Shown piece after piece: positions 1-64,000 of a DNA stretch of 64,000 bases (within the stretch, counting starts at the first letter, position 1; each line of letters opens with the position of its first letter). The notes beneath the pieces are model-generated. The model worked only from the letters and a program-made list of their open reading frames with translations, searched no databases and had not been told where the DNA came from. Source of the DNA: Lutibacter sp. B2 (lineage in GTDB: Bacteria > Bacillota > Clostridia > Peptostreptococcales > Thermotaleaceae); contig JADPRS010000011.1 of NCBI GenBank assembly GCA_015686845.1, positions 1 to 64,000 on the forward strand, read 5' to 3'. A program made the position numbers and the translations under genes.

Positions 1-44
1 TGTCACGCTGGAGGTCGAGAGTTCGAGTCTCTTCCAGGTCGCCA
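1..44 (+). tRNA. tRNA-Asp (GTC), 3' part only
   Basis: The window begins inside the anticodon loop. The loop reads TGTCAC, giving anticodon GTC, followed by the variable region, a T-arm with GTTCGAGTC and the acceptor end with discriminator G and encoded CCA. The 5' half lies outside the window. Aspartate is the natural reading; the D-arm cannot be checked. Confidence 0.85.
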
Positions 45-53
45 ATAAAAAAA

Positions 54-93
54 TAATATAATATAATATAATATAATATAATATAATATAATA
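54..93. repeat. Pentanucleotide repeat TAATA, eight copies
   Basis: Eight perfect head-to-tail copies of TAATA fill almost the whole gap between the tRNA-Asp and tRNA-Leu genes. A short tandem tract like this can vary in copy number by slippage. It lies inside what should be one tRNA transcript, so it would be an unstructured spacer removed in processing. Confidence 0.9.
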
Positions 94-95
94 AT

Positions 96-180
96 GCGGG
101 TGTGGCGGAATTGGCAGACGCACTAGACTTAGGATCTAGCGCTTCACGGCGTGGGGGTTCAAGTCCCTCCACCCGCACCA
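96..180 (+). tRNA. tRNA-Leu (TAG)
   Basis: The gene can be folded fully: 7 bp acceptor stem GCGGGTG/CACCCGC, D-arm, anticodon stem CTAGA/TCTAG with loop CTTAGGA (anticodon TAG), a long variable arm typical of type II tRNAs, T-arm GGTTCAAGTCC and encoded CCA. The long variable arm and the UAG anticodon identify leucine. Confidence 0.97.
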
Positions 181-190
181 TATAAATTAT

Positions 191-265
191 GCAGAAGTGG
201 CTCAGTGGTAGAGCATCGCCTTGCCAAGGCGAGGGTCGCGAGTTCGAATCTCGTCTTCTGCTCCA
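191..265 (+). tRNA. tRNA-Gly (GCC)
   Basis: Acceptor stem GCAGAAG pairs with CTTCTGC. The anticodon stem TCGCC/GGCGA encloses loop TTGCCAA, giving anticodon GCC. The T-arm has GTTCGAATC and CCA is encoded. It is the last tRNA of the cluster, followed at once by a terminator. Confidence 0.97.
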
Positions 266-271
266 ATTAAT

Positions 272-304
272 AAAAAACATATCTTTTGAGATGTGTTTTT
301 TTGT
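272..304 (+). terminator. Terminator of the tRNA cluster
   Basis: AAAAACACATCTC-like arm pairs around a TTTG loop with GAGATGTG, followed by a run of T. It lies six bases after the tRNA-Gly CCA end. Confidence 0.8.
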
Positions 305-316
305 TTTTAAAAGAAC

Positions 317-356
317 AAAAAAGTCAAGATCTTAAATTTATGATCTTGACTTTTTA
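317..356 (-). terminator. Terminator of the M42 peptidase operon
   Basis: Perfect 14-15 bp stem (AAAAAGTCAAGATC / GATCTTGACTTTTT) with A-rich and T-rich flanks. It sits just after the stop codon of the minus-strand peptidase gene and can work in both directions between the convergent tRNA and peptidase transcripts. Confidence 0.85.
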
Positions 357-364
357 AATATATT

Positions 365-1357
365 TTATATTTCCTTTTCAAGAACTTTACTAAGAAGTAA
401 AATTGCATTTTTAACATCTGACTGTGACACCATTTCTGATGGAGAATGTATATATCTACAAGGAATGGATATAGCACCTGATGGAACACCACTACGACTA
501 GTGTGAATTGCACCTATATCAGTACCTCCATGAGTTAATACTTCAAGTTGATAAGGAATATTATATTCTTTAGCAGTATCAATTAAAAGATTTTTAACGA
601 ATGGATGACATATGATGGAATTATCTTTTATTTTTATAGCAGGACCTTTTCTTAATGATACAGCCATAGGTTTTGATTTTGGCGTATCACCAGTACCAGT
701 TACATCTACTGCAATAGCTAAATCAGGATCAATGCCAAAGGCTGCTGTTTTTGCACCGCGTAATCCTAATTCTTCTTGAACCGTAAAAACAAAATACAAT
801 TCGTGTCGACTATTCTTTAACTGTTTTAATGTTTCTATTGCAATATAGCAAGCAATTCTATCATCTAAAGCCTTGGATACAATCACATCTTCATGTATAG
901 AAGAAGAACGATCAAAGCATGCAACGTCTCCTATATTTATTTTTTTCTGGGCTTTTTCTTTTGAATCTACACCAATATCTATGTACATTTTTTCAAGCTT
1001 TAAATCTTTAATATGATCTAAAGATTCCATATAGATAACGCCAGTTGTGCCATTTTTAAATCTAACTCTTTGCCCTAAAGATACATTAGGAGATACCCCT
1101 CCTATATTAGAAAATCTGATAAAACCATGATCATCAATTCCTGTTGCAATGATTCCTATTTCATCCATATGACTTGCAATCATTATTTTCTTGCCATTTC
1201 CTTTTTTAATTCCTATAAGATTACCCATTTGATCTATTTTAATTTCATCTACACAATCTTTTATTTCTTCACGAATAACTTGACAAATAAGTTCTTCATT
1301 ACCAGAAGGACCAAAAGTTTGTAGAAGCTTATGTAATAGTTTTTCATTAATACGCAT
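365..1357 (-). CDS. M42 family metallopeptidase (glutamyl aminopeptidase-like), copy 1
   Basis: A 330-residue M42 peptidase, a family of dinuclear metal aminopeptidases that form cytosolic tetrahedral 12-mers and trim short peptides. Visible ligand motifs are SHMDE (His63, Asp65), KALDD (Asp165), the catalytic/ligand pair QEE (Glu195-Glu196), VDV (Asp218) and RYIHS (His304), so the active site is complete. The start has AAAGGAGG eight bases upstream. It overlaps the upstream gene by 11 bp and is the last of three tandem M42 genes. The exact substrate (acidic versus neutral N-terminal residues) cannot be read from the motifs. Confidence 0.93.
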   Translation of the reverse strand: MRINEKLLHKLLQTFGPSGNEELICQVIREEIKDCVDEIKIDQMGNLIGIKKGNGKKIMIASHMDEIGIIATGIDDHGFIRFSNIGGVSPNVSLGQRVRFKNGTTGVIYMESLDHIKDLKLEKMYIDIGVDSKEKAQKKINIGDVACFDRSSSIHEDVIVSKALDDRIACYIAIETLKQLKNSRHELYFVFTVQEELGLRGAKTAAFGIDPDLAIAVDVTGTGDTPKSKPMAVSLRKGPAIKIKDNSIICHPFVKNLLIDTAKEYNIPYQLEVLTHGGTDIGAIHTSRSGVPSGAISIPCRYIHSPSEMVSQSDVKNAILLLSKVLEKEI

Positions 1358-2378
1358 AAACGAATTCCTCCTTTTTAATGTTTTTAAGAAAATTACTTAA
1401 TAGCAAGTTGCAATTTGAATAATCTTTTTTACTAATAACAGATATAGGAGAATGTAGATACCTACAAGGTAGAGAAATTGCAGCGGTTTTAATTCCTTCT
1501 CTGGTCAGATGAATTTTTCCTGAATCATTTCCTCCCTTTGGAATCATTTTAAATTGATAAGGGATATTGTGTTTTTTTGCAGTATCTATAATTTTTTGAG
1601 TGATTTCCTTATTATAGTAAGTAACAGTATCTAGTATAGATAATGCTGGGCCTTTGGACATGCGAGTAACGAAATCGGGTTCTTCAATGCCAGCAAGGTC
1701 AAAGCATGACGTAGTTTCAATGACGATAGCCATATCTGGATTAAGGGCATATGCAGCCGGTGCTGCGCCTCTAAGACCAACCTCTTCTTGAACAGAAAAT
1801 ACTGCAAAAATAGTTGAATCGTAGGATTGTTTTAATAGATCCATTATGATTGCACATCCCGCTCGATCATCAAGAGCTTTGGCTTTAATTAAATCATTTC
1901 CAAATTCAATATAATCACTTGAAAAGCCTATATAATCTCCACGAGACACTAATTTTTCAGCTTCTTCCTTTGATTTAGCGCCAATATCTATATATAATTC
2001 TTTATGTTTGAGGGGTGTTTTTCTTTCATCAGGAGATTGTAGATGTATTGCTTTTGCACCAATGACTCCTTTTATCTTATTTTTACCGATGTCTACTACA
2101 GTAGATGCAAGGATTCTATCATCAATTCCGCCTACAGTAAGGAACTTAATAAATCCATTATCGTCTATTGAATTTACCATAAGTCCTACCTCGTCCATGT
2201 GGGCAGACAGCATAATTTTTGGATAACCTTCTTTTCCATGTTTTATTGCAATTAAGTTTCCTAATCGATCAACCTTTATTTCGTCTACATGGGATTTTAT
2301 TTCATCTTTTATAAGTGCTCTTACTTCATGCTCATTTCCAGAGACTCCATTAGCTTCAGTTAATCTTTTTAAAAGCAT
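1347..2378 (-). CDS. M42 family metallopeptidase, copy 2
   Basis: A 343-residue M42 peptidase with SAHMDE (His60, Asp62), KALDDRAG, SVQEEVGLRG and RYLHS metal-site motifs. Where copies 1 and 3 have VDV before the substrate loop, this copy has IET (Glu instead of Asp), a ligand swap also known in the family. The start has TTGGAGG a few bases upstream, inside the end of copy 3, which it overlaps by 10 bp. Translational coupling of all three copies is likely, which would suit a mixed or hetero-oligomeric peptidase complex. That is inference. Confidence 0.92.
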   Translation of the reverse strand: MLLKRLTEANGVSGNEHEVRALIKDEIKSHVDEIKVDRLGNLIAIKHGKEGYPKIMLSAHMDEVGLMVNSIDDNGFIKFLTVGGIDDRILASTVVDIGKNKIKGVIGAKAIHLQSPDERKTPLKHKELYIDIGAKSKEEAEKLVSRGDYIGFSSDYIEFGNDLIKAKALDDRAGCAIIMDLLKQSYDSTIFAVFSVQEEVGLRGAAPAAYALNPDMAIVIETTSCFDLAGIEEPDFVTRMSKGPALSILDTVTYYNKEITQKIIDTAKKHNIPYQFKMIPKGGNDSGKIHLTREGIKTAAISLPCRYLHSPISVISKKDYSNCNLLLSNFLKNIKKEEFVYAY

Positions 2379-3421
2379 AAAAATTCCTCCAAGTCTTCAT
2401 GATCTAAGCTTGAGATAAAATAAGCCATTAACTTTCCAGTATTTTTAATATCGTCCATGTTTATGGTTTCTACAGATGTATGCATATATCTAAGAGGAAT
2501 AGAGATTACTCCAGTAGCTACACCAGCTTGAGTGATTTGCATAGATTGAGCATCTGTTCCAGAATTACCAGGACTTAATTCTATTTGGTATGGAATATTA
2601 TGCTCTTTTGAAATTTCTAATAATCGTTTATGAATTTTAGGATGAATATTTGCTCCAAGGGTAATTCCAGGTCCTTTACCAAGTGAAATTGTATCATCTT
2701 TAGACAATCCTGGTGTAGAACCGAAGCCCACATCTACAGCAATACCTATATCAGGAGAAATTTCGAAAGTACTTACCATGGCACCTTTCGTTCCGACTTC
2801 TTCTTGAACAGTACAAACGCCATATACATCAGATTTATGACTTAGATTATTTAATATTTCAAAGCAGTGAAGCATAGCTAAAATACCAGCTCTATCATCT
2901 AATGCTTTTGAAGAAAAGTAATTCGTTTGAAGTGGGATTAGGTTTCTTTTTATTGTTATAGAATCTCCAATGGAGATTCTATTCTCTACATCTTCCTTTG
3001 ACATGCCTACATCTATACGCATGTCTTCTATTTTAGGCGTTTTCTTTCTATCTTCTGCATCTTGAAGATGTGGGGGCTTAGCACCTATGATTCCGTATAC
3101 ATCTTTTTTTCCATGTATGTAAACTTCTTGTGCAGGGAGGGTACGAGTATCCACTCCTCCAATATTGGTAAAGGATATAAAACCAAATTCATCTATATCT
3201 TTTACCATAAGGCCTATTTCATCCATATGAGCAGCGAACATTATTTTTATAGGCTGATCAGCATTACCTTTTTTTAGAAAAATAAGATTTCCCAAAGGAT
3301 CAACTTGCGTTTCATCTGATAAATCTTTGAAAAATGATTTTATGGTATCTGATATGGATGATTCAAAGCCTGAAACACCAGATGCTTCTACCATTGCTTT
3401 TAATTTATCTTCTAACTTCAT
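2369..3421 (-). CDS. M42 family metallopeptidase, copy 3 (first gene of the operon)
   Basis: A 350-residue M42 peptidase with AAHMDE (His65, Asp67), SKALDDRAG, TVQEEVGTKG, VDVGFG and RYMHT motifs, giving a full dinuclear metal site. ATG is preceded by AGGAGGT. It is the first of three consecutive minus-strand M42 genes joined by short overlaps. The three proteins differ clearly from one another, so this is an old paralogue set, not a recent duplication. Likely role: final breakdown of peptides to amino acids in a peptide- and amino-acid-fermenting anaerobe. Confidence 0.92.
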   Translation of the reverse strand: MKLEDKLKAMVEASGVSGFESSISDTIKSFFKDLSDETQVDPLGNLIFLKKGNADQPIKIMFAAHMDEIGLMVKDIDEFGFISFTNIGGVDTRTLPAQEVYIHGKKDVYGIIGAKPPHLQDAEDRKKTPKIEDMRIDVGMSKEDVENRISIGDSITIKRNLIPLQTNYFSSKALDDRAGILAMLHCFEILNNLSHKSDVYGVCTVQEEVGTKGAMVSTFEISPDIGIAVDVGFGSTPGLSKDDTISLGKGPGITLGANIHPKIHKRLLEISKEHNIPYQIELSPGNSGTDAQSMQITQAGVATGVISIPLRYMHTSVETINMDDIKNTGKLMAYFISSLDHEDLEEFLCF

Positions 3422-3492
3422 CTTATACCTCCTTATATAGATTGATGATGTTATTATACCAAAAAATAATGGTAATAGTGTAATATGTTTAA

Positions 3493-4710
3493 TTATGCAC
3501 CGAATTTATCCAATCTTTTTGCATTCGCCAATAGAAGCCCCATCAGGTATTTGCTTTCAAAGAATCCCAATCCACCTATATTACAAGCATTCTCATGGAA
3601 TACTTGTACATCATCTTTTCCAGAAAAATTGCTATGGATCAAAAGTGGAACAGGGTGCCAACTATGGGAATGCATTGAACATGGAGAAGAATGATCTCCT
3701 GTAATAGCAAGGACATCGGGTTTATTTTTTAGTAGTATTGGAAGTGCTTTATCTACAGATTCAATACACTTTACTTTTGAATGAAAATCGCCATCTTCTC
3801 CAGCTTGGTCTGTTCCTTTAACATGAATAAAGAAAAAGTCATATTTTTGTCTAGCATCTGCATAGGTTTGAAACAATCCTTCTATAGAATCAGGAGCAGG
3901 GAGTAAAGTCATACCTAATAAAGAGGCAATTCCTCTATACATGGGATAGGTAGCAATAGCTGCAGATTCTAGCATATACCTTTCACGCATAGAAGGTAAT
4001 TTAGGTTTTGATGCAATGCCTCTCATCAAAAATGCATTTGCAGGATGCTCGTTTTTAATTAGTTCATAGCCTTTTTCTATAAATTTGTTTATAACATTTG
4101 CAAGATGTGAAGACTCAGGATCATTTCCTTTTGCAGGAATAGGACTTTTTCCTTCTGTGAGTGGGTCTACATCGTTAATATTTGAGCCGATTTTTTTATC
4201 TTTGCTCCTAAAGATAGTTACAAAACGATGCCCCATTCCAGGCTTAATGATAATTTCTACACCATCAATTTCTTTAATACTCTTTAATTTTTCACATAAT
4301 GTAATGGTAGTTTCAGTAGGGATTCTACCAGCTCTTCTATCTGTGATGATGTCAGTATCATTTCTTGTAGCAAAGTTGCATCTAGAAGCAACATCGCCAT
4401 CTTGTAATTTAAAATCAATTCCTACAGCCTCTAAAACACCTCTTCCAATTTGTATATCTGTTGGATCATATCCAAATAGACCAAGATGCCCAGGACCACT
4501 GCCAGGAGTGATTCCTGGCAGAACAGAATACATACGTCCTAGACAAGAATTCTTTGCCAGTTTGTCTAAATTTGGGGTATGTGCATATTCTAAAGGCGTT
4601 TTGTCGTCCAGTTCTGTTGAACGAATATCCCCTATACCATCCATTACAATAAGTACAATTTTTGAGTTATTTTTTGTCACAGTATTTTTAATTATTTGGT
4701 CATAATGCAT
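3493..4710 (-). CDS. apgM: Archaeal-type cofactor-independent phosphoglycerate mutase
   Basis: A 405-residue alkaline-phosphatase-superfamily protein of the ApgM type, interconverting 3- and 2-phosphoglycerate. The N-terminal metal motif LIVMDGIGD, the catalytic-serine region TPGSGPGHLGLFGYDP and the C-terminal metal motifs HVKGTDQAGEDGD and ITGDHSSP are present. The family usual length is about 400 residues, so the gene is complete. The start has AAGAGGTGA upstream. The gene lies 71 bp before the M42 operon on the same strand and could be co-transcribed with it. A phosphonate-related paralogue is the main alternative. Confidence 0.88.
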   Translation of the reverse strand: MHYDQIIKNTVTKNNSKIVLIVMDGIGDIRSTELDDKTPLEYAHTPNLDKLAKNSCLGRMYSVLPGITPGSGPGHLGLFGYDPTDIQIGRGVLEAVGIDFKLQDGDVASRCNFATRNDTDIITDRRAGRIPTETTITLCEKLKSIKEIDGVEIIIKPGMGHRFVTIFRSKDKKIGSNINDVDPLTEGKSPIPAKGNDPESSHLANVINKFIEKGYELIKNEHPANAFLMRGIASKPKLPSMRERYMLESAAIATYPMYRGIASLLGMTLLPAPDSIEGLFQTYADARQKYDFFFIHVKGTDQAGEDGDFHSKVKCIESVDKALPILLKNKPDVLAITGDHSSPCSMHSHSWHPVPLLIHSNFSGKDDVQVFHENACNIGGLGFFESKYLMGLLLANAKRLDKFGA

Positions 4711-4804
4711 AAAATCACCTCTTATATTTGATTGTGTAAAATTACATATGTTATAGTGTACCTCAAAGTGAATATTTTAATGTTATTTATATATATGAAT
4801 GATA

Positions 4805-4837
4805 AAAAAAGCTAGGGATTAAAATATCCCTAACTTT
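4805..4837 (-). terminator. Terminator of the nucleobase permease gene
   Basis: On the minus strand AGTTAGGGAT pairs with ATCCCTAGCT across a six-base loop, followed by seven T. It starts at the stop codon of the permease gene. Confidence 0.85.
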
Positions 4838-6146
4838 CGTATTCCTCTTTAAGTACAATATTTAAAATTAAAGCAGTAATTGTTCCAGCACTAATACCTG
4901 ATGAGAAAAGGCTCTTTAATGCAGAAGGAAGGTGTTGTAAGAAATCAGGACGTACCGTAACGCCTAGACCTAAACCTAAAGATATAGCAAGTATAAGCAT
5001 GTTCCTATTGTTAAAAGGAACATCTTTAACTGTTTTTATACCAGCAGCAGCTACAACACCAAACATGATTATACCTGCACCGCCAAGAACTGGATTCGGC
5101 ATGATGGCAATGAGTGCACCAAATTTAGGAAATATTCCTAATAACATGAGGATAATACCTGAAATAACGACTACAAAACTACTAGCAACTTTCGTTAGTG
5201 GAATAAGACCTACATTTTGGCTAAAAGAAGTATTTGGGCCTGCACAAAAGAAACCAGCTAGAAAACTTCCAACACCATCAGCTAAAATACCAGCTGAAAT
5301 TTCATCACTGCTAAGTTCCTTACCAGAAGCTTCTCCAACAGCCATTAAAACACCAACTGTTTCTATAGTCGTAACCAAGTATGCTGTAATAAAAGGAATG
5401 ACTGCAGCGAAGCTAAATGTTATGCCATATTTAAATATGGTAGGAAAGGCAAACCAACTGGCATCGTATATAGGGGTGAAATCTAGCATACCTAAAGGAT
5501 AACTTACTATATATCCAAAAATAAGACCAATAATTACTGACGCAGAACTTATAATTCCTTTACCGTATCTATTAAGAAACATAGTTACAACCATTACGGA
5601 CATTGATAAAGACACATTTTTAAGACTACCATAATCAGCAGCTCCATAGCCACCAGCAGCCCAGTCGATAGATACAGGAAGTAAAGTTAGACCTATTAAG
5701 ATCACGACTGTACCTGTTACAATGGGTGGAAAAAATCTTCTTAAAGGCTTTATAAATCGGCTTAAAATAATTTCGATGAAGGAGCCAAGGATGGTTGCAC
5801 CAAATATTCCAGGAAGTCCCAGAGTAGAGCCTACCGCAATAGAAGGACCAACAAAAGTGAAATCTGTACCCATAACACAGGGAACTCGTGCACCGATTTT
5901 ACCAATACCCTTTGCTTGAATGAATGTAGTAACTCCAGCCATAAATAAAGCTGCACTTACTAAAAATGCCAAATCATTAACAGGTAAACCTAAAACGCCA
6001 CCTACTACTAGGGGAACTGCAACAATACCACCAAAAGCAGCTAAAATATGTTGAAAAGCAAGAAGAATACTTATACCTATAGGCGGTTTGTCATCTATTT
6101 TATAGATGATTGCAGAATTACTCTTTACTGTTTGATTACTTTCCAT
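4830..6146 (-). CDS. Uracil-xanthine permease, NCS2 family
   Basis: A 438-residue polytopic inner-membrane transporter of nucleobase:cation symporter-2 type (UraA/PbuX/PucJ group) with about 12-14 hydrophobic segments. Family hallmarks include the N-terminal GISILLAFQHILAAFGG region, the GTDFTFVGP half-helix and FCAGPNTSFSQNVGLIPLT around the substrate site. The start at 6146 is chosen because AGGAGG lies eight bases before it; the longer reading from 6161 would translate through that binding site. It stands divergent to the PucR regulator and close to the purine genes, so xanthine or urate uptake is more likely than uracil. Confidence 0.9.
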   Translation of the reverse strand: MESNQTVKSNSAIIYKIDDKPPIGISILLAFQHILAAFGGIVAVPLVVGGVLGLPVNDLAFLVSAALFMAGVTTFIQAKGIGKIGARVPCVMGTDFTFVGPSIAVGSTLGLPGIFGATILGSFIEIILSRFIKPLRRFFPPIVTGTVVILIGLTLLPVSIDWAAGGYGAADYGSLKNVSLSMSVMVVTMFLNRYGKGIISSASVIIGLIFGYIVSYPLGMLDFTPIYDASWFAFPTIFKYGITFSFAAVIPFITAYLVTTIETVGVLMAVGEASGKELSSDEISAGILADGVGSFLAGFFCAGPNTSFSQNVGLIPLTKVASSFVVVISGIILMLLGIFPKFGALIAIMPNPVLGGAGIIMFGVVAAAGIKTVKDVPFNNRNMLILAISLGLGLGVTVRPDFLQHLPSALKSLFSSGISAGTITALILNIVLKEEYES

Positions 6147-6233
6147 TGTATACCTCCTCATAGAAAATACTTTGATATTATCATAATATTATTAATATTC
6201 AGAAAAAACTCCGTAAGAAAGTAATAAGATTTG

Positions 6234-6347
6234 ATGATGAAAAGAAGCAATAGAAGAAGGACAGACTACAGAAAGTGTACTGAATGTGAAGAAATCAATG
6301 TATGTACTCATTGTAAAAACCATACAAATAGAGGACGAAATTTTTAA
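6234..6347 (+). CDS. Possible small two-CxxC protein (37 residues)
   Basis: A short reading frame starting ATGATG encodes a very basic N-terminus (KRSNRRR) followed by two CxxC knuckles, CTEC and CTHC, nine residues apart, then a basic tail. This would bind one zinc in a mini zinc-ribbon. No good ribosome binding site is visible (only AAGAAAG). It lies between the divergent permease and PucR genes, where a leader or small regulator would fit. It could equally be a remnant or chance frame. Confidence 0.4.
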   Translation: MMKRSNRRRTDYRKCTECEEINVCTHCKNHTNRGRNF

Positions 6348-6437
6348 ATATAATGAATAGTACATACAATTTAAAAGGGAATTGGAATCATTTATAGAAA
6401 TAAGTAATTATACATTGTATTTAGGGGTGGGGGAGAT

Positions 6438-8087
6438 GTGCTAAGAGAAAGTGGAATTACAATTAAACAAGCTATAGAAATGGAATGCTTGAATAAAAGC
6501 AAAATTATTGCAGGACATAGAGGAATCCATAATATTGTAAGTAGAGTTAATATTATGGCAGATCCAGATATTCTTGACTGGGTAAGTGAAGGAGAATTAT
6601 TACTTACGACTGCTTATTCTTTTAAAAAAGATGATGTTCATATTCAAAAAAAATTAATTATGGAGTCAAGTAAAAAAAAATTAGCAGGCATTGGAATTAA
6701 AATATATCCTTATATGAATAGCCTTTCTAAAGAAGTGATAGACCTTGCAGATTCATTAGGTTTTCCTATCATAGATATTGATTATTCTACCCCCTTTGTG
6801 GATATTATGACACCTGTTTTCAAAGAGATTTTTAATAAGCAGGCAGCTTTATTACAAAAGGTTGAAAGGGTTCATAATGATTTAATGGATGTTGTATTAA
6901 GAGGCGAAAGTGTAAAAGAAATTATTAAAACCCTTAAACAAACCATTCAAAATCCAATAATTGTAAGAGATCATTATTTTGAAGAATATATATATGAGAA
7001 AAATGAAAATGAAATTTATGATTATAATATGTTTATTGAGAAAAGTAAAGAATTTTTCAAAAATAATAGTGAACATAAAAATATAGATGTAAAGATAGAA
7101 AGAATAGAACAATACGAAGATAAACCTGTAAAAAAAATAATGATTCCAATTATAGTAAAAGGAGATGTATATGGACATATTCTAGTCTGGCAAATTGAAA
7201 GAGAAATATCAAATTATGATACAGTAATATTAGAATCGGCTTCTACAATTATAGCATTAGAATTTTTAAAAAAAAGCTCTGTACATGATGTAGAGCATCG
7301 ATATAAAGCAGAATTTTTTGAAGCACTTATTTCAAATGATGAAAAAAGAAAAAAGAATGCTTTAAATAGATCCAATATTTATAAACTTGATTGTAATGCA
7401 TATTATACAATAGTAAATATTTATATAAAAAAGATCCATAATGAAAGGAACCTTGAATTTAAAAATAAGATTATTTTAAATTTAGAAAAATTGTGTACTT
7501 ATAATAAATGGAACAGCTTAATTATAGAAAAAGAAGAAACAATTTATATACTTAATATGTGGAAAACAGAAAAAGATGTAGAAAATAAAGGTAGAGGTTT
7601 TGTTGCTAAAATAAATGAATATATAAGAGAAAATGTCAAAAAAGAAGAGTATATGATTGGGATTGGGAGAGATTATAAAGGATTAGACCAAGTATATAAA
7701 AGTATGCAAGATGCAGATAAAGCAATTGAAATAGGAACGATGTTTAATAAGGATCATGTTATTTTCTTCGAAGATTTAGGAATATATAAGATATTTTGTA
7801 AAGAACATCTAAATAAAGAACTTAAAAAATTTTATAAAGAAACACTTTTAGTACTTGTAGAATATGATCAAAAGAAAAATACTGAGTTTGTAAAAACACT
7901 TCAGATCTATTTTGAAACAAACGGAAATTTAAAGAAAACTTCGGGATTGCTATTTACGCATTACAACACAGTGTTATATAGAATGCAGAGAATAAAGGAA
8001 ATAACAGGTAAAGATGTTGAAAACTCAGAAGATCGATTTAATCTAGAAACCGCATTGAAAATTATGAATATATTAAAATGCTTATGA
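6438..8087 (+). CDS. pucR: PucR family transcriptional regulator
   Basis: A 549-residue PucR/CdaR-type regulator. The N-terminal 125 residues match the PucR domain (GITIKQAIEMECL, then the LLTTAYSF region); the middle holds a degenerate GGDEF-like CdaR domain at about 285-420; the C-terminus (about 485-545) is the PucR helix-turn-helix with TNGNLKKTSGLLFTHYNTVLYRMQRI. The start codon is GTG, with GGGGTGGGGGAG just upstream. In Bacillus, PucR controls purine catabolic genes. Its position between the permease and the catabolic gene series supports the same role here, most likely sensing a pathway intermediate. Confidence 0.92.
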   Translation: MLRESGITIKQAIEMECLNKSKIIAGHRGIHNIVSRVNIMADPDILDWVSEGELLLTTAYSFKKDDVHIQKKLIMESSKKKLAGIGIKIYPYMNSLSKEVIDLADSLGFPIIDIDYSTPFVDIMTPVFKEIFNKQAALLQKVERVHNDLMDVVLRGESVKEIIKTLKQTIQNPIIVRDHYFEEYIYEKNENEIYDYNMFIEKSKEFFKNNSEHKNIDVKIERIEQYEDKPVKKIMIPIIVKGDVYGHILVWQIEREISNYDTVILESASTIIALEFLKKSSVHDVEHRYKAEFFEALISNDEKRKKNALNRSNIYKLDCNAYYTIVNIYIKKIHNERNLEFKNKIILNLEKLCTYNKWNSLIIEKEETIYILNMWKTEKDVENKGRGFVAKINEYIRENVKKEEYMIGIGRDYKGLDQVYKSMQDADKAIEIGTMFNKDHVIFFEDLGIYKIFCKEHLNKELKKFYKETLLVLVEYDQKKNTEFVKTLQIYFETNGNLKKTSGLLFTHYNTVLYRMQRIKEITGKDVENSEDRFNLETALKIMNILKCL

Positions 8088-8092
8088 GATGA

Positions 8093-8123
8093 AAAAATGA
8101 TTGTGAAATCCACAATCATTTTT
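8093..8123. terminator. Bidirectional terminator between pucR and the LRR gene
   Basis: AAAAATGATTGTG pairs with CACAATCATTTTT around a five-base loop. Both flanks are A/T rich and the neighbouring genes converge on it. Confidence 0.85.
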
Positions 8124-8143
8124 GTATTTTTGCATATATAAAT

Positions 8144-9814
8144 TTATTTAACTTTTTTTATGTCTATATGGGGCAAATCTTCAATGGGATCATAGTTAGC
8201 TATTTTATTATGTTCTAAGTGCAGGCTTTCTAAATTTTTTAAGTTATATAAAGCTTCAATATTAGATATATGGTTAGAGCCTAAATATAGGCGTTTTAGG
8301 TTGGTTAAATTTTTAAGAGGTGATATGTCTTCTATATCATTATCACCCAAAGACAAACGCTCAAGATTGGTTAGATTGCTTAACGCGTATATGCTCTTTA
8401 TATTATTTTCCCATAAAGATAAATCTTTTAAATTTGTAAAGTTCTTTAATATTTCTATATTTGAGATATTATTATTATTCATGCTTATTGTTTCTAATGA
8501 TTTTAAATCTTTGATAAAGGATAGATTTTCTATCTCTAAATTATCAGCATTTAATTCTTTTAAGTTTGTTAATTTATTTAATACTTCCATGTTTTGAGGT
8601 AGTTTAGGATCTTTAGAGCTTCCAATAGAACCTATGGTAAGAACTTTAAGATTTTTTAAGTTTTTAAGGATTTTTAAATCTTCTATAGGTGTATCACTTA
8701 TATCTAGTTCTTCAAGGTTGATTAAATTGCTTATAAGTTCTAGGTTTTCTGTTATTTTAATGGAGCCAATATTTAATTTTTTTAGGTTTTTAAGTGTAAG
8801 TAATGGACTTAAATCAGGTATTCTATTTTCAGATAGATCAACGTCTTCTAATGACGGTACATTTTTTATAAATGATAGATTATTTATATAAGATTTTCTT
8901 AAATTTAGTGATTTTAAATTTTTAAATTTACTTAAGATATTTAAATCTATACCAATAACCGTACAACTTGATAAATCCAGGGACTCTAAGGTATTTAAAT
9001 GAGTAGTTAAAAAATTCAAATCTTCATTTGTAATTGTATTTATACTTAATTTTTTTATATTTTTTAGATTTTCTATGCCTTTTAAACTATCTATTTGAGC
9101 ACCATAAATCCGTAATTCTTCTAAATTTTTCAAACCCTTAATAAAATATAGATCCTTTGATTTTATATCTCCTAAATCCAATTCTTTTAGATTTGATAAA
9201 GAATTTATTAACTCTATATCTATAATATGATCGCTCCATATACTCAATGTTTTTAAGTTTTTTAAGTTTTCTATTCCATCTATTTTTTTTATTTTATAAC
9301 CAGAAATATACAAATACTCTATGTTCTCTAAATCTTTTAATGTAAGCTCGTGTTTTTTAGGTAATGCTAAATCCTCTTTTATTCTTTTTTCTAGATAACT
9401 ATCTTTAATTAGTTTATCCTTTGTATTATAAAAATTGATTGTCATAGAAAGGGGAAGAATCAATACAAAAGCAATTATTTGCAAAGCCTTATGATTAGAA
9501 GAATCTTTTACAGTTTGACCAATAGAAACAATAACTACTATTAAAAGCAATACAAATGAGTCATTTACATAGAATCCCATCTTATATAAAATAAAGGCCC
9601 CTGTTGCGATTAGAGCGGTTATAATATATTCTGCACTTTTTTTGAAATCTTTAGTTTGGTATATTTTTATGAGCGCGGATAAAGGAAAATATATGATTAA
9701 AAACGTGAAATTTCCTCTTAAATCATATAAATAGAATTCCATAACCATGACAACTAAAATTATATTCCATAGTTTTTCATTCTTCCAAAAAGCAACTTTT
9801 TTTGTATCATCCAT
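8144..9814 (-). CDS. Membrane-anchored leucine-rich repeat protein
   Basis: A 556-residue protein with four to five hydrophobic helices in the first 130 residues, then from about 160 to 545 a continuous series of roughly 17 leucine-rich repeats of about 22 residues (consensus L.NL.NLK.L.L..N.I.DI..L). This is the SDS22/internalin type of repeat. There is no signal peptide with a cleavage site, LPXTG or SLH anchor, so the repeats are held by the multi-helix N-terminus; which side of the membrane they face is unclear. The gene lies between the regulator and the catabolic genes but looks unrelated to purines. A protein-binding role is probable; the ligand is unknown. Confidence 0.85.
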   Translation of the reverse strand: MDDTKKVAFWKNEKLWNIILVVMVMEFYLYDLRGNFTFLIIYFPLSALIKIYQTKDFKKSAEYIITALIATGAFILYKMGFYVNDSFVLLLIVVIVSIGQTVKDSSNHKALQIIAFVLILPLSMTINFYNTKDKLIKDSYLEKRIKEDLALPKKHELTLKDLENIEYLYISGYKIKKIDGIENLKNLKTLSIWSDHIIDIELINSLSNLKELDLGDIKSKDLYFIKGLKNLEELRIYGAQIDSLKGIENLKNIKKLSINTITNEDLNFLTTHLNTLESLDLSSCTVIGIDLNILSKFKNLKSLNLRKSYINNLSFIKNVPSLEDVDLSENRIPDLSPLLTLKNLKKLNIGSIKITENLELISNLINLEELDISDTPIEDLKILKNLKNLKVLTIGSIGSSKDPKLPQNMEVLNKLTNLKELNADNLEIENLSFIKDLKSLETISMNNNNISNIEILKNFTNLKDLSLWENNIKSIYALSNLTNLERLSLGDNDIEDISPLKNLTNLKRLYLGSNHISNIEALYNLKNLESLHLEHNKIANYDPIEDLPHIDIKKVK

Positions 9815-10107
9815 AGAGTAACGTCTCCTTTTTTTGTGTGGATTGTTTGGGGATAGTCCAGAATTTTTTTTACTTTATACACAATAGTATACCAAAAAAT
9901 CCCAAGATGTGAATAGTTATAGTATTTTAAATATTAGAGAATATGAATATATTAAATTTAATGGATATAATTATTTGGAAGAGATTTATTGAAAGAGTGA
10001 AATATGTATGATATTCTACTTTGAGGTGTATTGGGAATAGATTACACAGTATGAAACTAAAAGAATATAAAATAGAGTGGGTAATTATATTAAAGGAGAG
10101 ACAGCTA

Positions 10108-10515
10108 ATGCCAATAAAAGGGTTACATCATGTTTGTATTCAAACGGAAAAATATGAAGAATCACTAAAATTTTATACTGAAATTTTAGGATTTGAATTA
10201 ATGAAAGAAACATCAAATTTTCATAAACGAGATTTTAATACATGGTTAAGATTAGGAACATTTATGATCGAACTTCAGACGGCTAAAAAGGGAGATCAAT
10301 TAAATGATTGGAGTTCATTAAATGAAGGAATTGTACATATATGTTTTTTTGTGGATCATGTACAAGAAGAATTTAATAGAATAAAAAAATTAGGTTATAC
10401 CAGCTTTAAGATAAAAAATGGAGAAGAAATATATAAGGTTGAAGATGGATATTTATTTAAAATTAAAGCACCAGAAGGGACTGAAATTGAAATAAGAGAT
10501 AATGCTGAAATATAA
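10108..10515 (+). CDS. VOC superfamily (glyoxalase-like) protein
   Basis: A 135-residue single vicinal-oxygen-chelate domain protein: beta-alpha-beta-beta-beta halves starting GLHHVCIQT and GIVHICFFV, with possible metal ligands His8, Glu in FMIELQ, His in IVHICF and Glu in EIEIRD. The ATG at 10108 is chosen because AAGGAGAG lies a few bases upstream; an in-frame extension to 10021 lacks homology-like sequence. The fold covers glyoxalase I, methylmalonyl-CoA epimerase and dioxygenases, so the reaction is not defined. It is a single gene ending at a shared terminator. Confidence 0.8.
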   Translation: MPIKGLHHVCIQTEKYEESLKFYTEILGFELMKETSNFHKRDFNTWLRLGTFMIELQTAKKGDQLNDWSSLNEGIVHICFFVDHVQEEFNRIKKLGYTSFKIKNGEEIYKVEDGYLFKIKAPEGTEIEIRDNAEI

Positions 10516-10539
10516 GAAATGGAATTACAATTCAAACAA

Positions 10540-10566
10540 AAAATGGACAGGGATACCTGTCCATTT
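10540..10566. terminator. Bidirectional terminator
   Basis: AAAATGGACAGG pairs with CCTGTCCATTTT around a four-base loop, between the convergent VOC and cyclase-family genes. Confidence 0.88.
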
Positions 10567-10567
10567 T

Positions 10568-11260
10568 CTATTCTTCTACAAGTGCGACTGCTCGAATAGG
10601 AGAGCCAGAGCCATCTCTAATCTTTAATGGTAAGCCAAAGAATAAGAATCTTTGATTAACCACCTTGTCTAAATTACACAAATTCTCCGTATTCGTAATA
10701 TCATATTCACCACATACTAAGTGACCAGAAAAATCTAAATCATCGGGATGATCAATGGCTGGAGCATCTACGCCTATATTCACAACACCTTGCTCTGCAA
10801 GCCACTTTGCACCTTTATAGCTAAGACCAGAATAGGTTGTTTGCCATTTATCCGTATTAAAATATCTATCAAAGTGACCCGTATAGAGTAATACAATATC
10901 TCCAGGATAGATGGTCTGTCCTGATTTTTTTAGTGCATCTTCTAAATCATCAGGTTCTATGTATTTTGTAGGAGGAATATGAGATAAATCAATACAGATG
11001 GCAGTACCCCAAAAATAATTTAGAGGCATTTTATCAATGGTTTTGCCAGAAGGTTTATATTCCCAAACTCCATCACAATGGGTTCCTCCATGTTCACTGA
11101 TGAGGAGGTTTCTTGCAGAGAAACCAAGTGTTTTACTACCTGTTGCTTTCATATTTTCTTCGTGGTTCATATTTGTCATGATAAATGTTTTTTGATGCAT
11201 TGGAAATACAGACATACCTTGGAAAATTTCTTGTGAAAGATCAATTAATTTTAAACTCAT
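10568..11260 (-). CDS. Cyclase-family metal-dependent hydrolase (kynurenine formamidase-like)
   Basis: A 230-residue protein of the cyclase/KynB family, which hydrolyses amides and cyclic amides with a metal site of form HxxxHxDxxxH. Here the motif is HGGTHCDGVWE: His57, His61 and Asp63 are present, but the last ligand is Glu67 in place of His. The start at 11260 is set by ACTCCTTT (AAAGGAGT on the minus strand); the frame stays open upstream only by chance through the palindromic element at 11282. It is divergent from the purine gene series. An imidazolone- or formyl-group hydrolase in purine breakdown is possible, but this is only inference. Confidence 0.82.
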   Translation of the reverse strand: MSLKLIDLSQEIFQGMSVFPMHQKTFIMTNMNHEENMKATGSKTLGFSARNLLISEHGGTHCDGVWEYKPSGKTIDKMPLNYFWGTAICIDLSHIPPTKYIEPDDLEDALKKSGQTIYPGDIVLLYTGHFDRYFNTDKWQTTYSGLSYKGAKWLAEQGVVNIGVDAPAIDHPDDLDFSGHLVCGEYDITNTENLCNLDKVVNQRFLFFGLPLKIRDGSGSPIRAVALVEE

Positions 11261-11281
11261 AAAAAAACACTCCTTTCTACT

Positions 11282-11411
11282 TATAGATAAACAACTTAGA
11301 TAAAGGGTGTAATGATATAAACGTCGTTCCGGCAAGTATGAAGATTGCAAGTCACTCCTTATCATATAATTACACCCTTTTAAAATTAAAGGATGAGGTT
11401 GTTTATCTATA
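11282..11411. repeat. MITE-like palindromic element, copy 1
   Basis: About 130 bp bounded by the inverted repeat TATAGATAAACAAC, with an inner pair AAGGGTGTAAT / ATTACACCCTT and a short hairpin GCAA...TTGC in the centre. A close copy in the same orientation lies at 39552-39694. The element ends 22 bp upstream of the cyclase-family start codon, so it forms the 5' leader of that gene or carries its promoter. It encodes nothing. It could be a non-autonomous transposon or a conserved structured RNA. Confidence 0.8.
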
Positions 11412-11641
11412 TTATAAAGTTATTAAATAAAATCCAATAAATACCTTCTTTAATTTAGGAATAGGTAGTTGAATAAAAAGGTAACTCTACAGGTCACAAA
11501 GTATTGAAATAAGAGGACTTTTATTAAAAAACATATAAAAAAGAGCGATATATCTCCTACGATTTGTATATTCATCACTAAGGACAGGGCGAATTTTAGG
11601 GTTGGATAGCTTGTTTTTTTATAAATAAGTTACAAAGGTAA

Positions 11642-11669
11642 TTGAACATGAAACTTGAATATTTAGAAT
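11642..11669 (+). promoter_or_regulatory. Candidate sigma-A promoter for the purine gene series
   Basis: TTGAAC, a 16-base spacer and TAGAAT lie about 40 bases before the GGAGG of ftcD. The rest of the 11412-11722 gap shows no gene and no recognisable riboswitch. The match is fair and unproven. Confidence 0.4.
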
Positions 11670-11722
11670 ATAAAGAAATATAAGAAAAAAACAATACAAG
11701 AAAGAGAACGGAGGTCATATTG

Positions 11723-12628
11723 ATGGATAATAAAAAGTACATATTAGCTGTTCCAAATTTTAGTGATGGAAGAAGAACAGAAGTGATTGAAAAAATTGTG
11801 GATGAGGTTAGAGGGGTAGAAAATGTTACGCTGGTAAGTTATGAGCCTGAACATGATTTTAATAGAACGGTTGTAACACTTATAGGAGAGCCTGAACCAC
11901 TAAAAAAAGCATTAGTAAATATGGCAGCAAAAAGCTATGAACTTATAAATATGGAAGAACAAAAGGGTACTCATCCTAGAATTGGTGCTCAGGATACGAT
12001 TCCTTTATTTCCATTTAAAAATATTACATTGGATGAATGTAAAGAATTAGCAGAGGAAATAGGTACTGAAATTTTTGAAAAAAATGATGTTCCTGTCTAT
12101 TTTGCAGGTGTAAATGCAAGAAATGAAGATAGAAAAGCTTTATCATTTATTAGAAAAGGCCAGTATGAAGGATTAAAGCTTGTAGCGCATACAGAGGAAA
12201 GAAGACCTGATCTTGGACCAGCAGCACTTCATCCAACAGCAGGTGCAACGATTGTTAGTGCAGATATAGAAGGATTGACTGCATATAATGTTTTTTTAGA
12301 TACAGAAAATCTAGAAATAGCAAAAAAAATAGCGCGGGGAGTTAGAGGCCCAAGTGGTGGATTTTCTACAATTAGATCCGTTGGAATAAAATTTCCAGAA
12401 AGAGAAGGCGTAGTTGTATCAATGAATATGTTTGATTGCCAAAAAACACCTATTTATAGAGCTTTTAATTTTGTAAAACAGGAAGCAGCTAGATATGGGA
12501 TAGCTGTTACAGGTTCAGAACTTGTAGGACCCGTAAAATTAGAGTATTTACTGGATTCATTAGAATATTTCTTTGGACTTGAAAACTTTAATAAGGAACA
12601 AATTTTGGAAACACATTTAATGAAATAA
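11723..12628 (+). CDS. ftcD: Formimidoyltransferase (FtcD N-terminal type), probably for formiminoglycine
   Basis: A 301-residue protein covering only the two formiminotransferase subdomains of FtcD (AVPNFSDGR at the N-terminus, GTHPRIGAQDTIPLFPF, and GLTAYNVFLDT further on). The cyclodeaminase part is absent. The family transfers a formimino group from formiminoglutamate (histidine breakdown) or formiminoglycine (purine fermentation) to tetrahydrofolate. It is the first gene of the purine series, which favours glycine formimidoyltransferase. The ATG at 11723 is preferred over a TTG one codon earlier, given GGAGG at 11709. No histidine-degradation genes are nearby. Confidence 0.88.
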   Translation: MDNKKYILAVPNFSDGRRTEVIEKIVDEVRGVENVTLVSYEPEHDFNRTVVTLIGEPEPLKKALVNMAAKSYELINMEEQKGTHPRIGAQDTIPLFPFKNITLDECKELAEEIGTEIFEKNDVPVYFAGVNARNEDRKALSFIRKGQYEGLKLVAHTEERRPDLGPAALHPTAGATIVSADIEGLTAYNVFLDTENLEIAKKIARGVRGPSGGFSTIRSVGIKFPEREGVVVSMNMFDCQKTPIYRAFNFVKQEAARYGIAVTGSELVGPVKLEYLLDSLEYFFGLENFNKEQILETHLMK

Positions 12629-12650
12629 ATAAAATTAAGGGGGATTTAGT

Positions 12651-14066
12651 GTGAAAATAGATGTGATTATTAAAAATGCAAGAATACCTCAAGGTGATGA
12701 TACGGTACTTACAAATATTTTAGTTTCAGATGAAAAAATTGTAGGTTTTATGAATGATATTGAAGGAATGGATTCAAAAGAAGTGATTGATGCAGACGGC
12801 AATTTGACTATACCTGGATGTTTTGATTCTCATACTCACTTTATGGACCCAGGATTTACCCATAGAGAAAATTTCCTTACAGGAACATCATCAGCTGCTG
12901 CTGGTGGAATTACAACGATTATGGATATGCCTTGTTGCTCAAAGCCTTCTGTTAGAAGCGTTGCAGAGTTAGAACAAAAATTAAATGCAATTAAAGATAA
13001 GGCTATTGTAGATTTTGCTTTTTGGGGAGGGGTAACTGGAGAAGATATACGTAACGGACAAACGCATCATGTTAAAGAGCAAGCTGATTATGGTGTATGT
13101 GGCTTTAAAGTATACATGACTCCTTCTGTACCAACTTATGAAAGAGTTACAGATCCTGAAATGTTAGAAGCATTTAAAGTAGTAGCTGAGACAGGATTAC
13201 CAGTAGGTATTCATGCTGAGAACTATGCTATGTGTGACTATTATGTGAATAAGTTCCAAAAGGATGGAAGATTGGATGGTCCAGCTTGGGCAGAAGCAAG
13301 ACTTACATTAGCTGAAAAGGTTGCTATTGAATTAGGGATTAGTTTTGCAGAAGAAACAGGAGCAAGATTACATATTGTTCATATGAGTACAGGTATAGGT
13401 GCAAAATTAGTAGGAGAGGCAAAGAAAAGAGGTTTACCTGTAACAGCAGAAGCAACACCTCATTATTTAACGCTAAATTATCAGGATGCTATGACAGAGC
13501 ATAAACAGTATGCAAAAATAGCACCGCCTCTTAGAACGAAGAAAGATAATGAAGGACTTTGGGAAGGACTTAAAAATGGAAGTGTAGATTTTGTTGCTAC
13601 TGACCATGCTCCGTATGAAATTGCAACAGAAAAAGAAGCAGAAGGTGTGAATATTTGGACTGCTTTCCCAGGAATCCCAGGGGTTGAGACCATGGTACCT
13701 ATTTTAGTAAGTGAAGGATACAACAAAGGTAGAATTACATTAAGTAAATTAGTAGATGTTCTTAGTACAAATGCTGCAAAGCACTATGGATTATATCCTA
13801 AAAAGGGCGCTATGAACATTGGTTCTGATGCTGACTTTACCATTATAGATCTCGAAAAAGAGTGGACGATTGATCAAAAGAAAACTTATTCTATGGCAAA
13901 ATATAATCCATTACATGGATTTAAATTAAAAGGAAAACCAGTAAAAACTGTTGTTCGAGGAAAGATTGTATACGATGATCAAGTAGGGGTTATTGGACAA
14001 GAAGGATATGGAGAATTTGTAAAACGTCAAAGTATACAAATGTTAGATAAAACAATCAAATATTAG
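12651..14066 (+). CDS. Allantoinase/dihydropyrimidinase-like cyclic amidohydrolase (candidate xanthine ring opener)
   Basis: A 471-residue cytosolic TIM-barrel amidohydrolase of the allantoinase/hydantoinase/dihydroorotase group. The binuclear metal site is complete: His61 and His63 (DSHTHF), carbamylated Lys153 (GFKVYMT), His188 (GIHAEN), His244 (HIVHMS) and Asp318 (ATDHAP). The start is GTG with AAGGGGG upstream. It follows ftcD by 22 bp. Allantoin use would be the default annotation, but no urate oxidase or allantoicase gene is present. In this series the missing step is hydrolytic opening of the xanthine pyrimidine ring, chemistry this family does on related cyclic ureides. That assignment is inference. 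Confidence 0.87.
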   Translation: MKIDVIIKNARIPQGDDTVLTNILVSDEKIVGFMNDIEGMDSKEVIDADGNLTIPGCFDSHTHFMDPGFTHRENFLTGTSSAAAGGITTIMDMPCCSKPSVRSVAELEQKLNAIKDKAIVDFAFWGGVTGEDIRNGQTHHVKEQADYGVCGFKVYMTPSVPTYERVTDPEMLEAFKVVAETGLPVGIHAENYAMCDYYVNKFQKDGRLDGPAWAEARLTLAEKVAIELGISFAEETGARLHIVHMSTGIGAKLVGEAKKRGLPVTAEATPHYLTLNYQDAMTEHKQYAKIAPPLRTKKDNEGLWEGLKNGSVDFVATDHAPYEIATEKEAEGVNIWTAFPGIPGVETMVPILVSEGYNKGRITLSKLVDVLSTNAAKHYGLYPKKGAMNIGSDADFTIIDLEKEWTIDQKKTYSMAKYNPLHGFKLKGKPVKTVVRGKIVYDDQVGVIGQEGYGEFVKRQSIQMLDKTIKY

Positions 14067-14081
14067 TTAGGGGGATTTTAT

Positions 14082-14684
14082 ATGTCAAGACATGCCATTT
14101 TAGTGATAGATATGTTAAATGACTTTATAGGAGAGAAGGCACCACTTAGATGCCCAGGCGGAGAGGATATTATTCCTAATCTTCAAAAGTTATTCAATTG
14201 GGTTAGAAGTAGAGAAGACGATGAAGTTCGTTTGGTGCATATTCAAGAAGCACACAGAAAAAATGATGCGGATTTTAGAGTTAGACCTGTTCATGCAGTA
14301 AAGGGAACATGGGGTTCTGATTTTATTAAAGAACTTTATCCAGAAGGGGAAGAATATATTATTCCAAAGAGAAGACATAGTGGATTTGCTCATACAGATT
14401 TAGATTTATATTTAAGAGAAGAAAATATAGATACTGTTGTTTTGGTTGGTGTTTGGACGAATGTTTGTGTTAGAAGTACTGCATCTGATGCTCTTTATAA
14501 TGCATATAAGGTAATCACTTTAAGTGATGGATGTGCTTCAAAAACAGAAGAAATGCATCAATATGGTTTAAATGATTTGGGTATATTTACGAAGGTTATG
14601 AGTATGGATGATTATATAAATGCTTGGGAAAATGGAGAAGATCCATGGTTAGGTGGAGGAGATACAGAAAATAAGGTTAAATAA
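14082..14684 (+). CDS. Isochorismatase-like cysteine hydrolase (candidate ureido-imidazole hydrolase)
   Basis: A 200-residue isochorismatase-fold hydrolase with the full catalytic triad Asp10 (VIDMLND), Lys96 (IPKRR) and Cys129 (GVWTNVCVR). Relatives include nicotinamidase, N-carbamoylsarcosine amidohydrolase and ureidoacrylate hydrolase RutB, all of which split amide or ureido groups. It lies 15 bp after the allantoinase-like gene with AGGGGGA as binding site. The ureido group left after xanthine ring opening is a natural substrate. An alternative is a nicotinamidase unrelated to the pathway. Confidence 0.88.
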   Translation: MSRHAILVIDMLNDFIGEKAPLRCPGGEDIIPNLQKLFNWVRSREDDEVRLVHIQEAHRKNDADFRVRPVHAVKGTWGSDFIKELYPEGEEYIIPKRRHSGFAHTDLDLYLREENIDTVVLVGVWTNVCVRSTASDALYNAYKVITLSDGCASKTEEMHQYGLNDLGIFTKVMSMDDYINAWENGEDPWLGGGDTENKVK

Positions 14685-14840
14685 GGCATATGAAAAAAAT
14701 AAACAAGTCAAGACACTGAGGAATTTGGATTATTTTCGAGGCATCGTGAGCGAGCATGTTGAACATATGTAAGCGATTCGATAACGAAGAAAATAATTCA
14801 AATAACCAGTGAAAGGGCTGATTTATTTTTTGAATATGCC
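14685..14840. repeat. Nested palindromic intergenic element, 156 bp
   Basis: Fills the whole gap between the isochorismatase-like gene and ubiX. The outer arms start GGCATATGAAAAAAATAAA and end with its near-complement ATTTATTTTTTGAATATGCC. The inner arms TTTGGATTATTTTC and GAAAATAATTCAAA also pair. The structure suggests a MITE or a large RNA hairpin in the operon transcript. The ubiX binding site lies just outside. Confidence 0.8.
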
Positions 14841-14855
14841 TAGGGGAGGTATAAA

Positions 14856-15410
14856 ATGAGATTAGTTGTGGCAATAACAGGTGGTAGTTGTGCTATATAT
14901 GGGATTGCCCTACTTAAGGCATTGGAACAACTAGGTGTTGAAACACACCTAGTTGTATCTAGAATGGGAGAATATGTAGCAAAACATGAATGTGATATGG
15001 ATATTGAAGCATTAAAAGAGTTGGCTACTTATTATCATGAAAATGATGATTTAGCTGCACCTATTGCTAGTGGTTCCTTTAAAACAGATGGTATGATTAT
15101 TGCACCTTGTTCAATGAATACCTTAGCAGCAATTGCAAATGGAATATCAACCAATTTGGTTACTAGGGCAGCAGATGTGACTATAAAAGAAGGACGAAAA
15201 ATGATTATTTTACCTCGGGAAACCCCTCTTAGTGTCATACACCTAGAAAATATGTTGAAGCTTGTGAGAACAGGTGTAAAAGTTGTACCTGCTGCTCCAG
15301 GATTTTACCATCAACCTCAAACCATAGGAGATTTAGTAAATATTATGGTAGGAAAGGTACTAGACCAAATAGGGATAGAACATAATTTAGTTCGAAGATG
15401 GGGTGAGTAA
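14856..15410 (+). CDS. ubiX: UbiX-like flavin prenyltransferase
   Basis: A 184-residue flavoprotein of the UbiX/Pad1 family, which joins dimethylallyl phosphate to FMN to make prenylated FMN for UbiD enzymes. The FMN-binding GGS motif (AITGGSCAIYG), the APCSMNTLAAIANG segment and LPRETPLSVIHLENM are typical. AGGGGAGG precedes the ATG. It is followed by a UbiD gene four bases later, the usual pairing. It makes the cofactor for that decarboxylase. Confidence 0.93.
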   Translation: MRLVVAITGGSCAIYGIALLKALEQLGVETHLVVSRMGEYVAKHECDMDIEALKELATYYHENDDLAAPIASGSFKTDGMIIAPCSMNTLAAIANGISTNLVTRAADVTIKEGRKMIILPRETPLSVIHLENMLKLVRTGVKVVPAAPGFYHQPQTIGDLVNIMVGKVLDQIGIEHNLVRRWGE

Positions 15411-15414
15411 TAAT

Positions 15415-16764
15415 ATGGAAAGTCAAATGCTTAGGGCAAGCTTAGAAAAGCTTAAAAAGAATGGTGAATTGATGATTTGTGATGTAGCTGTAGATCCTAA
15501 GTTTGAATTGGGGGCTGTACTAAAATACTACAAGAATGAAAGACCAATTTTATTTAATCGAGTAAGGGGCAGTAATATTCCTGTTGTAGGGGCACTTTTT
15601 GGAAATCGTAAAATTTATTACGATATGTTAGGCATTCATCATGAAGAAAGAATTGCGAAGTTTGCAGATGCAATAGCAAACCCTAAACCTGCAAAATTAG
15701 TAAGAGATGGACCTGTAATGGAAAATATTATTACTAGAAATATTGATCTTGAAAGGATGCTTCCTACGCCTACATTTCATGAAAAGGATTCATCAAGTTT
15801 TATTACGGCAGGAATGTTAGTTATTAGAGATCCTGATACGGGTAGAAATTATATTTCTATCAGAAGATTTCAAATAAATGGTGGCAATGAAATGAGTATT
15901 TTGATTGCCTCGCCTTTACTAAGAAGACAATTTGAACGTTTGGAATCAAAAAATAAGCCTTTAGAAGTAGCAATCGTATTAGGATATGATTATTCATTAT
16001 TATTAGCATCACAGATAAGTAGTGAAACTTATGGTGTTGATAAATATGAAATTGATAGTGCTCTAAGGGGAGAACCATTAGAGTTAGTAAAATGTCATAC
16101 AGTTGATTTAGAAGTACCAGCATATGCTGAATATGTTTTTGAAGGAATGATCGTACCTAATAAAAGGGAAGATGAGGGACCTTTTGGAGAATTAATGGGA
16201 TACTATGGTCCAAAGGGAAGTCATCCAATTGTAGAAATTAAAGCAGTGATGCATAGAAATAATCCGATTTTTCAAACTGCTTTTCCATGTAGAGAGGAAC
16301 ACCTTTCAAATGGATTGATAAGAGAGGTAGAACTATATAGTGATGTAAAAAGACTGGTTGATGTAAGGGATGTAAATGTAACCATTGGCGGAGGATGCAG
16401 ATTCCACGGAGTTGTTTCAATTAATAAGAAATCTGAAGGTGATGGCAAAAGTGCAATCATCGGTGCGTTAAGTAGTAGTAAGGATTTAAAGCATGTTGTG
16501 ATTGTAGATAGAGACATCAATATTTTTAAAAATGAGGATGTAGAATTAGCCATTGCCACTAGAGTTCAATCTTCAAAGGATATAGTAATTATTCCTGATG
16601 CACTAGGTTCAGGATTAGATCCTTCTCATAATATAAGAGGGGTAACGGATAAATTAGGGATAGATGCTACAAAGCCTTTAGGAGATGAGGGAATAAACTT
16701 TAGTAGAGCATGTATTCCTCATTTTGAAGAAATTAATATAAATAAATACTTTCCGAATATATAA
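15415..16764 (+). CDS. ubiD: UbiD family decarboxylase (candidate 4-amino-5-imidazolecarboxylate decarboxylase)
   Basis: A 449-residue UbiD-type prenyl-FMN decarboxylase. The EGPFGELMGYYG motif with its catalytic Glu residues, the RRFQINGGNEMSI segment and the C-terminal FDGxxD-like region (SGLDPSHNIRGVTDKLGIDATKPLG) are seen. The ATG at 15415 with GGGGTGAG upstream is preferred to a GTG at 15403. UbiD enzymes act on aromatic and unsaturated acids. Located between ureido-hydrolase and shell genes, it fits removal of the imidazole carboxylate to give 4-aminoimidazole. Ubiquinone or menaquinone synthesis is an unlikely alternative, as no partner genes are near. Confidence 0.9.
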   Translation: MESQMLRASLEKLKKNGELMICDVAVDPKFELGAVLKYYKNERPILFNRVRGSNIPVVGALFGNRKIYYDMLGIHHEERIAKFADAIANPKPAKLVRDGPVMENIITRNIDLERMLPTPTFHEKDSSSFITAGMLVIRDPDTGRNYISIRRFQINGGNEMSILIASPLLRRQFERLESKNKPLEVAIVLGYDYSLLLASQISSETYGVDKYEIDSALRGEPLELVKCHTVDLEVPAYAEYVFEGMIVPNKREDEGPFGELMGYYGPKGSHPIVEIKAVMHRNNPIFQTAFPCREEHLSNGLIREVELYSDVKRLVDVRDVNVTIGGGCRFHGVVSINKKSEGDGKSAIIGALSSSKDLKHVVIVDRDINIFKNEDVELAIATRVQSSKDIVIIPDALGSGLDPSHNIRGVTDKLGIDATKPLGDEGINFSRACIPHFEEININKYFPNI

Positions 16765-16788
16765 AGTAAACAAAGGTGGTTGATACGA

Positions 16789-17055
16789 ATGAATCAAGCC
16801 TTAGGAATATTTGAAATAAGAAGTAAGGTAGGAGCTATTGTAGCAGCCGATGCAATGGTGAAAGCAGCAGATGTAACAATTGCTGATTTTAATTTAGTGG
16901 GATCAGGGGTTATATCTGTCATGGTAGAAGGGGAAGTGGCAGCTGTAAATGCAGCGATTGAAAGTGCTAAGATGTCCGTTGGAAATATGGCAGAGATTAT
17001 TTCAATTAATGTAATTGCAAGACCACATGATGAAGTATCAAAAATATTAAAGTAG
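16789..17055 (+). CDS. BMC hexamer shell protein 1 (PduA/EutM type)
   Basis: An 88-residue single BMC-domain protein that forms flat hexamers tiling the facets of a bacterial microcompartment. Typical sequence: QALGIFEIRSKVGAIVAADA at the N-terminus, pore loop FNLVGSGV with a small GSG pore, EGEVAAVNAAI and IARPHDEV at the end. ATG at 16789 is chosen because AAAGGTGG lies nine bases upstream; the earlier TTG would abut it. It is the first of four shell genes, 24 bp after ubiD. Confidence 0.96.
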   Translation: MNQALGIFEIRSKVGAIVAADAMVKAADVTIADFNLVGSGVISVMVEGEVAAVNAAIESAKMSVGNMAEIISINVIARPHDEVSKILK

Positions 17056-17072
17056 TTTAATGGGGTGTTTAT

Positions 17073-17384
17073 ATGGCAAATCCATTAGCAAAAAATATAA
17101 TGGCAAATATTGCGAATCAGATGAAGGTTCAAAGGGATACGAGTCATGAAAATCATAAAGAAATGGATAGCAAGTATGAAGGTTTATTAAAAGATGTAAT
17201 ACATAAAAAGGTTGAAAAGAAAGAAGAAAGAAGAAAAGCTTCTTTAAATACAATGAAGTTGGATGACTACTTAGATCATTTTAACAAGGTAGAGAAAAAG
17301 GAAGAAAAAATAATAGAAAAAAATGAAAAAAGAAAAATGACATTAGAAGACTTTGGAAATCTTTTAACTGGAGGTGTGAGATGA
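17073..17384 (+). CDS. Unrecognised charged linker-like protein inside the BMC gene cluster
   Basis: A 103-residue, highly charged, probably helical or disordered protein with no family I recognise. It starts with an amphipathic stretch PLAKNIMANIANQMK, has a Lys/Glu-rich middle, and carries two similar short motifs, MKLDDYLDHF (about residues 61-70) and MTLEDFGNLL (about 89-98), separated by KEEK-type linkers. Such repeated short helices joined by charged linkers are seen in carboxysome assembly proteins that tie cargo to shell. It overlaps the next shell gene by four bases. A role as scaffold or cargo-shell adaptor is inference. Confidence 0.75.
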   Translation: MANPLAKNIMANIANQMKVQRDTSHENHKEMDSKYEGLLKDVIHKKVEKKEERRKASLNTMKLDDYLDHFNKVEKKEEKIIEKNEKRKMTLEDFGNLLTGGVR

Positions 17385-17725
17385 AAGCAGCTTTAGGTTT
17401 AATTGAAACAATCGGATTGGGCACAGCCATTACAGCCTTAGATGCTGCCGCTAAGACTGCAGATATAATATTTATTGGACATGAAAAAGTGATTGGAGCA
17501 GGAAAATCTGTGAGTGTCACAGTGCAAATCGCTGGAGAAGTAGCGGCAGTACAGGCTGCTGTTGAGTCAGGCGTATTGGCGGCTGAGAGGGTGGGAAGAG
17601 TAATCTCTCACAGGGTTATTCCGAGACCCCACGAAGAAGTAGATATGTTACTTGCTAAATTTAGTAATAATATAAGTAAAGAGATTAAAAAAGAGGAAGA
17701 TCATGAGAAAATGAAGGAGGAATAG
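17381..17725 (+). CDS. BMC hexamer shell protein 2, with unusual pore loop and tail
   Basis: A 114-residue single BMC-domain protein (AALGLIETIGLGTAITALDAA, VIPRPHEEVDMLL). The pore loop reads VIGAGKSVSV, about two residues longer than in the two neighbouring shell proteins, with a Lys next to the pore glycine. After the BMC domain a charged tail of about 20 residues (KEIKKEEDHEKMKEE) follows. The ATG overlaps the preceding gene by four bases and has GGAGGTG upstream. The distinct pore suggests it passes a different, probably anionic, molecule. Confidence 0.95.
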   Translation: MKAALGLIETIGLGTAITALDAAAKTADIIFIGHEKVIGAGKSVSVTVQIAGEVAAVQAAVESGVLAAERVGRVISHRVIPRPHEEVDMLLAKFSNNISKEIKKEEDHEKMKEE

Positions 17726-18004
17726 ATGATGGGTCAGGCATTAGGTATGATTGAAACAAAAGGATTGGTTGGGGCCATTGAAGCTGCGGATGCAATGGTA
17801 AAGGCTGCAAATGTAACATTAGTAGGATATGAAAAGATTGGATTTGGGTTGGTTACAGTAATGGTAAGAGGGGATGTTGGGGCTGTAAAGGCTGCAACGG
17901 ATGCAGGTGCAGCAGCAGCAAGAAATGTTGGGGAAGTACAGTCAGTACACGTAATACCAAGACCTCATGCTGAAGTTGAAAGAGTTGTATTAAAATCTGA
18001 ATAA
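17726..18004 (+). CDS. BMC hexamer shell protein 3, pore GFG
   Basis: A 92-residue single BMC-domain protein ([45 protein letters not shown]). The pore loop is [11 protein letters not shown], so a bulky Phe replaces the small residue usual at the hexamer pore. It starts right after the stop of the preceding shell gene, with GAAGGAGG inside the end of that gene. The overall match to EutM/PduA-type proteins is strong. Confidence 0.96.
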
Positions 18005-18033
18005 TTTACGTCGTATCCCTGAGGGGTGTTTGA

Positions 18034-18447
18034 ATGAATAATAGTTTTTTTGTTGAAGAGATTTTAACGGGAATTACAGAAGGTATTCGTAAATCCCCTA
18101 TTGTAAAAGAAAGTAAAACAGAGAAAAGAAACGTTCACATTATAGTAGATGGAAATAAGAGAGAAATAGAAGAAATATTTAAGTTTATTGAAAGACTAGG
18201 TGTAAGATATATAGAAGAACGACTTGATGTAAAGACGATTGAGAAAACATATATGCCTAAAATTGTGAAAAGTAGTGTAGAAACATTGAGTCCTATAGAG
18301 GATCAAAAGAAAAGGGTTATAACAGAAAAAGACATTTTAGAATTGGTAGGGAAAAGGAATAAATTACATTTCTCTAAAGGAAGTATCATTACCCCTCTAG
18401 CCAAAGATTGTGCAAAGGAAAATAATATTACATTAATAAAGGATTAA
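18034..18447 (+). CDS. BMC-associated protein with encapsulation-like helix
   Basis: A 137-residue protein between shell genes. Its N-terminus (FFVEEILTGITEGIRK) can form an amphipathic helix like the targeting peptides of microcompartment cargo. The C-terminus (VITEKDILELVGKR, then GSIITPLAKDCAKENNITLI) resembles a short module that I recall from EutQ-type and other BMC locus proteins. The centre (about residues 30-75) looks like a small alpha/beta domain. Likely a cargo-to-shell adaptor or assembly factor; no enzyme motif is seen. Confidence 0.72.
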   Translation: MNNSFFVEEILTGITEGIRKSPIVKESKTEKRNVHIIVDGNKREIEEIFKFIERLGVRYIEERLDVKTIEKTYMPKIVKSSVETLSPIEDQKKRVITEKDILELVGKRNKLHFSKGSIITPLAKDCAKENNITLIKD

Positions 18448-18471
18448 TGCTCACTGGAGAGGAGAAAGCTT

Positions 18472-18765
18472 ATGCAAATTGGAAGAATCGTAGGAACGGT
18501 TGTAGCTACAAGAAAAGATGAAAGACTTACAGGACATAAATTAATGATTACACAAATGGTAGATGTAAGTGGAAATATACAAGGACATCCAATTATTGCT
18601 GTGGATACAGTAGGTGCGGGGATTGGAGAACTTGTTTTATTTACAAAAGGAACATCTGCACGATTTGCTGCTAATAAGCCAGAATCTCCAATTGATGCAG
18701 CGATTATAGGAATTATAGATAATATTGATGTATATGAGGAGTTTTTGGTAAACAAAGGAGATTGA
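18472..18765 (+). CDS. eutN: BMC vertex protein (EutN/CcmL type pentamer)
   Basis: A 97-residue EutN/CcmL-family protein forming the pentamers that cap the twelve corners of a microcompartment. Family features: MQIGRIVGTVVATRKDERL at the N-terminus, KLMITQMVD, AVDTVGAGIGELVLFTKGTSAR, and DAAIIGIIDNIDV. It is 24 bp after the adaptor-like gene, with GAGAGGAG upstream. With three hexamer genes this gives the minimum set for a closed shell; no tandem BMC (trimer) gene is seen in the window. Confidence 0.95.
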   Translation: MQIGRIVGTVVATRKDERLTGHKLMITQMVDVSGNIQGHPIIAVDTVGAGIGELVLFTKGTSARFAANKPESPIDAAIIGIIDNIDVYEEFLVNKGD

Positions 18766-18782
18766 AAGGAGGGAAATAAAGG

Positions 18783-20591
18783 TTGGGTGTTTCAGATATA
18801 AAGAAAGCCATAGAATATAGAGAACTAATTGACGTATTAATGGGAAATAAAGTATTTGTAGATATTGTTTTACGTGGAGGAAATGTAATAAATGTTTTGA
18901 CTAGGGAAATTTATATAGCAGATGTAGCTATAAAGGGAAAATATATTTTGATGGTTGGAGAGGTGTCTAATTTAATAGATGAAAATACTATTATAATAGA
19001 TGTTGAAGGAAAATATATTTCACCTGGATTTATGGATTCTCATATGCATTTTGAAAGTAGTATGCTTACAATCACTGAGTTTTCTAGATTGTCTATTCCA
19101 TCAGGAACCACAACGTTAATAGCAGACCCCCATGAGATTGGGAACGCACTAGGCCCTGTTGGAATGAAAGCAATGGCAGATGAAGCAAGTGTGGTACCAA
19201 ATCATGTAAGTTTAGTTGTACCAGCATTAACCCCAGATTGTCCAAGTCTAGAAACGGCAGGATATGATACAACGTCTAAGGATATGGAGGATTTATTAAA
19301 TTATAAAAATATAATAGGAATTGGAGAGTTACAAGGTTTTAGTAATGCGAAACATGTATATAGAAATACACCAGAAATTGTTACAGATTTGGTAGCATCA
19401 ACGATTTATGCAAGGAGCATTGGAAAAATAGTTGATGGAAATGCACCAGAATTATTTGGAAATGAATTAGCAGCCCATATCATTGCGACTGGAGGAAAAT
19501 GCTCTTGTCATGAAACAACTACAAAGAAAGAATGTGTAGAAAAGTTAAGACAAGGGGTTTATGTATTTATGAGAGAAGGCTCTACTCAAAAAAATATGGC
19601 TGAGTGTATCAGAGCTGTTACTGAGGAAGGGTTAGATTCTAGACGATGTATATTAGCAACAGATGATATGGTTGCAGAAGATCTTGAAAATTTAGGTCAT
19701 ATGAATGAAATTGTAAAAAGGACCATTGCCCAAGGGGTAAATCCAATAGAGGCAATTCAAATGGTTACCATAAATCCAGCAACGTATTTTGGATTAGAGG
19801 ATAGAGGTGTTTTAGCACCATCAAAACTTGCAGATATTGCAATCATTAGTGATTTGTCGGAGATGACAGTTGAAGGTGTATTTATTGAAGGAAAATTAAT
19901 GGCGGTTAATAGAAAATTATTAATGGATATACCTAAATATACATATCCAGATTCTGTGAAAAATTCTGTTAAGAGAAAGCATATATCAGAGGAAGATTTA
20001 AGAATAGAAGCAGAAGGAAGAAATGCCATTGTAAGGTGTATCAAATTAATTCCAGATCAAAATTTATCAGAATGTTTGGAATACAATTTAGATGTAAGAA
20101 ATGGACTTGTTCAAGCTGATACAAATCAGGATGTACTACAAATTGGCTGTGTAGAAAGATACGGAAGGAATGGGAATATAGGAAAAGCATTTGTGCATGG
20201 TTTTGGGTTAAGATCAGGTGCATTTGCAGAGAGTGTAGCACATGATACACATAATATAATTGTTGTAGGAACCAATACGCATGATATGTCTTTAGCCGTA
20301 AATCATGTTATTGATATGGGTGGAGGAATTGCAGTATCCAAAAACAGAAAGATTATTGATGATTTGAGACTTCCAGTAGGAGGACTTATTACAGATGAAT
20401 TAACGGGTAGTGAGGTAAGTAAAAAAATTAAGCAATTAGAAGAGATCGTAAAGAAAGAGTTAGGATGTAAAGTACATGCACCGTTTATGCATTTGTCTTT
20501 TTTAGCATTGTCTACAAGTCCAAAATGGAAGATTACAGATAAAGGACTGATTGATGTTAACAATTTTAAAGTTTTACCACCAATTAAATAA
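18783..20591 (+). CDS. Adenine deaminase homologue 1, diverged (candidate 4-aminoimidazole deaminase)
   Basis: A 602-residue amidohydrolase of the adenine deaminase (Ade) family, with metal motif DSHMHFESSML (His87, His89, Glu91), ADPHEIGN, CHET and the C-terminal Ade domain (VAHDTHNIIVVG). It starts at a TTG with AGGAGGG upstream, 17 bp after the vertex gene. It differs strongly from the second homologue at 27188, which is closer to typical Ade. Lying directly behind the shell genes, it is a good candidate for deaminating 4-aminoimidazole. That substrate is inference; plain adenine deaminase is the alternative. Confidence 0.85.
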   Translation: MGVSDIKKAIEYRELIDVLMGNKVFVDIVLRGGNVINVLTREIYIADVAIKGKYILMVGEVSNLIDENTIIIDVEGKYISPGFMDSHMHFESSMLTITEFSRLSIPSGTTTLIADPHEIGNALGPVGMKAMADEASVVPNHVSLVVPALTPDCPSLETAGYDTTSKDMEDLLNYKNIIGIGELQGFSNAKHVYRNTPEIVTDLVASTIYARSIGKIVDGNAPELFGNELAAHIIATGGKCSCHETTTKKECVEKLRQGVYVFMREGSTQKNMAECIRAVTEEGLDSRRCILATDDMVAEDLENLGHMNEIVKRTIAQGVNPIEAIQMVTINPATYFGLEDRGVLAPSKLADIAIISDLSEMTVEGVFIEGKLMAVNRKLLMDIPKYTYPDSVKNSVKRKHISEEDLRIEAEGRNAIVRCIKLIPDQNLSECLEYNLDVRNGLVQADTNQDVLQIGCVERYGRNGNIGKAFVHGFGLRSGAFAESVAHDTHNIIVVGTNTHDMSLAVNHVIDMGGGIAVSKNRKIIDDLRLPVGGLITDELTGSEVSKKIKQLEEIVKKELGCKVHAPFMHLSFLALSTSPKWKITDKGLIDVNNFKVLPPIK

Positions 20592-20599
20592 ACGAAGAT

Positions 20600-20647
20600 A
20601 AAATGGACAAATTTTAAAACAGCATTGTTGGGAATTTTGTCCATTTT
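20600..20647 (+). terminator. Hairpin after the adenine-deaminase-like gene, possible terminator
   Basis: AAAATGGACAAAATT-type arms (AAAATGGACAAATTTT / AATTTTGTCCATTTT) enclose a 17-base loop. It may end the shell operon or reduce read-through into the permease gene. The T run is short. Confidence 0.55.
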
Positions 20648-20665
20648 ACATATATAGGAAGGAGG

Positions 20666-20680
20666 TTGAAACAGTTTCAA
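20666..20680. promoter_or_regulatory. Perfect palindrome TTGAAACAGTTTCAA, possible operator
   Basis: A 15-base perfect palindrome lies 29 bases before the permease start codon, between two GGAGG sequences. It may be a regulator binding site. I found no second copy by eye. Confidence 0.3.
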
Positions 20681-20708
20681 AGAATCTAAATTTAAGGAGG
20701 TTGGGTAA

Positions 20709-22022
20709 ATGACTACAAAAACAGAAACTGGATTTTTGCAGAAAACCTTTAAGCTCAAGGAGAATAATACAGATGTAAAAACAGAAGTAATGGCAGGGAT
20801 GACTACCTTTATGACTATGGCATACATTATAATTGTAAATCCACTTTTTTTAAGTGAAACAGGGATGGATAAAGGAGCATTGTTTACTGCTACATGTATA
20901 TCAGCCGCTTTGGCTACATTGATTATGGCATTTTATGCAAATTACCCATTTGCATTGGCACCAGGGATGGGACTAAACGCATTTTTTGCCTTTACCGTAG
21001 TTTTAGGAATGGGATATTCTTGGCAGTTTGCTTTAACAGCCGTTTTTATAGAGGGAATTATCTTCATTCTACTAACCTTTTTTAACGTTCGAGAAGCGAT
21101 TATTAATTGTATGCCTATGAATATAAAGAATGCAGTTAGTGTAGGAATTGGATTGTTCATTGCTTTTATAGGATTATCTAATGCAGGGATTATTGTAGCA
21201 AATCCTGCTACCAAAGTTTCATTAGGAAATATGGGTGATCCTAAAGTATTCCTTGCTGTGATGGGACTTGTAATTACAGGTGTACTTTTAGCTAAAAATG
21301 TAAAAGGTGCTTTATTGATAGGAATTGTAGCAACAACGGTTATTGGAATGCCTATGGGTGTTACACCAATGCCAACAGGTTTTATAAGTGCACCACCATC
21401 TATTGCACCTATATTCTTCAAATTTGATTTTTCACAAGTATTTACAATCAATATGTTAGTGGTTGTGTTTACATTTTTATTTGTAGATTTATTTGATACA
21501 TTAGGAACCCTCGTTGGGGTAGCATCAAAAACGGATATGTTAGATAGTGAAGGGAAGCTGCCAAGAGCTAAACAAGCATTGTTTGCTGATGCAATCGGAA
21601 CTACTTTCGGTGCAATCTTGGGAACAAGTACTGTAACAACTTATGTAGAAAGTGCAGCAGGTGTTGCAGAAGGAGGAAAAACAGGTCTTACTGCTTTCAC
21701 TACAGGGGTATTCTTTATTCTTGCACTACTATTCTCACCAATATTTACCATAATACCAGGTCAAGCAACAGCGCCAGCATTGATATTGGTAGGTTTATTC
21801 ATGATGTCACCTATTAAGAAAATAGATTTAGATGATTTTACGGAAGCAATACCTGCATTCTTGACCATCATAATGATGCCTTTGGCTTATAGTATTGCAG
21901 AAGGGATTGTATTTGGGATCTTGTCATATGTTTTATTAAAACTATTGACAGGAAGAACAAAAGAAGTATCTGTTCCTATGTATATATTGGCAGTATTATT
22001 TATATTTAAATTTACTATGTAA
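20709..22022 (+). CDS. AzgA-type purine permease (NCS2 family)
   Basis: A 437-residue polytopic membrane transporter of the AzgA/PbuG/PbuO group, importing adenine, guanine or hypoxanthine. Signatures: VMAGMTTFMTMAYIIIVNP near the N-terminus, APGMGLNAFFAFTVV, FVDLFDTLGTLVGVA and GTSTVTTYVESAAGV. TAAGGAGG lies upstream of the ATG. It is the second purine-type permease of the region; the one at 4830 belongs to the xanthine/uracil group, so together they cover oxo- and aminopurines. Confidence 0.93.
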   Translation: MTTKTETGFLQKTFKLKENNTDVKTEVMAGMTTFMTMAYIIIVNPLFLSETGMDKGALFTATCISAALATLIMAFYANYPFALAPGMGLNAFFAFTVVLGMGYSWQFALTAVFIEGIIFILLTFFNVREAIINCMPMNIKNAVSVGIGLFIAFIGLSNAGIIVANPATKVSLGNMGDPKVFLAVMGLVITGVLLAKNVKGALLIGIVATTVIGMPMGVTPMPTGFISAPPSIAPIFFKFDFSQVFTINMLVVVFTFLFVDLFDTLGTLVGVASKTDMLDSEGKLPRAKQALFADAIGTTFGAILGTSTVTTYVESAAGVAEGGKTGLTAFTTGVFFILALLFSPIFTIIPGQATAPALILVGLFMMSPIKKIDLDDFTEAIPAFLTIIMMPLAYSIAEGIVFGILSYVLLKLLTGRTKEVSVPMYILAVLFIFKFTM

Positions 22023-22029
22023 GGAAAAA

Positions 22030-22232
22030 ATTCTTACTAAAATAGAATAAAGAACGCTCATACTTGATCACTTTTGAAAAAACTAAACTTCATTACACAA
22101 AAAAGCTAAACCTTCAAAACTCACTACCTTCAAACATTGAAGGTTCTTAACGCCTTTTTCATTCCATTTCAGTAAGTTTTTTTACAAAAGTGATCAAAGT
22201 ATTTGCTTATCTTTTTACATTTTAGTAAGAAT
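22030..22232. repeat. Nested palindromic intergenic element, 203 bp
   Basis: Outer arms ATTCTTACTAAAAT and ATTTTAGTAAGAAT are perfect inverted copies. Inside, ACTTGATCACTTTTG pairs with CAAAAGTGATCAAAGT, and the centre has the small hairpin ACCTTCAA...TTGAAGGT. It fills the gap between the permease and the amidohydrolase gene. It could be a MITE, a cruciform or a processing site. Confidence 0.8.
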
Positions 22233-22256
22233 GTTTAGATATTAGAGGAGGGAAGG

Positions 22257-23603
22257 GTGAAAATGACAGAAAAAACTTTGCTAATTAAGGATGGTACCAT
22301 TGTTACAATGAATGGAAAGAGAGAGATTAAAAAAGGAGATATATACATAGAAGGAAATCGTATAAAAAAAATAGGGGCTAATTTAAAAATGAATGCAGAT
22401 AAAGTAATAAATGCAGATGGAATGGTTGTAATCCCTGGACTTATACAAACGCATATTCATTTGACACAGAGTTTATTTAAAGGGCAGGCAGATGATTTAG
22501 AATTATTGGACTGGTTGAGAAATAGAATATGGCCATTGGAGGCATCTCATACAAAAGAGTCCAATTATATTTCGGCAAAGCTTGGTATTGCAGAACTTAT
22601 AAAGGGTGGAACAACCTCTATTATAGATATGGAAACGGTAAATAATACAGAATCTGCATTAGATGCTGTATTAGAAGGTGGTATTAGAGCACATATTGGA
22701 AAATGTATGATGGATTATGGGGAAGGGCTTCCAGATCCACTTATGGAAAATACAGAAAACTCCATTAGAGAAAGTGAAGAATTATTGAAAAAATGGCATA
22801 AAAGAGGAAATGGAAGAATTCAATATGCGTTTGCTCCTAGGTTTGTTGTTTCTTGTACAGAAAAGCTATTAACGAGGGTAAGAGATTTATCAAAATATTA
22901 TGGTGTTATGGTACATACCCATGCATCTGAAAATAGAGGGGAAATTGAATTTGTTGAAAAGGATCGAGGGATGCGAAATATTACTTATCTACATAAATTA
23001 GGGTTAACAGGAGAAAATTTGATTTTGGCTCATTGTATTTGGTTAGAGGAAGAAGAAATGAAAATACTTGCAAATACAGGAACGAAAGTAGCTCATTGTC
23101 CGAATTCTAATTTGAAGTTAGCATCTGGTATTGCAAAAATACCTGAACTTTTGAAAATGGGCGTAAATGTTTCTATAGGTGCTGATGGAGCACCCTGTAA
23201 TAATAATTTGGATATGTTTGCTGAGATGAGAAGTGCTGCACTCATACAAAAGGCAAGATTATTAGATCCTACAACTATGCCTGCCCCTACTGTATTTGAA
23301 ATGGCGACAATAGGAGGAGCAAAGGCTATGGGATTAGAAAAAGAGATAGGCAGTATAGAAGAAGGAAAAAAAGCTGATTTAGCCATTGTTGATTTAAGAA
23401 GTATAAACAATGCACCCTATGAAAATGTAAATATACTATCTCAACTAGTATATTCTACTTCTGCTAGAGATGTAAAAACGACCATCGTGGATGGAAAAGT
23501 ATTAATGGAAAATAGAATATTAAAAACAATAGATGAATTCTCTGTAATAAAGGATGCAAATAGTATATTACAAGAGCAAGTAAAAAAAGCACTTAGGGGG
23601 TGA
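22257..23603 (+). CDS. Guanine deaminase-like amidohydrolase (TrzA/ATZ/SsnA group)
   Basis: A 448-residue metal-dependent aminohydrolase. The mononuclear site is complete: QTHIHL (His66, His68), VHTHASEN, LAHCIWL and IGADGAPCNN. The family covers guanine, 8-oxoguanine, 5'-deoxyadenosine and S-adenosylhomocysteine deaminases; the QADDLELLDWL segment is typical of the group but does not fix the substrate. GTG at 22257 with GAGGAGG upstream is used; an ATG two codons later is possible. Followed four bases later by molybdenum hydroxylase genes, it most likely turns guanine into xanthine. Confidence 0.85.
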   Translation: MKMTEKTLLIKDGTIVTMNGKREIKKGDIYIEGNRIKKIGANLKMNADKVINADGMVVIPGLIQTHIHLTQSLFKGQADDLELLDWLRNRIWPLEASHTKESNYISAKLGIAELIKGGTTSIIDMETVNNTESALDAVLEGGIRAHIGKCMMDYGEGLPDPLMENTENSIRESEELLKKWHKRGNGRIQYAFAPRFVVSCTEKLLTRVRDLSKYYGVMVHTHASENRGEIEFVEKDRGMRNITYLHKLGLTGENLILAHCIWLEEEEMKILANTGTKVAHCPNSNLKLASGIAKIPELLKMGVNVSIGADGAPCNNNLDMFAEMRSAALIQKARLLDPTTMPAPTVFEMATIGGAKAMGLEKEIGSIEEGKKADLAIVDLRSINNAPYENVNILSQLVYSTSARDVKTTIVDGKVLMENRILKTIDEFSVIKDANSILQEQVKKALRG

Positions 23604-23607
23604 TTCC

Positions 23608-24492
23608 TTGATTAATAAGTGTATTAATCCAAAAACAGTAGAAGAAGCATTAGATATTTTGGAAAGCAACGGAAAAGACGTTAAGTTGATTGCAGGAGGC
23701 ACTGATTTAGTAATAGATTTGAGAAATAATAAGATAGATAAAAATATACTTATGAATATTTCTAAGTTAAAAGAATTAAGGTTTATAACAATTGATGAGA
23801 ATGAAATAACCATTGGATCGGGAACCAAATTTATAGAGATCATAGAAAACCAACATATAAAAGAAAAAATCGTAGGCTTATGGAAAGCATGTAAATCAGT
23901 AGGTTCACCACAGATTAGAAATATGGGCACCATAGGTGGAAATATTTGCAATGGATCTATGGCAGCAGATTCAGTTCCTCCACTGTTAGCATTAGATGCA
24001 ACGGCTTTGATTATTGGAAAAAACAAAACAAGAAGTGTACCTTTAAGAGAATTGTATTTAGATAAGGGTAAGGTGGATATAGCTGATGATGAGATTCTTT
24101 ATGCAATAAAGTTTCATAGACTAAGAGAAAAAGAATCCATTTCATTTGAAAAGCTCGGACTTAGAAAAGCATTAGCGATTGCAAGAATTTCTTGTTCAAT
24201 ATATATAAATTTAGAAAATAACTCTATAAAGGATATTAAAATTGCAACAGGAGCCTTAGGTAAATATCCTCAAAGAGAAAATCATATAGAGAAGCGTTTA
24301 GTAAATAAAAAGGTAGATGAAATCATTTTGAAGGACATAGCAGAAGAAATGAGTAAGCATGTATCAAAAAGACTAAAGGGAAGAAGTTCTAGGAGCTTCA
24401 AAAGCATTGCAATAAAGGGCATATTCGCAGAAGCTTATAAAAGTGCGATAAAGGGGGCAAATGATGAATCACATAAGTCTCACAATAAATAA
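23608..24492 (+). CDS. Molybdenum hydroxylase FAD subunit (xanthine dehydrogenase/purine hydroxylase)
   Basis: A 294-residue FAD-binding subunit of the CoxM/XdhB type. FAD motifs: AGGTDLVIDLR and RNMGTIGGNICNGSMAADS. It uses a TTG start after GGGGGTGATT. It passes electrons from the iron-sulfur subunit to NAD(P) or another acceptor. The end overlaps the next gene by 32 bp, and the gene order FAD, FeS, Mo-large, Mo-medium matches that of nicotinate dehydrogenase-type enzymes of clostridia. Confidence 0.92.
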   Translation: MINKCINPKTVEEALDILESNGKDVKLIAGGTDLVIDLRNNKIDKNILMNISKLKELRFITIDENEITIGSGTKFIEIIENQHIKEKIVGLWKACKSVGSPQIRNMGTIGGNICNGSMAADSVPPLLALDATALIIGKNKTRSVPLRELYLDKGKVDIADDEILYAIKFHRLREKESISFEKLGLRKALAIARISCSIYINLENNSIKDIKIATGALGKYPQRENHIEKRLVNKKVDEIILKDIAEEMSKHVSKRLKGRSSRSFKSIAIKGIFAEAYKSAIKGANDESHKSHNK

Positions 24493-24943
24493 AAAAATGT
24501 ATTCCATTGATGTAGAGGAAGACGTAAGGTTAATTGATTTATTAAGGGATCAACTCTTTCTTACAGGTACGAAAGAAGGATGTGGAGAAGGAGAATGTGG
24601 TGCCTGTACAGTCATAATGGATGGAAGAGTTGTAAATTCATGCTTAGTTATGGCATTTCAAGCAGAGGGTAGCAACATTACTACAATAGAAGGAATGTCA
24701 GACAAAGATGAGTTACATCCAATTCAAAAAGCTTTTTTAGATAAAGGGGCTGTTCAATGTGGATTTTGTACCCCTGGAATGGTGCTATCTGCAAAATCAC
24801 TATTAGATAAAAATGAAAATCCTACAAGAGAAGAAATACGAGAAGGAATATCAGGAAATCTATGTAGATGTACGGGATATAACAAAATTGTAGATGCCAT
24901 AGAACTTGCTTCTAAAGAAATAAGAGAGGAGAAAAAAGAATGA
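24461..24943 (+). CDS. Molybdenum hydroxylase [2Fe-2S] subunit
   Basis: A 160-residue subunit with two [2Fe-2S] clusters: plant-ferredoxin-type CGEGECGACTV with a distal Cys in VNSC, and the C-terminal CGFCTPGM ... CRCTGY. This carries electrons from the molybdenum site to FAD. ATG at 24461 (or the next codon) follows AAAGGGGG. It overlaps both neighbours, so translation is coupled across the enzyme genes. Confidence 0.96.
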   Translation: MMNHISLTINKKMYSIDVEEDVRLIDLLRDQLFLTGTKEGCGEGECGACTVIMDGRVVNSCLVMAFQAEGSNITTIEGMSDKDELHPIQKAFLDKGAVQCGFCTPGMVLSAKSLLDKNENPTREEIREGISGNLCRCTGYNKIVDAIELASKEIREEKKE

Positions 24944-26190
24944 AACCTCTAAATATAGTTGGCAGTAGAGTAATAAGGGTAGATGGGAAAGCAAAGGTAA
25001 AAGGTGAAGCCATTTATCCTCAAGACATATATTTAGATGGAATGTTATATGGAAAAACCATTCGGTCAACAAAGGTTCATGCAATGATTGAAGTAGACAC
25101 TAAAAAAGCAGAAACGGTAGAGGGCGTAGTAAAAATTCTTACATATAAAGATGTAACGGGGGAAAATCATCATGGGGTTGTATTTAAGGACCATGAGGTT
25201 TTCTGTTCTAAAAAAGTAAGAAGGATAGGGGACCCCATTGCTTTTGTCATTGCCAATTCAGAAAGAGTAGCAAAGAAAGCAGCTGAAATGATAGAAATAA
25301 AATATAAAGAGCTTCCCGCAGTGTTTAACCCAATAGATGCTATGAAGGAAGATTCTATTAAAATACATGGAGATAGCAATATTATTTATCATTATAAGTG
25401 CAGAAAAGGAAATGTAAATGAAGGATTTGAGAAATCTCATGTGATTGTAGAAAGAGAATATAAAACTTCTATGGTAGAACATGCCTTTTTACAACCAGAG
25501 GCAGGGGTTTCTTATATAGATGAAGAAGGAAAAATTTGTGTCTGTGCTTCTACTCAATATCCTCATTTTGATCAAATCGAAGTGGCAGAGGCACTAGGAT
25601 TAAAATTAGAAAATGTAAAAATTATGAATCCAGCAGTTGGGGGCGCATTTGGAGGTAGAGAAGATATTACCTTACAAATTCATTTGGCATTAGCAACAAT
25701 GGTTACGAAAAAACCAGTTAAAGTAGTTTATACAAGAGAAGAATCATTTCATGCGCACTCAAAACGACATCCAATTATAATGAAATATAAGACAGGTGCA
25801 GATAAAAATGGAAAATTGTTGTCCATGGAAGTAAATCTTATAGGGGATACAGGATCTTATGCTTCTTGGGCAATCAATGTAATGAGAAAAGCAGGGATAC
25901 ATGCCACAGGTCCTTATGAAATCCCAAATGTAAAAATCGATAGTTATGCTGTATATACGAATAATCCATTTTGTGGAGCCATGAGAGGTTTTGGTGCTAC
26001 ACAAACGCCCATTGGTTCAGAACAGCAGATGGATATTATAGCAAATGAGTTGGGAATAGACCCCATTCAAATTAGATTAATAAATGGTTTTAAAGTAGGT
26101 AGTGAAACATCAAATGGGCAAGTGCTCAGTGAAAGTGTACCACTAAAAAGATGTATAGAAGAAGTAAAAAATAGAATGTTTAAAGAATAG
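24940..26190 (+). CDS. Molybdenum hydroxylase large Mo-subunit, N-terminal half (split form)
   Basis: A 416-residue protein covering the first half of a xanthine dehydrogenase-type molybdopterin subunit: GKAKVKGEAIYPQDI at the start, EHAFLQPEAG, GGAFGGREDI (cofactor region) and GAMRGFGATQ. It ends at a TAG followed by AGAGGTGG and a new ATG in the same frame, so the large subunit is made as two chains. A split of this form is known in Eubacterium barkeri nicotinate dehydrogenase (NdhL/NdhM), a selenium-dependent enzyme, and matches it in size. Confidence 0.93.
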   Translation: MKPLNIVGSRVIRVDGKAKVKGEAIYPQDIYLDGMLYGKTIRSTKVHAMIEVDTKKAETVEGVVKILTYKDVTGENHHGVVFKDHEVFCSKKVRRIGDPIAFVIANSERVAKKAAEMIEIKYKELPAVFNPIDAMKEDSIKIHGDSNIIYHYKCRKGNVNEGFEKSHVIVEREYKTSMVEHAFLQPEAGVSYIDEEGKICVCASTQYPHFDQIEVAEALGLKLENVKIMNPAVGGAFGGREDITLQIHLALATMVTKKPVKVVYTREESFHAHSKRHPIIMKYKTGADKNGKLLSMEVNLIGDTGSYASWAINVMRKAGIHATGPYEIPNVKIDSYAVYTNNPFCGAMRGFGATQTPIGSEQQMDIIANELGIDPIQIRLINGFKVGSETSNGQVLSESVPLKRCIEEVKNRMFKE

Positions 26191-26202
26191 AGGTGGAAAT
26201 CC

Positions 26203-27174
26203 ATGAAAAAAAGGGGGAAGGGAATAGCAGCGACATTCTACGGAACTGGGTATGGGAATGGCTTTCCTGATGTTTCTAAGGCAGTAGCAGAGGTAGACCA
26301 TGATGGAAATGTAAACATTTATGTATGTGCCACAGAAGTAGGGCAAGGTGCAAAGACAATTATTATACAGATGGTTGCAGAAATTTTAGGACTAGGAATG
26401 AATGATATTCATCTCATTTCTGAAGATACATCCCAAACATTAGATACAGGTACAGCCGCAGCTAGTAGGCAAACATATAATACTGGAAATGCAGTAAAAA
26501 AAGCGGTGGAAGTGTTGAAAAGTAAATTATTAGAGAAAGCAAAAGAACATCTTAAATTACCTTCTTTATTGGGATTAGAAGTAAAGGATAAAGTCATCTA
26601 TTTAAAGACATTCCCCAAAAAAAGAGTGTGCTTTAAAGACCTAATAGAAGAAAAAATAAGCGTAGAAGAAACTTTTACAGCACAAACAGTACAAATGGAC
26701 GAGGAAACAGGGCAAGGGGCACCCTATTGGCCCTATACATTTAGTTGTTATGGTGTAGAGGTTGAAGTAGATACAGAAACAGGAATTATAGAAGTTATAA
26801 AAGGCGTTTGTGCCCAAGATGTAGGAAGAGCCATAAATCCAGAATTGATTGAAGGTCAAATAGATGGGGGATTTTCAATGGGATTGGGTTATGGTATAAT
26901 GGAAAAATTAAACTGTAAAGATGGAGAGATTAAAAATAATAAATTTTCTAAGTATTTGATTCCCACTGCGCTAGATATGCCAGAACTAGAAAAAATCATT
27001 GTGGAAGATCCAGAATCAAGTGCTCCCTTTGGAGCAAAGGGCATAGGAGAACCGGTTATCCTACCTGCTGCACCAGCAATATTAAATGCAATATATGATG
27101 CAATCGGTGTACGATTTTATGAGATTCCTGTTACACCAGATAAGGTATTAAGTGAAATAAATAGAGAAATATAG
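26203..27174 (+). CDS. Molybdenum hydroxylase medium Mo-subunit, C-terminal half (split form)
   Basis: A 323-residue protein covering the second half of the molybdopterin subunit: EVGQGAKTIIIQMVAEILG, DTGTAAASRQTYNTGNAV, CAQDVGRAINPELIEGQ and the active-site GAKGIGEPVILPAAPA, whose Glu is the conserved catalytic base. The own ribosome binding site AGAGGTGG and the intact sequence on both sides of the join argue for a working two-chain subunit, not decay. Together the four genes should hydroxylate hypoxanthine (or purine) to xanthine. Confidence 0.93.
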   Translation: MKKRGKGIAATFYGTGYGNGFPDVSKAVAEVDHDGNVNIYVCATEVGQGAKTIIIQMVAEILGLGMNDIHLISEDTSQTLDTGTAAASRQTYNTGNAVKKAVEVLKSKLLEKAKEHLKLPSLLGLEVKDKVIYLKTFPKKRVCFKDLIEEKISVEETFTAQTVQMDEETGQGAPYWPYTFSCYGVEVEVDTETGIIEVIKGVCAQDVGRAINPELIEGQIDGGFSMGLGYGIMEKLNCKDGEIKNNKFSKYLIPTALDMPELEKIIVEDPESSAPFGAKGIGEPVILPAAPAILNAIYDAIGVRFYEIPVTPDKVLSEINREI

Positions 27175-27187
27175 AGGAAGTGAAAAA

Positions 27188-28906
27188 ATGGATAAAATAA
27201 AAAGAAATATTCATATTGCCACAGGAAGAAAACAGGCATCCATTGTTCTAAAAAACTGCAAGATCATAAATGTATTTACAGAAGAAATCATAAATGCAGA
27301 TATTGCCATTGAAGAAGATGTAATTGTAGGAATTGGGGAATATGAAGGAAAAGAAGAAATCAATATGAATGGAAAATACGTAGCACCAGGACTGATTGAT
27401 GCACATGTCCATATAGAATCCTCTATGCTTACACCCGGAGAATTTTCAAGAACCATTGTACCAAGAGGAACGACAACCATTATTGCGGATCCTCATGAAA
27501 TTGCAAATGTATGCGGATTAAAAGGAATAAAGTATATACTGGATGAAAGTGAAAAATTGCCACTATCTGTATATATAATGTTGCCTTTCTGTGTACCTGC
27601 TACATCATTTGAAAATTCGGGTGCAGTGTTAGAAGCAAAAGAGTTAGCAACTTTAATCAATCATCCTAGAGTATTGGGCTTAGGAGAACTGATGGATTAT
27701 CCAGCAGTTATAAATGGGGATGAAAAAATAATTGATAAAATCAATCTTGCCAAAGATAAATTAATAGATGGGCATGGACCAGAGATTTCAGACAAGGAAT
27801 TAAATGGCTACGTCGTAGCAGGGACAAAAACGGAACACGAATGTTCTACCGTAGAAGAGATGATTGAAAGATTGCGTTTAGGTATGTATGTTCAAATAAG
27901 AGAAGGTTCAGCAGCTAGAAATTTAGAAACATTGATAAAGGGCGTTACAAAAGAAAATAGTAGCAGATGTATATTTTGTACAGATGATCGACATCCAGAG
28001 GATATACTCGTAGATGGACATATTGACAATAACATAAGAGTGGCAATTAAAAATGGTATGAGTCCCATTTCTGCTGTGAAAATGGCTACATTAAATGCTG
28101 CACAATGTTATGGACTGAAAAAGACAGGGGCTATTGCACCTGGATATAAAGCAGATTTGATCGTGATTGATGATCTTAAAGAATTTAATATCACAAAAGT
28201 TTATAAGGAAGGTATATGTGTAGCCGAGAATGGAAAGGCTTTATTTGAGGTAGAAGTTCATCAAAATCTTTCCGTTTTGAATACGGTTCATATTGATCCA
28301 ATCGATTTAGAAAAACTACAAATCAATGTTAAAAGTGATATTGCAAATATCATAAAAATATTGCCACACAGTTTGATTACAGAAAAAGTTGTCAGAAAAA
28401 TAGAAACAGAAAATGGAAAATTTAAATTTCGAAATCAATTAGATATGTTGAAAATGGCCGTAATAGAAAGGCATAAGAAAACAGGAAATATAGGATTGGC
28501 ATTAGTAGAAGATTTCAAGCTTAAAAATGCTGCCATTGCCTCAACGGTAGCCCATGACTCTCACAATATTATCGTCATTGGAGACAATGATGAAGATATG
28601 CTCATTGCAATAGATGAAATTGCAAAATCTGGTGGAGGCATTACCATTTGCTCAAATGGAAAAGTAGTAAAAACCCTGGCACTACCCATTGCAGGACTTA
28701 TGTCAGATATGCCTATTGAAAAAGTAAATACCCTATTGAAAGAAATGATTGAGATTGCTTATGAACTAGGGGTAAACAAAGATATTGCTCCATTTATGAC
28801 ATTGGCATTTCTTGCTTTACCAGTAATACCAAAGATTAAATTAACAGATATGGGATTATTTGATGTAGAAAAATTCGACTTTATTGAATTGAGTATAAAA
28901 GAATAA
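27188..28906 (+). CDS. ade: Adenine deaminase (homologue 2, canonical type)
   Basis: A 572-residue adenine deaminase with the usual family course: short helical N-terminus, DAHVHIESSML metal motif, TTTIIADPHEIANVCG, EHECS, GHGPEISD, CTDDRHPEDI and the C-terminal VAHDSHNIIVIGD domain. It converts adenine to hypoxanthine plus ammonia. It starts 13 bp after the molybdenum hydroxylase and is the last gene of the purine series. It is closer to standard Ade proteins than the homologue at 18783. Confidence 0.93.
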   Translation: MDKIKRNIHIATGRKQASIVLKNCKIINVFTEEIINADIAIEEDVIVGIGEYEGKEEINMNGKYVAPGLIDAHVHIESSMLTPGEFSRTIVPRGTTTIIADPHEIANVCGLKGIKYILDESEKLPLSVYIMLPFCVPATSFENSGAVLEAKELATLINHPRVLGLGELMDYPAVINGDEKIIDKINLAKDKLIDGHGPEISDKELNGYVVAGTKTEHECSTVEEMIERLRLGMYVQIREGSAARNLETLIKGVTKENSSRCIFCTDDRHPEDILVDGHIDNNIRVAIKNGMSPISAVKMATLNAAQCYGLKKTGAIAPGYKADLIVIDDLKEFNITKVYKEGICVAENGKALFEVEVHQNLSVLNTVHIDPIDLEKLQINVKSDIANIIKILPHSLITEKVVRKIETENGKFKFRNQLDMLKMAVIERHKKTGNIGLALVEDFKLKNAAIASTVAHDSHNIIVIGDNDEDMLIAIDEIAKSGGGITICSNGKVVKTLALPIAGLMSDMPIEKVNTLLKEMIEIAYELGVNKDIAPFMTLAFLALPVIPKIKLTDMGLFDVEKFDFIELSIKE

Positions 28907-28936
28907 TAAAAATTATTGTAGAAGCGTATGTTGATC

Positions 28937-28970
28937 AAATTCCTTAGTGTTTTAGCTAGGGGATTTTTTT
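28937..28970 (+). terminator. Terminator of the purine gene series
   Basis: AAATTCCTTAG pairs with CTAGGGGATTT around a short loop and is followed by a run of T, about 30 bases after the ade stop codon. Confidence 0.8.
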
Positions 28971-29178
28971 TGATAAAAATGGATATATCTATGCAAATAT
29001 CGACATTTTTTTACGTTAGAGATGTGGTATACTACATAGCTGTGTTATTTTGGAAATTTAAATTTATACTTTAAATTATAAAAGATATCCTAGTTTTAAA
29101 TTATTTAATAAAAAATTATTGAATGATTATTGTAAAAGAATTACTTTTCTTAAAATTAATTATGTTGGAGGAAATATC

Positions 29179-31188
29179 ATGAAAAGACTAAAAATTAAAA
29201 GTATTAAAGTAAGGATGGTTTTATGTTTTGTACTATTATTAAGTGTTGTATGTTTGGGATTTGCTCTTAGTTCACAATATTTTGCGGAAAAGGCATTGGT
29301 TAACACTGTTAATATGACTTTACCAGAGATAGCTGAAGAAGCAAGTAATGCCGTAGAATTAGAAATTGAGTCTAGGATAGATGCATTAGAACAAATGGCA
29401 TCAAATAGTATTATTAGAGAAGAAAATGTTTTGATTGCTGAAAAACTAAAAATGCTTTCAGAAGAGATTAAAAGAAGTGGAAACTTAAACATGGGTATTG
29501 CTTATCAAAATGGGATGGCAATATTAGACGATGGTAGAAAAATCAATATAACAGATAGAGCGTACTTTAAAAAAGCTATTTCAGGAAAAAGTAATGTAAG
29601 TGATCCAATCGTTAGCAAAGATACTGGTAAACACATTGTAATTTATGCTGTACCGATTAAGAAAAATGGGGAAAATTTAGGTGTGCTATATTCAGTTAGA
29701 GACGGAAATGAGCTTAGTAATATTACCAATAAAATAAAATTTAGTGAAACAGGGCAAGCTTTTATGGTAAACAAAGAAGGTACAACTATTGCGCATAATA
29801 ATATGAAAATGGTTTTAGATAGAGAGAATAATATTAAAAATGCAAAAACTGATTCTAGTTTTAAACCTATAGCAGATATTACAGAGAAAATGATAAAAGG
29901 TGAAAAAGGAACAGGGACGTATGATATAAAAGGGACAGAGAAATATGTTGGTTTCGCGCCTATAAAAAGTACAGGTTGGTCTATTAGCGTTATTGTGGAA
30001 AAGGAAGATGTTTTAAAAGAACTAGGTGATTTGAAAAAATCTAGTTTCATTACATCTCTAATATTTCAAGCCTTAGCAATGGTTGTTGTATGGTTGATTG
30101 CTAGTTCAATTTCAAAAGCAATTAATGTGAATGTGAAACATGTTAAGGGAATTGCAAATGGAGATTTAACGATAGAGATTCCAAAGAATCAGTTGAAAAG
30201 AGAAGATGAACTTGGAGAAATGGCAAAAGCGATAAATATTATGCAGGATTCTATGGCAAGTATGATTCAAACCATAAAGGATAGTTCAGACAATATTAAT
30301 ATGCAATCTAATAGCGTAGCAGCAGTATCAGAAGAGATGGCATCATCTACTGAAAATGTGTCTACAGCTATAGAAGATGTAGCTAAAGGGACAGGAGCTC
30401 AAGCAGAAGATTTAGCTGGCATTGCAGGAATATTAAATGATTTTGGTTTTAAATTAGAACAAATGATTAGCACAATAAAAAACATTGATTTAAGCACAGA
30501 AGAAATCAAAAATATGGCAGATGGAAGCAATACTGACATGGAGAATGTAATAAATTCTGTACAAAATGTGAGTGATGCATTTAACGATTTAATCTCTAAA
30601 ATAAGAAATGTTGGACAGAAGGTAAATCGAATAAATGAAATAACAAATCTTATAAATAGTATTTCAGAACAGACAAATTTACTAGCATTAAATGCAGCGA
30701 TAGAAGCAGCAAGAGCAGGTGAAGCAGGAAGAGGCTTCTCAGTAGTTGCAGAAGAAATTAGAAAGCTTGCAGAACAAAGTAAAGAATCCTCTGAAAATAT
30801 AGGAGAATTGATAAGGGCGATATCAAATGAGACAGATTTAATGGTTAAAACTACAGATATCATGAAAAATGAGTTAGAAAATCAAAAACATGATATTGAT
30901 ATAGCTATAACATCATTTGGTGAAATAACAAATGCAGTAGATGAAATAAGACCTAAAATACAGGATGTTAACACTTCTGCTAAAGATATAGATACAAGTA
31001 AATTAATAATTTTAGAGAAGGTAGAAGGTACATCAGCAATTGCAGAAGAGGTTTCTGCATCATCAGAAGAGATTGCAGCATCATCACAAGAAATAAATGC
31101 ATCTACTGAAGAATTAGCAATTTCAGCACAAGAACTGAGTAATATGACAAAAAATATGATGGAACAGGTTAATAAATTTAAAATTTAG
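29179..31188 (+). CDS. Methyl-accepting chemotaxis protein with dCache sensor
   Basis: A 669-residue chemoreceptor: first membrane helix at about 13-33, extracytoplasmic double-Cache sensor domain to about 290, second helix at about 292-315, HAMP domain, and a signalling domain with the conserved hairpin tip [20 protein letters not shown]. The start at 29179 is set by TTGGAGGAA upstream; an in-frame extension is not needed. dCache domains commonly bind small metabolites, including amino acids and purines. Its place after the purine series might be meaningful but is not proof. Confidence 0.94.
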
Positions 31189-31189
31189 G

Positions 31190-31229
31190 CAAAATACCCC
31201 AGTCATAGTACTATGACTGGGGTATTTTG
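31190..31229. terminator. Strong bidirectional terminator
   Basis: CAAAATACCCCAGTCATAG pairs perfectly with its complement around a two- to four-base centre. It serves the converging chemoreceptor and BON-like genes. Confidence 0.93.
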
Positions 31230-31241
31230 TAAAGGAGAATA

Positions 31242-31466
31242 TTATAGTTGAAAGTTTTTCACACCATCTGTATTTTGGATAATATTTTGTGCAATAGCTT
31301 TATAATCAGAATTGAAAGTATGCCCAAACATTGTTACATTACCATAATTGCAAAATAATTGAACAGATGAAATATCATAATCTAAAACTGCTTCCAACTG
31401 ATTTTTGATTGAATCAATAATCAAATCATCTTCATCTGGAAGATTGTCATATTTTATTTTATGCAT
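31242..31466 (-). CDS. Small BON-like domain protein
   Basis: A 74-residue protein whose pattern (helix, then VQLFCNYGNVTMFGHTF, then a second helix and GVKNFQL) resembles one BON domain, a fold that binds phospholipids or other partners in OsmY-like proteins. No signal peptide is seen, so it should be cytosolic. AGAGGAC lies before the start. It is a single gene. The family match is by pattern only. Confidence 0.65.
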   Translation of the reverse strand: MHKIKYDNLPDEDDLIIDSIKNQLEAVLDYDISSVQLFCNYGNVTMFGHTFNSDYKAIAQNIIQNTDGVKNFQL

Positions 31467-31558
31467 AAAGCATTGTCCTCTCTATAATGTGATTTGTATT
31501 ATAATTTTATTTTTTCACATATATAATAAAAAAATGTAAAATATAAAAATCTATTTCC

Positions 31559-31588
31559 TTGAAGAATGTACATGGTATGTATTACAAT
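31559..31588 (+). promoter_or_regulatory. Candidate sigma-A promoter of cdaA
   Basis: TTGAAG and TACAAT are separated by 18 bases, about 60 bases upstream of the cdaA start. Fair match to the housekeeping consensus. Confidence 0.45.
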
Positions 31589-31650
31589 GATAATATATAC
31601 TTTTTGTAAAAAAGCATTTATTCATACTATTATTTTGAGAGGTGTTAAAG

Positions 31651-32469
31651 TTGAATGAAATTGTAGAAATTTTTTCTAATATCGGAATACGAGATATGGT
31701 AGATATGGCTATTGTAGCATTTGCATTTTATAAGCTATTAATGTTAATACGCCATACAAGTGCAGAACAATTAATAAAAGGAATATTAATACTACTTATT
31801 GCAACAAAAGTTAGTGAATGGTTGGGTCTGTATGTGACGAACTTTATACTTAAAAATACAATGACCTTAGGAATGATTGCTCTATTAATCGTATTTCAAC
31901 CAGAACTAAGAAGAGCGTTAGAACATATTGGAAGAAGTAAATTGATCACGAAATCCATAATGGAAATGTCTGATGAGGACTTATTGGCTCAAATTAGAGA
32001 AATAGTAGATGCAGTTGAATATTTAGCTAGAAAAAAAATAGGGGCTCTAATTGTTATTGAAAGAGAAACAGGCATTGAAGATTTTACAGAAACAGGAACT
32101 TTAATTAATGGAGAAATTTCAACAGGAATTCTTGTGAATATTTTTATGGCTAATACGCCTTTACATGATGGGGCCGTAGTCATTAGAAAGGATAAAATAA
32201 TGGCTGCTGCATGTGTGCTACCGCTTACACAAAATCCAAATCTGAGTAAGGAATTAGGAACAAGGCACAGGGCAGGAATTGGCGTAACAGAAAGATCCGA
32301 TGCACTATCTATCATGGTTTCTGAAGAAACAGGCGCCATCTCCATAGCTACTGATGGGAGAATTTCTAGATATTTAGATGGAAAGACCCTAACAACATTA
32401 CTTAAAAATGCATACAAACCAGATAATCAAAAGCCTTTATTTAAATGGAAATGGGGACAGAAAAAATGA
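31651..32469 (+). CDS. cdaA: Diadenylate cyclase CdaA
   Basis: A 272-residue membrane-bound diadenylate cyclase, making c-di-AMP from two ATP. Three N-terminal transmembrane helices are followed by the DAC domain with both catalytic motifs, TPLHDGAVVI (DGA) and GTRHRAGIG (RHR). The TTG at 31651 is chosen because AGAGGTG lies seven bases before it; a GTG at 31642 would be inside that site. It overlaps cdaR and stands before glmM and glmS, the usual conserved order in Firmicutes. Confidence 0.96.
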   Translation: MNEIVEIFSNIGIRDMVDMAIVAFAFYKLLMLIRHTSAEQLIKGILILLIATKVSEWLGLYVTNFILKNTMTLGMIALLIVFQPELRRALEHIGRSKLITKSIMEMSDEDLLAQIREIVDAVEYLARKKIGALIVIERETGIEDFTETGTLINGEISTGILVNIFMANTPLHDGAVVIRKDKIMAAACVLPLTQNPNLSKELGTRHRAGIGVTERSDALSIMVSEETGAISIATDGRISRYLDGKTLTTLLKNAYKPDNQKPLFKWKWGQKK

Positions 32470-33746
32470 AGATTTCGATTTTTGAAAATATAGGAAAAAG
32501 TAGGTTCTTTTCTAAAAATACCACTGCAAAAATTGTTTCGATTATTTTTGCACTTACCATGTGGCTTTATGTAATGGGAGAGGTTAATCCTCAAAGTATA
32601 ATAGAATTTAAAGACATACCTGTAAAGCTATTAAATACAGAAAATTTAAAACAAACAGGACTTATTGTTATGGGACAAGAGGATTTTACTATAGATGTAA
32701 AGCTACAGGGAAGAAGAAATGATTTATATAAAGTAAGGGCTGAGGATATAGCAGCTACAGCAGACATTAGAGGATATCAAAAAGGCGTTAGTAGTATACC
32801 TGTTGAGATCAGTTCACCTGTGGATACAGATATAAAAGAAATATCTCCAAAACAGATTAAAATCACACTAGATGAGGTAGTAATGAGGGAAAAACCAATC
32901 ATTACTAAAATCGTTGGAAAGTTTCCAACTGGGTTTGAAGCCGGATATTCAGAAGTATCTATTAGTCAAACCATTGTAGAGGGACCAGAATCATTGGTTA
33001 ATAATGTACACATGTTGGCAGCTTATGTAAATGTAGATAAAATTACGAGTTCCATTGAACAAAAACTACCATTAAAAGCAGTAGATATAAAAGGAAAGGA
33101 AGTAAAAGGAATTTCTATAAAAACAAAATATGTAAATGTGAAGCTTCCCGTTTATAAAGTGAAAGACGTACCCATTTCACCTGTATATAATGGGAACCTA
33201 AAAGAAGGACTAAAAATAACTGGTACTGTATTTAATAAAGATACTTTGAAAATTAGAGGAACAAAAGATGTAATAGATAAAATATCAGTACTTAATACGA
33301 AGTCTATAAATTTAAATGATATAGAAAAAACAACACAAAAGGCAATAGAATTAATTATTCCGCAAGGAGTAGAATTAGTAAAGTTAGAACAAAAATTTAC
33401 GATAGATATTTTAATAGAAAATATTAAGACAAAAGTATTTACCTATTCTAAAAACGAATTAACAGTTGAAAATCTAAAAGAAGGAGAAATAATAGATAAA
33501 AGTATTTTTCCAGATACAATCAATGTAGAGGTAAAGGTTGTAGAAAGTATATTTGAAGATATTTTAAAAGAAGATGTTAAAATATTTATTGATTTAAGGG
33601 ATAGAAAAGAAGGCGTATATTTCAAAGATATCCTTTATTCAACAAATAAAAAAATCGAAGAAGTAACGATTACACCTAAAAATGTAGGAATTAAAATAAA
33701 TGAAAAAACAGGAGATGCGCCTATTAATAATGAATATAAAGAATAG
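32466..33746 (+). CDS. cdaR: CdaA regulator, YbbR-domain protein
   Basis: A 426-residue protein with one N-terminal membrane helix (about 20-40) and four YbbR-like repeats exported to the outside. In related bacteria CdaR binds and tunes CdaA. ATG at 32466 overlaps the cdaA stop as ATGA, with GGGGA eight bases upstream. Confidence 0.93.
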   Translation: MKISIFENIGKSRFFSKNTTAKIVSIIFALTMWLYVMGEVNPQSIIEFKDIPVKLLNTENLKQTGLIVMGQEDFTIDVKLQGRRNDLYKVRAEDIAATADIRGYQKGVSSIPVEISSPVDTDIKEISPKQIKITLDEVVMREKPIITKIVGKFPTGFEAGYSEVSISQTIVEGPESLVNNVHMLAAYVNVDKITSSIEQKLPLKAVDIKGKEVKGISIKTKYVNVKLPVYKVKDVPISPVYNGNLKEGLKITGTVFNKDTLKIRGTKDVIDKISVLNTKSINLNDIEKTTQKAIELIIPQGVELVKLEQKFTIDILIENIKTKVFTYSKNELTVENLKEGEIIDKSIFPDTINVEVKVVESIFEDILKEDVKIFIDLRDRKEGVYFKDILYSTNKKIEEVTITPKNVGIKINEKTGDAPINNEYKE

Positions 33747-33771
33747 AATGAATAAAAGTAGGGGTACCAAA

Positions 33772-33800
33772 TTGAACGACATTGAATAATATGATAAAAT
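33772..33800 (+). promoter_or_regulatory. Candidate sigma-A promoter of glmM
   Basis: TTGAAC and TAAAAT lie 17 bases apart, in the 132 bp gap between cdaR and glmM. Good match to the consensus. Confidence 0.55.
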
Positions 33801-33878
33801 GATATAGATTAATAGTATTTTTCAATCAAATTGAAAAATATATGCAAAGGATAGGCCATTAGGGGAGGAGTTAGTTAA

Positions 33879-35225
33879 ATGGGAAAGTTATTTGGAACTG
33901 ATGGTGTAAGAGGGATTGCAAATACGGAATTAACAGCAGATTTAGCATATAAGTTAGGACGAATAGGAAGTTATATATTAACAGGGGGAAAGAAAAAAGC
34001 AAAAATAGTTATTGGAAAAGACACAAGAATATCAGGAGACATGTTGGAATCAGCATTAGTTGCGGGAATACTTTCTACAGGATCAGATGTTGTATGTGTA
34101 GGAATCGTTCCAACACCTGCAGTAGCACATTTGACAAGACATTATAAAGCAGATGCAGGAATCGTAATCTCTGCTTCTCACAATCCATTTGAATACAATG
34201 GGATTAAGTTCTTTAATGAAGACGGATATAAATTATCAGATGAAATAGAAGAAAAAATAGAGGGCATAATCAATAATGGAGAAGATATTGACGTACATCC
34301 ATGTGGAAGTGAAATAGGAAGAAAGATTGAAATAGACGATGCAATTAAACAATACACAAACCTATTAATGAGCACAATGGACGTAGATTTAAGGGGTATG
34401 AAGATTGCTGTAGATTGTGCAAATGGAGCATCTTATGTAGCTGCACCTTCCGTATTATCAGCATTAGGAGCAGAAATAAAAATGATTCATCACAAGCCAG
34501 ATGGTCTAAATATCAATGTGAATTGTGGATCTACTCATCCAGAAGAAGTACAAAAGTTAGTACAAGACTGGGGAGCAGATGTGGGACTTGCATTTGATGG
34601 AGATGCAGACAGACTGATTGCAGTAGATGAAAAAGGACAAATAATAGATGGCGATAAAATACTTATGGTTTGTGGAAAGTATCTAAAAGAACAAGGGAAA
34701 TTACCTAATGATGCTATTGTAGCAACCGTTATGAGTAATATTGGTCTAGATATAGCCCTTAAAAAAGCAGGTTGCCATGCAGTAAAAACAAAGGTTGGAG
34801 ATAGATACGTACTAGAAGAGATGAGAAAAGGTGGATATGTATTAGGAGGAGAACAATCCGGACATATTATTTTCCTAGAGCATAACACTACAGGAGACGG
34901 ACTATTATCAGCTATACAATTTTTAAAAGTAGTAAAAGAGAAGAATCAAAAAGTATCTAAGCTTGCATCTGAGATGACTACATATCCCCAGGTGCTTGTA
35001 AATGCAAAAGTAAGAAATGACAAAAAAATGAAGTATATGGAAGATGAAGTGATTGCAAATGAGATTAAAAGGCTAGAAGATTTAATGCATGGAGAAGGAA
35101 GAGTACTTATTCGTCCATCTGGAACAGAGCCTTTAGTAAGAGTCATGCTTGAAGGTAAGGACCAAGAGCAATTAAAAGCATTAAGTGAAGGTCTTGCAAA
35201 ATTAATAGAAAAAAGATTAGCATAA
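33879..35225 (+). CDS. glmM: Phosphoglucosamine mutase
   Basis: A 448-residue enzyme converting glucosamine-6-phosphate to glucosamine-1-phosphate for peptidoglycan precursors. It has FGTDGVRG at the N-terminus, the phosphoserine loop [14 protein letters not shown], the metal loop FDGDADR, the sugar-binding loop GGEQSGH and the phosphate-binding [19 protein letters not shown] precedes the ATG. In other bacteria GlmM binds CdaA, linking c-di-AMP to cell wall synthesis; the gene order here fits. Confidence 0.98.
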
Positions 35226-35251
35226 TTAGTTACCTTTTGGTAGAATATGAA

Positions 35252-35294
35252 TATATTAATTATAAGCCCGGATGTTTTCGGGTTTGTAATTAAT
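35252..35294 (+). terminator. Stem-loop between glmM and the glmS ribozyme
   Basis: ATTAATTATAAGCCCG pairs with CGGGTTTGTAATTAAT. There is no clear T run, so it may be a weak terminator, a processing stem or a leader helix of the ribozyme. Confidence 0.45.
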
Positions 35295-35306
35295 CATATT
35301 ATTAAA

Positions 35307-35450
35307 GCGCCAGAACTTAAATTTTGACCGGAAAATAAATTTAAGTTGACGAGGATAGGGTTTATCGAGTATTCGGCGGATGCCCTGCGGTGTAATCACC
35401 ACCGATAAAGATTTTACAAATCCTTTAAGTGATTAAAGGGACAAATAAAA
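35307..35450 (+). ncRNA. glmS ribozyme (glucosamine-6-phosphate-activated self-cleaving RNA)
   Basis: The leader of glmS carries the glmS ribozyme core: AGCGCCAGAACTT at the cleavage site (cut before the G at 35307), GACGAGGATAGGGTTTATCG, TTCGGCGGATGCCCTGCGGTG (P2.1/P2.2 region) and GATAAAGATTTTACAAATCC with AGTGATTAAAGGGACAAATA. These blocks are near the family consensus. The RNA cuts itself when glucosamine-6-phosphate is high, lowering glmS expression. The P1 loop is shorter than in some relatives. Confidence 0.97.
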
Positions 35451-35587
35451 TTGGGTGATGCATATTTTTATAAAATATTGGAGTAAAAAGCGTAGAACAG
35501 GGTAGTGATTCTTTTGAGAATACTAGCTACGGTATTTTATTGTCAAAAATGGGAAAATATAATAAAGATGTGAGAGGAGAAATAAAT

Positions 35588-37417
35588 ATGTGTGGAATCG
35601 TTGGATATATAGGAAATAAAAAAGCAACAGATGTATTAGTAGATGGATTATCGAAGCTTGAGTATAGAGGATATGACTCAGCAGGGGTAGCTGTATTTGA
35701 TGAAGAAGAAATCAAGGTAAGAAAATATAAAGGCAGAATGGCTGTATTAGAAGAACATTTAAAGGAAGAAGATCTTAAAGGAACAATAGGAATCGGTCAT
35801 ACTAGATGGGCTACACACGGAGAGCCATCAGATAGAAACTCTCATCCACATACAAATGTATCTGGAAGTATTGCACTTATTCACAATGGAATCATAGAAA
35901 ACTACATGAAATTAAAAGAGTGGTTAATCGAGACAAACGGAGATCATTTCAAATCTGAAACAGATTCAGAAGTAATTGCACATTTAATAGATTACTATTA
36001 TAAGGGAGATTTATTAGATGCAGTATATAAGGCAATAGAAAAAATGGAAGGTGCTTATGCAATCGGCGTGATCTGCAAGGATGAGCCAGACAAGATTGTA
36101 GCAGTAAGAAAGGATTCTCCACTGATCGTAGGACTTGGAGAGAATGAAAACTTCATAGCATCTGATATTCCAGCACTATTAAAGTATACAAGAGATATGT
36201 ATCTAATAGAAAATGATGAAGTCGTACTTCTAACAAAAGAAGGCGTAATAATATTTAATGAATTAAGACAAGAAGTAAAAAGAGACGTATTCAAAGTAAC
36301 TTGGAATGCAGAAGCAGCAGAAAAAGAAGGTTATGAGCACTTCATGATGAAAGAAATCAATGAACAACCAAAAGGAATACACGATACACTTCATAGAAGA
36401 TTAGATAAAGACGATCATATCGTACTTGATGGAATACAACTTACAAAAGAAGATTTAGATAAAATCAATAAGGTATATATAGTAGCTTGCGGAACAGCTT
36501 ATAATGCAGGACTAGTAGGAAAATATGCAATAGAAAAATTTGCAAAGATTCCAGTAGATGTAGAAGTAGCATCAGAATTTAGATATAAAGAACCATTTAT
36601 CGATGATAAAACATTATTCATTGCAGTAAGTCAATCAGGAGAAACATTAGATACACTAGCAGCACTTAGAGAAGCGAAGAGAAAAGGCGCTAGAGTATTA
36701 TCCGTAGTAAATGTTGTAGGGTCTTCCGTATCCAGAGAATCAGATGATGTATTCTATACTTGGGCGGGACCTGAGATTGCAGTAGCATCAACGAAAGCAT
36801 ATACGACTCAATTAGTATCTATGTATTTAATCGCACTTCATATGGCAACTACTAAAGGATCATTAGAAGAGGCAGAGTATAAAAAAATCATTACTGAATT
36901 AAAATCTATGCCAGATAAGGTTCAAAAAATATTAGATGATACTAAAAATATTCAGCAAATAGCAGATGAAAACTTCAATCATGAAAATGCATTCTACATT
37001 GGTAGAGGAATCGATGTAAATGTAGCTTATGAAGGATCATTAAAATTAAAAGAGATTTCATACATTCACTCAGAAGCTATTGCAGCAGGAGAATTAAAGC
37101 ATGGAACGATTGCACTTATTGAAGAGGGAAGAATGGTTGTAGCATTAGCTACTCAAGATAGATTGTATCAAAAGATGTTATCTAATATTCAAGAGGTACG
37201 TGCAAGAGGTGCTTATGTTATAGCGGTTGCTAAGGAAGGAAACAAGGAGATTGAAAAGGTAGCTGACAAAGTTATTTATATTCCAGACACTATGGATGAA
37301 CTTACGCCTATTTTAAGTGTAGTGCCACTACAGATTTTTTCATATTATATTGCTGTTGCTAGGGGTTGCGACGTTGATAAGCCGAAGAATTTGGCGAAGA
37401 GTGTAACTGTAGAATAG
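35588..37417 (+). CDS. glmS: Glutamine-fructose-6-phosphate aminotransferase (isomerizing)
   Basis: A 609-residue enzyme making glucosamine-6-phosphate from fructose-6-phosphate and glutamine. The N-terminal nucleophile follows the start Met directly (MCGIVGYIG), with GHTRWATHG and HNGIIENY in the glutaminase domain, then two SIS domains (SQSGETLDTLAALREAK) and the C-terminal DKPKNLAKSVTVE. The start at 35588 is required because Cys must be residue 2; GAGAGGAG lies upstream. It is controlled by the ribozyme in its leader. Confidence 0.98.
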   Translation: MCGIVGYIGNKKATDVLVDGLSKLEYRGYDSAGVAVFDEEEIKVRKYKGRMAVLEEHLKEEDLKGTIGIGHTRWATHGEPSDRNSHPHTNVSGSIALIHNGIIENYMKLKEWLIETNGDHFKSETDSEVIAHLIDYYYKGDLLDAVYKAIEKMEGAYAIGVICKDEPDKIVAVRKDSPLIVGLGENENFIASDIPALLKYTRDMYLIENDEVVLLTKEGVIIFNELRQEVKRDVFKVTWNAEAAEKEGYEHFMMKEINEQPKGIHDTLHRRLDKDDHIVLDGIQLTKEDLDKINKVYIVACGTAYNAGLVGKYAIEKFAKIPVDVEVASEFRYKEPFIDDKTLFIAVSQSGETLDTLAALREAKRKGARVLSVVNVVGSSVSRESDDVFYTWAGPEIAVASTKAYTTQLVSMYLIALHMATTKGSLEEAEYKKIITELKSMPDKVQKILDDTKNIQQIADENFNHENAFYIGRGIDVNVAYEGSLKLKEISYIHSEAIAAGELKHGTIALIEEGRMVVALATQDRLYQKMLSNIQEVRARGAYVIAVAKEGNKEIEKVADKVIYIPDTMDELTPILSVVPLQIFSYYIAVARGCDVDKPKNLAKSVTVE

Positions 37418-37467
37418 GAACATATTGGTAATTGATTTTGTATATGTAAAAATTAACTATACAATTT

Positions 37468-37499
37468 AAAGGATGAATAATTTATTATTCATCCTTTTA
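37468..37499 (+). terminator. Terminator of glmS
   Basis: AAAGGATGAATAA pairs with TTATTCATCCTTT and is followed by T residues. Confidence 0.85.
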
Positions 37500-37515
37500 T
37501 ATATGGGGTGATTTT

Positions 37516-37935
37516 TTGAACATAGATAAAGAAAGCATAAATAAAATAAAAAGCTTTTTAATAGAAAAAATAGATCCTATTTTTTTATATATCTTTGGTT
37601 CAGCAGTAGAAGGCTATTTTAGAGAAGATAGTGATATTGATATAGGATTTTTTAGTGATAAAAAGATCAATGGATATGATATTTTTATGATAAAGGAAGA
37701 ATTAGCAGATATTTTAAAAAGGGATATAGATTTAGTAGACTTAAAAGAATCTAGTACTGTTTTTAAGGCTCAGGTAGTAGGAACAGGTGAGGTTATATAT
37801 TCTAGAGATGAAAATATTTTATCAGAGTTTAGGATAAGAAGTTTTAAAGAATATTCTTTTTTAAATGATGAAAGAGAAGAAATTTTAGAAAGAGTAAAGA
37901 AAGAAGGAAAAATTTATGAGTGTAGATGTTATTGA
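37516..37935 (+). CDS. mntA: MntA-type nucleotidyltransferase (antitoxin of a HEPN-MNT pair)
   Basis: A 139-residue minimal nucleotidyltransferase. The GSX10DXD active-site motif is exact (Gly28-Ser29, Asp40, Asp42), with a further Asp in RDIDLVDL as the third metal ligand. Such proteins adenylylate and silence a HEPN-domain RNase toxin encoded next door. Here the following gene is cut to 29 codons, so the antitoxin appears to have outlived its toxin. Start is TTG with GGGGTGA upstream. Confidence 0.87.
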   Translation: MNIDKESINKIKSFLIEKIDPIFLYIFGSAVEGYFREDSDIDIGFFSDKKINGYDIFMIKEELADILKRDIDLVDLKESSTVFKAQVVGTGEVIYSRDENILSEFRIRSFKEYSFLNDEREEILERVKKEGKIYECRCY

Positions 37936-38005
37936 TGGGATTATAAATAAGCATTTAGATGATATGATTAAGTTTAAAGATACTATTATTTATGAGTTTT
38001 GTTAG
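37916..38005 (+). pseudogene. Truncated HepT (HEPN toxin) remnant
   Basis: An ATG overlapping the end of mntA opens a frame of 29 codons (MSVDVIDGIINKHLDDMI) that stops at TAG. HepT toxins of this pair type start in a similar way and overlap the antitoxin gene, but are about 110-145 residues with an RX4-6H active site. That part is missing here, so this is a deletion remnant. The match rests on a short sequence. Confidence 0.55.
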
Positions 38006-38103
38006 ATGAGGGATGTTGTTTTTGTAATTGTCATATAATCACTATACTGCTATAAATATATGACTTTTTTCTTTTTAAATTGAAGGGGTAAGGGGGAAGG
38101 AAT

Positions 38104-38514
38104 ATGGAAAGAGGGAATATACATATTACAGGGGAACATATTAAAGAATTATTACCAATATTAATTAAAAAAGGCGAGTGTACATCCAACTATAAAGCGG
38201 ATAACGTAATTGTATTAATGAGTGAAGTTTATTACACAAGGATAAAATCTAATCTTTTATCTATGTATATTGTAAACATAATTAATGACAGTGAAGTTCA
38301 AATTGAGTTAGTTACAGGTGGGGGAAAAGATGGGTTAGATGTTAGTTGGGGGGCTGAGAAAGCTGAAAATATAAAGAAGGTAAATATGATTACGGATATA
38401 TGTAATGAAAATTCATGGAAGATAGTAAAAATATCACCAGAAGAGTTTGAAATTGATATTGAAAAATACAATGCAAAAACTTTTTTGAATTCAATAAAGA
38501 ATATGTTTAGATGA
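38104..38514 (+). CDS. Hypothetical protein upstream of an ATPase gene
   Basis: A 136-residue soluble protein that I do not recognise. It has an N-terminal helix (ITGEHIKELLPILIKK), a beta-rich centre (IVLMSEVYYTRI, MYIVNIINDSEVQIELVTGGGKDG) and a C-terminal helix. AAGGGGGAAGG precedes the ATG. It ends 28 bp before an ABC-type ATPase on the same strand and may be co-transcribed. No catalytic motif is visible. Confidence 0.65.
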   Translation: MERGNIHITGEHIKELLPILIKKGECTSNYKADNVIVLMSEVYYTRIKSNLLSMYIVNIINDSEVQIELVTGGGKDGLDVSWGAEKAENIKKVNMITDICNENSWKIVKISPEEFEIDIEKYNAKTFLNSIKNMFR

Positions 38515-38542
38515 TATAATTATAACTTTAGGAGAATCATTT

Positions 38543-39292
38543 ATGAATTTAGAAAATATCGGTCAATATATTAGAAGTGTGGAATTACAACGTGATAAGA
38601 TCCCTTCTTTTACTAGATATCCTTTCTGCTTATCTGCTATTCGTAATTTATATAATTTAAAGTTTCATCCCAAAGTGACCTTTATTGTAGGTGAGAATGG
38701 AACAGGGAAATCAACAATTTTGGAAGCCATTGCAACCGCATATGGTTTTAATCCAGAAGGTGGAACAAAGAACTTTAATTTTTCATCGATGGATACACAT
38801 TCCGAGTTACATGATTATCTTAAAATGGTTAAAGGTGTTAGCAAACCCAAAGATGGATTTTTTCTTCGAGCAGAAAGTTTCTACAATGTTGCTACGAATA
38901 TTGATGAATTAGATAAGGGTGGAGGCGGACGAAGAATTATAGATTCTTATGGGGGAAAATCATTGCATGAGCAATCTCATGGAGAATCATTCCTTGCTTT
39001 ACTTATAAATAAGTTTAGAGGAAAAGGAATATATATATTAGACGAGCCTGAGGCAGCACTATCTCCTACAAGGCAGATGACGATCGTTTCTAGAATACAT
39101 GAGTTGGTGGAGCAGGGAAGTCAATTTATAATCGCAACTCATTCTCCCATAATTATGGCCTATCCGAATGCGGTTATTTATGAGATTAAAGAAGGTTTTA
39201 AAATGGTTGAATATGAGGAGACTGAGCACTATCAGGTTATGAGAGATTTTTTGAATAATACACAGAAAATGTTAGATATATTAATGGAATAA
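38543..39292 (+). CDS. ABC-type AAA ATPase, single domain, soluble
   Basis: A 249-residue ATPase with Walker A VGENGTGKST (residues 49-58), Q-loop region, a signature-like SHGESFLAL (about 151-159), Walker B GIYILDEPEAALSP (about 166-179) and the H-loop FIIATHSP. It lacks membrane partners and long coiled coil, so it belongs to the soluble OLD/RecF-like or YvaX-like ATPases, not to transporters. It lies at the edge of a defence region and could act there, but family members also occur alone. Confidence 0.85.
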   Translation: MNLENIGQYIRSVELQRDKIPSFTRYPFCLSAIRNLYNLKFHPKVTFIVGENGTGKSTILEAIATAYGFNPEGGTKNFNFSSMDTHSELHDYLKMVKGVSKPKDGFFLRAESFYNVATNIDELDKGGGGRRIIDSYGGKSLHEQSHGESFLALLINKFRGKGIYILDEPEAALSPTRQMTIVSRIHELVEQGSQFIIATHSPIIMAYPNAVIYEIKEGFKMVEYEETEHYQVMRDFLNNTQKMLDILME

Positions 39293-39303
39293 ATAACGAT
39301 AAT

Positions 39304-39336
39304 GAGGCTTATCTTCTTGTGATAAGTCTTTTTTGT
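39304..39336 (+). terminator. Terminator after the ATPase gene
   Basis: AGGCTTATC pairs with GATAAGTCT around a seven-base loop, followed by six T. Confidence 0.75.
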
Positions 39337-40230
39337 TTTTTGAAACTAAAAAAATGAACAGTACATTTTTTAACAATAATAAGTTACTGCAAGATTAAAC
39401 TACTCAATGCATTTTGTTGACGAATTGAGTGAAAAAATGTAAAATTATCCAGTGGACACCTGTAAAAATTAATTTAGTAATAGTGATTTAAAGGATGAAA
39501 TGAGGAAGGAAACATTGTGAACTATGGAATTGCAGAAATATTATGTAATATTATAGATAAACAATTTAGATATTAAATATATAGCAAGGGTGTAATTATA
39601 TAAACGTCGTTCCAGCAAGTATGAAGATTGCAAGTCACTTGTTATCATATAATTACACCCTTTTAAAATTAAAGGATGAAGTTGTTTATCTATATTAAAT
39701 ATTAATGTATTTTGCTATTGCACATATATGCAAAGAAAATGAAAAGGTAGATTGTAAATTATCTAATTTAGTATAAATCATAGGGAATTTAAGTTTGATT
39801 TACAAATGTGTTAAATACTTATATTTTTAGATTACAAGAAGTAGGTACAAGTATCATAAATAATATTAAATTTAAAAGTAATGGAAGAACGGATAAAATG
39901 TAAAAATAGTATTAATAAATTCCACAGTAACAAAAAAGGTATAGTATATTAAATATATTTTTAAAGTTGTTCATTGTAATGTCATAGAAATAGTGTAAAG
40001 GTTATGAATTAAATTTATTATAATAAAAATTGGTTCATATGCAGAATGTGTTCTTGACAATATAATCATTGCCCAAAATACATGATTTAAGATGCATTTT
40101 TAATACCTAAAGACAGATATTTTATTTTTAAAGAAAATATTTTGGTGTTGAATAAAAAATAATAAAGATGAATTTTATCTAAATGGAAAAAAATCAATTG
40201 TAATTGAGATAATTAAAAGGGGGAGATTTA
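39337..40230. other. Long AT-rich gap before the McrBC-like operon
   Basis: About 890 bp without a supported gene. It holds the second MITE-like element (39552-39694). Just before that element a frame starting GTG at 39517 after GAAGGAAAC runs only 19 codons and ends inside the element, so a gene start may have been broken there. The rest shows no RNA structure that I recognise. Confidence 0.6.
39552..39694. repeat. MITE-like palindromic element, copy 2
   Basis: A 143 bp copy of the element at 11282-11411, in the same orientation. Shared blocks include ACGTCGTTCC, GCAAGTATGAAGATTGCAAG, ATCATATAATTACACCCTTT and the final GTTGTTTATCTATA. It is 13 bp longer, mainly by an AT-rich insert after the left terminal repeat. 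Both terminal and inner inverted repeats are kept. It encodes nothing. Confidence 0.82.
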
Positions 40231-41601
40231 TTGAATGAAATTGATTTTTATATGAGTTTAATTGATGAAAAAGAGGCAAACAGAATCTTGAAATTTTGTA
40301 ATAAAAATGTTAAGTCGGGCAGTTTGGAATTAAAAAAAACTAAGATTAAAACTATTTTTCGGGGAAATGAACAAGTAAAAAAAGGTAAAAAAACTCTTTA
40401 TAATACATACTGGAGTTCTATTTCTAAACATCAATTAGATTTACCATTGGATTTAACTGAAAAAGAATTTATCATCGGAATGAATGAGATAACAAGAGAA
40501 ATTCCTGACTATGTAAAATTTGCAAACTTGAAATTAAGGTTTCCTGATAAAATTCAGCAATATTTAGAGAAAATAAAAAAGAATATTGAAAATAATAAAT
40601 CAATGTTTGATTTAGGATTAGAATTTGAGAATGAAGGTGAGGTTGTTGAGTATTTAAATAAGATTTCATACTTTAATAATAATGAACAGTTAAATTTATT
40701 AATTAATAAATTTTATGCAATGGCAGTAAAAGAAAACTTAATTAAAGATAATACGAAGAAAATAGAAAATATAAAGAAGTGGTCATTGATAGATTTATAT
40801 TCAGAAGTAAATAATATTGAGGCTTCTAATAACGTTGTTATAAAGTATGCTTACATAAAAACACATACGGATATGAGTAAAGATATATCGAATACATTGG
40901 CTTTGGACATACTTATAGAATTATTACTTAAGTTTTCACAAAACAAACTAAAAATTGATGATACTGAGTTAAATAAGCATGTTGAAGTAATAAATTCATT
41001 TAAAGAAAACACAAAAAAAATAGAGTTAGAAAGAAAGGAAAAGGATAAAGAATATAAAAAAATTATTAGAGATGTTCAAAAAGATATATCAAATAGAGAA
41101 GTAGAATTAAATAGCCTTAAAAATAAAATTAATTCTTTAGAAGTTGAATTAAAAGAAGTTGTTACTCAAAGAGACAAAATGAACAATCTGAAAAATAAAA
41201 ATAATGAATTAGAAAAAATATTAATTGATGAAAAATTAAAATGTAAACAATTTGAAAAAAATATTAAATTAAAAAATGAATACTATGAATATGCATTTGG
41301 AATAGATGAAGAAAATGATCAAAAGGTATTTGGAATAATACTTTCAAATGATATGGATATTAAAATAACAAAAACCATTTTTAATGAAGTGGAGTTTATT
41401 TCTTTAAATAAATGGAAAGAAAAAATTAATAGTATTAACATAGTATATATCCAGAGACAAGGCATAAGCAGTAGAAAACTTAATGAAATTAAAAAGTATT
41501 GTTCGGAACACGATATAACCAATAAGGTTATTTCTATTGATAATGAAAAGACATTAATAGAAAGTATATCAAGAATTAAACATAATGAAAGGGGAATTTA
41601 A
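40231..41601 (+). CDS. Coiled-coil protein of an McrBC-like operon
   Basis: A 456-residue protein I do not recognise as a whole. Residues 1-260 look helical; about 265-350 form a long coiled coil (rich in Lys/Glu with regular Leu/Ile). The last 90 residues form an alpha/beta domain (KVFGIILSNDMDIKITK, then NIVYIQRQGISSRKLNEI) loosely like DUF2325. It uses a TTG start after AAAGGGGGAG. The stop codon is directly followed by the ATG of an McrB-like gene, so it is the first gene of a three-gene unit. A sensor or RNA/DNA-binding specificity role is possible. Confidence 0.7.
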   Translation: MNEIDFYMSLIDEKEANRILKFCNKNVKSGSLELKKTKIKTIFRGNEQVKKGKKTLYNTYWSSISKHQLDLPLDLTEKEFIIGMNEITREIPDYVKFANLKLRFPDKIQQYLEKIKKNIENNKSMFDLGLEFENEGEVVEYLNKISYFNNNEQLNLLINKFYAMAVKENLIKDNTKKIENIKKWSLIDLYSEVNNIEASNNVVIKYAYIKTHTDMSKDISNTLALDILIELLLKFSQNKLKIDDTELNKHVEVINSFKENTKKIELERKEKDKEYKKIIRDVQKDISNREVELNSLKNKINSLEVELKEVVTQRDKMNNLKNKNNELEKILIDEKLKCKQFEKNIKLKNEYYEYAFGIDEENDQKVFGIILSNDMDIKITKTIFNEVEFISLNKWKEKINSINIVYIQRQGISSRKLNEIKKYCSEHDITNKVISIDNEKTLIESISRIKHNERGI

Positions 41602-43590
41602 ATGGGTTTTTCACAAGAAAATAAGATTAAATTAATGGAATCAAATAATTGCTATATGATAGGTATGTTGGCTGAGGATGAAAATTATTATCCTCCTACA
41701 GGAGATGATCAAGAGGTAATTACTACTCTTAAAAATTCAAATAATTTGATATTTTATATAAGGCCGTTAAGTGTAGATCCTCAACCTGTTACGGAATTAA
41801 TAGATCCCAACTTATCTAATCCTTTATATATTGGGATAGATAATGATCAGGATAATGTGGTTAAGCCTATGACATATAAGTTTACTCAAGATATAAATGA
41901 AAAGAAAAGAGTATTATATGATAAGTTAAAAGGGAAATTGATATTATTTAAGCCCAAAATAACCTTTTCAAAGGAAGATAAAGTATATAAAAATCTAATA
42001 ATCATTAATATTGAAACAGATATAAAAACAGATAAAAATATGGAGTTTATACCAATTCCTGTAGTAGAATTAAAAACTTTTGATTTCCAACAAAAATTAT
42101 TAGATGCAAGAAGTATTGTATTAGAAGATTATAATCATGCAATGTATCCACCCGAATATATAATCTGTAACAATTACTTATACTTTAATTTTCCAGAATG
42201 GACAAAACATTCTAGCAACTCAAAAGCATGGATTTGCGAGAAATATGCAGATAAGATTAATCGTATAAAGATTAATACAAATAGTAATGAAATTCGTGGT
42301 GGAGATAATATTATTTTTATAGATAAACAGTTACTTTATAAAATGGAGTCTGAAGGGAAGAAAGAAAAGATTACTGATCCATTAGTAGAAGAAAATAATA
42401 CTAAAGTTAAATCAGATATAAATTTAGATAGTGATGATAGTAAAAAAATAAATGAAAGAGAATTTGAGTTTATACAAGGGTTTAAAGAAGTTACCCTTAG
42501 TAACAATTTATGCTATTCTATGGAAGATTTGATTAATTTGCATATATGTGTTAAAACAAATCCATTAACAATATTGGCAGGAATGTCTGGAACTGGAAAA
42601 TCTGAGTTAGCAAATTTCTATGCTAAAATGTTAAAAACCTCGGAAGAAGACGGAACACAATTATTTTTACCAATAAGTCCATCATATACAGAACCGGGAG
42701 ATTTATTAGGGTTTTTAAATAATACAACAGGTCTATATGTATCATCAGAAACAAGACTAGTTGATTTTCTTATTCATGCTCAGAACAAAGCTGAACTTAT
42801 GCATATCGTAATATTTGATGAAATGAATTTGTCTCAAGTTGAGCATTGGTTTGCACCATTTATTTCTCTTTTGGAGAAAAAACCTGAAGAAAGAAGGCTA
42901 TATATTTATAGCCCGGAAGCACATTGTATCAATAGAAAAACATATCCGGATTATATAATTATTAAGGATAATATAAAATTTATTGGTACTGTAAATATTG
43001 ATGAAACAACTAAAGATTTTTCAGATAGGCTACTTGATAGAGCAAATATGATTAGTTTGAAAAAAGAAAAATTAGCAAAATTACAGAATGAAATGAATGA
43101 ATTAAGTCTTAAAAGTCAATCGAACAAAGATTTACAATGTGATTCTTTTAATGAGTATCAGTCTTGGATTTCAAATAAAAACTGGATAAAAGCATACTCC
43201 CCTGAAGAAATAGAGTTTTTGGATGAACTTCATGATTTATTAAACAAGTTTGATGTTCAGAAAGGTGTTTCTTTTAGAATAACAAAGAAAATTGGCGAAT
43301 ATCTTTTAAATATTCCAGTTGATGTAAATGGTAATAAACTTTTGTCTAAAGAAGTTGCTTTTGATATACAAATAAAACAGAGGCTTATTACAAAAATAAA
43401 AGGCACTGAAAAGCAATATGGAAAGTTAATTGGTATTATTAAAGAAAGTAATGATAATGAATTAATAAACAGTGAATTATATAACTTCTTTAATTCTGAA
43501 AAAGCATTAAAAATTAGCATATTTACTCTCACAAAAAATGAAATTGTTAAAAAGGCGAAAGAGTTAGGGGTATATGGTTATGCAAACTAA
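41602..43590 (+). CDS. McrB-like AAA+ NTPase
   Basis: A 662-residue protein with a unique N-terminal half (about 1-300) and a C-terminal AAA+ domain of the McrB/MoxR-dynein-like type: Walker A AGMSGTGKSELA (about 324-335), Walker B IVIFDEMNLSQ (about 402-412) and sensor region GTVNIDETTKDFSDRLLDRA. In McrBC restriction such motors bind a marked nucleic acid with a variable N-terminal domain and drive the McrC nuclease. The N-terminal domain here is not a known modified-base reader that I can recognise. It starts with the base after the previous stop and overlaps the next gene by 17 bp. Confidence 0.85.
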   Translation: MGFSQENKIKLMESNNCYMIGMLAEDENYYPPTGDDQEVITTLKNSNNLIFYIRPLSVDPQPVTELIDPNLSNPLYIGIDNDQDNVVKPMTYKFTQDINEKKRVLYDKLKGKLILFKPKITFSKEDKVYKNLIIINIETDIKTDKNMEFIPIPVVELKTFDFQQKLLDARSIVLEDYNHAMYPPEYIICNNYLYFNFPEWTKHSSNSKAWICEKYADKINRIKINTNSNEIRGGDNIIFIDKQLLYKMESEGKKEKITDPLVEENNTKVKSDINLDSDDSKKINEREFEFIQGFKEVTLSNNLCYSMEDLINLHICVKTNPLTILAGMSGTGKSELANFYAKMLKTSEEDGTQLFLPISPSYTEPGDLLGFLNNTTGLYVSSETRLVDFLIHAQNKAELMHIVIFDEMNLSQVEHWFAPFISLLEKKPEERRLYIYSPEAHCINRKTYPDYIIIKDNIKFIGTVNIDETTKDFSDRLLDRANMISLKKEKLAKLQNEMNELSLKSQSNKDLQCDSFNEYQSWISNKNWIKAYSPEEIEFLDELHDLLNKFDVQKGVSFRITKKIGEYLLNIPVDVNGNKLLSKEVAFDIQIKQRLITKIKGTEKQYGKLIGIIKESNDNELINSELYNFFNSEKALKISIFTLTKNEIVKKAKELGVYGYAN

Positions 43591-45415
43591 GGTGACTTTT
43601 TTTGTATATAATCAAAATAATGTTGCTATAAGAAGTCCTTTAACTTTTATAATTAATGAAATGACTAAAGAAAATTTGGGAGATAATATAGCAATATTTA
43701 AGGAGTATAGTAAAATCGTAGTTTTATTTGAAAGCACTGATCCAAATGCTTTACTTAGAATAGATAGTAGTACGTCTGAATTACCATTGCAAATAAAAGC
43801 AGGAGATAAATCAGTGATTTTATCAGAAGCAGGTGATCATGATATTATGTTTACACCTGGATACTATGGAGTAGAGGTTAGTACCTCTACAAAAATATAT
43901 AATGGATTATATTTAATTCGCCCAACATCAGTATCATGGGATGGGCTTATAAATCTTAGAAATTATTTAGAAAAAATAATGATAGGACTTTCTCAAAATC
44001 TTTACATACAAAGGATGACTGGACAAAAAAACATAAATGATGATAATGATTATTCTCTAAATAAATTGTATTCATATATTAGTAATAACATAGATACAGT
44101 TATTACTAATATAGAAAATATAATAAAAAATCCACTTACTGATGTAGGAAAGAAGTATCGAGAGCAACATTATTCTGTGAGGCAAGATATAAAAAGTCAA
44201 AAGTGGTTGAGTTCAAAAGGGTCAAAAAAAAATAAAAACCCATATGCACCAGATCTGTTCTTTGAAAAGCATACTTTTTTAAATATAGATATTTTAGAAA
44301 ATCAATGGGTAAAAAAAATAATAAGTAAAAGTATAGAAATATTATGTGATATAGAAAGTAAATATATAGTTATTTTAAATGAGTTTTCAAATAAATTTAG
44401 TGTAAAAGAAAAATTATGTACTGATAAGATTAGAAGACATGATACTCTTATTCATGACAGAACTATAAGTAAAGAATATATATACAGCATTTCTAGAGAA
44501 ATTGGATTTAAGCAAGTTGAATTAAGTAAATTAAAATCTAACCTAGTTTTTATTTCAGAAATACTTACAAATTTAAAGAAAATGAAATCGCTACTCCTTC
44601 ATTATGCAAATGGAACTTGGTTTAATGAAATATCAGATAGTATGAAGATAACTAGAGTTTCACATAAAATGTTTAAAGATAATAGGTATTTTCAACTATA
44701 TGACTTTTATACAAATATAATATCAATTGAAAATAATGATATGACAAGTAGAAAATTACATTTCCCGAGTAAAAAAACTTCTGAAATTTTCGAATATTAC
44801 GCAGTTGTATTGGCAGTTAAGATATTAATGGATAATGGATTTGATTGGATCAGTGGTTGGATGGGAGATATGAAAAGTGAAGAGATATTCAACGGAGAGA
44901 TTCCTAGAAATGAACCTATGATATTTGAAAAAGGGAATTTGAGATGTGAGTTATTTTATGAAAAGGAAGTAAGTCAAAATATAAGCGTGATGTCGAATGA
45001 TACAAGTGATTTTGTACGAATGAATGCCAGACATTATAAACCAGATATAATGATTGGCTTGTTTGACAAGGAAACACAGGAACTACTAAAAGCAGCAGTA
45101 ATTGAAGTGAAGTGTGCTATTAGTAGAAACCTGTACAGTAATAATGGTCCAACTAGGGCAATAGAGCAGGTTAAGGATTATTATAATTTTGGTTACTATG
45201 ACAAAAACAAGAGTGGGAAAAATAAAACTATTAGGGGTATTATAGAAGAAATAATAATAATTTATCCTAAACAGGAACAAAAAATAAGTTATCAGTATGA
45301 TGACATCAACTTATCTTTCATTCAAGTAGAGGCACAAGAAAGTGAGGATGTAAGAGATCATTATGGGTATAGTGAATTGAAAAATGAAATAGAGAATTGT
45401 TTAGAGTTGGTTTGA
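43574..45415 (+). CDS. McrC-like PD-(D/E)XK nuclease (DUF2357 type)
   Basis: A 613-residue protein with a DUF2357-like N-terminal and central part and a C-terminal restriction-endonuclease fold: KPDIMIGL (Asp at about 490) and AAVIEVKC (Glu-x-Lys at about 510) form the metal-binding PD-(D/E)XK core, followed by a helix with AIEQVKDYY. It should be the nuclease driven by the McrB-like motor upstream. Two ATG codons (43574 and 43580) are possible after TAGGGGT. The operon is compact and probably forms a type IV-like restriction system. Confidence 0.83.
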   Translation: MVMQTKVTFFVYNQNNVAIRSPLTFIINEMTKENLGDNIAIFKEYSKIVVLFESTDPNALLRIDSSTSELPLQIKAGDKSVILSEAGDHDIMFTPGYYGVEVSTSTKIYNGLYLIRPTSVSWDGLINLRNYLEKIMIGLSQNLYIQRMTGQKNINDDNDYSLNKLYSYISNNIDTVITNIENIIKNPLTDVGKKYREQHYSVRQDIKSQKWLSSKGSKKNKNPYAPDLFFEKHTFLNIDILENQWVKKIISKSIEILCDIESKYIVILNEFSNKFSVKEKLCTDKIRRHDTLIHDRTISKEYIYSISREIGFKQVELSKLKSNLVFISEILTNLKKMKSLLLHYANGTWFNEISDSMKITRVSHKMFKDNRYFQLYDFYTNIISIENNDMTSRKLHFPSKKTSEIFEYYAVVLAVKILMDNGFDWISGWMGDMKSEEIFNGEIPRNEPMIFEKGNLRCELFYEKEVSQNISVMSNDTSDFVRMNARHYKPDIMIGLFDKETQELLKAAVIEVKCAISRNLYSNNGPTRAIEQVKDYYNFGYYDKNKSGKNKTIRGIIEEIIIIYPKQEQKISYQYDDINLSFIQVEAQESEDVRDHYGYSELKNEIENCLELV

Positions 45416-45521
45416 AAATGATTTTAATATTAAACATGTCATTAGTAAGAATATGTTTTTTTACTCTAAACTTGAACTTTTGAAATCAGGAAACAAAGTA
45501 TATTCAAGAATAGATATCCTT

Positions 45522-45558
45522 AAAAACATTAGATACTATATAGTATCTAATGTTTTTT
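45522..45558 (+). terminator. Terminator after the McrBC-like operon
   Basis: AAAAACATTAGATACTATA pairs with its perfect complement, ending in a T run. The remaining sequence between 45416 and 45722 shows no gene. Confidence 0.8.
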
Positions 45559-45722
45559 CCTAATAAAAAAATACTTAGAATTAGTAAATAAATGTGATAG
45601 TGAAGATGATCTATATAGATTGCAATAAAATTACTACAAGGAAAATATAACTATGATATAAACCAACCATTTTTGTAGCATGCTATCAATAATAGAATTC
45701 GAACAGAATGGTGGTTATATAT

Positions 45723-46786
45723 ATGAATAAAACATCTGACTTACTTGAAATTGAAAACAATAATTCTGAAATTCAAACAATAAAACAGGCTATGAGAGAC
45801 ACTAAAAATAAAAGAATGTATCAACGTTATATAGTAATACTTTATCATCTTAATGGCTATACAAATAAAAATATATCCTAGATAATTGATTTATGTGAAT
45901 ATACGGCCGGAGTTTATATTAAAAAATATAAATGCCAAGGAGTCACAGGCTTAAATATAGGTCATAGCCCTGGTGCACCACGCCTGCTCAATAATGAACA
46001 AGAAGAAAAGTTAGTAGAAATAATTACTAGAAAAACTCCTGACGAAGTTGGTTTTATACCTAGAAAAAATTGGACTATTTCAATTATTAGACAGTGGATT
46101 ATAGATAATTTTGATGTTAAATATAGTCCTCGAGGTATGGCTGAAGTATTATACCGATTAAATTTAAGTTATACAAGGGCAACTTATGCAATGGTAAAAG
46201 CAGAGCCTGTGAAACAAGAAGCCTTTAAAGAAAATTTTGAGGTTTTAAAAAAGCTTATCTACGGAAAAATTGACCATATTTTATTTGAAGATGAATCAAT
46301 GATATGTGATTATCAAGCTATTCAGAAAACATGGTTCTTAAAAGGAAAACAGCGAATTATTCCTACATACGAAAAACATCAAGGAGTTAAATTTTTAGGT
46401 GTTCTTAACTATGAAACAGGGCATATTTGCTGTGTTGAAGAAGAAAAATATGATGATAAAATTTTCTTGAACTTCATCAAAAAAGTTATGATATTATATC
46501 CTATGGGCAAGATCTTAATGATCCTAGATAATGCTAGAATTCATCATGCAAAAATACTTGAACCATTTTTATTAAAATATAAGAATAGATTAGAACTTAT
46601 TTTTTTATCACCATATAGCTCCAACTCAATCTAATTGAGGGGTTATGGCGATGGTTAAAATCTGAAACAATAAATAATGTGTTTTATACAGATGCTCGAA
46701 AAATTAAAGTAGCAGTTAGAAAATTTATCGCATCAATAAATTTGGTTCCTGGTCAAATTATTAATAGACTCTGTCTACGAATGTAA
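45723..46786 (+). pseudogene. IS630 family transposase, inactivated
   Basis: A transposase of IS630/Tc1-mariner type: N-terminal helix-turn-helix (IIDLCEYTAGVYIKKYK), a PRLLNNEQEEKLVEII linker and the DDE domain (ILFEDESM, MILDNARIHHA, then the Pro/Glu region with IEGLWRWLK). Two defects are seen: an in-frame TAG at about 45879 and a frameshift at about 46624, after which the frame resumes to TAA at 46786. The element is therefore dead. Terminal repeats are not evident by eye. It lies between the McrBC-like operon and the helicase gene. Confidence 0.88.
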
Positions 46787-47322
46787 AGTATTTAATGAAA
46801 TCTATATATTAGATATAAAATTTGAAATAAAAGAATATGAATACAGAAGAGAGAAAAAAATAATAGTCAGAGAACCTTAAGCACACAAGATTATAAGTTG
46901 TGTAGCAAAATTTTTGAGGATTGACAGAAAATGTACTCGATTAAGAGCCTTACGTTTTTGTTTTTATAATATGATAGTCAAAGAAATCTGGAAGGTGTTG
47001 GGTGAAATTTGACCTAATATACTTAAATTGTAACATCTGGTAATAATAAATATATTATAATAAATTTAGGATTGTGATGTTACAAATGTGTTAAAAACAT
47101 TATGATACAAAATTTAAAGAAAGAAAAGTAATACTAATAATCTTGTATCTAATGATATAAGGTTATTTTAATTTGTCTTGCCATAAATATCGAAAAGGTT
47201 TAAACAAAAAAAAATCACTTTAGACACGTTATGACATTTTTAGCATAAATTCTATTTTATCATAGTAATAAGAACGATGATAAAAATACATCAAGTATGA
47301 TTAATGAAAGAGGAGTAGACCA
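46787..47322. other. Gap before the helicase-PLD gene
   Basis: About 540 bp with no supported gene. The notable part is the perfect inverted repeat at 47029-47085, entered separately. The sequence is AT-rich with several short poly-A tracts. Confidence 0.6.
47029..47085. promoter_or_regulatory. Inverted repeat TTGTAACATC / GATGTTACAA
   Basis: Perfect 10 bp arms are separated by 37 bp of AT-rich sequence, about 240 bp upstream of the helicase gene. It could be a looped operator, the ends of a small insertion, or an RNA hairpin. Confidence 0.45.
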
Positions 47323-50300
47323 ATGGGCATAGAACATATACTAGATTATTATAGAAATTATGAAAATGTAACGAGATTTATGCAAAATTCACTGACTAAA
47401 TCTAATGGAGAGGACTACAGTGTTGACACAATATATGATAGTAGGAAAATAAACGCTATAATAGAAAATAAAAAGATAGAGGCAATCTATGAAAAGATTA
47501 ATTTAGAATATAAAAGTGGTCATATGAAAGAAGAGGAAATTCCAATGTGGACAAAATTTAAGATTAAAGGAATCTTAGATGGAGGAGATATAGATCGTTT
47601 TATGACCTTATTTGATTTTAAGGATAAGTACAGGAATAATAAAAGATTAATGACCATTTATATTAAGGAACTGGTTGAAGAAAAAAATATTATCATATGT
47701 TATCCAATGATCCAAAGATGGAAAGTAAAACAGCCAATCATTACTTTCAAATGTAGAGTAGAAGATACAAAACTGATTGTAGAAGAATATTTTATCAATA
47801 GTAAAAGTCTGAATATCATACTAGCATATATTGAAAATTGTTCAACTGAGGAGATTGAAGATATAGCTGAGAAAAAGATAAAAGACATTATGGATATAAT
47901 TTCTAATATTCAAGACCAATCGAACCTAGATGAAATAATTAAGATCATAAATGATGAGATATTCAAAAGATTTAAGAATGATAAGATCAATTCAATATTA
48001 GATTTTGAAGAATATGAAGGATGGATGAAGGTAGAAAAAATATTTATAACAACTGATGAGCTGAATGAAATCTATGAACCTATATTTAGAGAAGAAATTA
48101 AAATAATCAAAGAAAAAATTGTAAGAGATAAAGAAAATCCAAGCTTATTGAATAAATATATTGAAGGAGCACCCAATGCGAATGCCTATGAAGCCGTAGA
48201 AGATCGTTTTAAGTTTCATTTTGGAAGCTATACAGGAGATTATCCTATAAATAAGAAACAATGGGATGTTGTAGGGAGTTCAAATAATATACAACTATTA
48301 TCTGTGAATGGACCTCCAGGAACAGGAAAAACAACATTATTAAAAGAAATAATTGCAGACAACATTGTAGAAAAAGCAAGAAAATTAATTGAAAAATGGG
48401 ATGATGATTGGGAAATAATCAATAAGGATAAAAAACAACAAGTCTATAGATCACCTTTTGGAGGAAAAAATAATCATTCTATTGTGATCACAAGTGCTAA
48501 TAATAAAGCAGTAGATAATATAGGTGAGGAATTATTAAATGAAATTTCCTATTTTGATGAGTTTATGAATCACGATAATAATCAGGAAATTAATTATAAG
48601 GGGATGCTATGTGCTAGACTTGGGAAAAAAGACAATATAAATATTTTTAAATGGAATATACTGAATCCACTCTTAAAGGGATTAAAAGGAATCCATAACT
48701 ATAAAGAAGATCATACTGTATTAGAAAATTTTAAATCTAAATATAGAGAGATGCAAACAATAGAAAGTAAATTGAAAGAATATGATAATAGTAGAAAAAA
48801 ATTAAAGGAAACTTTTAATTTGGAAGATTGTTCTAATATGAAAATAGAAGAAACTAAAGTTCCATTGAATGAAAAATTGGTTATTACAAAAGGTGATTTA
48901 AAGGATATAGAAAGCAATTTAAAAGAGTGTAGTAATAAACTAGAAAAAATGAAAACTCAATTAAATGAGAACAAAATTACTATGAATCAGTGTAGAAATA
49001 TAAAGGATGAAAATGAAGGTTATTTGAAAAATTTGTATATCGATTTAGAAAAATTTGATAAGCTAAAACGATTTAAATTTATGAGTTTTTTATTGAAAAA
49101 TATGAAAGATTATTTTAATAAATACCCTACAAAATTATATATAGAAAAACAAATTGATAAAACAGAAGAAAAAATAAATGAATCTGAAAAAAATATAAGA
49201 GAAACTATTTTAGAAGAAGAAAAGCTAAATAGAGATATAAAAGAATTGATTGAATGTATGGATACTCTTAAAGAAGATAAGAAAAAGGTAGAGGATGTTT
49301 TGTTCGAGTTAAATTCAAAATTAAAAGAAATAGATGAGTATAATACTATTTTATTAGAAATAGGAAAATTACTAGAAATAGATCATGATGATCATACAGA
49401 TTTACATAGTTTGATTAGTTGTGATAAAGTTGTGAAGATAAGAAAAGAATTATTTGATTTTTCATTGAAGATACAAGAAGAATATATCAAGAAGCATAGA
49501 GATGTTATCGTGAGTAATTTAGAAAAGATGATAGAGAATGGGCGATGGTTCTCTTCATTTTATAATCCAGAACAAAGATTTAAAGATCATTTTAAAGAAG
49601 GGATTTTATCTCTTTGGGAAACTTTGTTTTTATGTTTTCCTGTGGTGACAACAACACTACATTCTTTTGGGAAAAATATATTTCAAATGATTCCGGAATT
49701 AATGGATTTATTATTGGTAGATGAAGCTGGACAGATTTTACCTCACTATCTAGTAGGACCACTATATAGAGCAAAAAGAGCTATTGTTGTTGGAGATGTA
49801 TATCAATTAGAACCGATACGACTTTATGATAAAGATTTGATAGCAGATTATAGCCAAGTGGGTGAATCATTACATGATAAAATATGTGTAGAAAAGAATA
49901 GTGCTCAACATTACGTTGATAATAATTCAGATATATACGAAATAATGGATAGTAATCGAAGAGGGATTGTTTTAGATGAACATAGAAGATGTGAAGAAAG
50001 TATAGTGAAATTCTCTAATGAACATGTTTATGGAAAAAAATTAAAAATAGTTAATCAGGATAAACATGACAAATTATTTGGAAAAAATAATATAGCATTT
50101 GATATTAGAGGGATTAAGAGTAGAAGACATATTAATGAAGCAGAAGTGATAGCATGTAAGAAAATTGTAGAAGCGTATGTGAACAAATATGGAAATGATG
50201 TAAAAAAAGATATAGCTATTATTACGCCTTTTAAAAATCAAGAGGCTAGACTTAAGCAATGTATTAAAAATGTAGATATTGGAACAGTGCATACATTTCA

Positions 50301-51156
50301 AGGACAAGAGAAGAAATATATTATTATATCTACAGTGATAGATAGCAATAATAACAGTGGAATTTGTAATTTTGTTGGAGGGAAACCAAATTTATTGAAT
50401 GTAGGCTTTACTAGGGCTAAGGAACAGGTCATAGTAGTTGGTAATATTGAAGTTACTATGAACAGTGGAAATTATCTGGAAAAAGCGATTAAAACAATAA
50501 GAGAAGAAGGGATTATATATAGTATTTATGATGAAGAGTTAAATCAGAATACGGATAGTGTTGATTGGGATAGAGCGTATAGAATTTTTATAGAGGACAA
50601 TAAGTATTTGGATATAAATACTAGATTAGGTTCATATTTAAGCACTCAATGTAGTGAGAATATTATTGTTGGATCTGCTAAACATTATGAAGTTATGAAA
50701 GAATCCATAGCAAGGGCTCAAAGTTCTATATATATATTTTCGCCATGGATTACAAATTATGTAGTTAATGAAGCGTTTATGGAATTAATAAGAAATGCAA
50801 AAGATAGGAATGTAGATTTGAAAATTTCCTTTGGATATCATAAGACAAAGCATTCAATCAATGATTTAGAAAAGATTATTGTTAGAGATTATCCAGGAGA
50901 TAAGGTGAATAAGCACGATATTCTTACTGTTATAAACGGATTAAAGAAGGTATTGGGGGATAATATTGTTTATAAACCACCATTGCATACGAAGCTTATA
51001 CTAATAGACGAAAAATTTTTGTTTATAGGGTCTCATAATTGGTTATCAAATAGTGGGAAAAAATTTGATGATAAAGATGAGGTAAGTTGTATTTTAACAG
51101 ATACTTCTTCTATAGAATATATTAAGAGAAGATATATCAATAAATTTTTTGACTAA
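47323..51156 (+). CDS. SF1 (UPF1/DNA2-like) helicase with C-terminal PLD nuclease, type II Mokosh-like
   Basis: A 1277-residue protein. Superfamily 1 helicase motifs are complete: Walker A NGPPGTGKTTL (about 328-338), VDEAGQI (about 800), GDVYQLEPI, VHTFQGQE (about 990) and NVGFTRAKEQ (about 1027). A coiled coil of about 230 residues (roughly 460-700) is inserted between motifs I and II. The C-terminal 170 residues are a phospholipase D-type nuclease domain with one HxKx4D motif, HTKLILID (about 1221), and IGSHNW. Type II Mokosh phage defence is one protein with helicase and PLD domains, so this is a good candidate. Start follows AAGAGGAG. Confidence 0.87.
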   Translation: MGIEHILDYYRNYENVTRFMQNSLTKSNGEDYSVDTIYDSRKINAIIENKKIEAIYEKINLEYKSGHMKEEEIPMWTKFKIKGILDGGDIDRFMTLFDFKDKYRNNKRLMTIYIKELVEEKNIIICYPMIQRWKVKQPIITFKCRVEDTKLIVEEYFINSKSLNIILAYIENCSTEEIEDIAEKKIKDIMDIISNIQDQSNLDEIIKIINDEIFKRFKNDKINSILDFEEYEGWMKVEKIFITTDELNEIYEPIFREEIKIIKEKIVRDKENPSLLNKYIEGAPNANAYEAVEDRFKFHFGSYTGDYPINKKQWDVVGSSNNIQLLSVNGPPGTGKTTLLKEIIADNIVEKARKLIEKWDDDWEIINKDKKQQVYRSPFGGKNNHSIVITSANNKAVDNIGEELLNEISYFDEFMNHDNNQEINYKGMLCARLGKKDNINIFKWNILNPLLKGLKGIHNYKEDHTVLENFKSKYREMQTIESKLKEYDNSRKKLKETFNLEDCSNMKIEETKVPLNEKLVITKGDLKDIESNLKECSNKLEKMKTQLNENKITMNQCRNIKDENEGYLKNLYIDLEKFDKLKRFKFMSFLLKNMKDYFNKYPTKLYIEKQIDKTEEKINESEKNIRETILEEEKLNRDIKELIECMDTLKEDKKKVEDVLFELNSKLKEIDEYNTILLEIGKLLEIDHDDHTDLHSLISCDKVVKIRKELFDFSLKIQEEYIKKHRDVIVSNLEKMIENGRWFSSFYNPEQRFKDHFKEGILSLWETLFLCFPVVTTTLHSFGKNIFQMIPELMDLLLVDEAGQILPHYLVGPLYRAKRAIVVGDVYQLEPIRLYDKDLIADYSQVGESLHDKICVEKNSAQHYVDNNSDIYEIMDSNRRGIVLDEHRRCEESIVKFSNEHVYGKKLKIVNQDKHDKLFGKNNIAFDIRGIKSRRHINEAEVIACKKIVEAYVNKYGNDVKKDIAIITPFKNQEARLKQCIKNVDIGTVHTFQGQEKKYIIISTVIDSNNNSGICNFVGGKPNLLNVGFTRAKEQVIVVGNIEVTMNSGNYLEKAIKTIREEGIIYSIYDEELNQNTDSVDWDRAYRIFIEDNKYLDINTRLGSYLSTQCSENIIVGSAKHYEVMKESIARAQSSIYIFSPWITNYVVNEAFMELIRNAKDRNVDLKISFGYHKTKHSINDLEKIIVRDYPGDKVNKHDILTVINGLKKVLGDNIVYKPPLHTKLILIDEKFLFIGSHNWLSNSGKKFDDKDEVSCILTDTSSIEYIKRRYINKFFD

Positions 51157-51202
51157 TAATTGATTTATGTCTATTCTAGCCATGCAGGAATAAACAGCTT
51201 AC

Positions 51203-51388
51203 TTATTGCTCAATTTCAAAAGCACCCATTGGGCAGTAAGTAATACATTTTTTACATTGGATACATTTATCATAATCTATGATTGGGGCTTTGTATCCTT
51301 CTTGGATGATAGCATCCACAGGACAAACTCTTACAGAAGGACAAGGATGATTTTGCGGGCATTTATCTTTATTAACGATTATTTTCAT
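51203..51388 (-). CDS. Small ferredoxin with atypical first cluster motif
   Basis: A 61-residue two-cluster ferredoxin-like protein. The second motif is standard (Cys42, 45, 48, 52; CIQCKKCITYCP). The first has Cys10, Cys16 and Cys22 spaced C-x5-C-x5-CP, not the usual CxxCxxCxxxCP, leaving seven Cys in all. It may hold one [4Fe-4S] and one [3Fe-4S] or modified cluster. Start has GGAGGT upstream on the minus strand. It is a single gene; redox partner unknown. Confidence 0.85.
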   Translation of the reverse strand: MKIIVNKDKCPQNHPCPSVRVCPVDAIIQEGYKAPIIDYDKCIQCKKCITYCPMGAFEIEQ

Positions 51389-51523
51389 AGGAATACCTCC
51401 GTTTTTTTTTTAGGAATATGTGATTAGCTTATGCATGTCCATAATAAATATTCAATAGGTACAATTATATAATATATTATTATATAATAATAGGGATAAT
51501 AATAAAATAGGGAGGGGTCGGTT

Positions 51524-51931
51524 ATGATATATAAACGATTTAGTGTCGTACTTGTACTAATGATAAGTATTTTGATTCTTATAGCTTGCCAAAGTAAACA
51601 GGATAAGAAAATTGAAACAGAAAGAACCTATCAAAAAATAACGCCTGAACAGGCAAAAGAAAGACTTGAAAAAGAGGAAGGAATTATACTATTAGATGTA
51701 AGAACGGAAGAGGAATATAAGGAAAAACATATTCCTAATAGTATATTAATACCTCTTCAGGATTTAGATAAAATGGTTGAAGAAAAAATATCTGATAAAG
51801 ATACGACTATTTTTGTTTATTGTAGAAGTGGAAGAAGGAGTCAAAGTGCAGCTGAAAAGTTGATAGAGATGGGCTATGAAAATGTATTTGATCTTGGCGG
51901 AATTATAGATTGGCCATACGAGACAGAATGA
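51524..51931 (+). CDS. Rhodanese-domain lipoprotein
   Basis: A 135-residue exported lipoprotein: signal helix with lipobox ILIAC (Cys22 is the lipid-bearing residue), a short charged linker, and one rhodanese domain with LDVRTEEEYKEKHIP and the active-site loop YCRSGRRS (Cys100). It may transfer sulfur or sense sulfane sulfur at the outer membrane face. GGGAGGGG precedes the ATG. The next gene follows after 18 bp. Confidence 0.93.
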   Translation: MIYKRFSVVLVLMISILILIACQSKQDKKIETERTYQKITPEQAKERLEKEEGIILLDVRTEEEYKEKHIPNSILIPLQDLDKMVEEKISDKDTTIFVYCRSGRRSQSAAEKLIEMGYENVFDLGGIIDWPYETE

Positions 51932-51949
51932 GGATAAAGGGGTAGGAAA

Positions 51950-52819
51950 ATGATTATATCGTATATTGCATTAGGGTTACGAATTATCCTAATGTCAGTA
52001 GAAAGAATTGTAGTGAGGCTATTAGGAAATGATGAGGGAGATATTTATAGGAATACAGCGGCTAGTTTTTTGTTTTTTATAATAGGCGCTTTGTTTTTGC
52101 TCCCCTTTAATTTATTTGTAGAGATAGATAATTTTAAATTTCTCATACCGTGTTATATAAGTAGCGTGGTATATGCAGTGGCATTTGTTGCTTATGTGAA
52201 TGCGCTATCTATAGGAGAAGTTTCTCTTGTAACGCCTATACATAGTCTGAATTCACTTTTTTTGATGATTTTATCCTATCTGTTTTTAGGAGAGGCTATA
52301 ACCATTACAAAAGTGTTTGGGGTTATTGTCATGATTATTGGATTATTAATCTTGAAAAGAACAGGATCTTTTCTTAAATCTACGACATATCTTTTTAATA
52401 ATATAGCATGTAGATGGATGTTTTTGTTTGTCCTATTACAATCCTTAGGACGAGTTATAGATAAATATTTTTATGTATCAGCTTCACCTATACTATATTC
52501 TACTGTTTTATATTTTTTTATTGCTTTAAACGTTTGGATTTTTTTGTTTGTGAAAAAGAAACAAAGCTACATATGTGAGATATTTATGGAAAAGAAAGCG
52601 ATATCTATTATTAGTGGTGCTATTAACGGATTTGCATATCTATTTTTATTAATCGCATTAAATCATATAGAGCTTAGCATAGCAGAGCCTGTTACACAAA
52701 TTTCTATGATTATCACCATGATCCTTTCTTATATTTTTTTCAAGGAGAATATCAAAGAAAAGATTCCTGGTTCTATACTCATACTTATGGGCGGATGGTT
52801 ATTACTATATAATCATTAA
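51950..52819 (+). CDS. EamA family (DMT superfamily) transporter
   Basis: A 289-residue membrane protein with about ten helices in two EamA repeats (the first ending VFGVIVMIIGLLILKR, the second ending IPGSILILMGGWLLLY). The substrate cannot be inferred; members export amino acids, nucleosides and other metabolites. It probably shares a transcript with the rhodanese lipoprotein. Confidence 0.87.
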   Translation: MIISYIALGLRIILMSVERIVVRLLGNDEGDIYRNTAASFLFFIIGALFLLPFNLFVEIDNFKFLIPCYISSVVYAVAFVAYVNALSIGEVSLVTPIHSLNSLFLMILSYLFLGEAITITKVFGVIVMIIGLLILKRTGSFLKSTTYLFNNIACRWMFLFVLLQSLGRVIDKYFYVSASPILYSTVLYFFIALNVWIFLFVKKKQSYICEIFMEKKAISIISGAINGFAYLFLLIALNHIELSIAEPVTQISMIITMILSYIFFKENIKEKIPGSILILMGGWLLLYNH

Positions 52820-52849
52820 TACTATATAATATTTATGCACAAAGATAGA

Positions 52850-52886
52850 AATAACTTCTAGGTACAATAAATCTAGGAGTTATTTT
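52850..52886 (+). terminator. Terminator, CTTCTAG family copy 1
   Basis: AATAACTTCTAG pairs with CTAGGAGTTATT followed by T. Nearly the same sequence, including the loop TACAATAAAT, recurs at 55169. Confidence 0.82.
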
Positions 52887-53263
52887 TGTATGGATGATGC
52901 GAATGTGAAAAATCCGGAATATTTAAACAATTAAAGGATTTAATGCATTGTGAAACACGGTTGCAATGGTTACAATAATTTGTATTAAAAATAAGTGCCT
53001 ATTTACAATGAATAAGCTATAAAAATAATCTTTTATATTGCAGGTTGAGCAAAATATAGATTAGTTTTTTCAGAAAAAAGAAACTTATAAAAATCAAGAT
53101 TGCTTTTATGAGGAAAACTAGAAATAGCAACGTTTTTAGAGATATTTTTGTGTTGAAATTATTATTTACCTATTGTATTATGTAGTGGCAAGAGAAAATA
53201 AAAAAAGGAAAGAAATTTCATTTTATGACTAAATAGAAGAAAACAAAAGAGAGGTAGGTATAT
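52887..53263. other. Gap without recognisable genes
   Basis: About 380 bp of AT-rich sequence. No frame with a good ribosome binding site, no hairpin and no RNA motif was seen. Confidence 0.6.
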
Positions 53264-53611
53264 ATGAAAAACTCACAAGCAATTATTTTAGATTACTATT
53301 TAAAAATATTTACAATATTTATAGGATTGGTTACGATCATTGGCTTATCAGGCCTTGCATTTAGCATTAGTTGGGTTATCATTAACAATATATCAGAAGT
53401 AGCTTCAAATATAATTATAGCATCACTAATAAGTATAATGGGTGTAAGAATGACATTTATTTATTTAGGAACGCACAAAGCTACATTTAAAATGGGTGAG
53501 AAATCTTGGAAAAGACGATCTTTGGCTTTTGTTTATAGTATGATCCCAGGTGTAGCTAGTATAGGAGCATTAAAGCCTGTTTATGCAAGTAAAAGAAATA
53601 GAGCTTGGTAG
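53264..53611 (+). CDS. Small membrane protein of unknown function
   Basis: A 115-residue protein with two hydrophobic segments (about 14-40 and 45-67) and a weaker third (about 88-105), followed by a basic end (ASKRNRAW). GAGAGGTAGG lies upstream. I do not recognise the family. It is a single gene with its own terminator. Confidence 0.7.
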   Translation: MKNSQAIILDYYLKIFTIFIGLVTIIGLSGLAFSISWVIINNISEVASNIIIASLISIMGVRMTFIYLGTHKATFKMGEKSWKRRSLAFVYSMIPGVASIGALKPVYASKRNRAW

Positions 53612-53635
53612 TTTCCTTCGTTAGTAAAAAAATGC

Positions 53636-53685
53636 AAAAGAGCTAGGATTGAATAATGTATTTATTCGATTTTAGCTTTTTTTTG
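53636..53685 (+). terminator. Terminator
   Basis: AAAGAGCTAGGATTGAATAA pairs with TTTATTCGATTTTAGCTTT, then eight T. Confidence 0.88.
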
Positions 53686-53789
53686 TATCTTTTTTGTAGG
53701 GGCCGGTTAAGTAATAGATATAAGGGGTATAATTACTTTGTCCATTGTAGAAGTATATATAATTAAATTTTATACCTAGGAGATAAGTT

Positions 53790-54479
53790 ATGAATTATAA
53801 AGATATAAAAAAAGGCGTTTTTTTGTCTAGACCAAATAGATTTATTGCACATGTATTAGTAGATGGGCAGGAAGAAATTGTTCATGTGAAAAATACAGGA
53901 AGATGTAAGGAAATTTTAAAAGAAGGGGTTACTGTAATTTTAGAAAAGGCTACAAATACCAATCGAAAAACAAAATATTCCTTAGTTGGTGCATATAAAG
54001 ATCATAAAGTTTTGATAAATATTGATTCACAGATTACAAATTATGTAGTTTATGAAGCAATCGTCAATAATCAAGTTGAAGAATTGAAAAATCTAGATTA
54101 TTTAAAAAAAGAAGTGAAATGTGGAAATTCAAGATTTGATTTTTATTATGAAAAAGGAAATAAAAAGGGATATATTGAAGTGAAAAGTGCGACGCTCGAA
54201 GAAAATGGAGAATGCATGTTTCCTGATGCACCTACTGAAAGAGGACGAAAGCATGTACATGAATTAATAGAATTACAAGAAGAAGGCTACGAAAATTATA
54301 TTTTATTTTTGATTCAAATAGAGAATATGAAGTCTTTTAAGGCAAATGGTATAACCGATCCAAAGTTTGAAGAAGCCTTGAAGACTGCAAAAGAAAAGAA
54401 CATTGAGATAGTAGCGTATGATTGTTGCGTAAAAGAGGATGAATTAATTCTGAAAAATAAAGTTCCGGTAGTGATATAA
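53790..54479 (+). CDS. sfsA: SfsA family DNA/RNA-binding nuclease-like protein
   Basis: A 229-residue SfsA protein (VHVKNTGRCKEIL, SRFDFYYE, YIEVKSATLEENG, MFPDAPTERGRKHVHELI). The FDFYYE ... IEVKS part is a PD-(D/E)XK-type nuclease core. The family was named for a sugar fermentation phenotype in E. coli; its physiological job is not settled. CTAGGAG precedes the ATG. Confidence 0.95.
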   Translation: MNYKDIKKGVFLSRPNRFIAHVLVDGQEEIVHVKNTGRCKEILKEGVTVILEKATNTNRKTKYSLVGAYKDHKVLINIDSQITNYVVYEAIVNNQVEELKNLDYLKKEVKCGNSRFDFYYEKGNKKGYIEVKSATLEENGECMFPDAPTERGRKHVHELIELQEEGYENYILFLIQIENMKSFKANGITDPKFEEALKTAKEKNIEIVAYDCCVKEDELILKNKVPVVI

Positions 54480-54515
54480 TGAGCATAAAGAAAAAAATAT
54501 AACTAGGGGGTAATT

Positions 54516-55154
54516 ATGAAATTATTAATTAGAGATCTCTTTCCAACTTTACAAGTTGAAACAACAAAAGGGAAGATCAATTTACCAAAAGATTATGAAG
54601 GAAAATGGTTTGTATTATTTAGTCATCCAGGAGATTTTACACCAGTTTGTACGACTGAATTTGTTTCTTTTCAAAAAAAAGCACATGCTTTTGAAGAATT
54701 TGGGACAGAATTAATAGGACTTAGTGTTGATAGTTTAGAGTCACATGAACAATGGACTAAATGGATTAAAGAAAATTTACATGTACAAATTGAATTTCCA
54801 ATAATAGGAGATGAAGATAAGAAAATTTCTGAAACACTTGGATTAATTCATCCTAATGCAGGAGATACAGATACAGTAAGAGCCGTGATTATTGTGGATC
54901 ATAAAAGTAGAGTAAGAGCTACATTAGAATATCCTAAAGAAATAGGCAGAAATATAGATGAAATATTAAGAATGGTAAAAACGTTACAAATGGCTTCTAA
55001 GAAAAAAGTGTTTGCTCCTGCTAATTGGCCTCATAATGAAATTATTGGAGATAAAGTATTGTTTAAACGTTCAGAGCCTGCTGATCCTATAAAGGATAAA
55101 GAACAGGGCGTATGTTCTTTATCAGAATGGTTTGTGTATAAAAATATAGAATAA
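54516..55154 (+). CDS. Peroxiredoxin, Prx6-type
   Basis: A 212-residue thiol peroxidase with the peroxidatic motif PGDFTPVCTTE (Cys45, Thr42) and the long C-terminal arm of the Prx6/AhpE-like archaeal group. One more Cys (about 199, QGVCSLSE) sits near the C-terminus and might act as a resolving residue. It reduces hydrogen and organic peroxides in the cytosol. It is followed by a flavodiiron protein gene, so this stretch serves oxidative defence. Confidence 0.93.
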   Translation: MKLLIRDLFPTLQVETTKGKINLPKDYEGKWFVLFSHPGDFTPVCTTEFVSFQKKAHAFEEFGTELIGLSVDSLESHEQWTKWIKENLHVQIEFPIIGDEDKKISETLGLIHPNAGDTDTVRAVIIVDHKSRVRATLEYPKEIGRNIDEILRMVKTLQMASKKKVFAPANWPHNEIIGDKVLFKRSEPADPIKDKEQGVCSLSEWFVYKNIE

Positions 55155-55168
55155 AGATAATAATATAA

Positions 55169-55208
55169 AAATAACTTCTAGATTTACAATAAATCTAGAA
55201 GTTATTTT
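55169..55208 (+). terminator. Terminator, CTTCTAG family copy 2
   Basis: ATAACTTCTAGATTTA pairs with TAAATCTAGAAGTTAT and ends in T. Its sequence is close to that of the terminator at 52850. Confidence 0.85.
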
Positions 55209-55297
55209 TATATTATTATGTAAAATAAACACAAAAAATCATTAGATTATGTTGATTTATATTGTTTTAAAATATACAAATTGAAAGGGTGATATTT

Positions 55298-56488
55298 ATG
55301 TCATTTAAAATTAATGATACAGTTACTTGGGTTGGCAAAATAGATTGGGAATTAAGGACTTTTCACGGTGAAGAGTATTCTACACATAAGGGTTCTTCTT
55401 ATAATTCATATTTAATTAGAGATGAAAAAACTGTACTTATAGATACGGTGTGGAAGCCATTTAGTAAAGAATTTATTACGAATTTAAAAAAGGAAATAGA
55501 TTTAAATAAAATTGATTATATTATTGCAAATCATTCAGAAGTTGATCATAGTGGAGCATTGCCAGAACTTATGAAAGAAATACCGAATACACCTATATAC
55601 TGTACTAAGAATGGAGCAAAATTACTAAAAGCTCATTATCATCAAGAGTGGAATTTTGTTGAAGTAAAAACAGGAGATACATTAGAAATAGGAAAAAATA
55701 AGTTAATATTTGTGGAAGCAAAAATGCTTCATTGGCCAGATAGTATGTTTACTTATTTAACAGGAGAAAACATATTATTCAGTAATGATGCCTTTGGACA
55801 ACATTATGCGTCAGAGCTAATGTATAATGATAAGGTTGATCATGCGGAATTATTTCAAGAAGCCATAAAGTATTATGCAAATATTTTAACACCTTTTAGT
55901 CCATTGGTAGTGAAGAAAATTGAGGAAGTATTAAGTTTTAATCTACCAGTAGACATGATTTGCCCTAGTCACGGTATTATTTGGAGAGAAAACCCACTTC
56001 AAATTGTAAATAAATATATGGAATGGGCAAAAAATTATAAAGAAAATCAAGTCACAATAATTTATGATACTATGTGGAATGCTACAAGAACAATGGCAGA
56101 AACAATAGCACAAGGGTTAAATGAAGTAAATCAAGATATTGTCATAAAAATATTCAATTCATCAAAGAGCGATAAAAATGATATTTTGGCAGAAGTATTT
56201 AAATCTAAAGCTGTATTAGTGGGTTCTTCAACCATAAATAAAGGTATTCTTTCTTCCACAGCAGCAATATTAGAAATGATCAAGGGGCTTGGATTTAAGG
56301 ATAAAAAAGCAGCAGCATTTGGAAGTTATGGATGGAGCGGTGAGTCTGTTAAAATAATTACAGAAGAATTAAATAAAGCAGGATTTGAAATAATAAATGA
56401 AGGTATAAGAGAAATATGGAATCCTGATGAAATGGCATTAGAGAGGTGCAGGAATTTAGGAAAGAGCATAGGCGAAAATATTAAGTAA
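55298..56488 (+). CDS. Flavodiiron protein (FprA-type A flavoprotein)
   Basis: A 396-residue two-domain enzyme reducing oxygen to water and/or nitric oxide. The N-terminal metallo-beta-lactamase domain has the diiron ligands HSEVDH (His79, Glu81, Asp83), the His of KMLHWPD, Asp of SNDAFGQH and His of CPSHG. The C-terminal flavodoxin domain starts at about 255 (TIIYDTMWNATRTMAE) and binds FMN. The ATG at 55298 is preferred because GGGTGA lies just before it. It protects anaerobes against oxygen and pairs well with the peroxiredoxin upstream. Confidence 0.95.
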   Translation: MSFKINDTVTWVGKIDWELRTFHGEEYSTHKGSSYNSYLIRDEKTVLIDTVWKPFSKEFITNLKKEIDLNKIDYIIANHSEVDHSGALPELMKEIPNTPIYCTKNGAKLLKAHYHQEWNFVEVKTGDTLEIGKNKLIFVEAKMLHWPDSMFTYLTGENILFSNDAFGQHYASELMYNDKVDHAELFQEAIKYYANILTPFSPLVVKKIEEVLSFNLPVDMICPSHGIIWRENPLQIVNKYMEWAKNYKENQVTIIYDTMWNATRTMAETIAQGLNEVNQDIVIKIFNSSKSDKNDILAEVFKSKAVLVGSSTINKGILSSTAAILEMIKGLGFKDKKAAAFGSYGWSGESVKIITEELNKAGFEIINEGIREIWNPDEMALERCRNLGKSIGENIK

Positions 56489-56517
56489 ATGCGTATTTTG
56501 TTGTGATCAAAGACAGA

Positions 56518-56555
56518 AAAACTTCTAGTTAATAGTTAAAACTAGGAGTTTTTTT
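56518..56555 (+). terminator. Terminator, CTTCTAG family copy 3
   Basis: AAAAACTTCTAGTT pairs with AACTAGGAGTTTTT, then more T. The stem resembles the two earlier terminators at 52850 and 55169. Confidence 0.82.
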
Positions 56556-56780
56556 AATTTTCATTTCTTGTAACAAATAAAAAAAAATCTAAAATCTGAT
56601 TAATTGTGGTATTATTTAACTGAAAAATAAAAAAATGTTGCAATAGGAATAGCATTTTAGGATAATAAAAAGAAAAAATGCTTCTATTTTAAATAATAGT
56701 GATGTCTTAGTATTAAATATTTCTAAAGAATCATGCGTTTGACTATTGATTTAAATGTAAACTACATAAGGAGTAATGAC

Positions 56781-57008
56781 ATGAATGTAAATGAAATAAA
56801 ATCTATTATAAAAAAAATACCTAGATTGTTTTTTGGTTTTTCACTTTGTGCGCTTGGATCTTTAATGATGATTTATACTGATCTTGGAATGAATTCTTGG
56901 GGTATTTTACACAAAGGGATTTCCATACAAACTGGTTTGACCTTTGGGAATAGTTACAAAGATACACAAATAATCGTGAAGGAAAAAATACTACTTCTAA
57001 TCCAATAA
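56781..57008 (+). pseudogene. Truncated YczE/YitT-like membrane protein
   Basis: The frame begins with ATG after AAGGAG and encodes about 55 residues typical of the N-terminus of YczE/YyaS-type membrane proteins (FGFSLCALGSLMMIYTDLGM, then ISIQTGLTFGNS). It then changes to unrelated sequence and stops inside a terminator hairpin. Whole family members have about 200 residues and five helices, so the rest has been deleted. Confidence 0.7.
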
Positions 57009-57029
57009 AGAGAGGAAGTAGTATTTTTA
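56984..57029 (+). terminator. Terminator at the end of the broken membrane-protein gene
   Basis: AAAAATACTACTTCT pairs with AGGAAGTAGTATTTTT. It overlaps the last codons of the truncated frame, so it probably marks the end of the original gene after an internal deletion. Confidence 0.8.
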
Positions 57030-57194
57030 TGCCAAGAACAGCTATAATTTAAATTATAGATTCAATATACAATGAGTATTTTCATAAGAATATCTCCATA
57101 AAAGAAAAAAATACTATTTGTTTTAATATTCGACATTTTTTCTGTGTTGTAATATGATGGTTTATATATATTATTTTAAAAGGAGGATATTAGA

Positions 57195-58727
57195 ATGACT
57201 CAAATAACATCTAGTGATATTGAACTAGAAGTAGATAAGCAAAAAGGTTTGATTGATTTTTTCACAAAGATTTCAAACTTTTTATCATTACAACAAAATA
57301 CAAACGAGCTTTTGAAGATCATTGTAGATGCCAGTGTAAAAAATACAAATAGTGATGGTGTAAGCTTATATATTAAGGAAACAAGGAATGAAAAAGATTA
57401 TTTACGGTTTAAGATTGCACATAATCATTCAAGAGATGTTCATTTTAAAGAGTTCACTATACCCATCGATCAAAATAGTATCGCAGGTTATTCAGCACTA
57501 ACGGGAAATATCTATAATTTCAAAAGTGTAGATGAAATACCTAAAATATTAGGCATAAAATACAATGATTCCTTTGATAAAAAAATTGATTATAAAACTG
57601 TTAATATGGTCGTAATTCCTATGAAAAATCTAAAAGGGGAAGTAATTGGTGTGCTGCAACTTCTAAATAAAAAGAAAAAAGAAAATATCCTTTTAACGAA
57701 TGTAGAATCCTTTTTTGAAAATATTATTTCCTATTCAGAGGAAGAAATTCATATTATTTCTTTAATTGCCTCTTCTGCAGCCATTATATTAGAGCGTAGA
57801 AAGCTATATAATGAAATACATGAATTACTAAAAACTTTTACAGAAAGTATGGTAACTACTATTGATCAAAGGGATCCAACTACAGCGGGTCACTCTATTC
57901 GAGTAGCAAAATATGCAATACGTTTTGCAAAAGCTATTCATGATACAAATCATGGAAAGTATAAAGATCAATATTTTGAAGAGAAACAATTAGATGAAAT
58001 TTACTACGCAGGTCTTTTACATGATATTGGTAAAATCGGAGTGGAAGAATCTATTTTATTAAAGAATAAAAATATATCTGAGCATGAATTGGAAGTTGTT
58101 AAATATAAATTTTATTACTTGAAAAAAGATTTACAAATCAAAAAAATGAACAATATTATTACAAAATCAGAACTAGAATTATTCAACGAAATAGATAATT
58201 ATTATAATTTTATTGTTTCTATCAATACAAAGAATTTTATAACAGAAGAAGAATTAACACAGCTTCACGAAATAAGTAAAATTGAATTTGTAGATATTGA
58301 TCATGAAAAGAAAAAAATACTAACCAAAGATCAATTAACGCATTTGATGGTTAGAAGAGGTAATCTCACAGAGGTAGAAAGAACATACATAGAAAAGCAC
58401 CCCTTATATACTTATAAGATACTAAAAAAGATTTCTTGGGGTACAGATTTTAAGAATGTACCATATATAGCAGCTTATCATCATGAAAAATTAAATGGTA
58501 AGGGATATCCTTTTCATTTAAAAGAAAAGGATATCCCGATTCAATCGAAAATTTTGGCAATCGTAGATATTTTCGATGCTTTGACGGCTAGAGACAGACC
58601 GTATAAACCCGCTTTACCTATAGATAAAACCCTGAAAATTCTTTCAGAAGAAGCACAAAAGAATCACATTGACGGAAATTTACTTGAAATTTTTATAAAT
58701 GAAAAAATATATACACTTGAACTATAA
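57195..58727 (+). CDS. GAF-HD-GYP phosphodiesterase
   Basis: A 510-residue signalling protein: GAF sensor domain at about 30-205 and a C-terminal HD-GYP domain that hydrolyses cyclic di-GMP. Metal and signature residues are present: GHSIRVAKYA, LLHDIGKIG (about 274-282) and HHEKLNGKGYP (about 428-438). A segment of about 110 residues between the HD and GYP parts (roughly 290-395) is longer than usual and partly coiled. AAAGGAGG precedes the ATG. It heads a three-gene operon. Confidence 0.93.
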   Translation: MTQITSSDIELEVDKQKGLIDFFTKISNFLSLQQNTNELLKIIVDASVKNTNSDGVSLYIKETRNEKDYLRFKIAHNHSRDVHFKEFTIPIDQNSIAGYSALTGNIYNFKSVDEIPKILGIKYNDSFDKKIDYKTVNMVVIPMKNLKGEVIGVLQLLNKKKKENILLTNVESFFENIISYSEEEIHIISLIASSAAIILERRKLYNEIHELLKTFTESMVTTIDQRDPTTAGHSIRVAKYAIRFAKAIHDTNHGKYKDQYFEEKQLDEIYYAGLLHDIGKIGVEESILLKNKNISEHELEVVKYKFYYLKKDLQIKKMNNIITKSELELFNEIDNYYNFIVSINTKNFITEEELTQLHEISKIEFVDIDHEKKKILTKDQLTHLMVRRGNLTEVERTYIEKHPLYTYKILKKISWGTDFKNVPYIAAYHHEKLNGKGYPFHLKEKDIPIQSKILAIVDIFDALTARDRPYKPALPIDKTLKILSEEAQKNHIDGNLLEIFINEKIYTLEL

Positions 58728-58740
58728 AGGAGGAAATTTC

Positions 58741-59568
58741 GTGGAAATGGATGATTTTTCTATTTTGTTTTGGGGTGTACGTGGCTCTACGCCGTCCATG
58801 AATAAAGAGACAATGAAATTCGGAGGAAATACCCCTTGTGTCCAAATAAAAGCAGGAGAAAAACGATTGATTTTAGATGCAGGTACAGGTATTTGTCAGC
58901 TTGGAAAAATGTTAATGTCACAAAAGGAAAAAATTAAAGCACATATTTTTATTTCTCATATGCACTGGGATCATATTCAAGGTATTCCTTTTTTTCTTCC
59001 CTTTTATCAGACGGAAAATAAATTTAAATTTTATGGAGAAAAGAAAAATGGCACACCTTTTGAACAAATGATTAAAGATCTTATGAAGACGCCTTATTTT
59101 CCCATCACATGGGATGAAATAAAAGCGGACTGCAAATTTAATGAAATAGATAAAGATCAATATATTCACATAGATGATGATTTAACGGTTAAAACTTTAC
59201 GATTGAATCATCCGAATGATTCTTTAGGATTTCGTATAGCGTTTAAAGATAAAAGCTGTTGCTACATTACAGATATTGAACATAGCCAATCCATGGAGGA
59301 AGCACTCATACCTTTCATAGAAAATACAGATGTACTGATCTATGATGCAAATTTTACAGAACAAGAGTATATTCATAAAAAAGGTTGGGGACATTCTACA
59401 TGGCAAAAAGCTGTAGAATTAGCGAAGAAGGCTTGTGTGAAAAAATTGATTTTATTTCATCATGATACATACCGATGTGATGAAGAGCTAGAAGCCATTG
59501 AAGTCAAAGCGAAAGAAATATATCCAGATACCTTTGCTGCTAAAGAGGGGATGAAAATACTACTATAG
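58741..59568 (+). CDS. Metallo-beta-lactamase fold hydrolase
   Basis: A 275-residue MBL-fold protein with FWGVRGSTPSM and FGGNTPCVQ at the N-terminus and the metal motif HMHWDHIQG (about 73-81), followed by later ligands in LNHPNDS, YITDIEHS and LFHHDT. The layout is close to RNase Z and cyclic-nucleotide phosphodiesterase (PDE type II-like) enzymes. GTG at 58741 is the start because AAAGGAGGA lies upstream. Placed between an HD-GYP protein and a class III cyclase, a cyclic nucleotide phosphodiesterase is plausible; a nuclease is the alternative. Confidence 0.88.
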   Translation: MEMDDFSILFWGVRGSTPSMNKETMKFGGNTPCVQIKAGEKRLILDAGTGICQLGKMLMSQKEKIKAHIFISHMHWDHIQGIPFFLPFYQTENKFKFYGEKKNGTPFEQMIKDLMKTPYFPITWDEIKADCKFNEIDKDQYIHIDDDLTVKTLRLNHPNDSLGFRIAFKDKSCCYITDIEHSQSMEEALIPFIENTDVLIYDANFTEQEYIHKKGWGHSTWQKAVELAKKACVKKLILFHHDTYRCDEELEAIEVKAKEIYPDTFAAKEGMKILL

Positions 59569-59576
59569 GAGGATTT

Positions 59577-61595
59577 ATGGGAAAAAAAATTATTTTGTTC
59601 TTAGTATGGATAGTAATTGTAAATACATCTATTGTTTTTGCGAATGAAGATATAGATGTTCTTTTAGAAAGATTAAATACTGTTTCAGATATGGAAAAAG
59701 TTCAAACATTGAATGAACTTGCAGAAGCTTATCTAGATCAAGCACCTAAGCGGAGTATTGAATATGGGAATCAAGCATTGGCTTTATCTGACGAATTAAA
59801 GTTAAAAAAAGAAAAAGCAGATGCTCTAAATTGTATAGGTATGGGCTATTATAGTACATCTGATATAGATAATGCATCTGATTTTTTTACACAAGGTTTA
59901 GCAGTGAGTAAAGATACTCAATATGAAAAAGGCATAGCAATTAGTAAAAATGGATTGGGACTTATTAACCACACACAGGGAAATTTTATGAATGCTTCAA
60001 AATACTTTTCTCAAGCATTTGACAGTTATAAAAAAATTCAAGACCAAAAGGGAATGGCCCATACTTTAAATAATATGGGTGCTATAAAAGATGCCCAAGG
60101 AAAAGCAGAAGAAGCACTAGATTATTATTTACAAGCTTTAGAGATTAACACAAAAATAGAAAATAAAGAAGAAATAGGAATATGTCTTAATAATATTGGT
60201 TCCATCAATCAGCAACAAGGATACTATAATAAAGCCTTTAATTACTATTTACAGGGATTAAAAATGTTCGAAGAAATCAATAATCAAAAGGGAACAGCCG
60301 GAACTTTAAATAATATTGGACAAATATATATTTTGAAAAAAGACCATGAAAATGCACTAACATATTTTTCTAAAGCACTAGAAATCTATACGGATATTGA
60401 TAACAAAGAAGAAGTTTCAAATACATTAAATAGTATTGGATATATTTATGATGTAACAGAAAACTATCCTTTTGCACTTCGATTTTATGAAAAAGCGTTG
60501 AATATTCGTAAAGAAATCAATGATCAAAAAGGAATCATAAACTCCTATAATAATCTAGGTACGATCTATTATTACTTAGAAAAACCAGAAAAAGCCTTGG
60601 AGTATCATAAAAAAGCTTATGAAAAATCTATGGAAATAAAGTATAGTGAAGGGGTACTATTTTCACTAGAAAATATTGCATTTGATTATAAAATAGTAGG
60701 AGATTATAAAAGTGCTTTTTTATACTATGAAAAATATATAGAAATACAAGATGAACTAAAAGATCAATCCATTCGTAAAAACATTATAGAAATGGAAACA
60801 AAGTATGAAACTGAGAAAAAACAAATGAAAATTGAGTTATTAGCAAAAGAAAATAAAATCAATACTTTTAAATATAGGTTACAATTGATTCTTAGTATTG
60901 TATCTGTATTGATTTTGCTTATCGTTATCGTTTTAGGATATATCATTTGGAAAGAAAAGAAGAAATCTGAGAAGTTACTTTTAAACATTTTACCTTCTAA
61001 AGTGGCAGATGATTTGAAAAAAACAGGTAAGACAGAGCCAGAAAACTTTGAAGATGTAACTGTATATTTTTCTGATATTGTTGGATTTACAAAAATATCT
61101 TCTAGCCTTGAACCGAAAGTTTTAATTGAGGAATTAAGCGATATATTCACTAATTTTGACAATATTATGGAAAAATATAGTTGTGAACGTATTAAAACTA
61201 TTGGCGATGCGTATCTTGCTATAAGTGGTATGCATGAAAAAAATGATCATGATGCTCAAAATATGGTTCAAGCATCTTTAGAAATTTTGAATTATCTACA
61301 AAAAAGAAATGAAACTGCACAAATAAAATGGGAGATTCGAATAGGTATTCATTCTGGAAATATTGTAGGTGGTGTTGTGGGGATCAAAAAATATATATAT
61401 GATGTTTTTGGAGATACTATCAATACAGCTTCTCGAATGGAAAGTAATAGCGATGTTATGAAAATAAATGTATCAGAAACAACCTATTCCATAACAAAGA
61501 ATGATTTCTCATTTATCAAAAGAGAACCTATGGAAGTAAAGGGAAAAGGCTTAGTAAATATGTATTTTGTTGATACGAATACAGAGCAAGCATAA
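59577..61595 (+). CDS. TPR-containing membrane adenylate cyclase (class III)
   Basis: A 672-residue protein: signal peptide at 1-22, about nine tetratricopeptide repeats (about 40-400) outside the membrane, a helix at about 433-455, and a cytosolic class III cyclase domain (about 480-665). Metal-binding Asp residues are in YFSDIVGF (about 498) and TIGDAY; the adenine-selecting Lys (ERIKTIGD) and Asp (YDVFGD) and the Arg of NTASRM are all present, so ATP is the expected substrate and cAMP the product. It starts eight bases after the MBL gene, with AGGAGG upstream. Such cyclases are uncommon in clostridia. Confidence 0.92.
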   Translation: MGKKIILFLVWIVIVNTSIVFANEDIDVLLERLNTVSDMEKVQTLNELAEAYLDQAPKRSIEYGNQALALSDELKLKKEKADALNCIGMGYYSTSDIDNASDFFTQGLAVSKDTQYEKGIAISKNGLGLINHTQGNFMNASKYFSQAFDSYKKIQDQKGMAHTLNNMGAIKDAQGKAEEALDYYLQALEINTKIENKEEIGICLNNIGSINQQQGYYNKAFNYYLQGLKMFEEINNQKGTAGTLNNIGQIYILKKDHENALTYFSKALEIYTDIDNKEEVSNTLNSIGYIYDVTENYPFALRFYEKALNIRKEINDQKGIINSYNNLGTIYYYLEKPEKALEYHKKAYEKSMEIKYSEGVLFSLENIAFDYKIVGDYKSAFLYYEKYIEIQDELKDQSIRKNIIEMETKYETEKKQMKIELLAKENKINTFKYRLQLILSIVSVLILLIVIVLGYIIWKEKKKSEKLLLNILPSKVADDLKKTGKTEPENFEDVTVYFSDIVGFTKISSSLEPKVLIEELSDIFTNFDNIMEKYSCERIKTIGDAYLAISGMHEKNDHDAQNMVQASLEILNYLQKRNETAQIKWEIRIGIHSGNIVGGVVGIKKYIYDVFGDTINTASRMESNSDVMKINVSETTYSITKNDFSFIKREPMEVKGKGLVNMYFVDTNTEQA

Positions 61596-61641
61596 AAAAC
61601 ACCTTCCTAAGTGGATATATTCTCACTAGGAAGGTATTTTT
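61596..61641. terminator. Bidirectional terminator
   Basis: AAAACACCTTCCTAAGTG-type arm pairs with CTCACTAGGAAGGTATTTTT. It lies between the converging cyclase and SLH-protein genes. Confidence 0.85.
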
Positions 61642-61642
61642 A

Positions 61643-64000
61643 CTATAGATGATCTTGTAGGTTGTAAACCATTAAAGCTGCATCTGTACGTGTCATAGAT
61701 TTGGTTGGATTATATTGATTTTGATTTTTATCATATAATCTTTTCTGAGAAACAACGGCTATAGCGTCTTTTGACCATAAAGCAATTTCAGATTGATCAT
61801 CATATTGAGCAAGATATGGGCCCTTATCTTTTGGTCCATTGATCTTCTCATATTTTTTAAGTGCATTTGCAATTGTTACTGCGGCTTCTTGTTTTGTAAT
61901 ATTTGCAGTTGGAGCAAAGATGTCATTCTTTTTTCCTTTAATTAAGCCTTGATCAAAGGCTGATGCAATTTCTTTATACTGAGGATTCGAACGGTCTAAA
62001 TCCTTAAAAGGAAGGTCTATTTCTTCTGTTTCTAAACCAAAATTTTTAGAAATCCAGCCGACGAATTCTTCTCTAGAAACTTCTTTATTGGGCATAAATT
62101 CATTTTCATCTGCTAGAATTCCTTTTTTCAAAAGAAGATTGATCTCTTTTTTAGAATCATGTTTTTTGATATCACTAAAGGTTTTATTCGATTTCATGAC
62201 TGTATAAGTACTTAGATGAATACGATATACGTTGATGCGATTGGTCGTAGCGTCATATTTTCCTCCTACAGCTTTCCAATTTTGCTCTTTTTCATCATAT
62301 AAATAAGCTGTTAAGCTTTCTAAATCTTCTTTTGAGTACTTGGATAAATCTATATTAGATAAATTAAAATATACTTCTATTGGTTTTTTAAAAGATTTGA
62401 TTTTTTCATTTTGAACTTTTGCATGAATATCTAGTATAGGAATTCCATCAATTTTTTCAATATCCGTTGGTAGAGATTGAGTATTTGTATTATTAATGGA
62501 TTCTTCTAATGTAATATATTCTTGTTCTTTTATATTTTTAAAGGTATCTGGTTCTACTGTCAAGCCTACATAATTCAGATTAAATACAATTCTGTCTATA
62601 TTCTTTTTTTCAATTTGTGTTAGGATTTCTTTTTGAAAATCAATAGATACTTTTTGCATATTTTTTATGCTTTCAGGCATGTTTATGCTTAACGATACCT
62701 TTGCTTCTTCCGCTTCTTCGCCGACTGCTTTTCTTAGTGAATCTTTTATGTTGTTAAGATTTTTCTCTGTAGATTCAATTTGTTTTTGTATCCATTGAGA
62801 AGAGACAGAAGCTTTTGCTGTATTTCCTTTTAATTGTATATCACTTGAAGGAATATTCAGTTGTCCTACCTTATCCATAGCCTTTTCGGCTAAATGGATT
62901 ATTGCAGTTTTTAATTCTTCTCTTTTTTGCAATTCTGTATTTGGATCTGAAAGGATTGCTTCCGTATTTTTTATCATTGAGGTCACAGCTTCTACAATTT
63001 TTTGTGGTTGATGAACAGTTTGTATAATCGATGGAACTTCATTTATCATTTTTATAGTAGTATCTATCATTGTTTCTTTGTTTGTTTGTTTATTTTTTAA
63101 AGTTTCTACCGTTTTTTGTAATAACTCTTTTGGTCTTTCTAAGGGGTTGATTTCATTTTTGTTTTCTTTTCTATTGTTAGAACTTTTGTTGTTATTCTTA
63201 TTTGTATTATCATTGGAATTTTCATTGTTTGAAGAACCACCATTTTTGTTTGATTCCTGATCTTTAATAACAAATTTTATCTTGTAAGTTCTTGTCGTTT
63301 TTTCATCTTTTGATAATACCGTGATTTCTGTTGTGTCTGGTAGACGAGTTGCATTATTGACTTGTATAGTTACATTAGGATCTTGGGATAGTGGCGTTAC
63401 AATTGGAATTTTAGTACTTCCATAGGGAAGTTCTATTTCATAGCTATAATGATTATATACAAAACCACTTACCGTTTCATCATCTACCCTTAAATCATTT
63501 AGATATGCATTATTGCTTTTTTCTAAAGTAAAATAAATTGTATAGGTGTTTAAAAGTATTCCTTTTTCATCTAGTACATGAATCGTTGCTAAACTATCTG
63601 ATTGTGTAATATTTACTGTTGTATCTGAGTCTTGTGCTGTAGCTGTTACAACAGGAATTTTAGTACTTCCATAGGGAAGTTCTATTTCATAGTTATAACG
63701 ATTATATACGAATTCTGAGACTGTTTCATCGTTGATTTTTAAATTTTTTAAATATCTAGTATCTTTTTCAGCAACAGAAAATTTTATAGTGTAGGCATTA
63801 GAAATATTTGAATCTTGAGATGTAACAGAAATGTTTGCTGTGCCCTGTACATTTTTAGCTTGCGTAATGCTTACTGTTGCATTCGGATCTTGTGAAGTTG
63901 ATGTTACAATTGGCACTGTACTACTTCCATAGGGAAGTTCTATTTCATAGGTATACTGATTATATACAAAATCACTTACCGTTGCATCATTGATCCTTAA
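61643..64000 (-). CDS. SLH-domain surface protein with cadherin-like repeats, 5' end outside window
   Basis: The visible 785 codons run from beyond the window edge to the stop at 61643. The N-terminal part has at least three repeats of about 83 residues of the cadherin-like beta-sandwich type (FVYNRYNYEIELPYGS, then TVNITQ and TYTIYF). A low-complexity Asn/Lys linker (about 233-255 from 63916) and a helical region follow. The C-terminus has three SLH repeats (TFSDIKKHD, PFKDLDRSN, and one starting at about LWSKDAIAVV) that bind the secondary cell wall polymer. It should be an S-layer-associated surface protein. The frame is open up to position 64000. Confidence 0.9.
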   Translation of the reverse strand, partial: LRINDATVSDFVYNQYTYEIELPYGSSTVPIVTSTSQDPNATVSITQAKNVQGTANISVTSQDSNISNAYTIKFSVAEKDTRYLKNLKINDETVSEFVYNRYNYEIELPYGSTKIPVVTATAQDSDTTVNITQSDSLATIHVLDEKGILLNTYTIYFTLEKSNNAYLNDLRVDDETVSGFVYNHYSYEIELPYGSTKIPIVTPLSQDPNVTIQVNNATRLPDTTEITVLSKDEKTTRTYKIKFVIKDQESNKNGGSSNNENSNDNTNKNNNKSSNNRKENKNEINPLERPKELLQKTVETLKNKQTNKETMIDTTIKMINEVPSIIQTVHQPQKIVEAVTSMIKNTEAILSDPNTELQKREELKTAIIHLAEKAMDKVGQLNIPSSDIQLKGNTAKASVSSQWIQKQIESTEKNLNNIKDSLRKAVGEEAEEAKVSLSINMPESIKNMQKVSIDFQKEILTQIEKKNIDRIVFNLNYVGLTVEPDTFKNIKEQEYITLEESINNTNTQSLPTDIEKIDGIPILDIHAKVQNEKIKSFKKPIEVYFNLSNIDLSKYSKEDLESLTAYLYDEKEQNWKAVGGKYDATTNRINVYRIHLSTYTVMKSNKTFSDIKKHDSKKEINLLLKKGILADENEFMPNKEVSREEFVGWISKNFGLETEEIDLPFKDLDRSNPQYKEIASAFDQGLIKGKKNDIFAPTANITKQEAAVTIANALKKYEKINGPKDKGPYLAQYDDQSEIALWSKDAIAVVSQKRLYDKNQNQYNPTKSMTRTDAALMVYNLQDHL

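Follow-up and report, generated by a model that had tools for sequence, protein, structure and literature searches.

The locus described here raises the question of which enzyme removes CO2 from 4-amino-5-imidazolecarboxylate during the anaerobic degradation of xanthine to glycine. The anaerobic purine fermentation pathway has been known from extracts since 1956, and the step assigned to XauD would close it. The locus lies in a window (the whole stretch of DNA analysed, 64,000 nucleotides) from Lutibacter sp. B2. An earlier note had placed a UbiX/UbiD pair between a candidate ureido-splitting gene and the shell genes of a microcompartment (BMC); its ORF coordinates were exact, and both families were confirmed. 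The genes of the locus are as follows.

10568..11365, minus strand: PF04199 cyclase-family hydrolase, probable 4-imidazolone ring-opening enzyme (Pfam Cyclase, 2.8e-34)
11720..12628, plus strand: formiminotransferase of the FtcD family, formiminoglycine to glycine (TIGR02024, 326 bits; cut-off 221)
12651..14066, plus strand: cyclic amidohydrolase of the hydantoinase type, probable xanthinase (TIGR00857, 325 bits)
14082..14684, plus strand: isochorismatase-fold amidohydrolase, probable 4-ureido-5-imidazolecarboxylate ureidohydrolase (PF00857, 8.8e-44)
14856..15410, plus strand: UbiX flavin prenyltransferase, 184 aa, predicted to make prFMN for the adjoining UbiD (TIGR00421, E 2.6e-74, 249 bits; cut-off 108.9)
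15403..16764, plus strand: UbiD-family decarboxylase (XauD ortholog), 453 aa from GTG, proposed 4-amino-5-imidazolecarboxylate decarboxylase (TIGR00148, E 6e-96, 322 bits; cut-off 244.9)
16780..17055, plus strand: BMC-H shell protein (CsoS1/EutM-type matches)
17073..17384, plus strand: small MANPLA-motif protein amid the shell genes (no family match; motif in 16 loci)
17381..17725, plus strand: BMC-H shell protein, called from its sequence and kept in syntenic loci
17726..18004, plus strand: BMC-H shell protein (79-92% identity across loci)
18034..18447, plus strand: TIGR02536-like accessory protein (40 bits, below the cut-off of 152.6)
18472..18765, plus strand: BMC vertex protein, EutN/CcmL (CcmL 97 bits, EutN 69 bits)
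18783..20591, plus strand: adenine-deaminase-family enzyme XauE, probable 4-aminoimidazole deaminase (TIGR01178, 480 bits; cut-off 472.5)

In addition to the NCBIfam profile matches given above for the pair, the N-terminal, core and C-terminal domains of UbiD (PF20695, PF01977 and PF20696) all scored above their Pfam cut-offs, and at such scores a chance match is excluded for both family calls. The two ORFs overlapped by 8 bases. The ATG at 15415 is more likely to be the start of UbiD than the GTG at 15403, since the orthologs start with M-E-x-Q-M-L/F-R. The isochorismatase-fold hydrolase (14082-14684) was located upstream of UbiX, and three BMC-H ORFs and the CcmL/EutN-type vertex ORF were located downstream of UbiD. 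The pair comprised the sole UbiX and the sole UbiD of the genome, which is 98% complete. A Pfam scan of the window ORFs between 4.8 and 31 kb revealed no PurE-like decarboxylase that could take the place of UbiD.

The PF04199 hydrolase showed 75-88% identity to its counterparts beside other loci, and a PucR regulator was found upstream of it. After XauE, the plus strand carried, in order, a xanthine/uracil-type permease, a deoxyadenosine-deaminase-like enzyme, xanthine dehydrogenase and a true adenine deaminase. The gene content was thus that of a Xau purine BMC, with BMC-H and vertex genes, amidohydrolases, a decarboxylase, a formimidoyltransferase and xanthine dehydrogenase, and the locus supplied a candidate gene for each step of anaerobic xanthine degradation.

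Several other features of the locus were observed. XauE scored just over the TIGR01178 cut-off, so annotation pipelines would call it an adenine deaminase; the true adenine deaminase, with 635 bits, was encoded at 27188-28906 of the window. The molybdenum-binding subunit of xanthine dehydrogenase consisted of two adjoining ORFs (24940-26190 and 26203-27174), and the same split was found in related loci (L145:335-2588). The MANPLA protein (window 17073-17384; L139:12176-12787; L145:8098-8793), named for its first residues, was fast-changing, had 203-260 aa in relatives of Clostridium acidurici, and is a possible candidate for a cargo or shell-linking protein.

It is very probable that XauD, using prFMN made by UbiX, converts 4-amino-5-imidazolecarboxylate to 4-aminoimidazole within the pathway from xanthine to glycine, inside or at the Xau purine microcompartment. 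In the proposed route, the cyclic amidohydrolase would open the ring of xanthine to give 4-ureido-5-imidazolecarboxylate, from which the isochorismatase-fold enzyme would take off the ureido group. UbiX would prenylate FMN for the adjoining XauD, which would release CO2 and 4-aminoimidazole. Then XauE, as a member of a deaminase family, would yield 4-imidazolone, the PF04199 enzyme would convert this to formiminoglycine, and FtcD would transfer the formimino group to THF, with glycine remaining. As for encapsulation, no obvious conserved terminal extension that might act as an encapsulation peptide was seen on UbiD in the ortholog sequences and loci compared.

In the likely mechanism, the prFMN-iminium would attack, as an electrophile, the electron-rich carbon of the imidazole to which the carboxylate is attached, CO2 would be lost, and protonation would proceed via the E-R-E network. 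A point against the enzymatic role is that aminoimidazole carboxylates are able to lose CO2 without an enzyme. The amino group at position 4 should enrich the ring in electrons and ease the decarboxylation. HudA, in which imidazole and prFMN combine in a covalent adduct, shows weak decarboxylation of imidazole-4-carboxylate (1.3%) but none of imidazole-2-carboxylate (PMC7976604), which fits electrophilic substitution at C4/C5.

The co-occurrence of the pair with the other genes was examined at several scales. A scan of named genomes for UbiD orthologs gave 76 loci at at least 51% identity and one at 37%; the 76 loci and four Gottschalkiaceae-type loci made up a set of 80. Shell genes stood beside the UbiD ortholog in all 80 loci, UbiX adjoined UbiD in 79 (median gap 10 nt), and XauE was present beside it in 74; every locus without UbiX or XauE had a contig end no more than 2.2 kb away. 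Among 98 relatives, 30 had the UbiD ortholog (at least 59% identity), and the next best homologs reached at most 35%, one short fragment apart; the ureidohydrolase (at least 78%) was found in exactly the same 30. At the level of the class, XauD (at least 53%) and XauE (at least 69%) occurred in the same 13 of 391 genomes. In the order of genome G159 (199 genomes), 41 had both genes, three had UbiD only, all of them fragmented drafts, and one, 55% complete, had XauE only. One more genome of this order carried a UbiD of 43% identity in another type of locus. The earlier note had asked whether this UbiD clade always co-occurs with purine BMC genes, and the clade (at least 51% identity) was indeed found only beside them.

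In a 35-row tree, the XauD clade was monophyletic with a support of 100/100. Its sister was HmfF together with a 43% homolog, L144, although this join had a support of just 85/76; XauD formed its own clade outside the HmfF subfamily. By profile, HmfF was also the best solved relative (454 bits; next enzyme 210). The AlphaFold model of XauD (pLDDT 94) superimposed on HmfF (6h6v) with a Z score of 52.8 and an rmsd of 1.6 over 441 residues at 46% identity, and against UbiD structures generally it gave Z scores of 36-53, in agreement with the family fold. The earlier note had named nearest relatives working in phenolic acid metabolism as evidence against its proposal; the closest enzymes outside the clade were instead HmfF, decarboxylases of five-membered heteroaromatic rings. 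Its reading of the pair as a 4-amino-5-imidazolecarboxylate decarboxylase is therefore supported by the purine-BMC-only synteny and the HmfF sister group, as far as sequence can indicate. Members of the clade came from Bacillota, Synergistota and Myxococcota, and because those of the three phyla are nested in the tree, the Xau locus may have spread by horizontal transfer. Furthermore, at L144:4034-12977, a UbiD/UbiX pair (43-45% identity) was found beside genes for 2-oxopent-4-enoate hydratase and 4-hydroxy-2-oxovalerate aldolase. It probably belongs to a different heteroaromatic acid pathway and marks a functional border of the XauD clade.

No xanthinase ortholog was found in four genomes, where the best matches were 31-38%. 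Some of these genomes are drafts, in which the absence is less certain than in Neofamilia. Their variant purine-type BMC loci are as follows.

L132:9428-19987, Neofamilia
L123:4140-17679, Synergistales
L125:2620-8054, Oscillospiraceae
L137:7963-20875, Lachnospiraceae

All four loci kept UbiX, UbiD, shell genes, XauE, the PF04199 hydrolase and the formiminotransferase. Since UbiX, UbiD, the shell and XauE persist in genomes without xanthinase, we infer that the pair is part of the compartment core and that the hydantoinase-type enzyme is an upstream xanthinase. The latter role of the cyclic amidohydrolase at 12651..14066 is probable, given its conservation and its absence from the four variant genomes. 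Other imidazole amides may feed the core in the variant loci. An M20 amidohydrolase was common to L123, L125 and L132 (44-47%; at L132:15228-16409 in Neofamilia) and an AbgT transporter to L123 and L132 (63%), which suggests that an imidazole amide, such as succinyl-aminoimidazole carboxamide, is taken up and cleaved as an alternative feed. L137 also had FTCD_C and formate-THF ligase genes, consistent with ATP formation from the formimino group. The deltaproteobacterial loci L126 and L135 were rejected as variants lacking xanthinase and ureidohydrolase, both genes being present elsewhere in those genomes. The variant loci suggest that the compartment serves to hold in what decarboxylation yields, rather than what the opening of xanthine yields, with other imidazole sources as feed.

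The pair could also be read as belonging to quinone or phenolic acid metabolism and standing here by accident. Such roles are common among UbiD family members, and UbiD did give weak matches to the menaquinone and hydroxyarylic acid decarboxylase models; however, the equivalog cut-offs lay far above its scores (171 vs 496 bits for menaquinone, 143 vs 788 for UbiD, and 265 vs 650 for VdcC). The earlier note had seen no quinone genes nearby, and this extended to the whole genome as far as two families test it: there was no match for MenD, and the single match to PF02621 of the futalosine pathway was below the cut-off. A quinone role was rejected on these grounds, and a phenolic acid role on clade position, score and synteny. 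Accidental placement is at odds with the synteny kept in every one of the 80 loci, which come from several orders and three phyla, and the probability of this reading is negligible.

Another possibility is that decarboxylation precedes the ureidohydrolase, so that UbiD would convert 4-ureido-5-imidazolecarboxylate to 4-ureidoimidazole. The two steps stand next to each other in the pathway, as their genes do in the locus, but the classical order, as in PMC6620236, has ureido removal before decarboxylation. Moreover, Neofamilia (G652) kept UbiD while orthologs of xanthinase and ureidohydrolase were both missing, the latter without any match whatsoever in the genome (L132), so UbiD cannot act there on a ureido compound from these enzymes. 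We consider this order quite unlikely. Even less credit is due to a reversed reaction, in which UbiD would trap CO2 on imidazole as a carboxylase. UbiD enzymes are reversible, and carboxylation by HmfF and HudA is seen when CO2 is high, but in the published work this took bicarbonate at 0.5-1 M or CO2 under pressure (PMC6644310, PMC7976604); the neighbours of UbiD are all catabolic, and the deaminase and THF steps would pull the reaction forward. Decarboxylation of 4-amino-5-imidazolecarboxylate by XauD is thus the preferred reading.

The active-site residues of 57 XauD clade members were compared by alignment with those of nine other UbiDs. The catalytic E-R-E residues (R173, E277 and E282 of Fdc1) corresponded to R151, E254 and E259 of XauD and were kept in all 57 members. 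The Mn2+ ligands of Fdc1 are N168, H191 and E233, and K391 has been named as a further one (PMC4947166). In the XauD clade, the first three were replaced or lost. Position 146 (Fdc1 N168) held H, Y or F in 53 of 57 members, position 210 (Fdc1 E233) held Lys in 56, and no conserved His occurred at 165-170 (Fdc1 H191) in the 57 members, with Ser166 invariant. Arg150 was invariant in the clade, and the nine other UbiDs had H, I or Y. N175 and E241 of E. coli UbiD, which we take to be metal ligands, shared columns with XauD 146 and 210, and the spacing agreed. K345 of XauD, presumably the counterpart of Fdc1 K391, was Lys in 56 of the 57. Lys at 210 was also found in two distant homologs (L151 and L152) and is therefore not unique to the clade. 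The Mn2+ ligands are a typical feature of the family, and their loss was not taken as a ground for exclusion from it.

The changed ligands could mean altered cofactor handling. Because three Mn2+ ligands were replaced and an invariant Arg was gained while E-R-E was kept, XauD may bind and activate prFMN without the Mn2+ on which UbiD enzymes otherwise depend, Lys210 and Arg150 replacing the metal at the cofactor phosphate; this is a tentative suggestion, to which we give somewhat less than an even chance. If true, the decarboxylase of the compartment would be independent of Mn2+ supply. The metal-site change, which is possibly new, lends itself to a sharp, inexpensive test of the way in which prFMN is bound.

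The locus was also found in known purine fermenters. The gene order of the window recurred in the classical purine fermenter C. acidurici 9a (G505): PF04199 hydrolase, amidohydrolase, isochorismatase, UbiX, UbiD (62%), shell genes and XauE. The authors of its genome reported a lack of candidate genes between 4-ureido-5-imidazolecarboxylate and formiminoglycine in the pathway (PMC3519856), and the locus links the classical biochemistry to genes that their paper could not find. C. acidurici 9a and G512 each had a second copy of XauE (71-73%) away from the BMC locus (L140:9259-11079 and L143:9044-10864), near an apparent spermidine/putrescine-type ABC transporter. A MAG of Andreesenia angusta also had the Xau locus (L112); the type strain, described as Eubacterium angustum, ferments uric acid, xanthine and guanine (PMC5256209).

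The earlier note had stated that no gene was assigned to the decarboxylation of an aminoimidazole carboxylate, which was not the case. The fourth step had been predicted by Ravcheev et al. (2019) to be carried out by Amet_4581 (XauD), there being no other decarboxylase in the cluster; neither the name UbiD nor a residue analysis figures in that paper (PMC6620236). A passage in PMC12507026 (2025) credits the identification of the xanthinase pathway gene cluster in Clostridia and Bacilli to Tong et al. (2023; Cell Chem Biol, PMID 37164019). The decarboxylase role of the pair is thus well supported as correct and already known; the present analysis adds the test across the clade, the locus in C. 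acidurici, the altered metal site and the loci in genomes without xanthinase. The step assignment of the two ring-opening hydrolases by Ravcheev et al. may be reversed, Amet_4587 and Amet_4584 being matched to families by gene order only.

Compared with known enzymes, XauD resembled HmfF (2,5-furandicarboxylate decarboxylase of Pelotomaculum, PDB 6h6v) in E-R-E, His296 and an Arg at XauD 303/HmfF 304, but the metal positions were N, His and E in HmfF and H/Y/F, none and Lys in XauD, with Arg150 in addition, and the pathways differ. HudA/PA0254, a pyrrole-2-carboxylate decarboxylase, is likewise a prFMN enzyme acting on five-membered N-heteroaromatic acids, but it belongs to the Fdc-type branch, has 24% identity and needs Mn2+ and K+. 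The abstract of Tong et al. (2023) reportedly names a prenyl-FMN-dependent decarboxylase together with four hydrolases for the anaerobic xanthinase pathway, a set that would match the window locus. The predicted Xau BMC with Amet_4581 was among the closest systems: XauD lies two genes after the second amidohydrolase gene with the same proposed reaction, in a BMC with formimidoyltransferase and xanthine dehydrogenase (PMC6620236). With Amet_4581 matched through gene order in Alkaliphilus relatives only, no substantive difference was seen between that system and the window.
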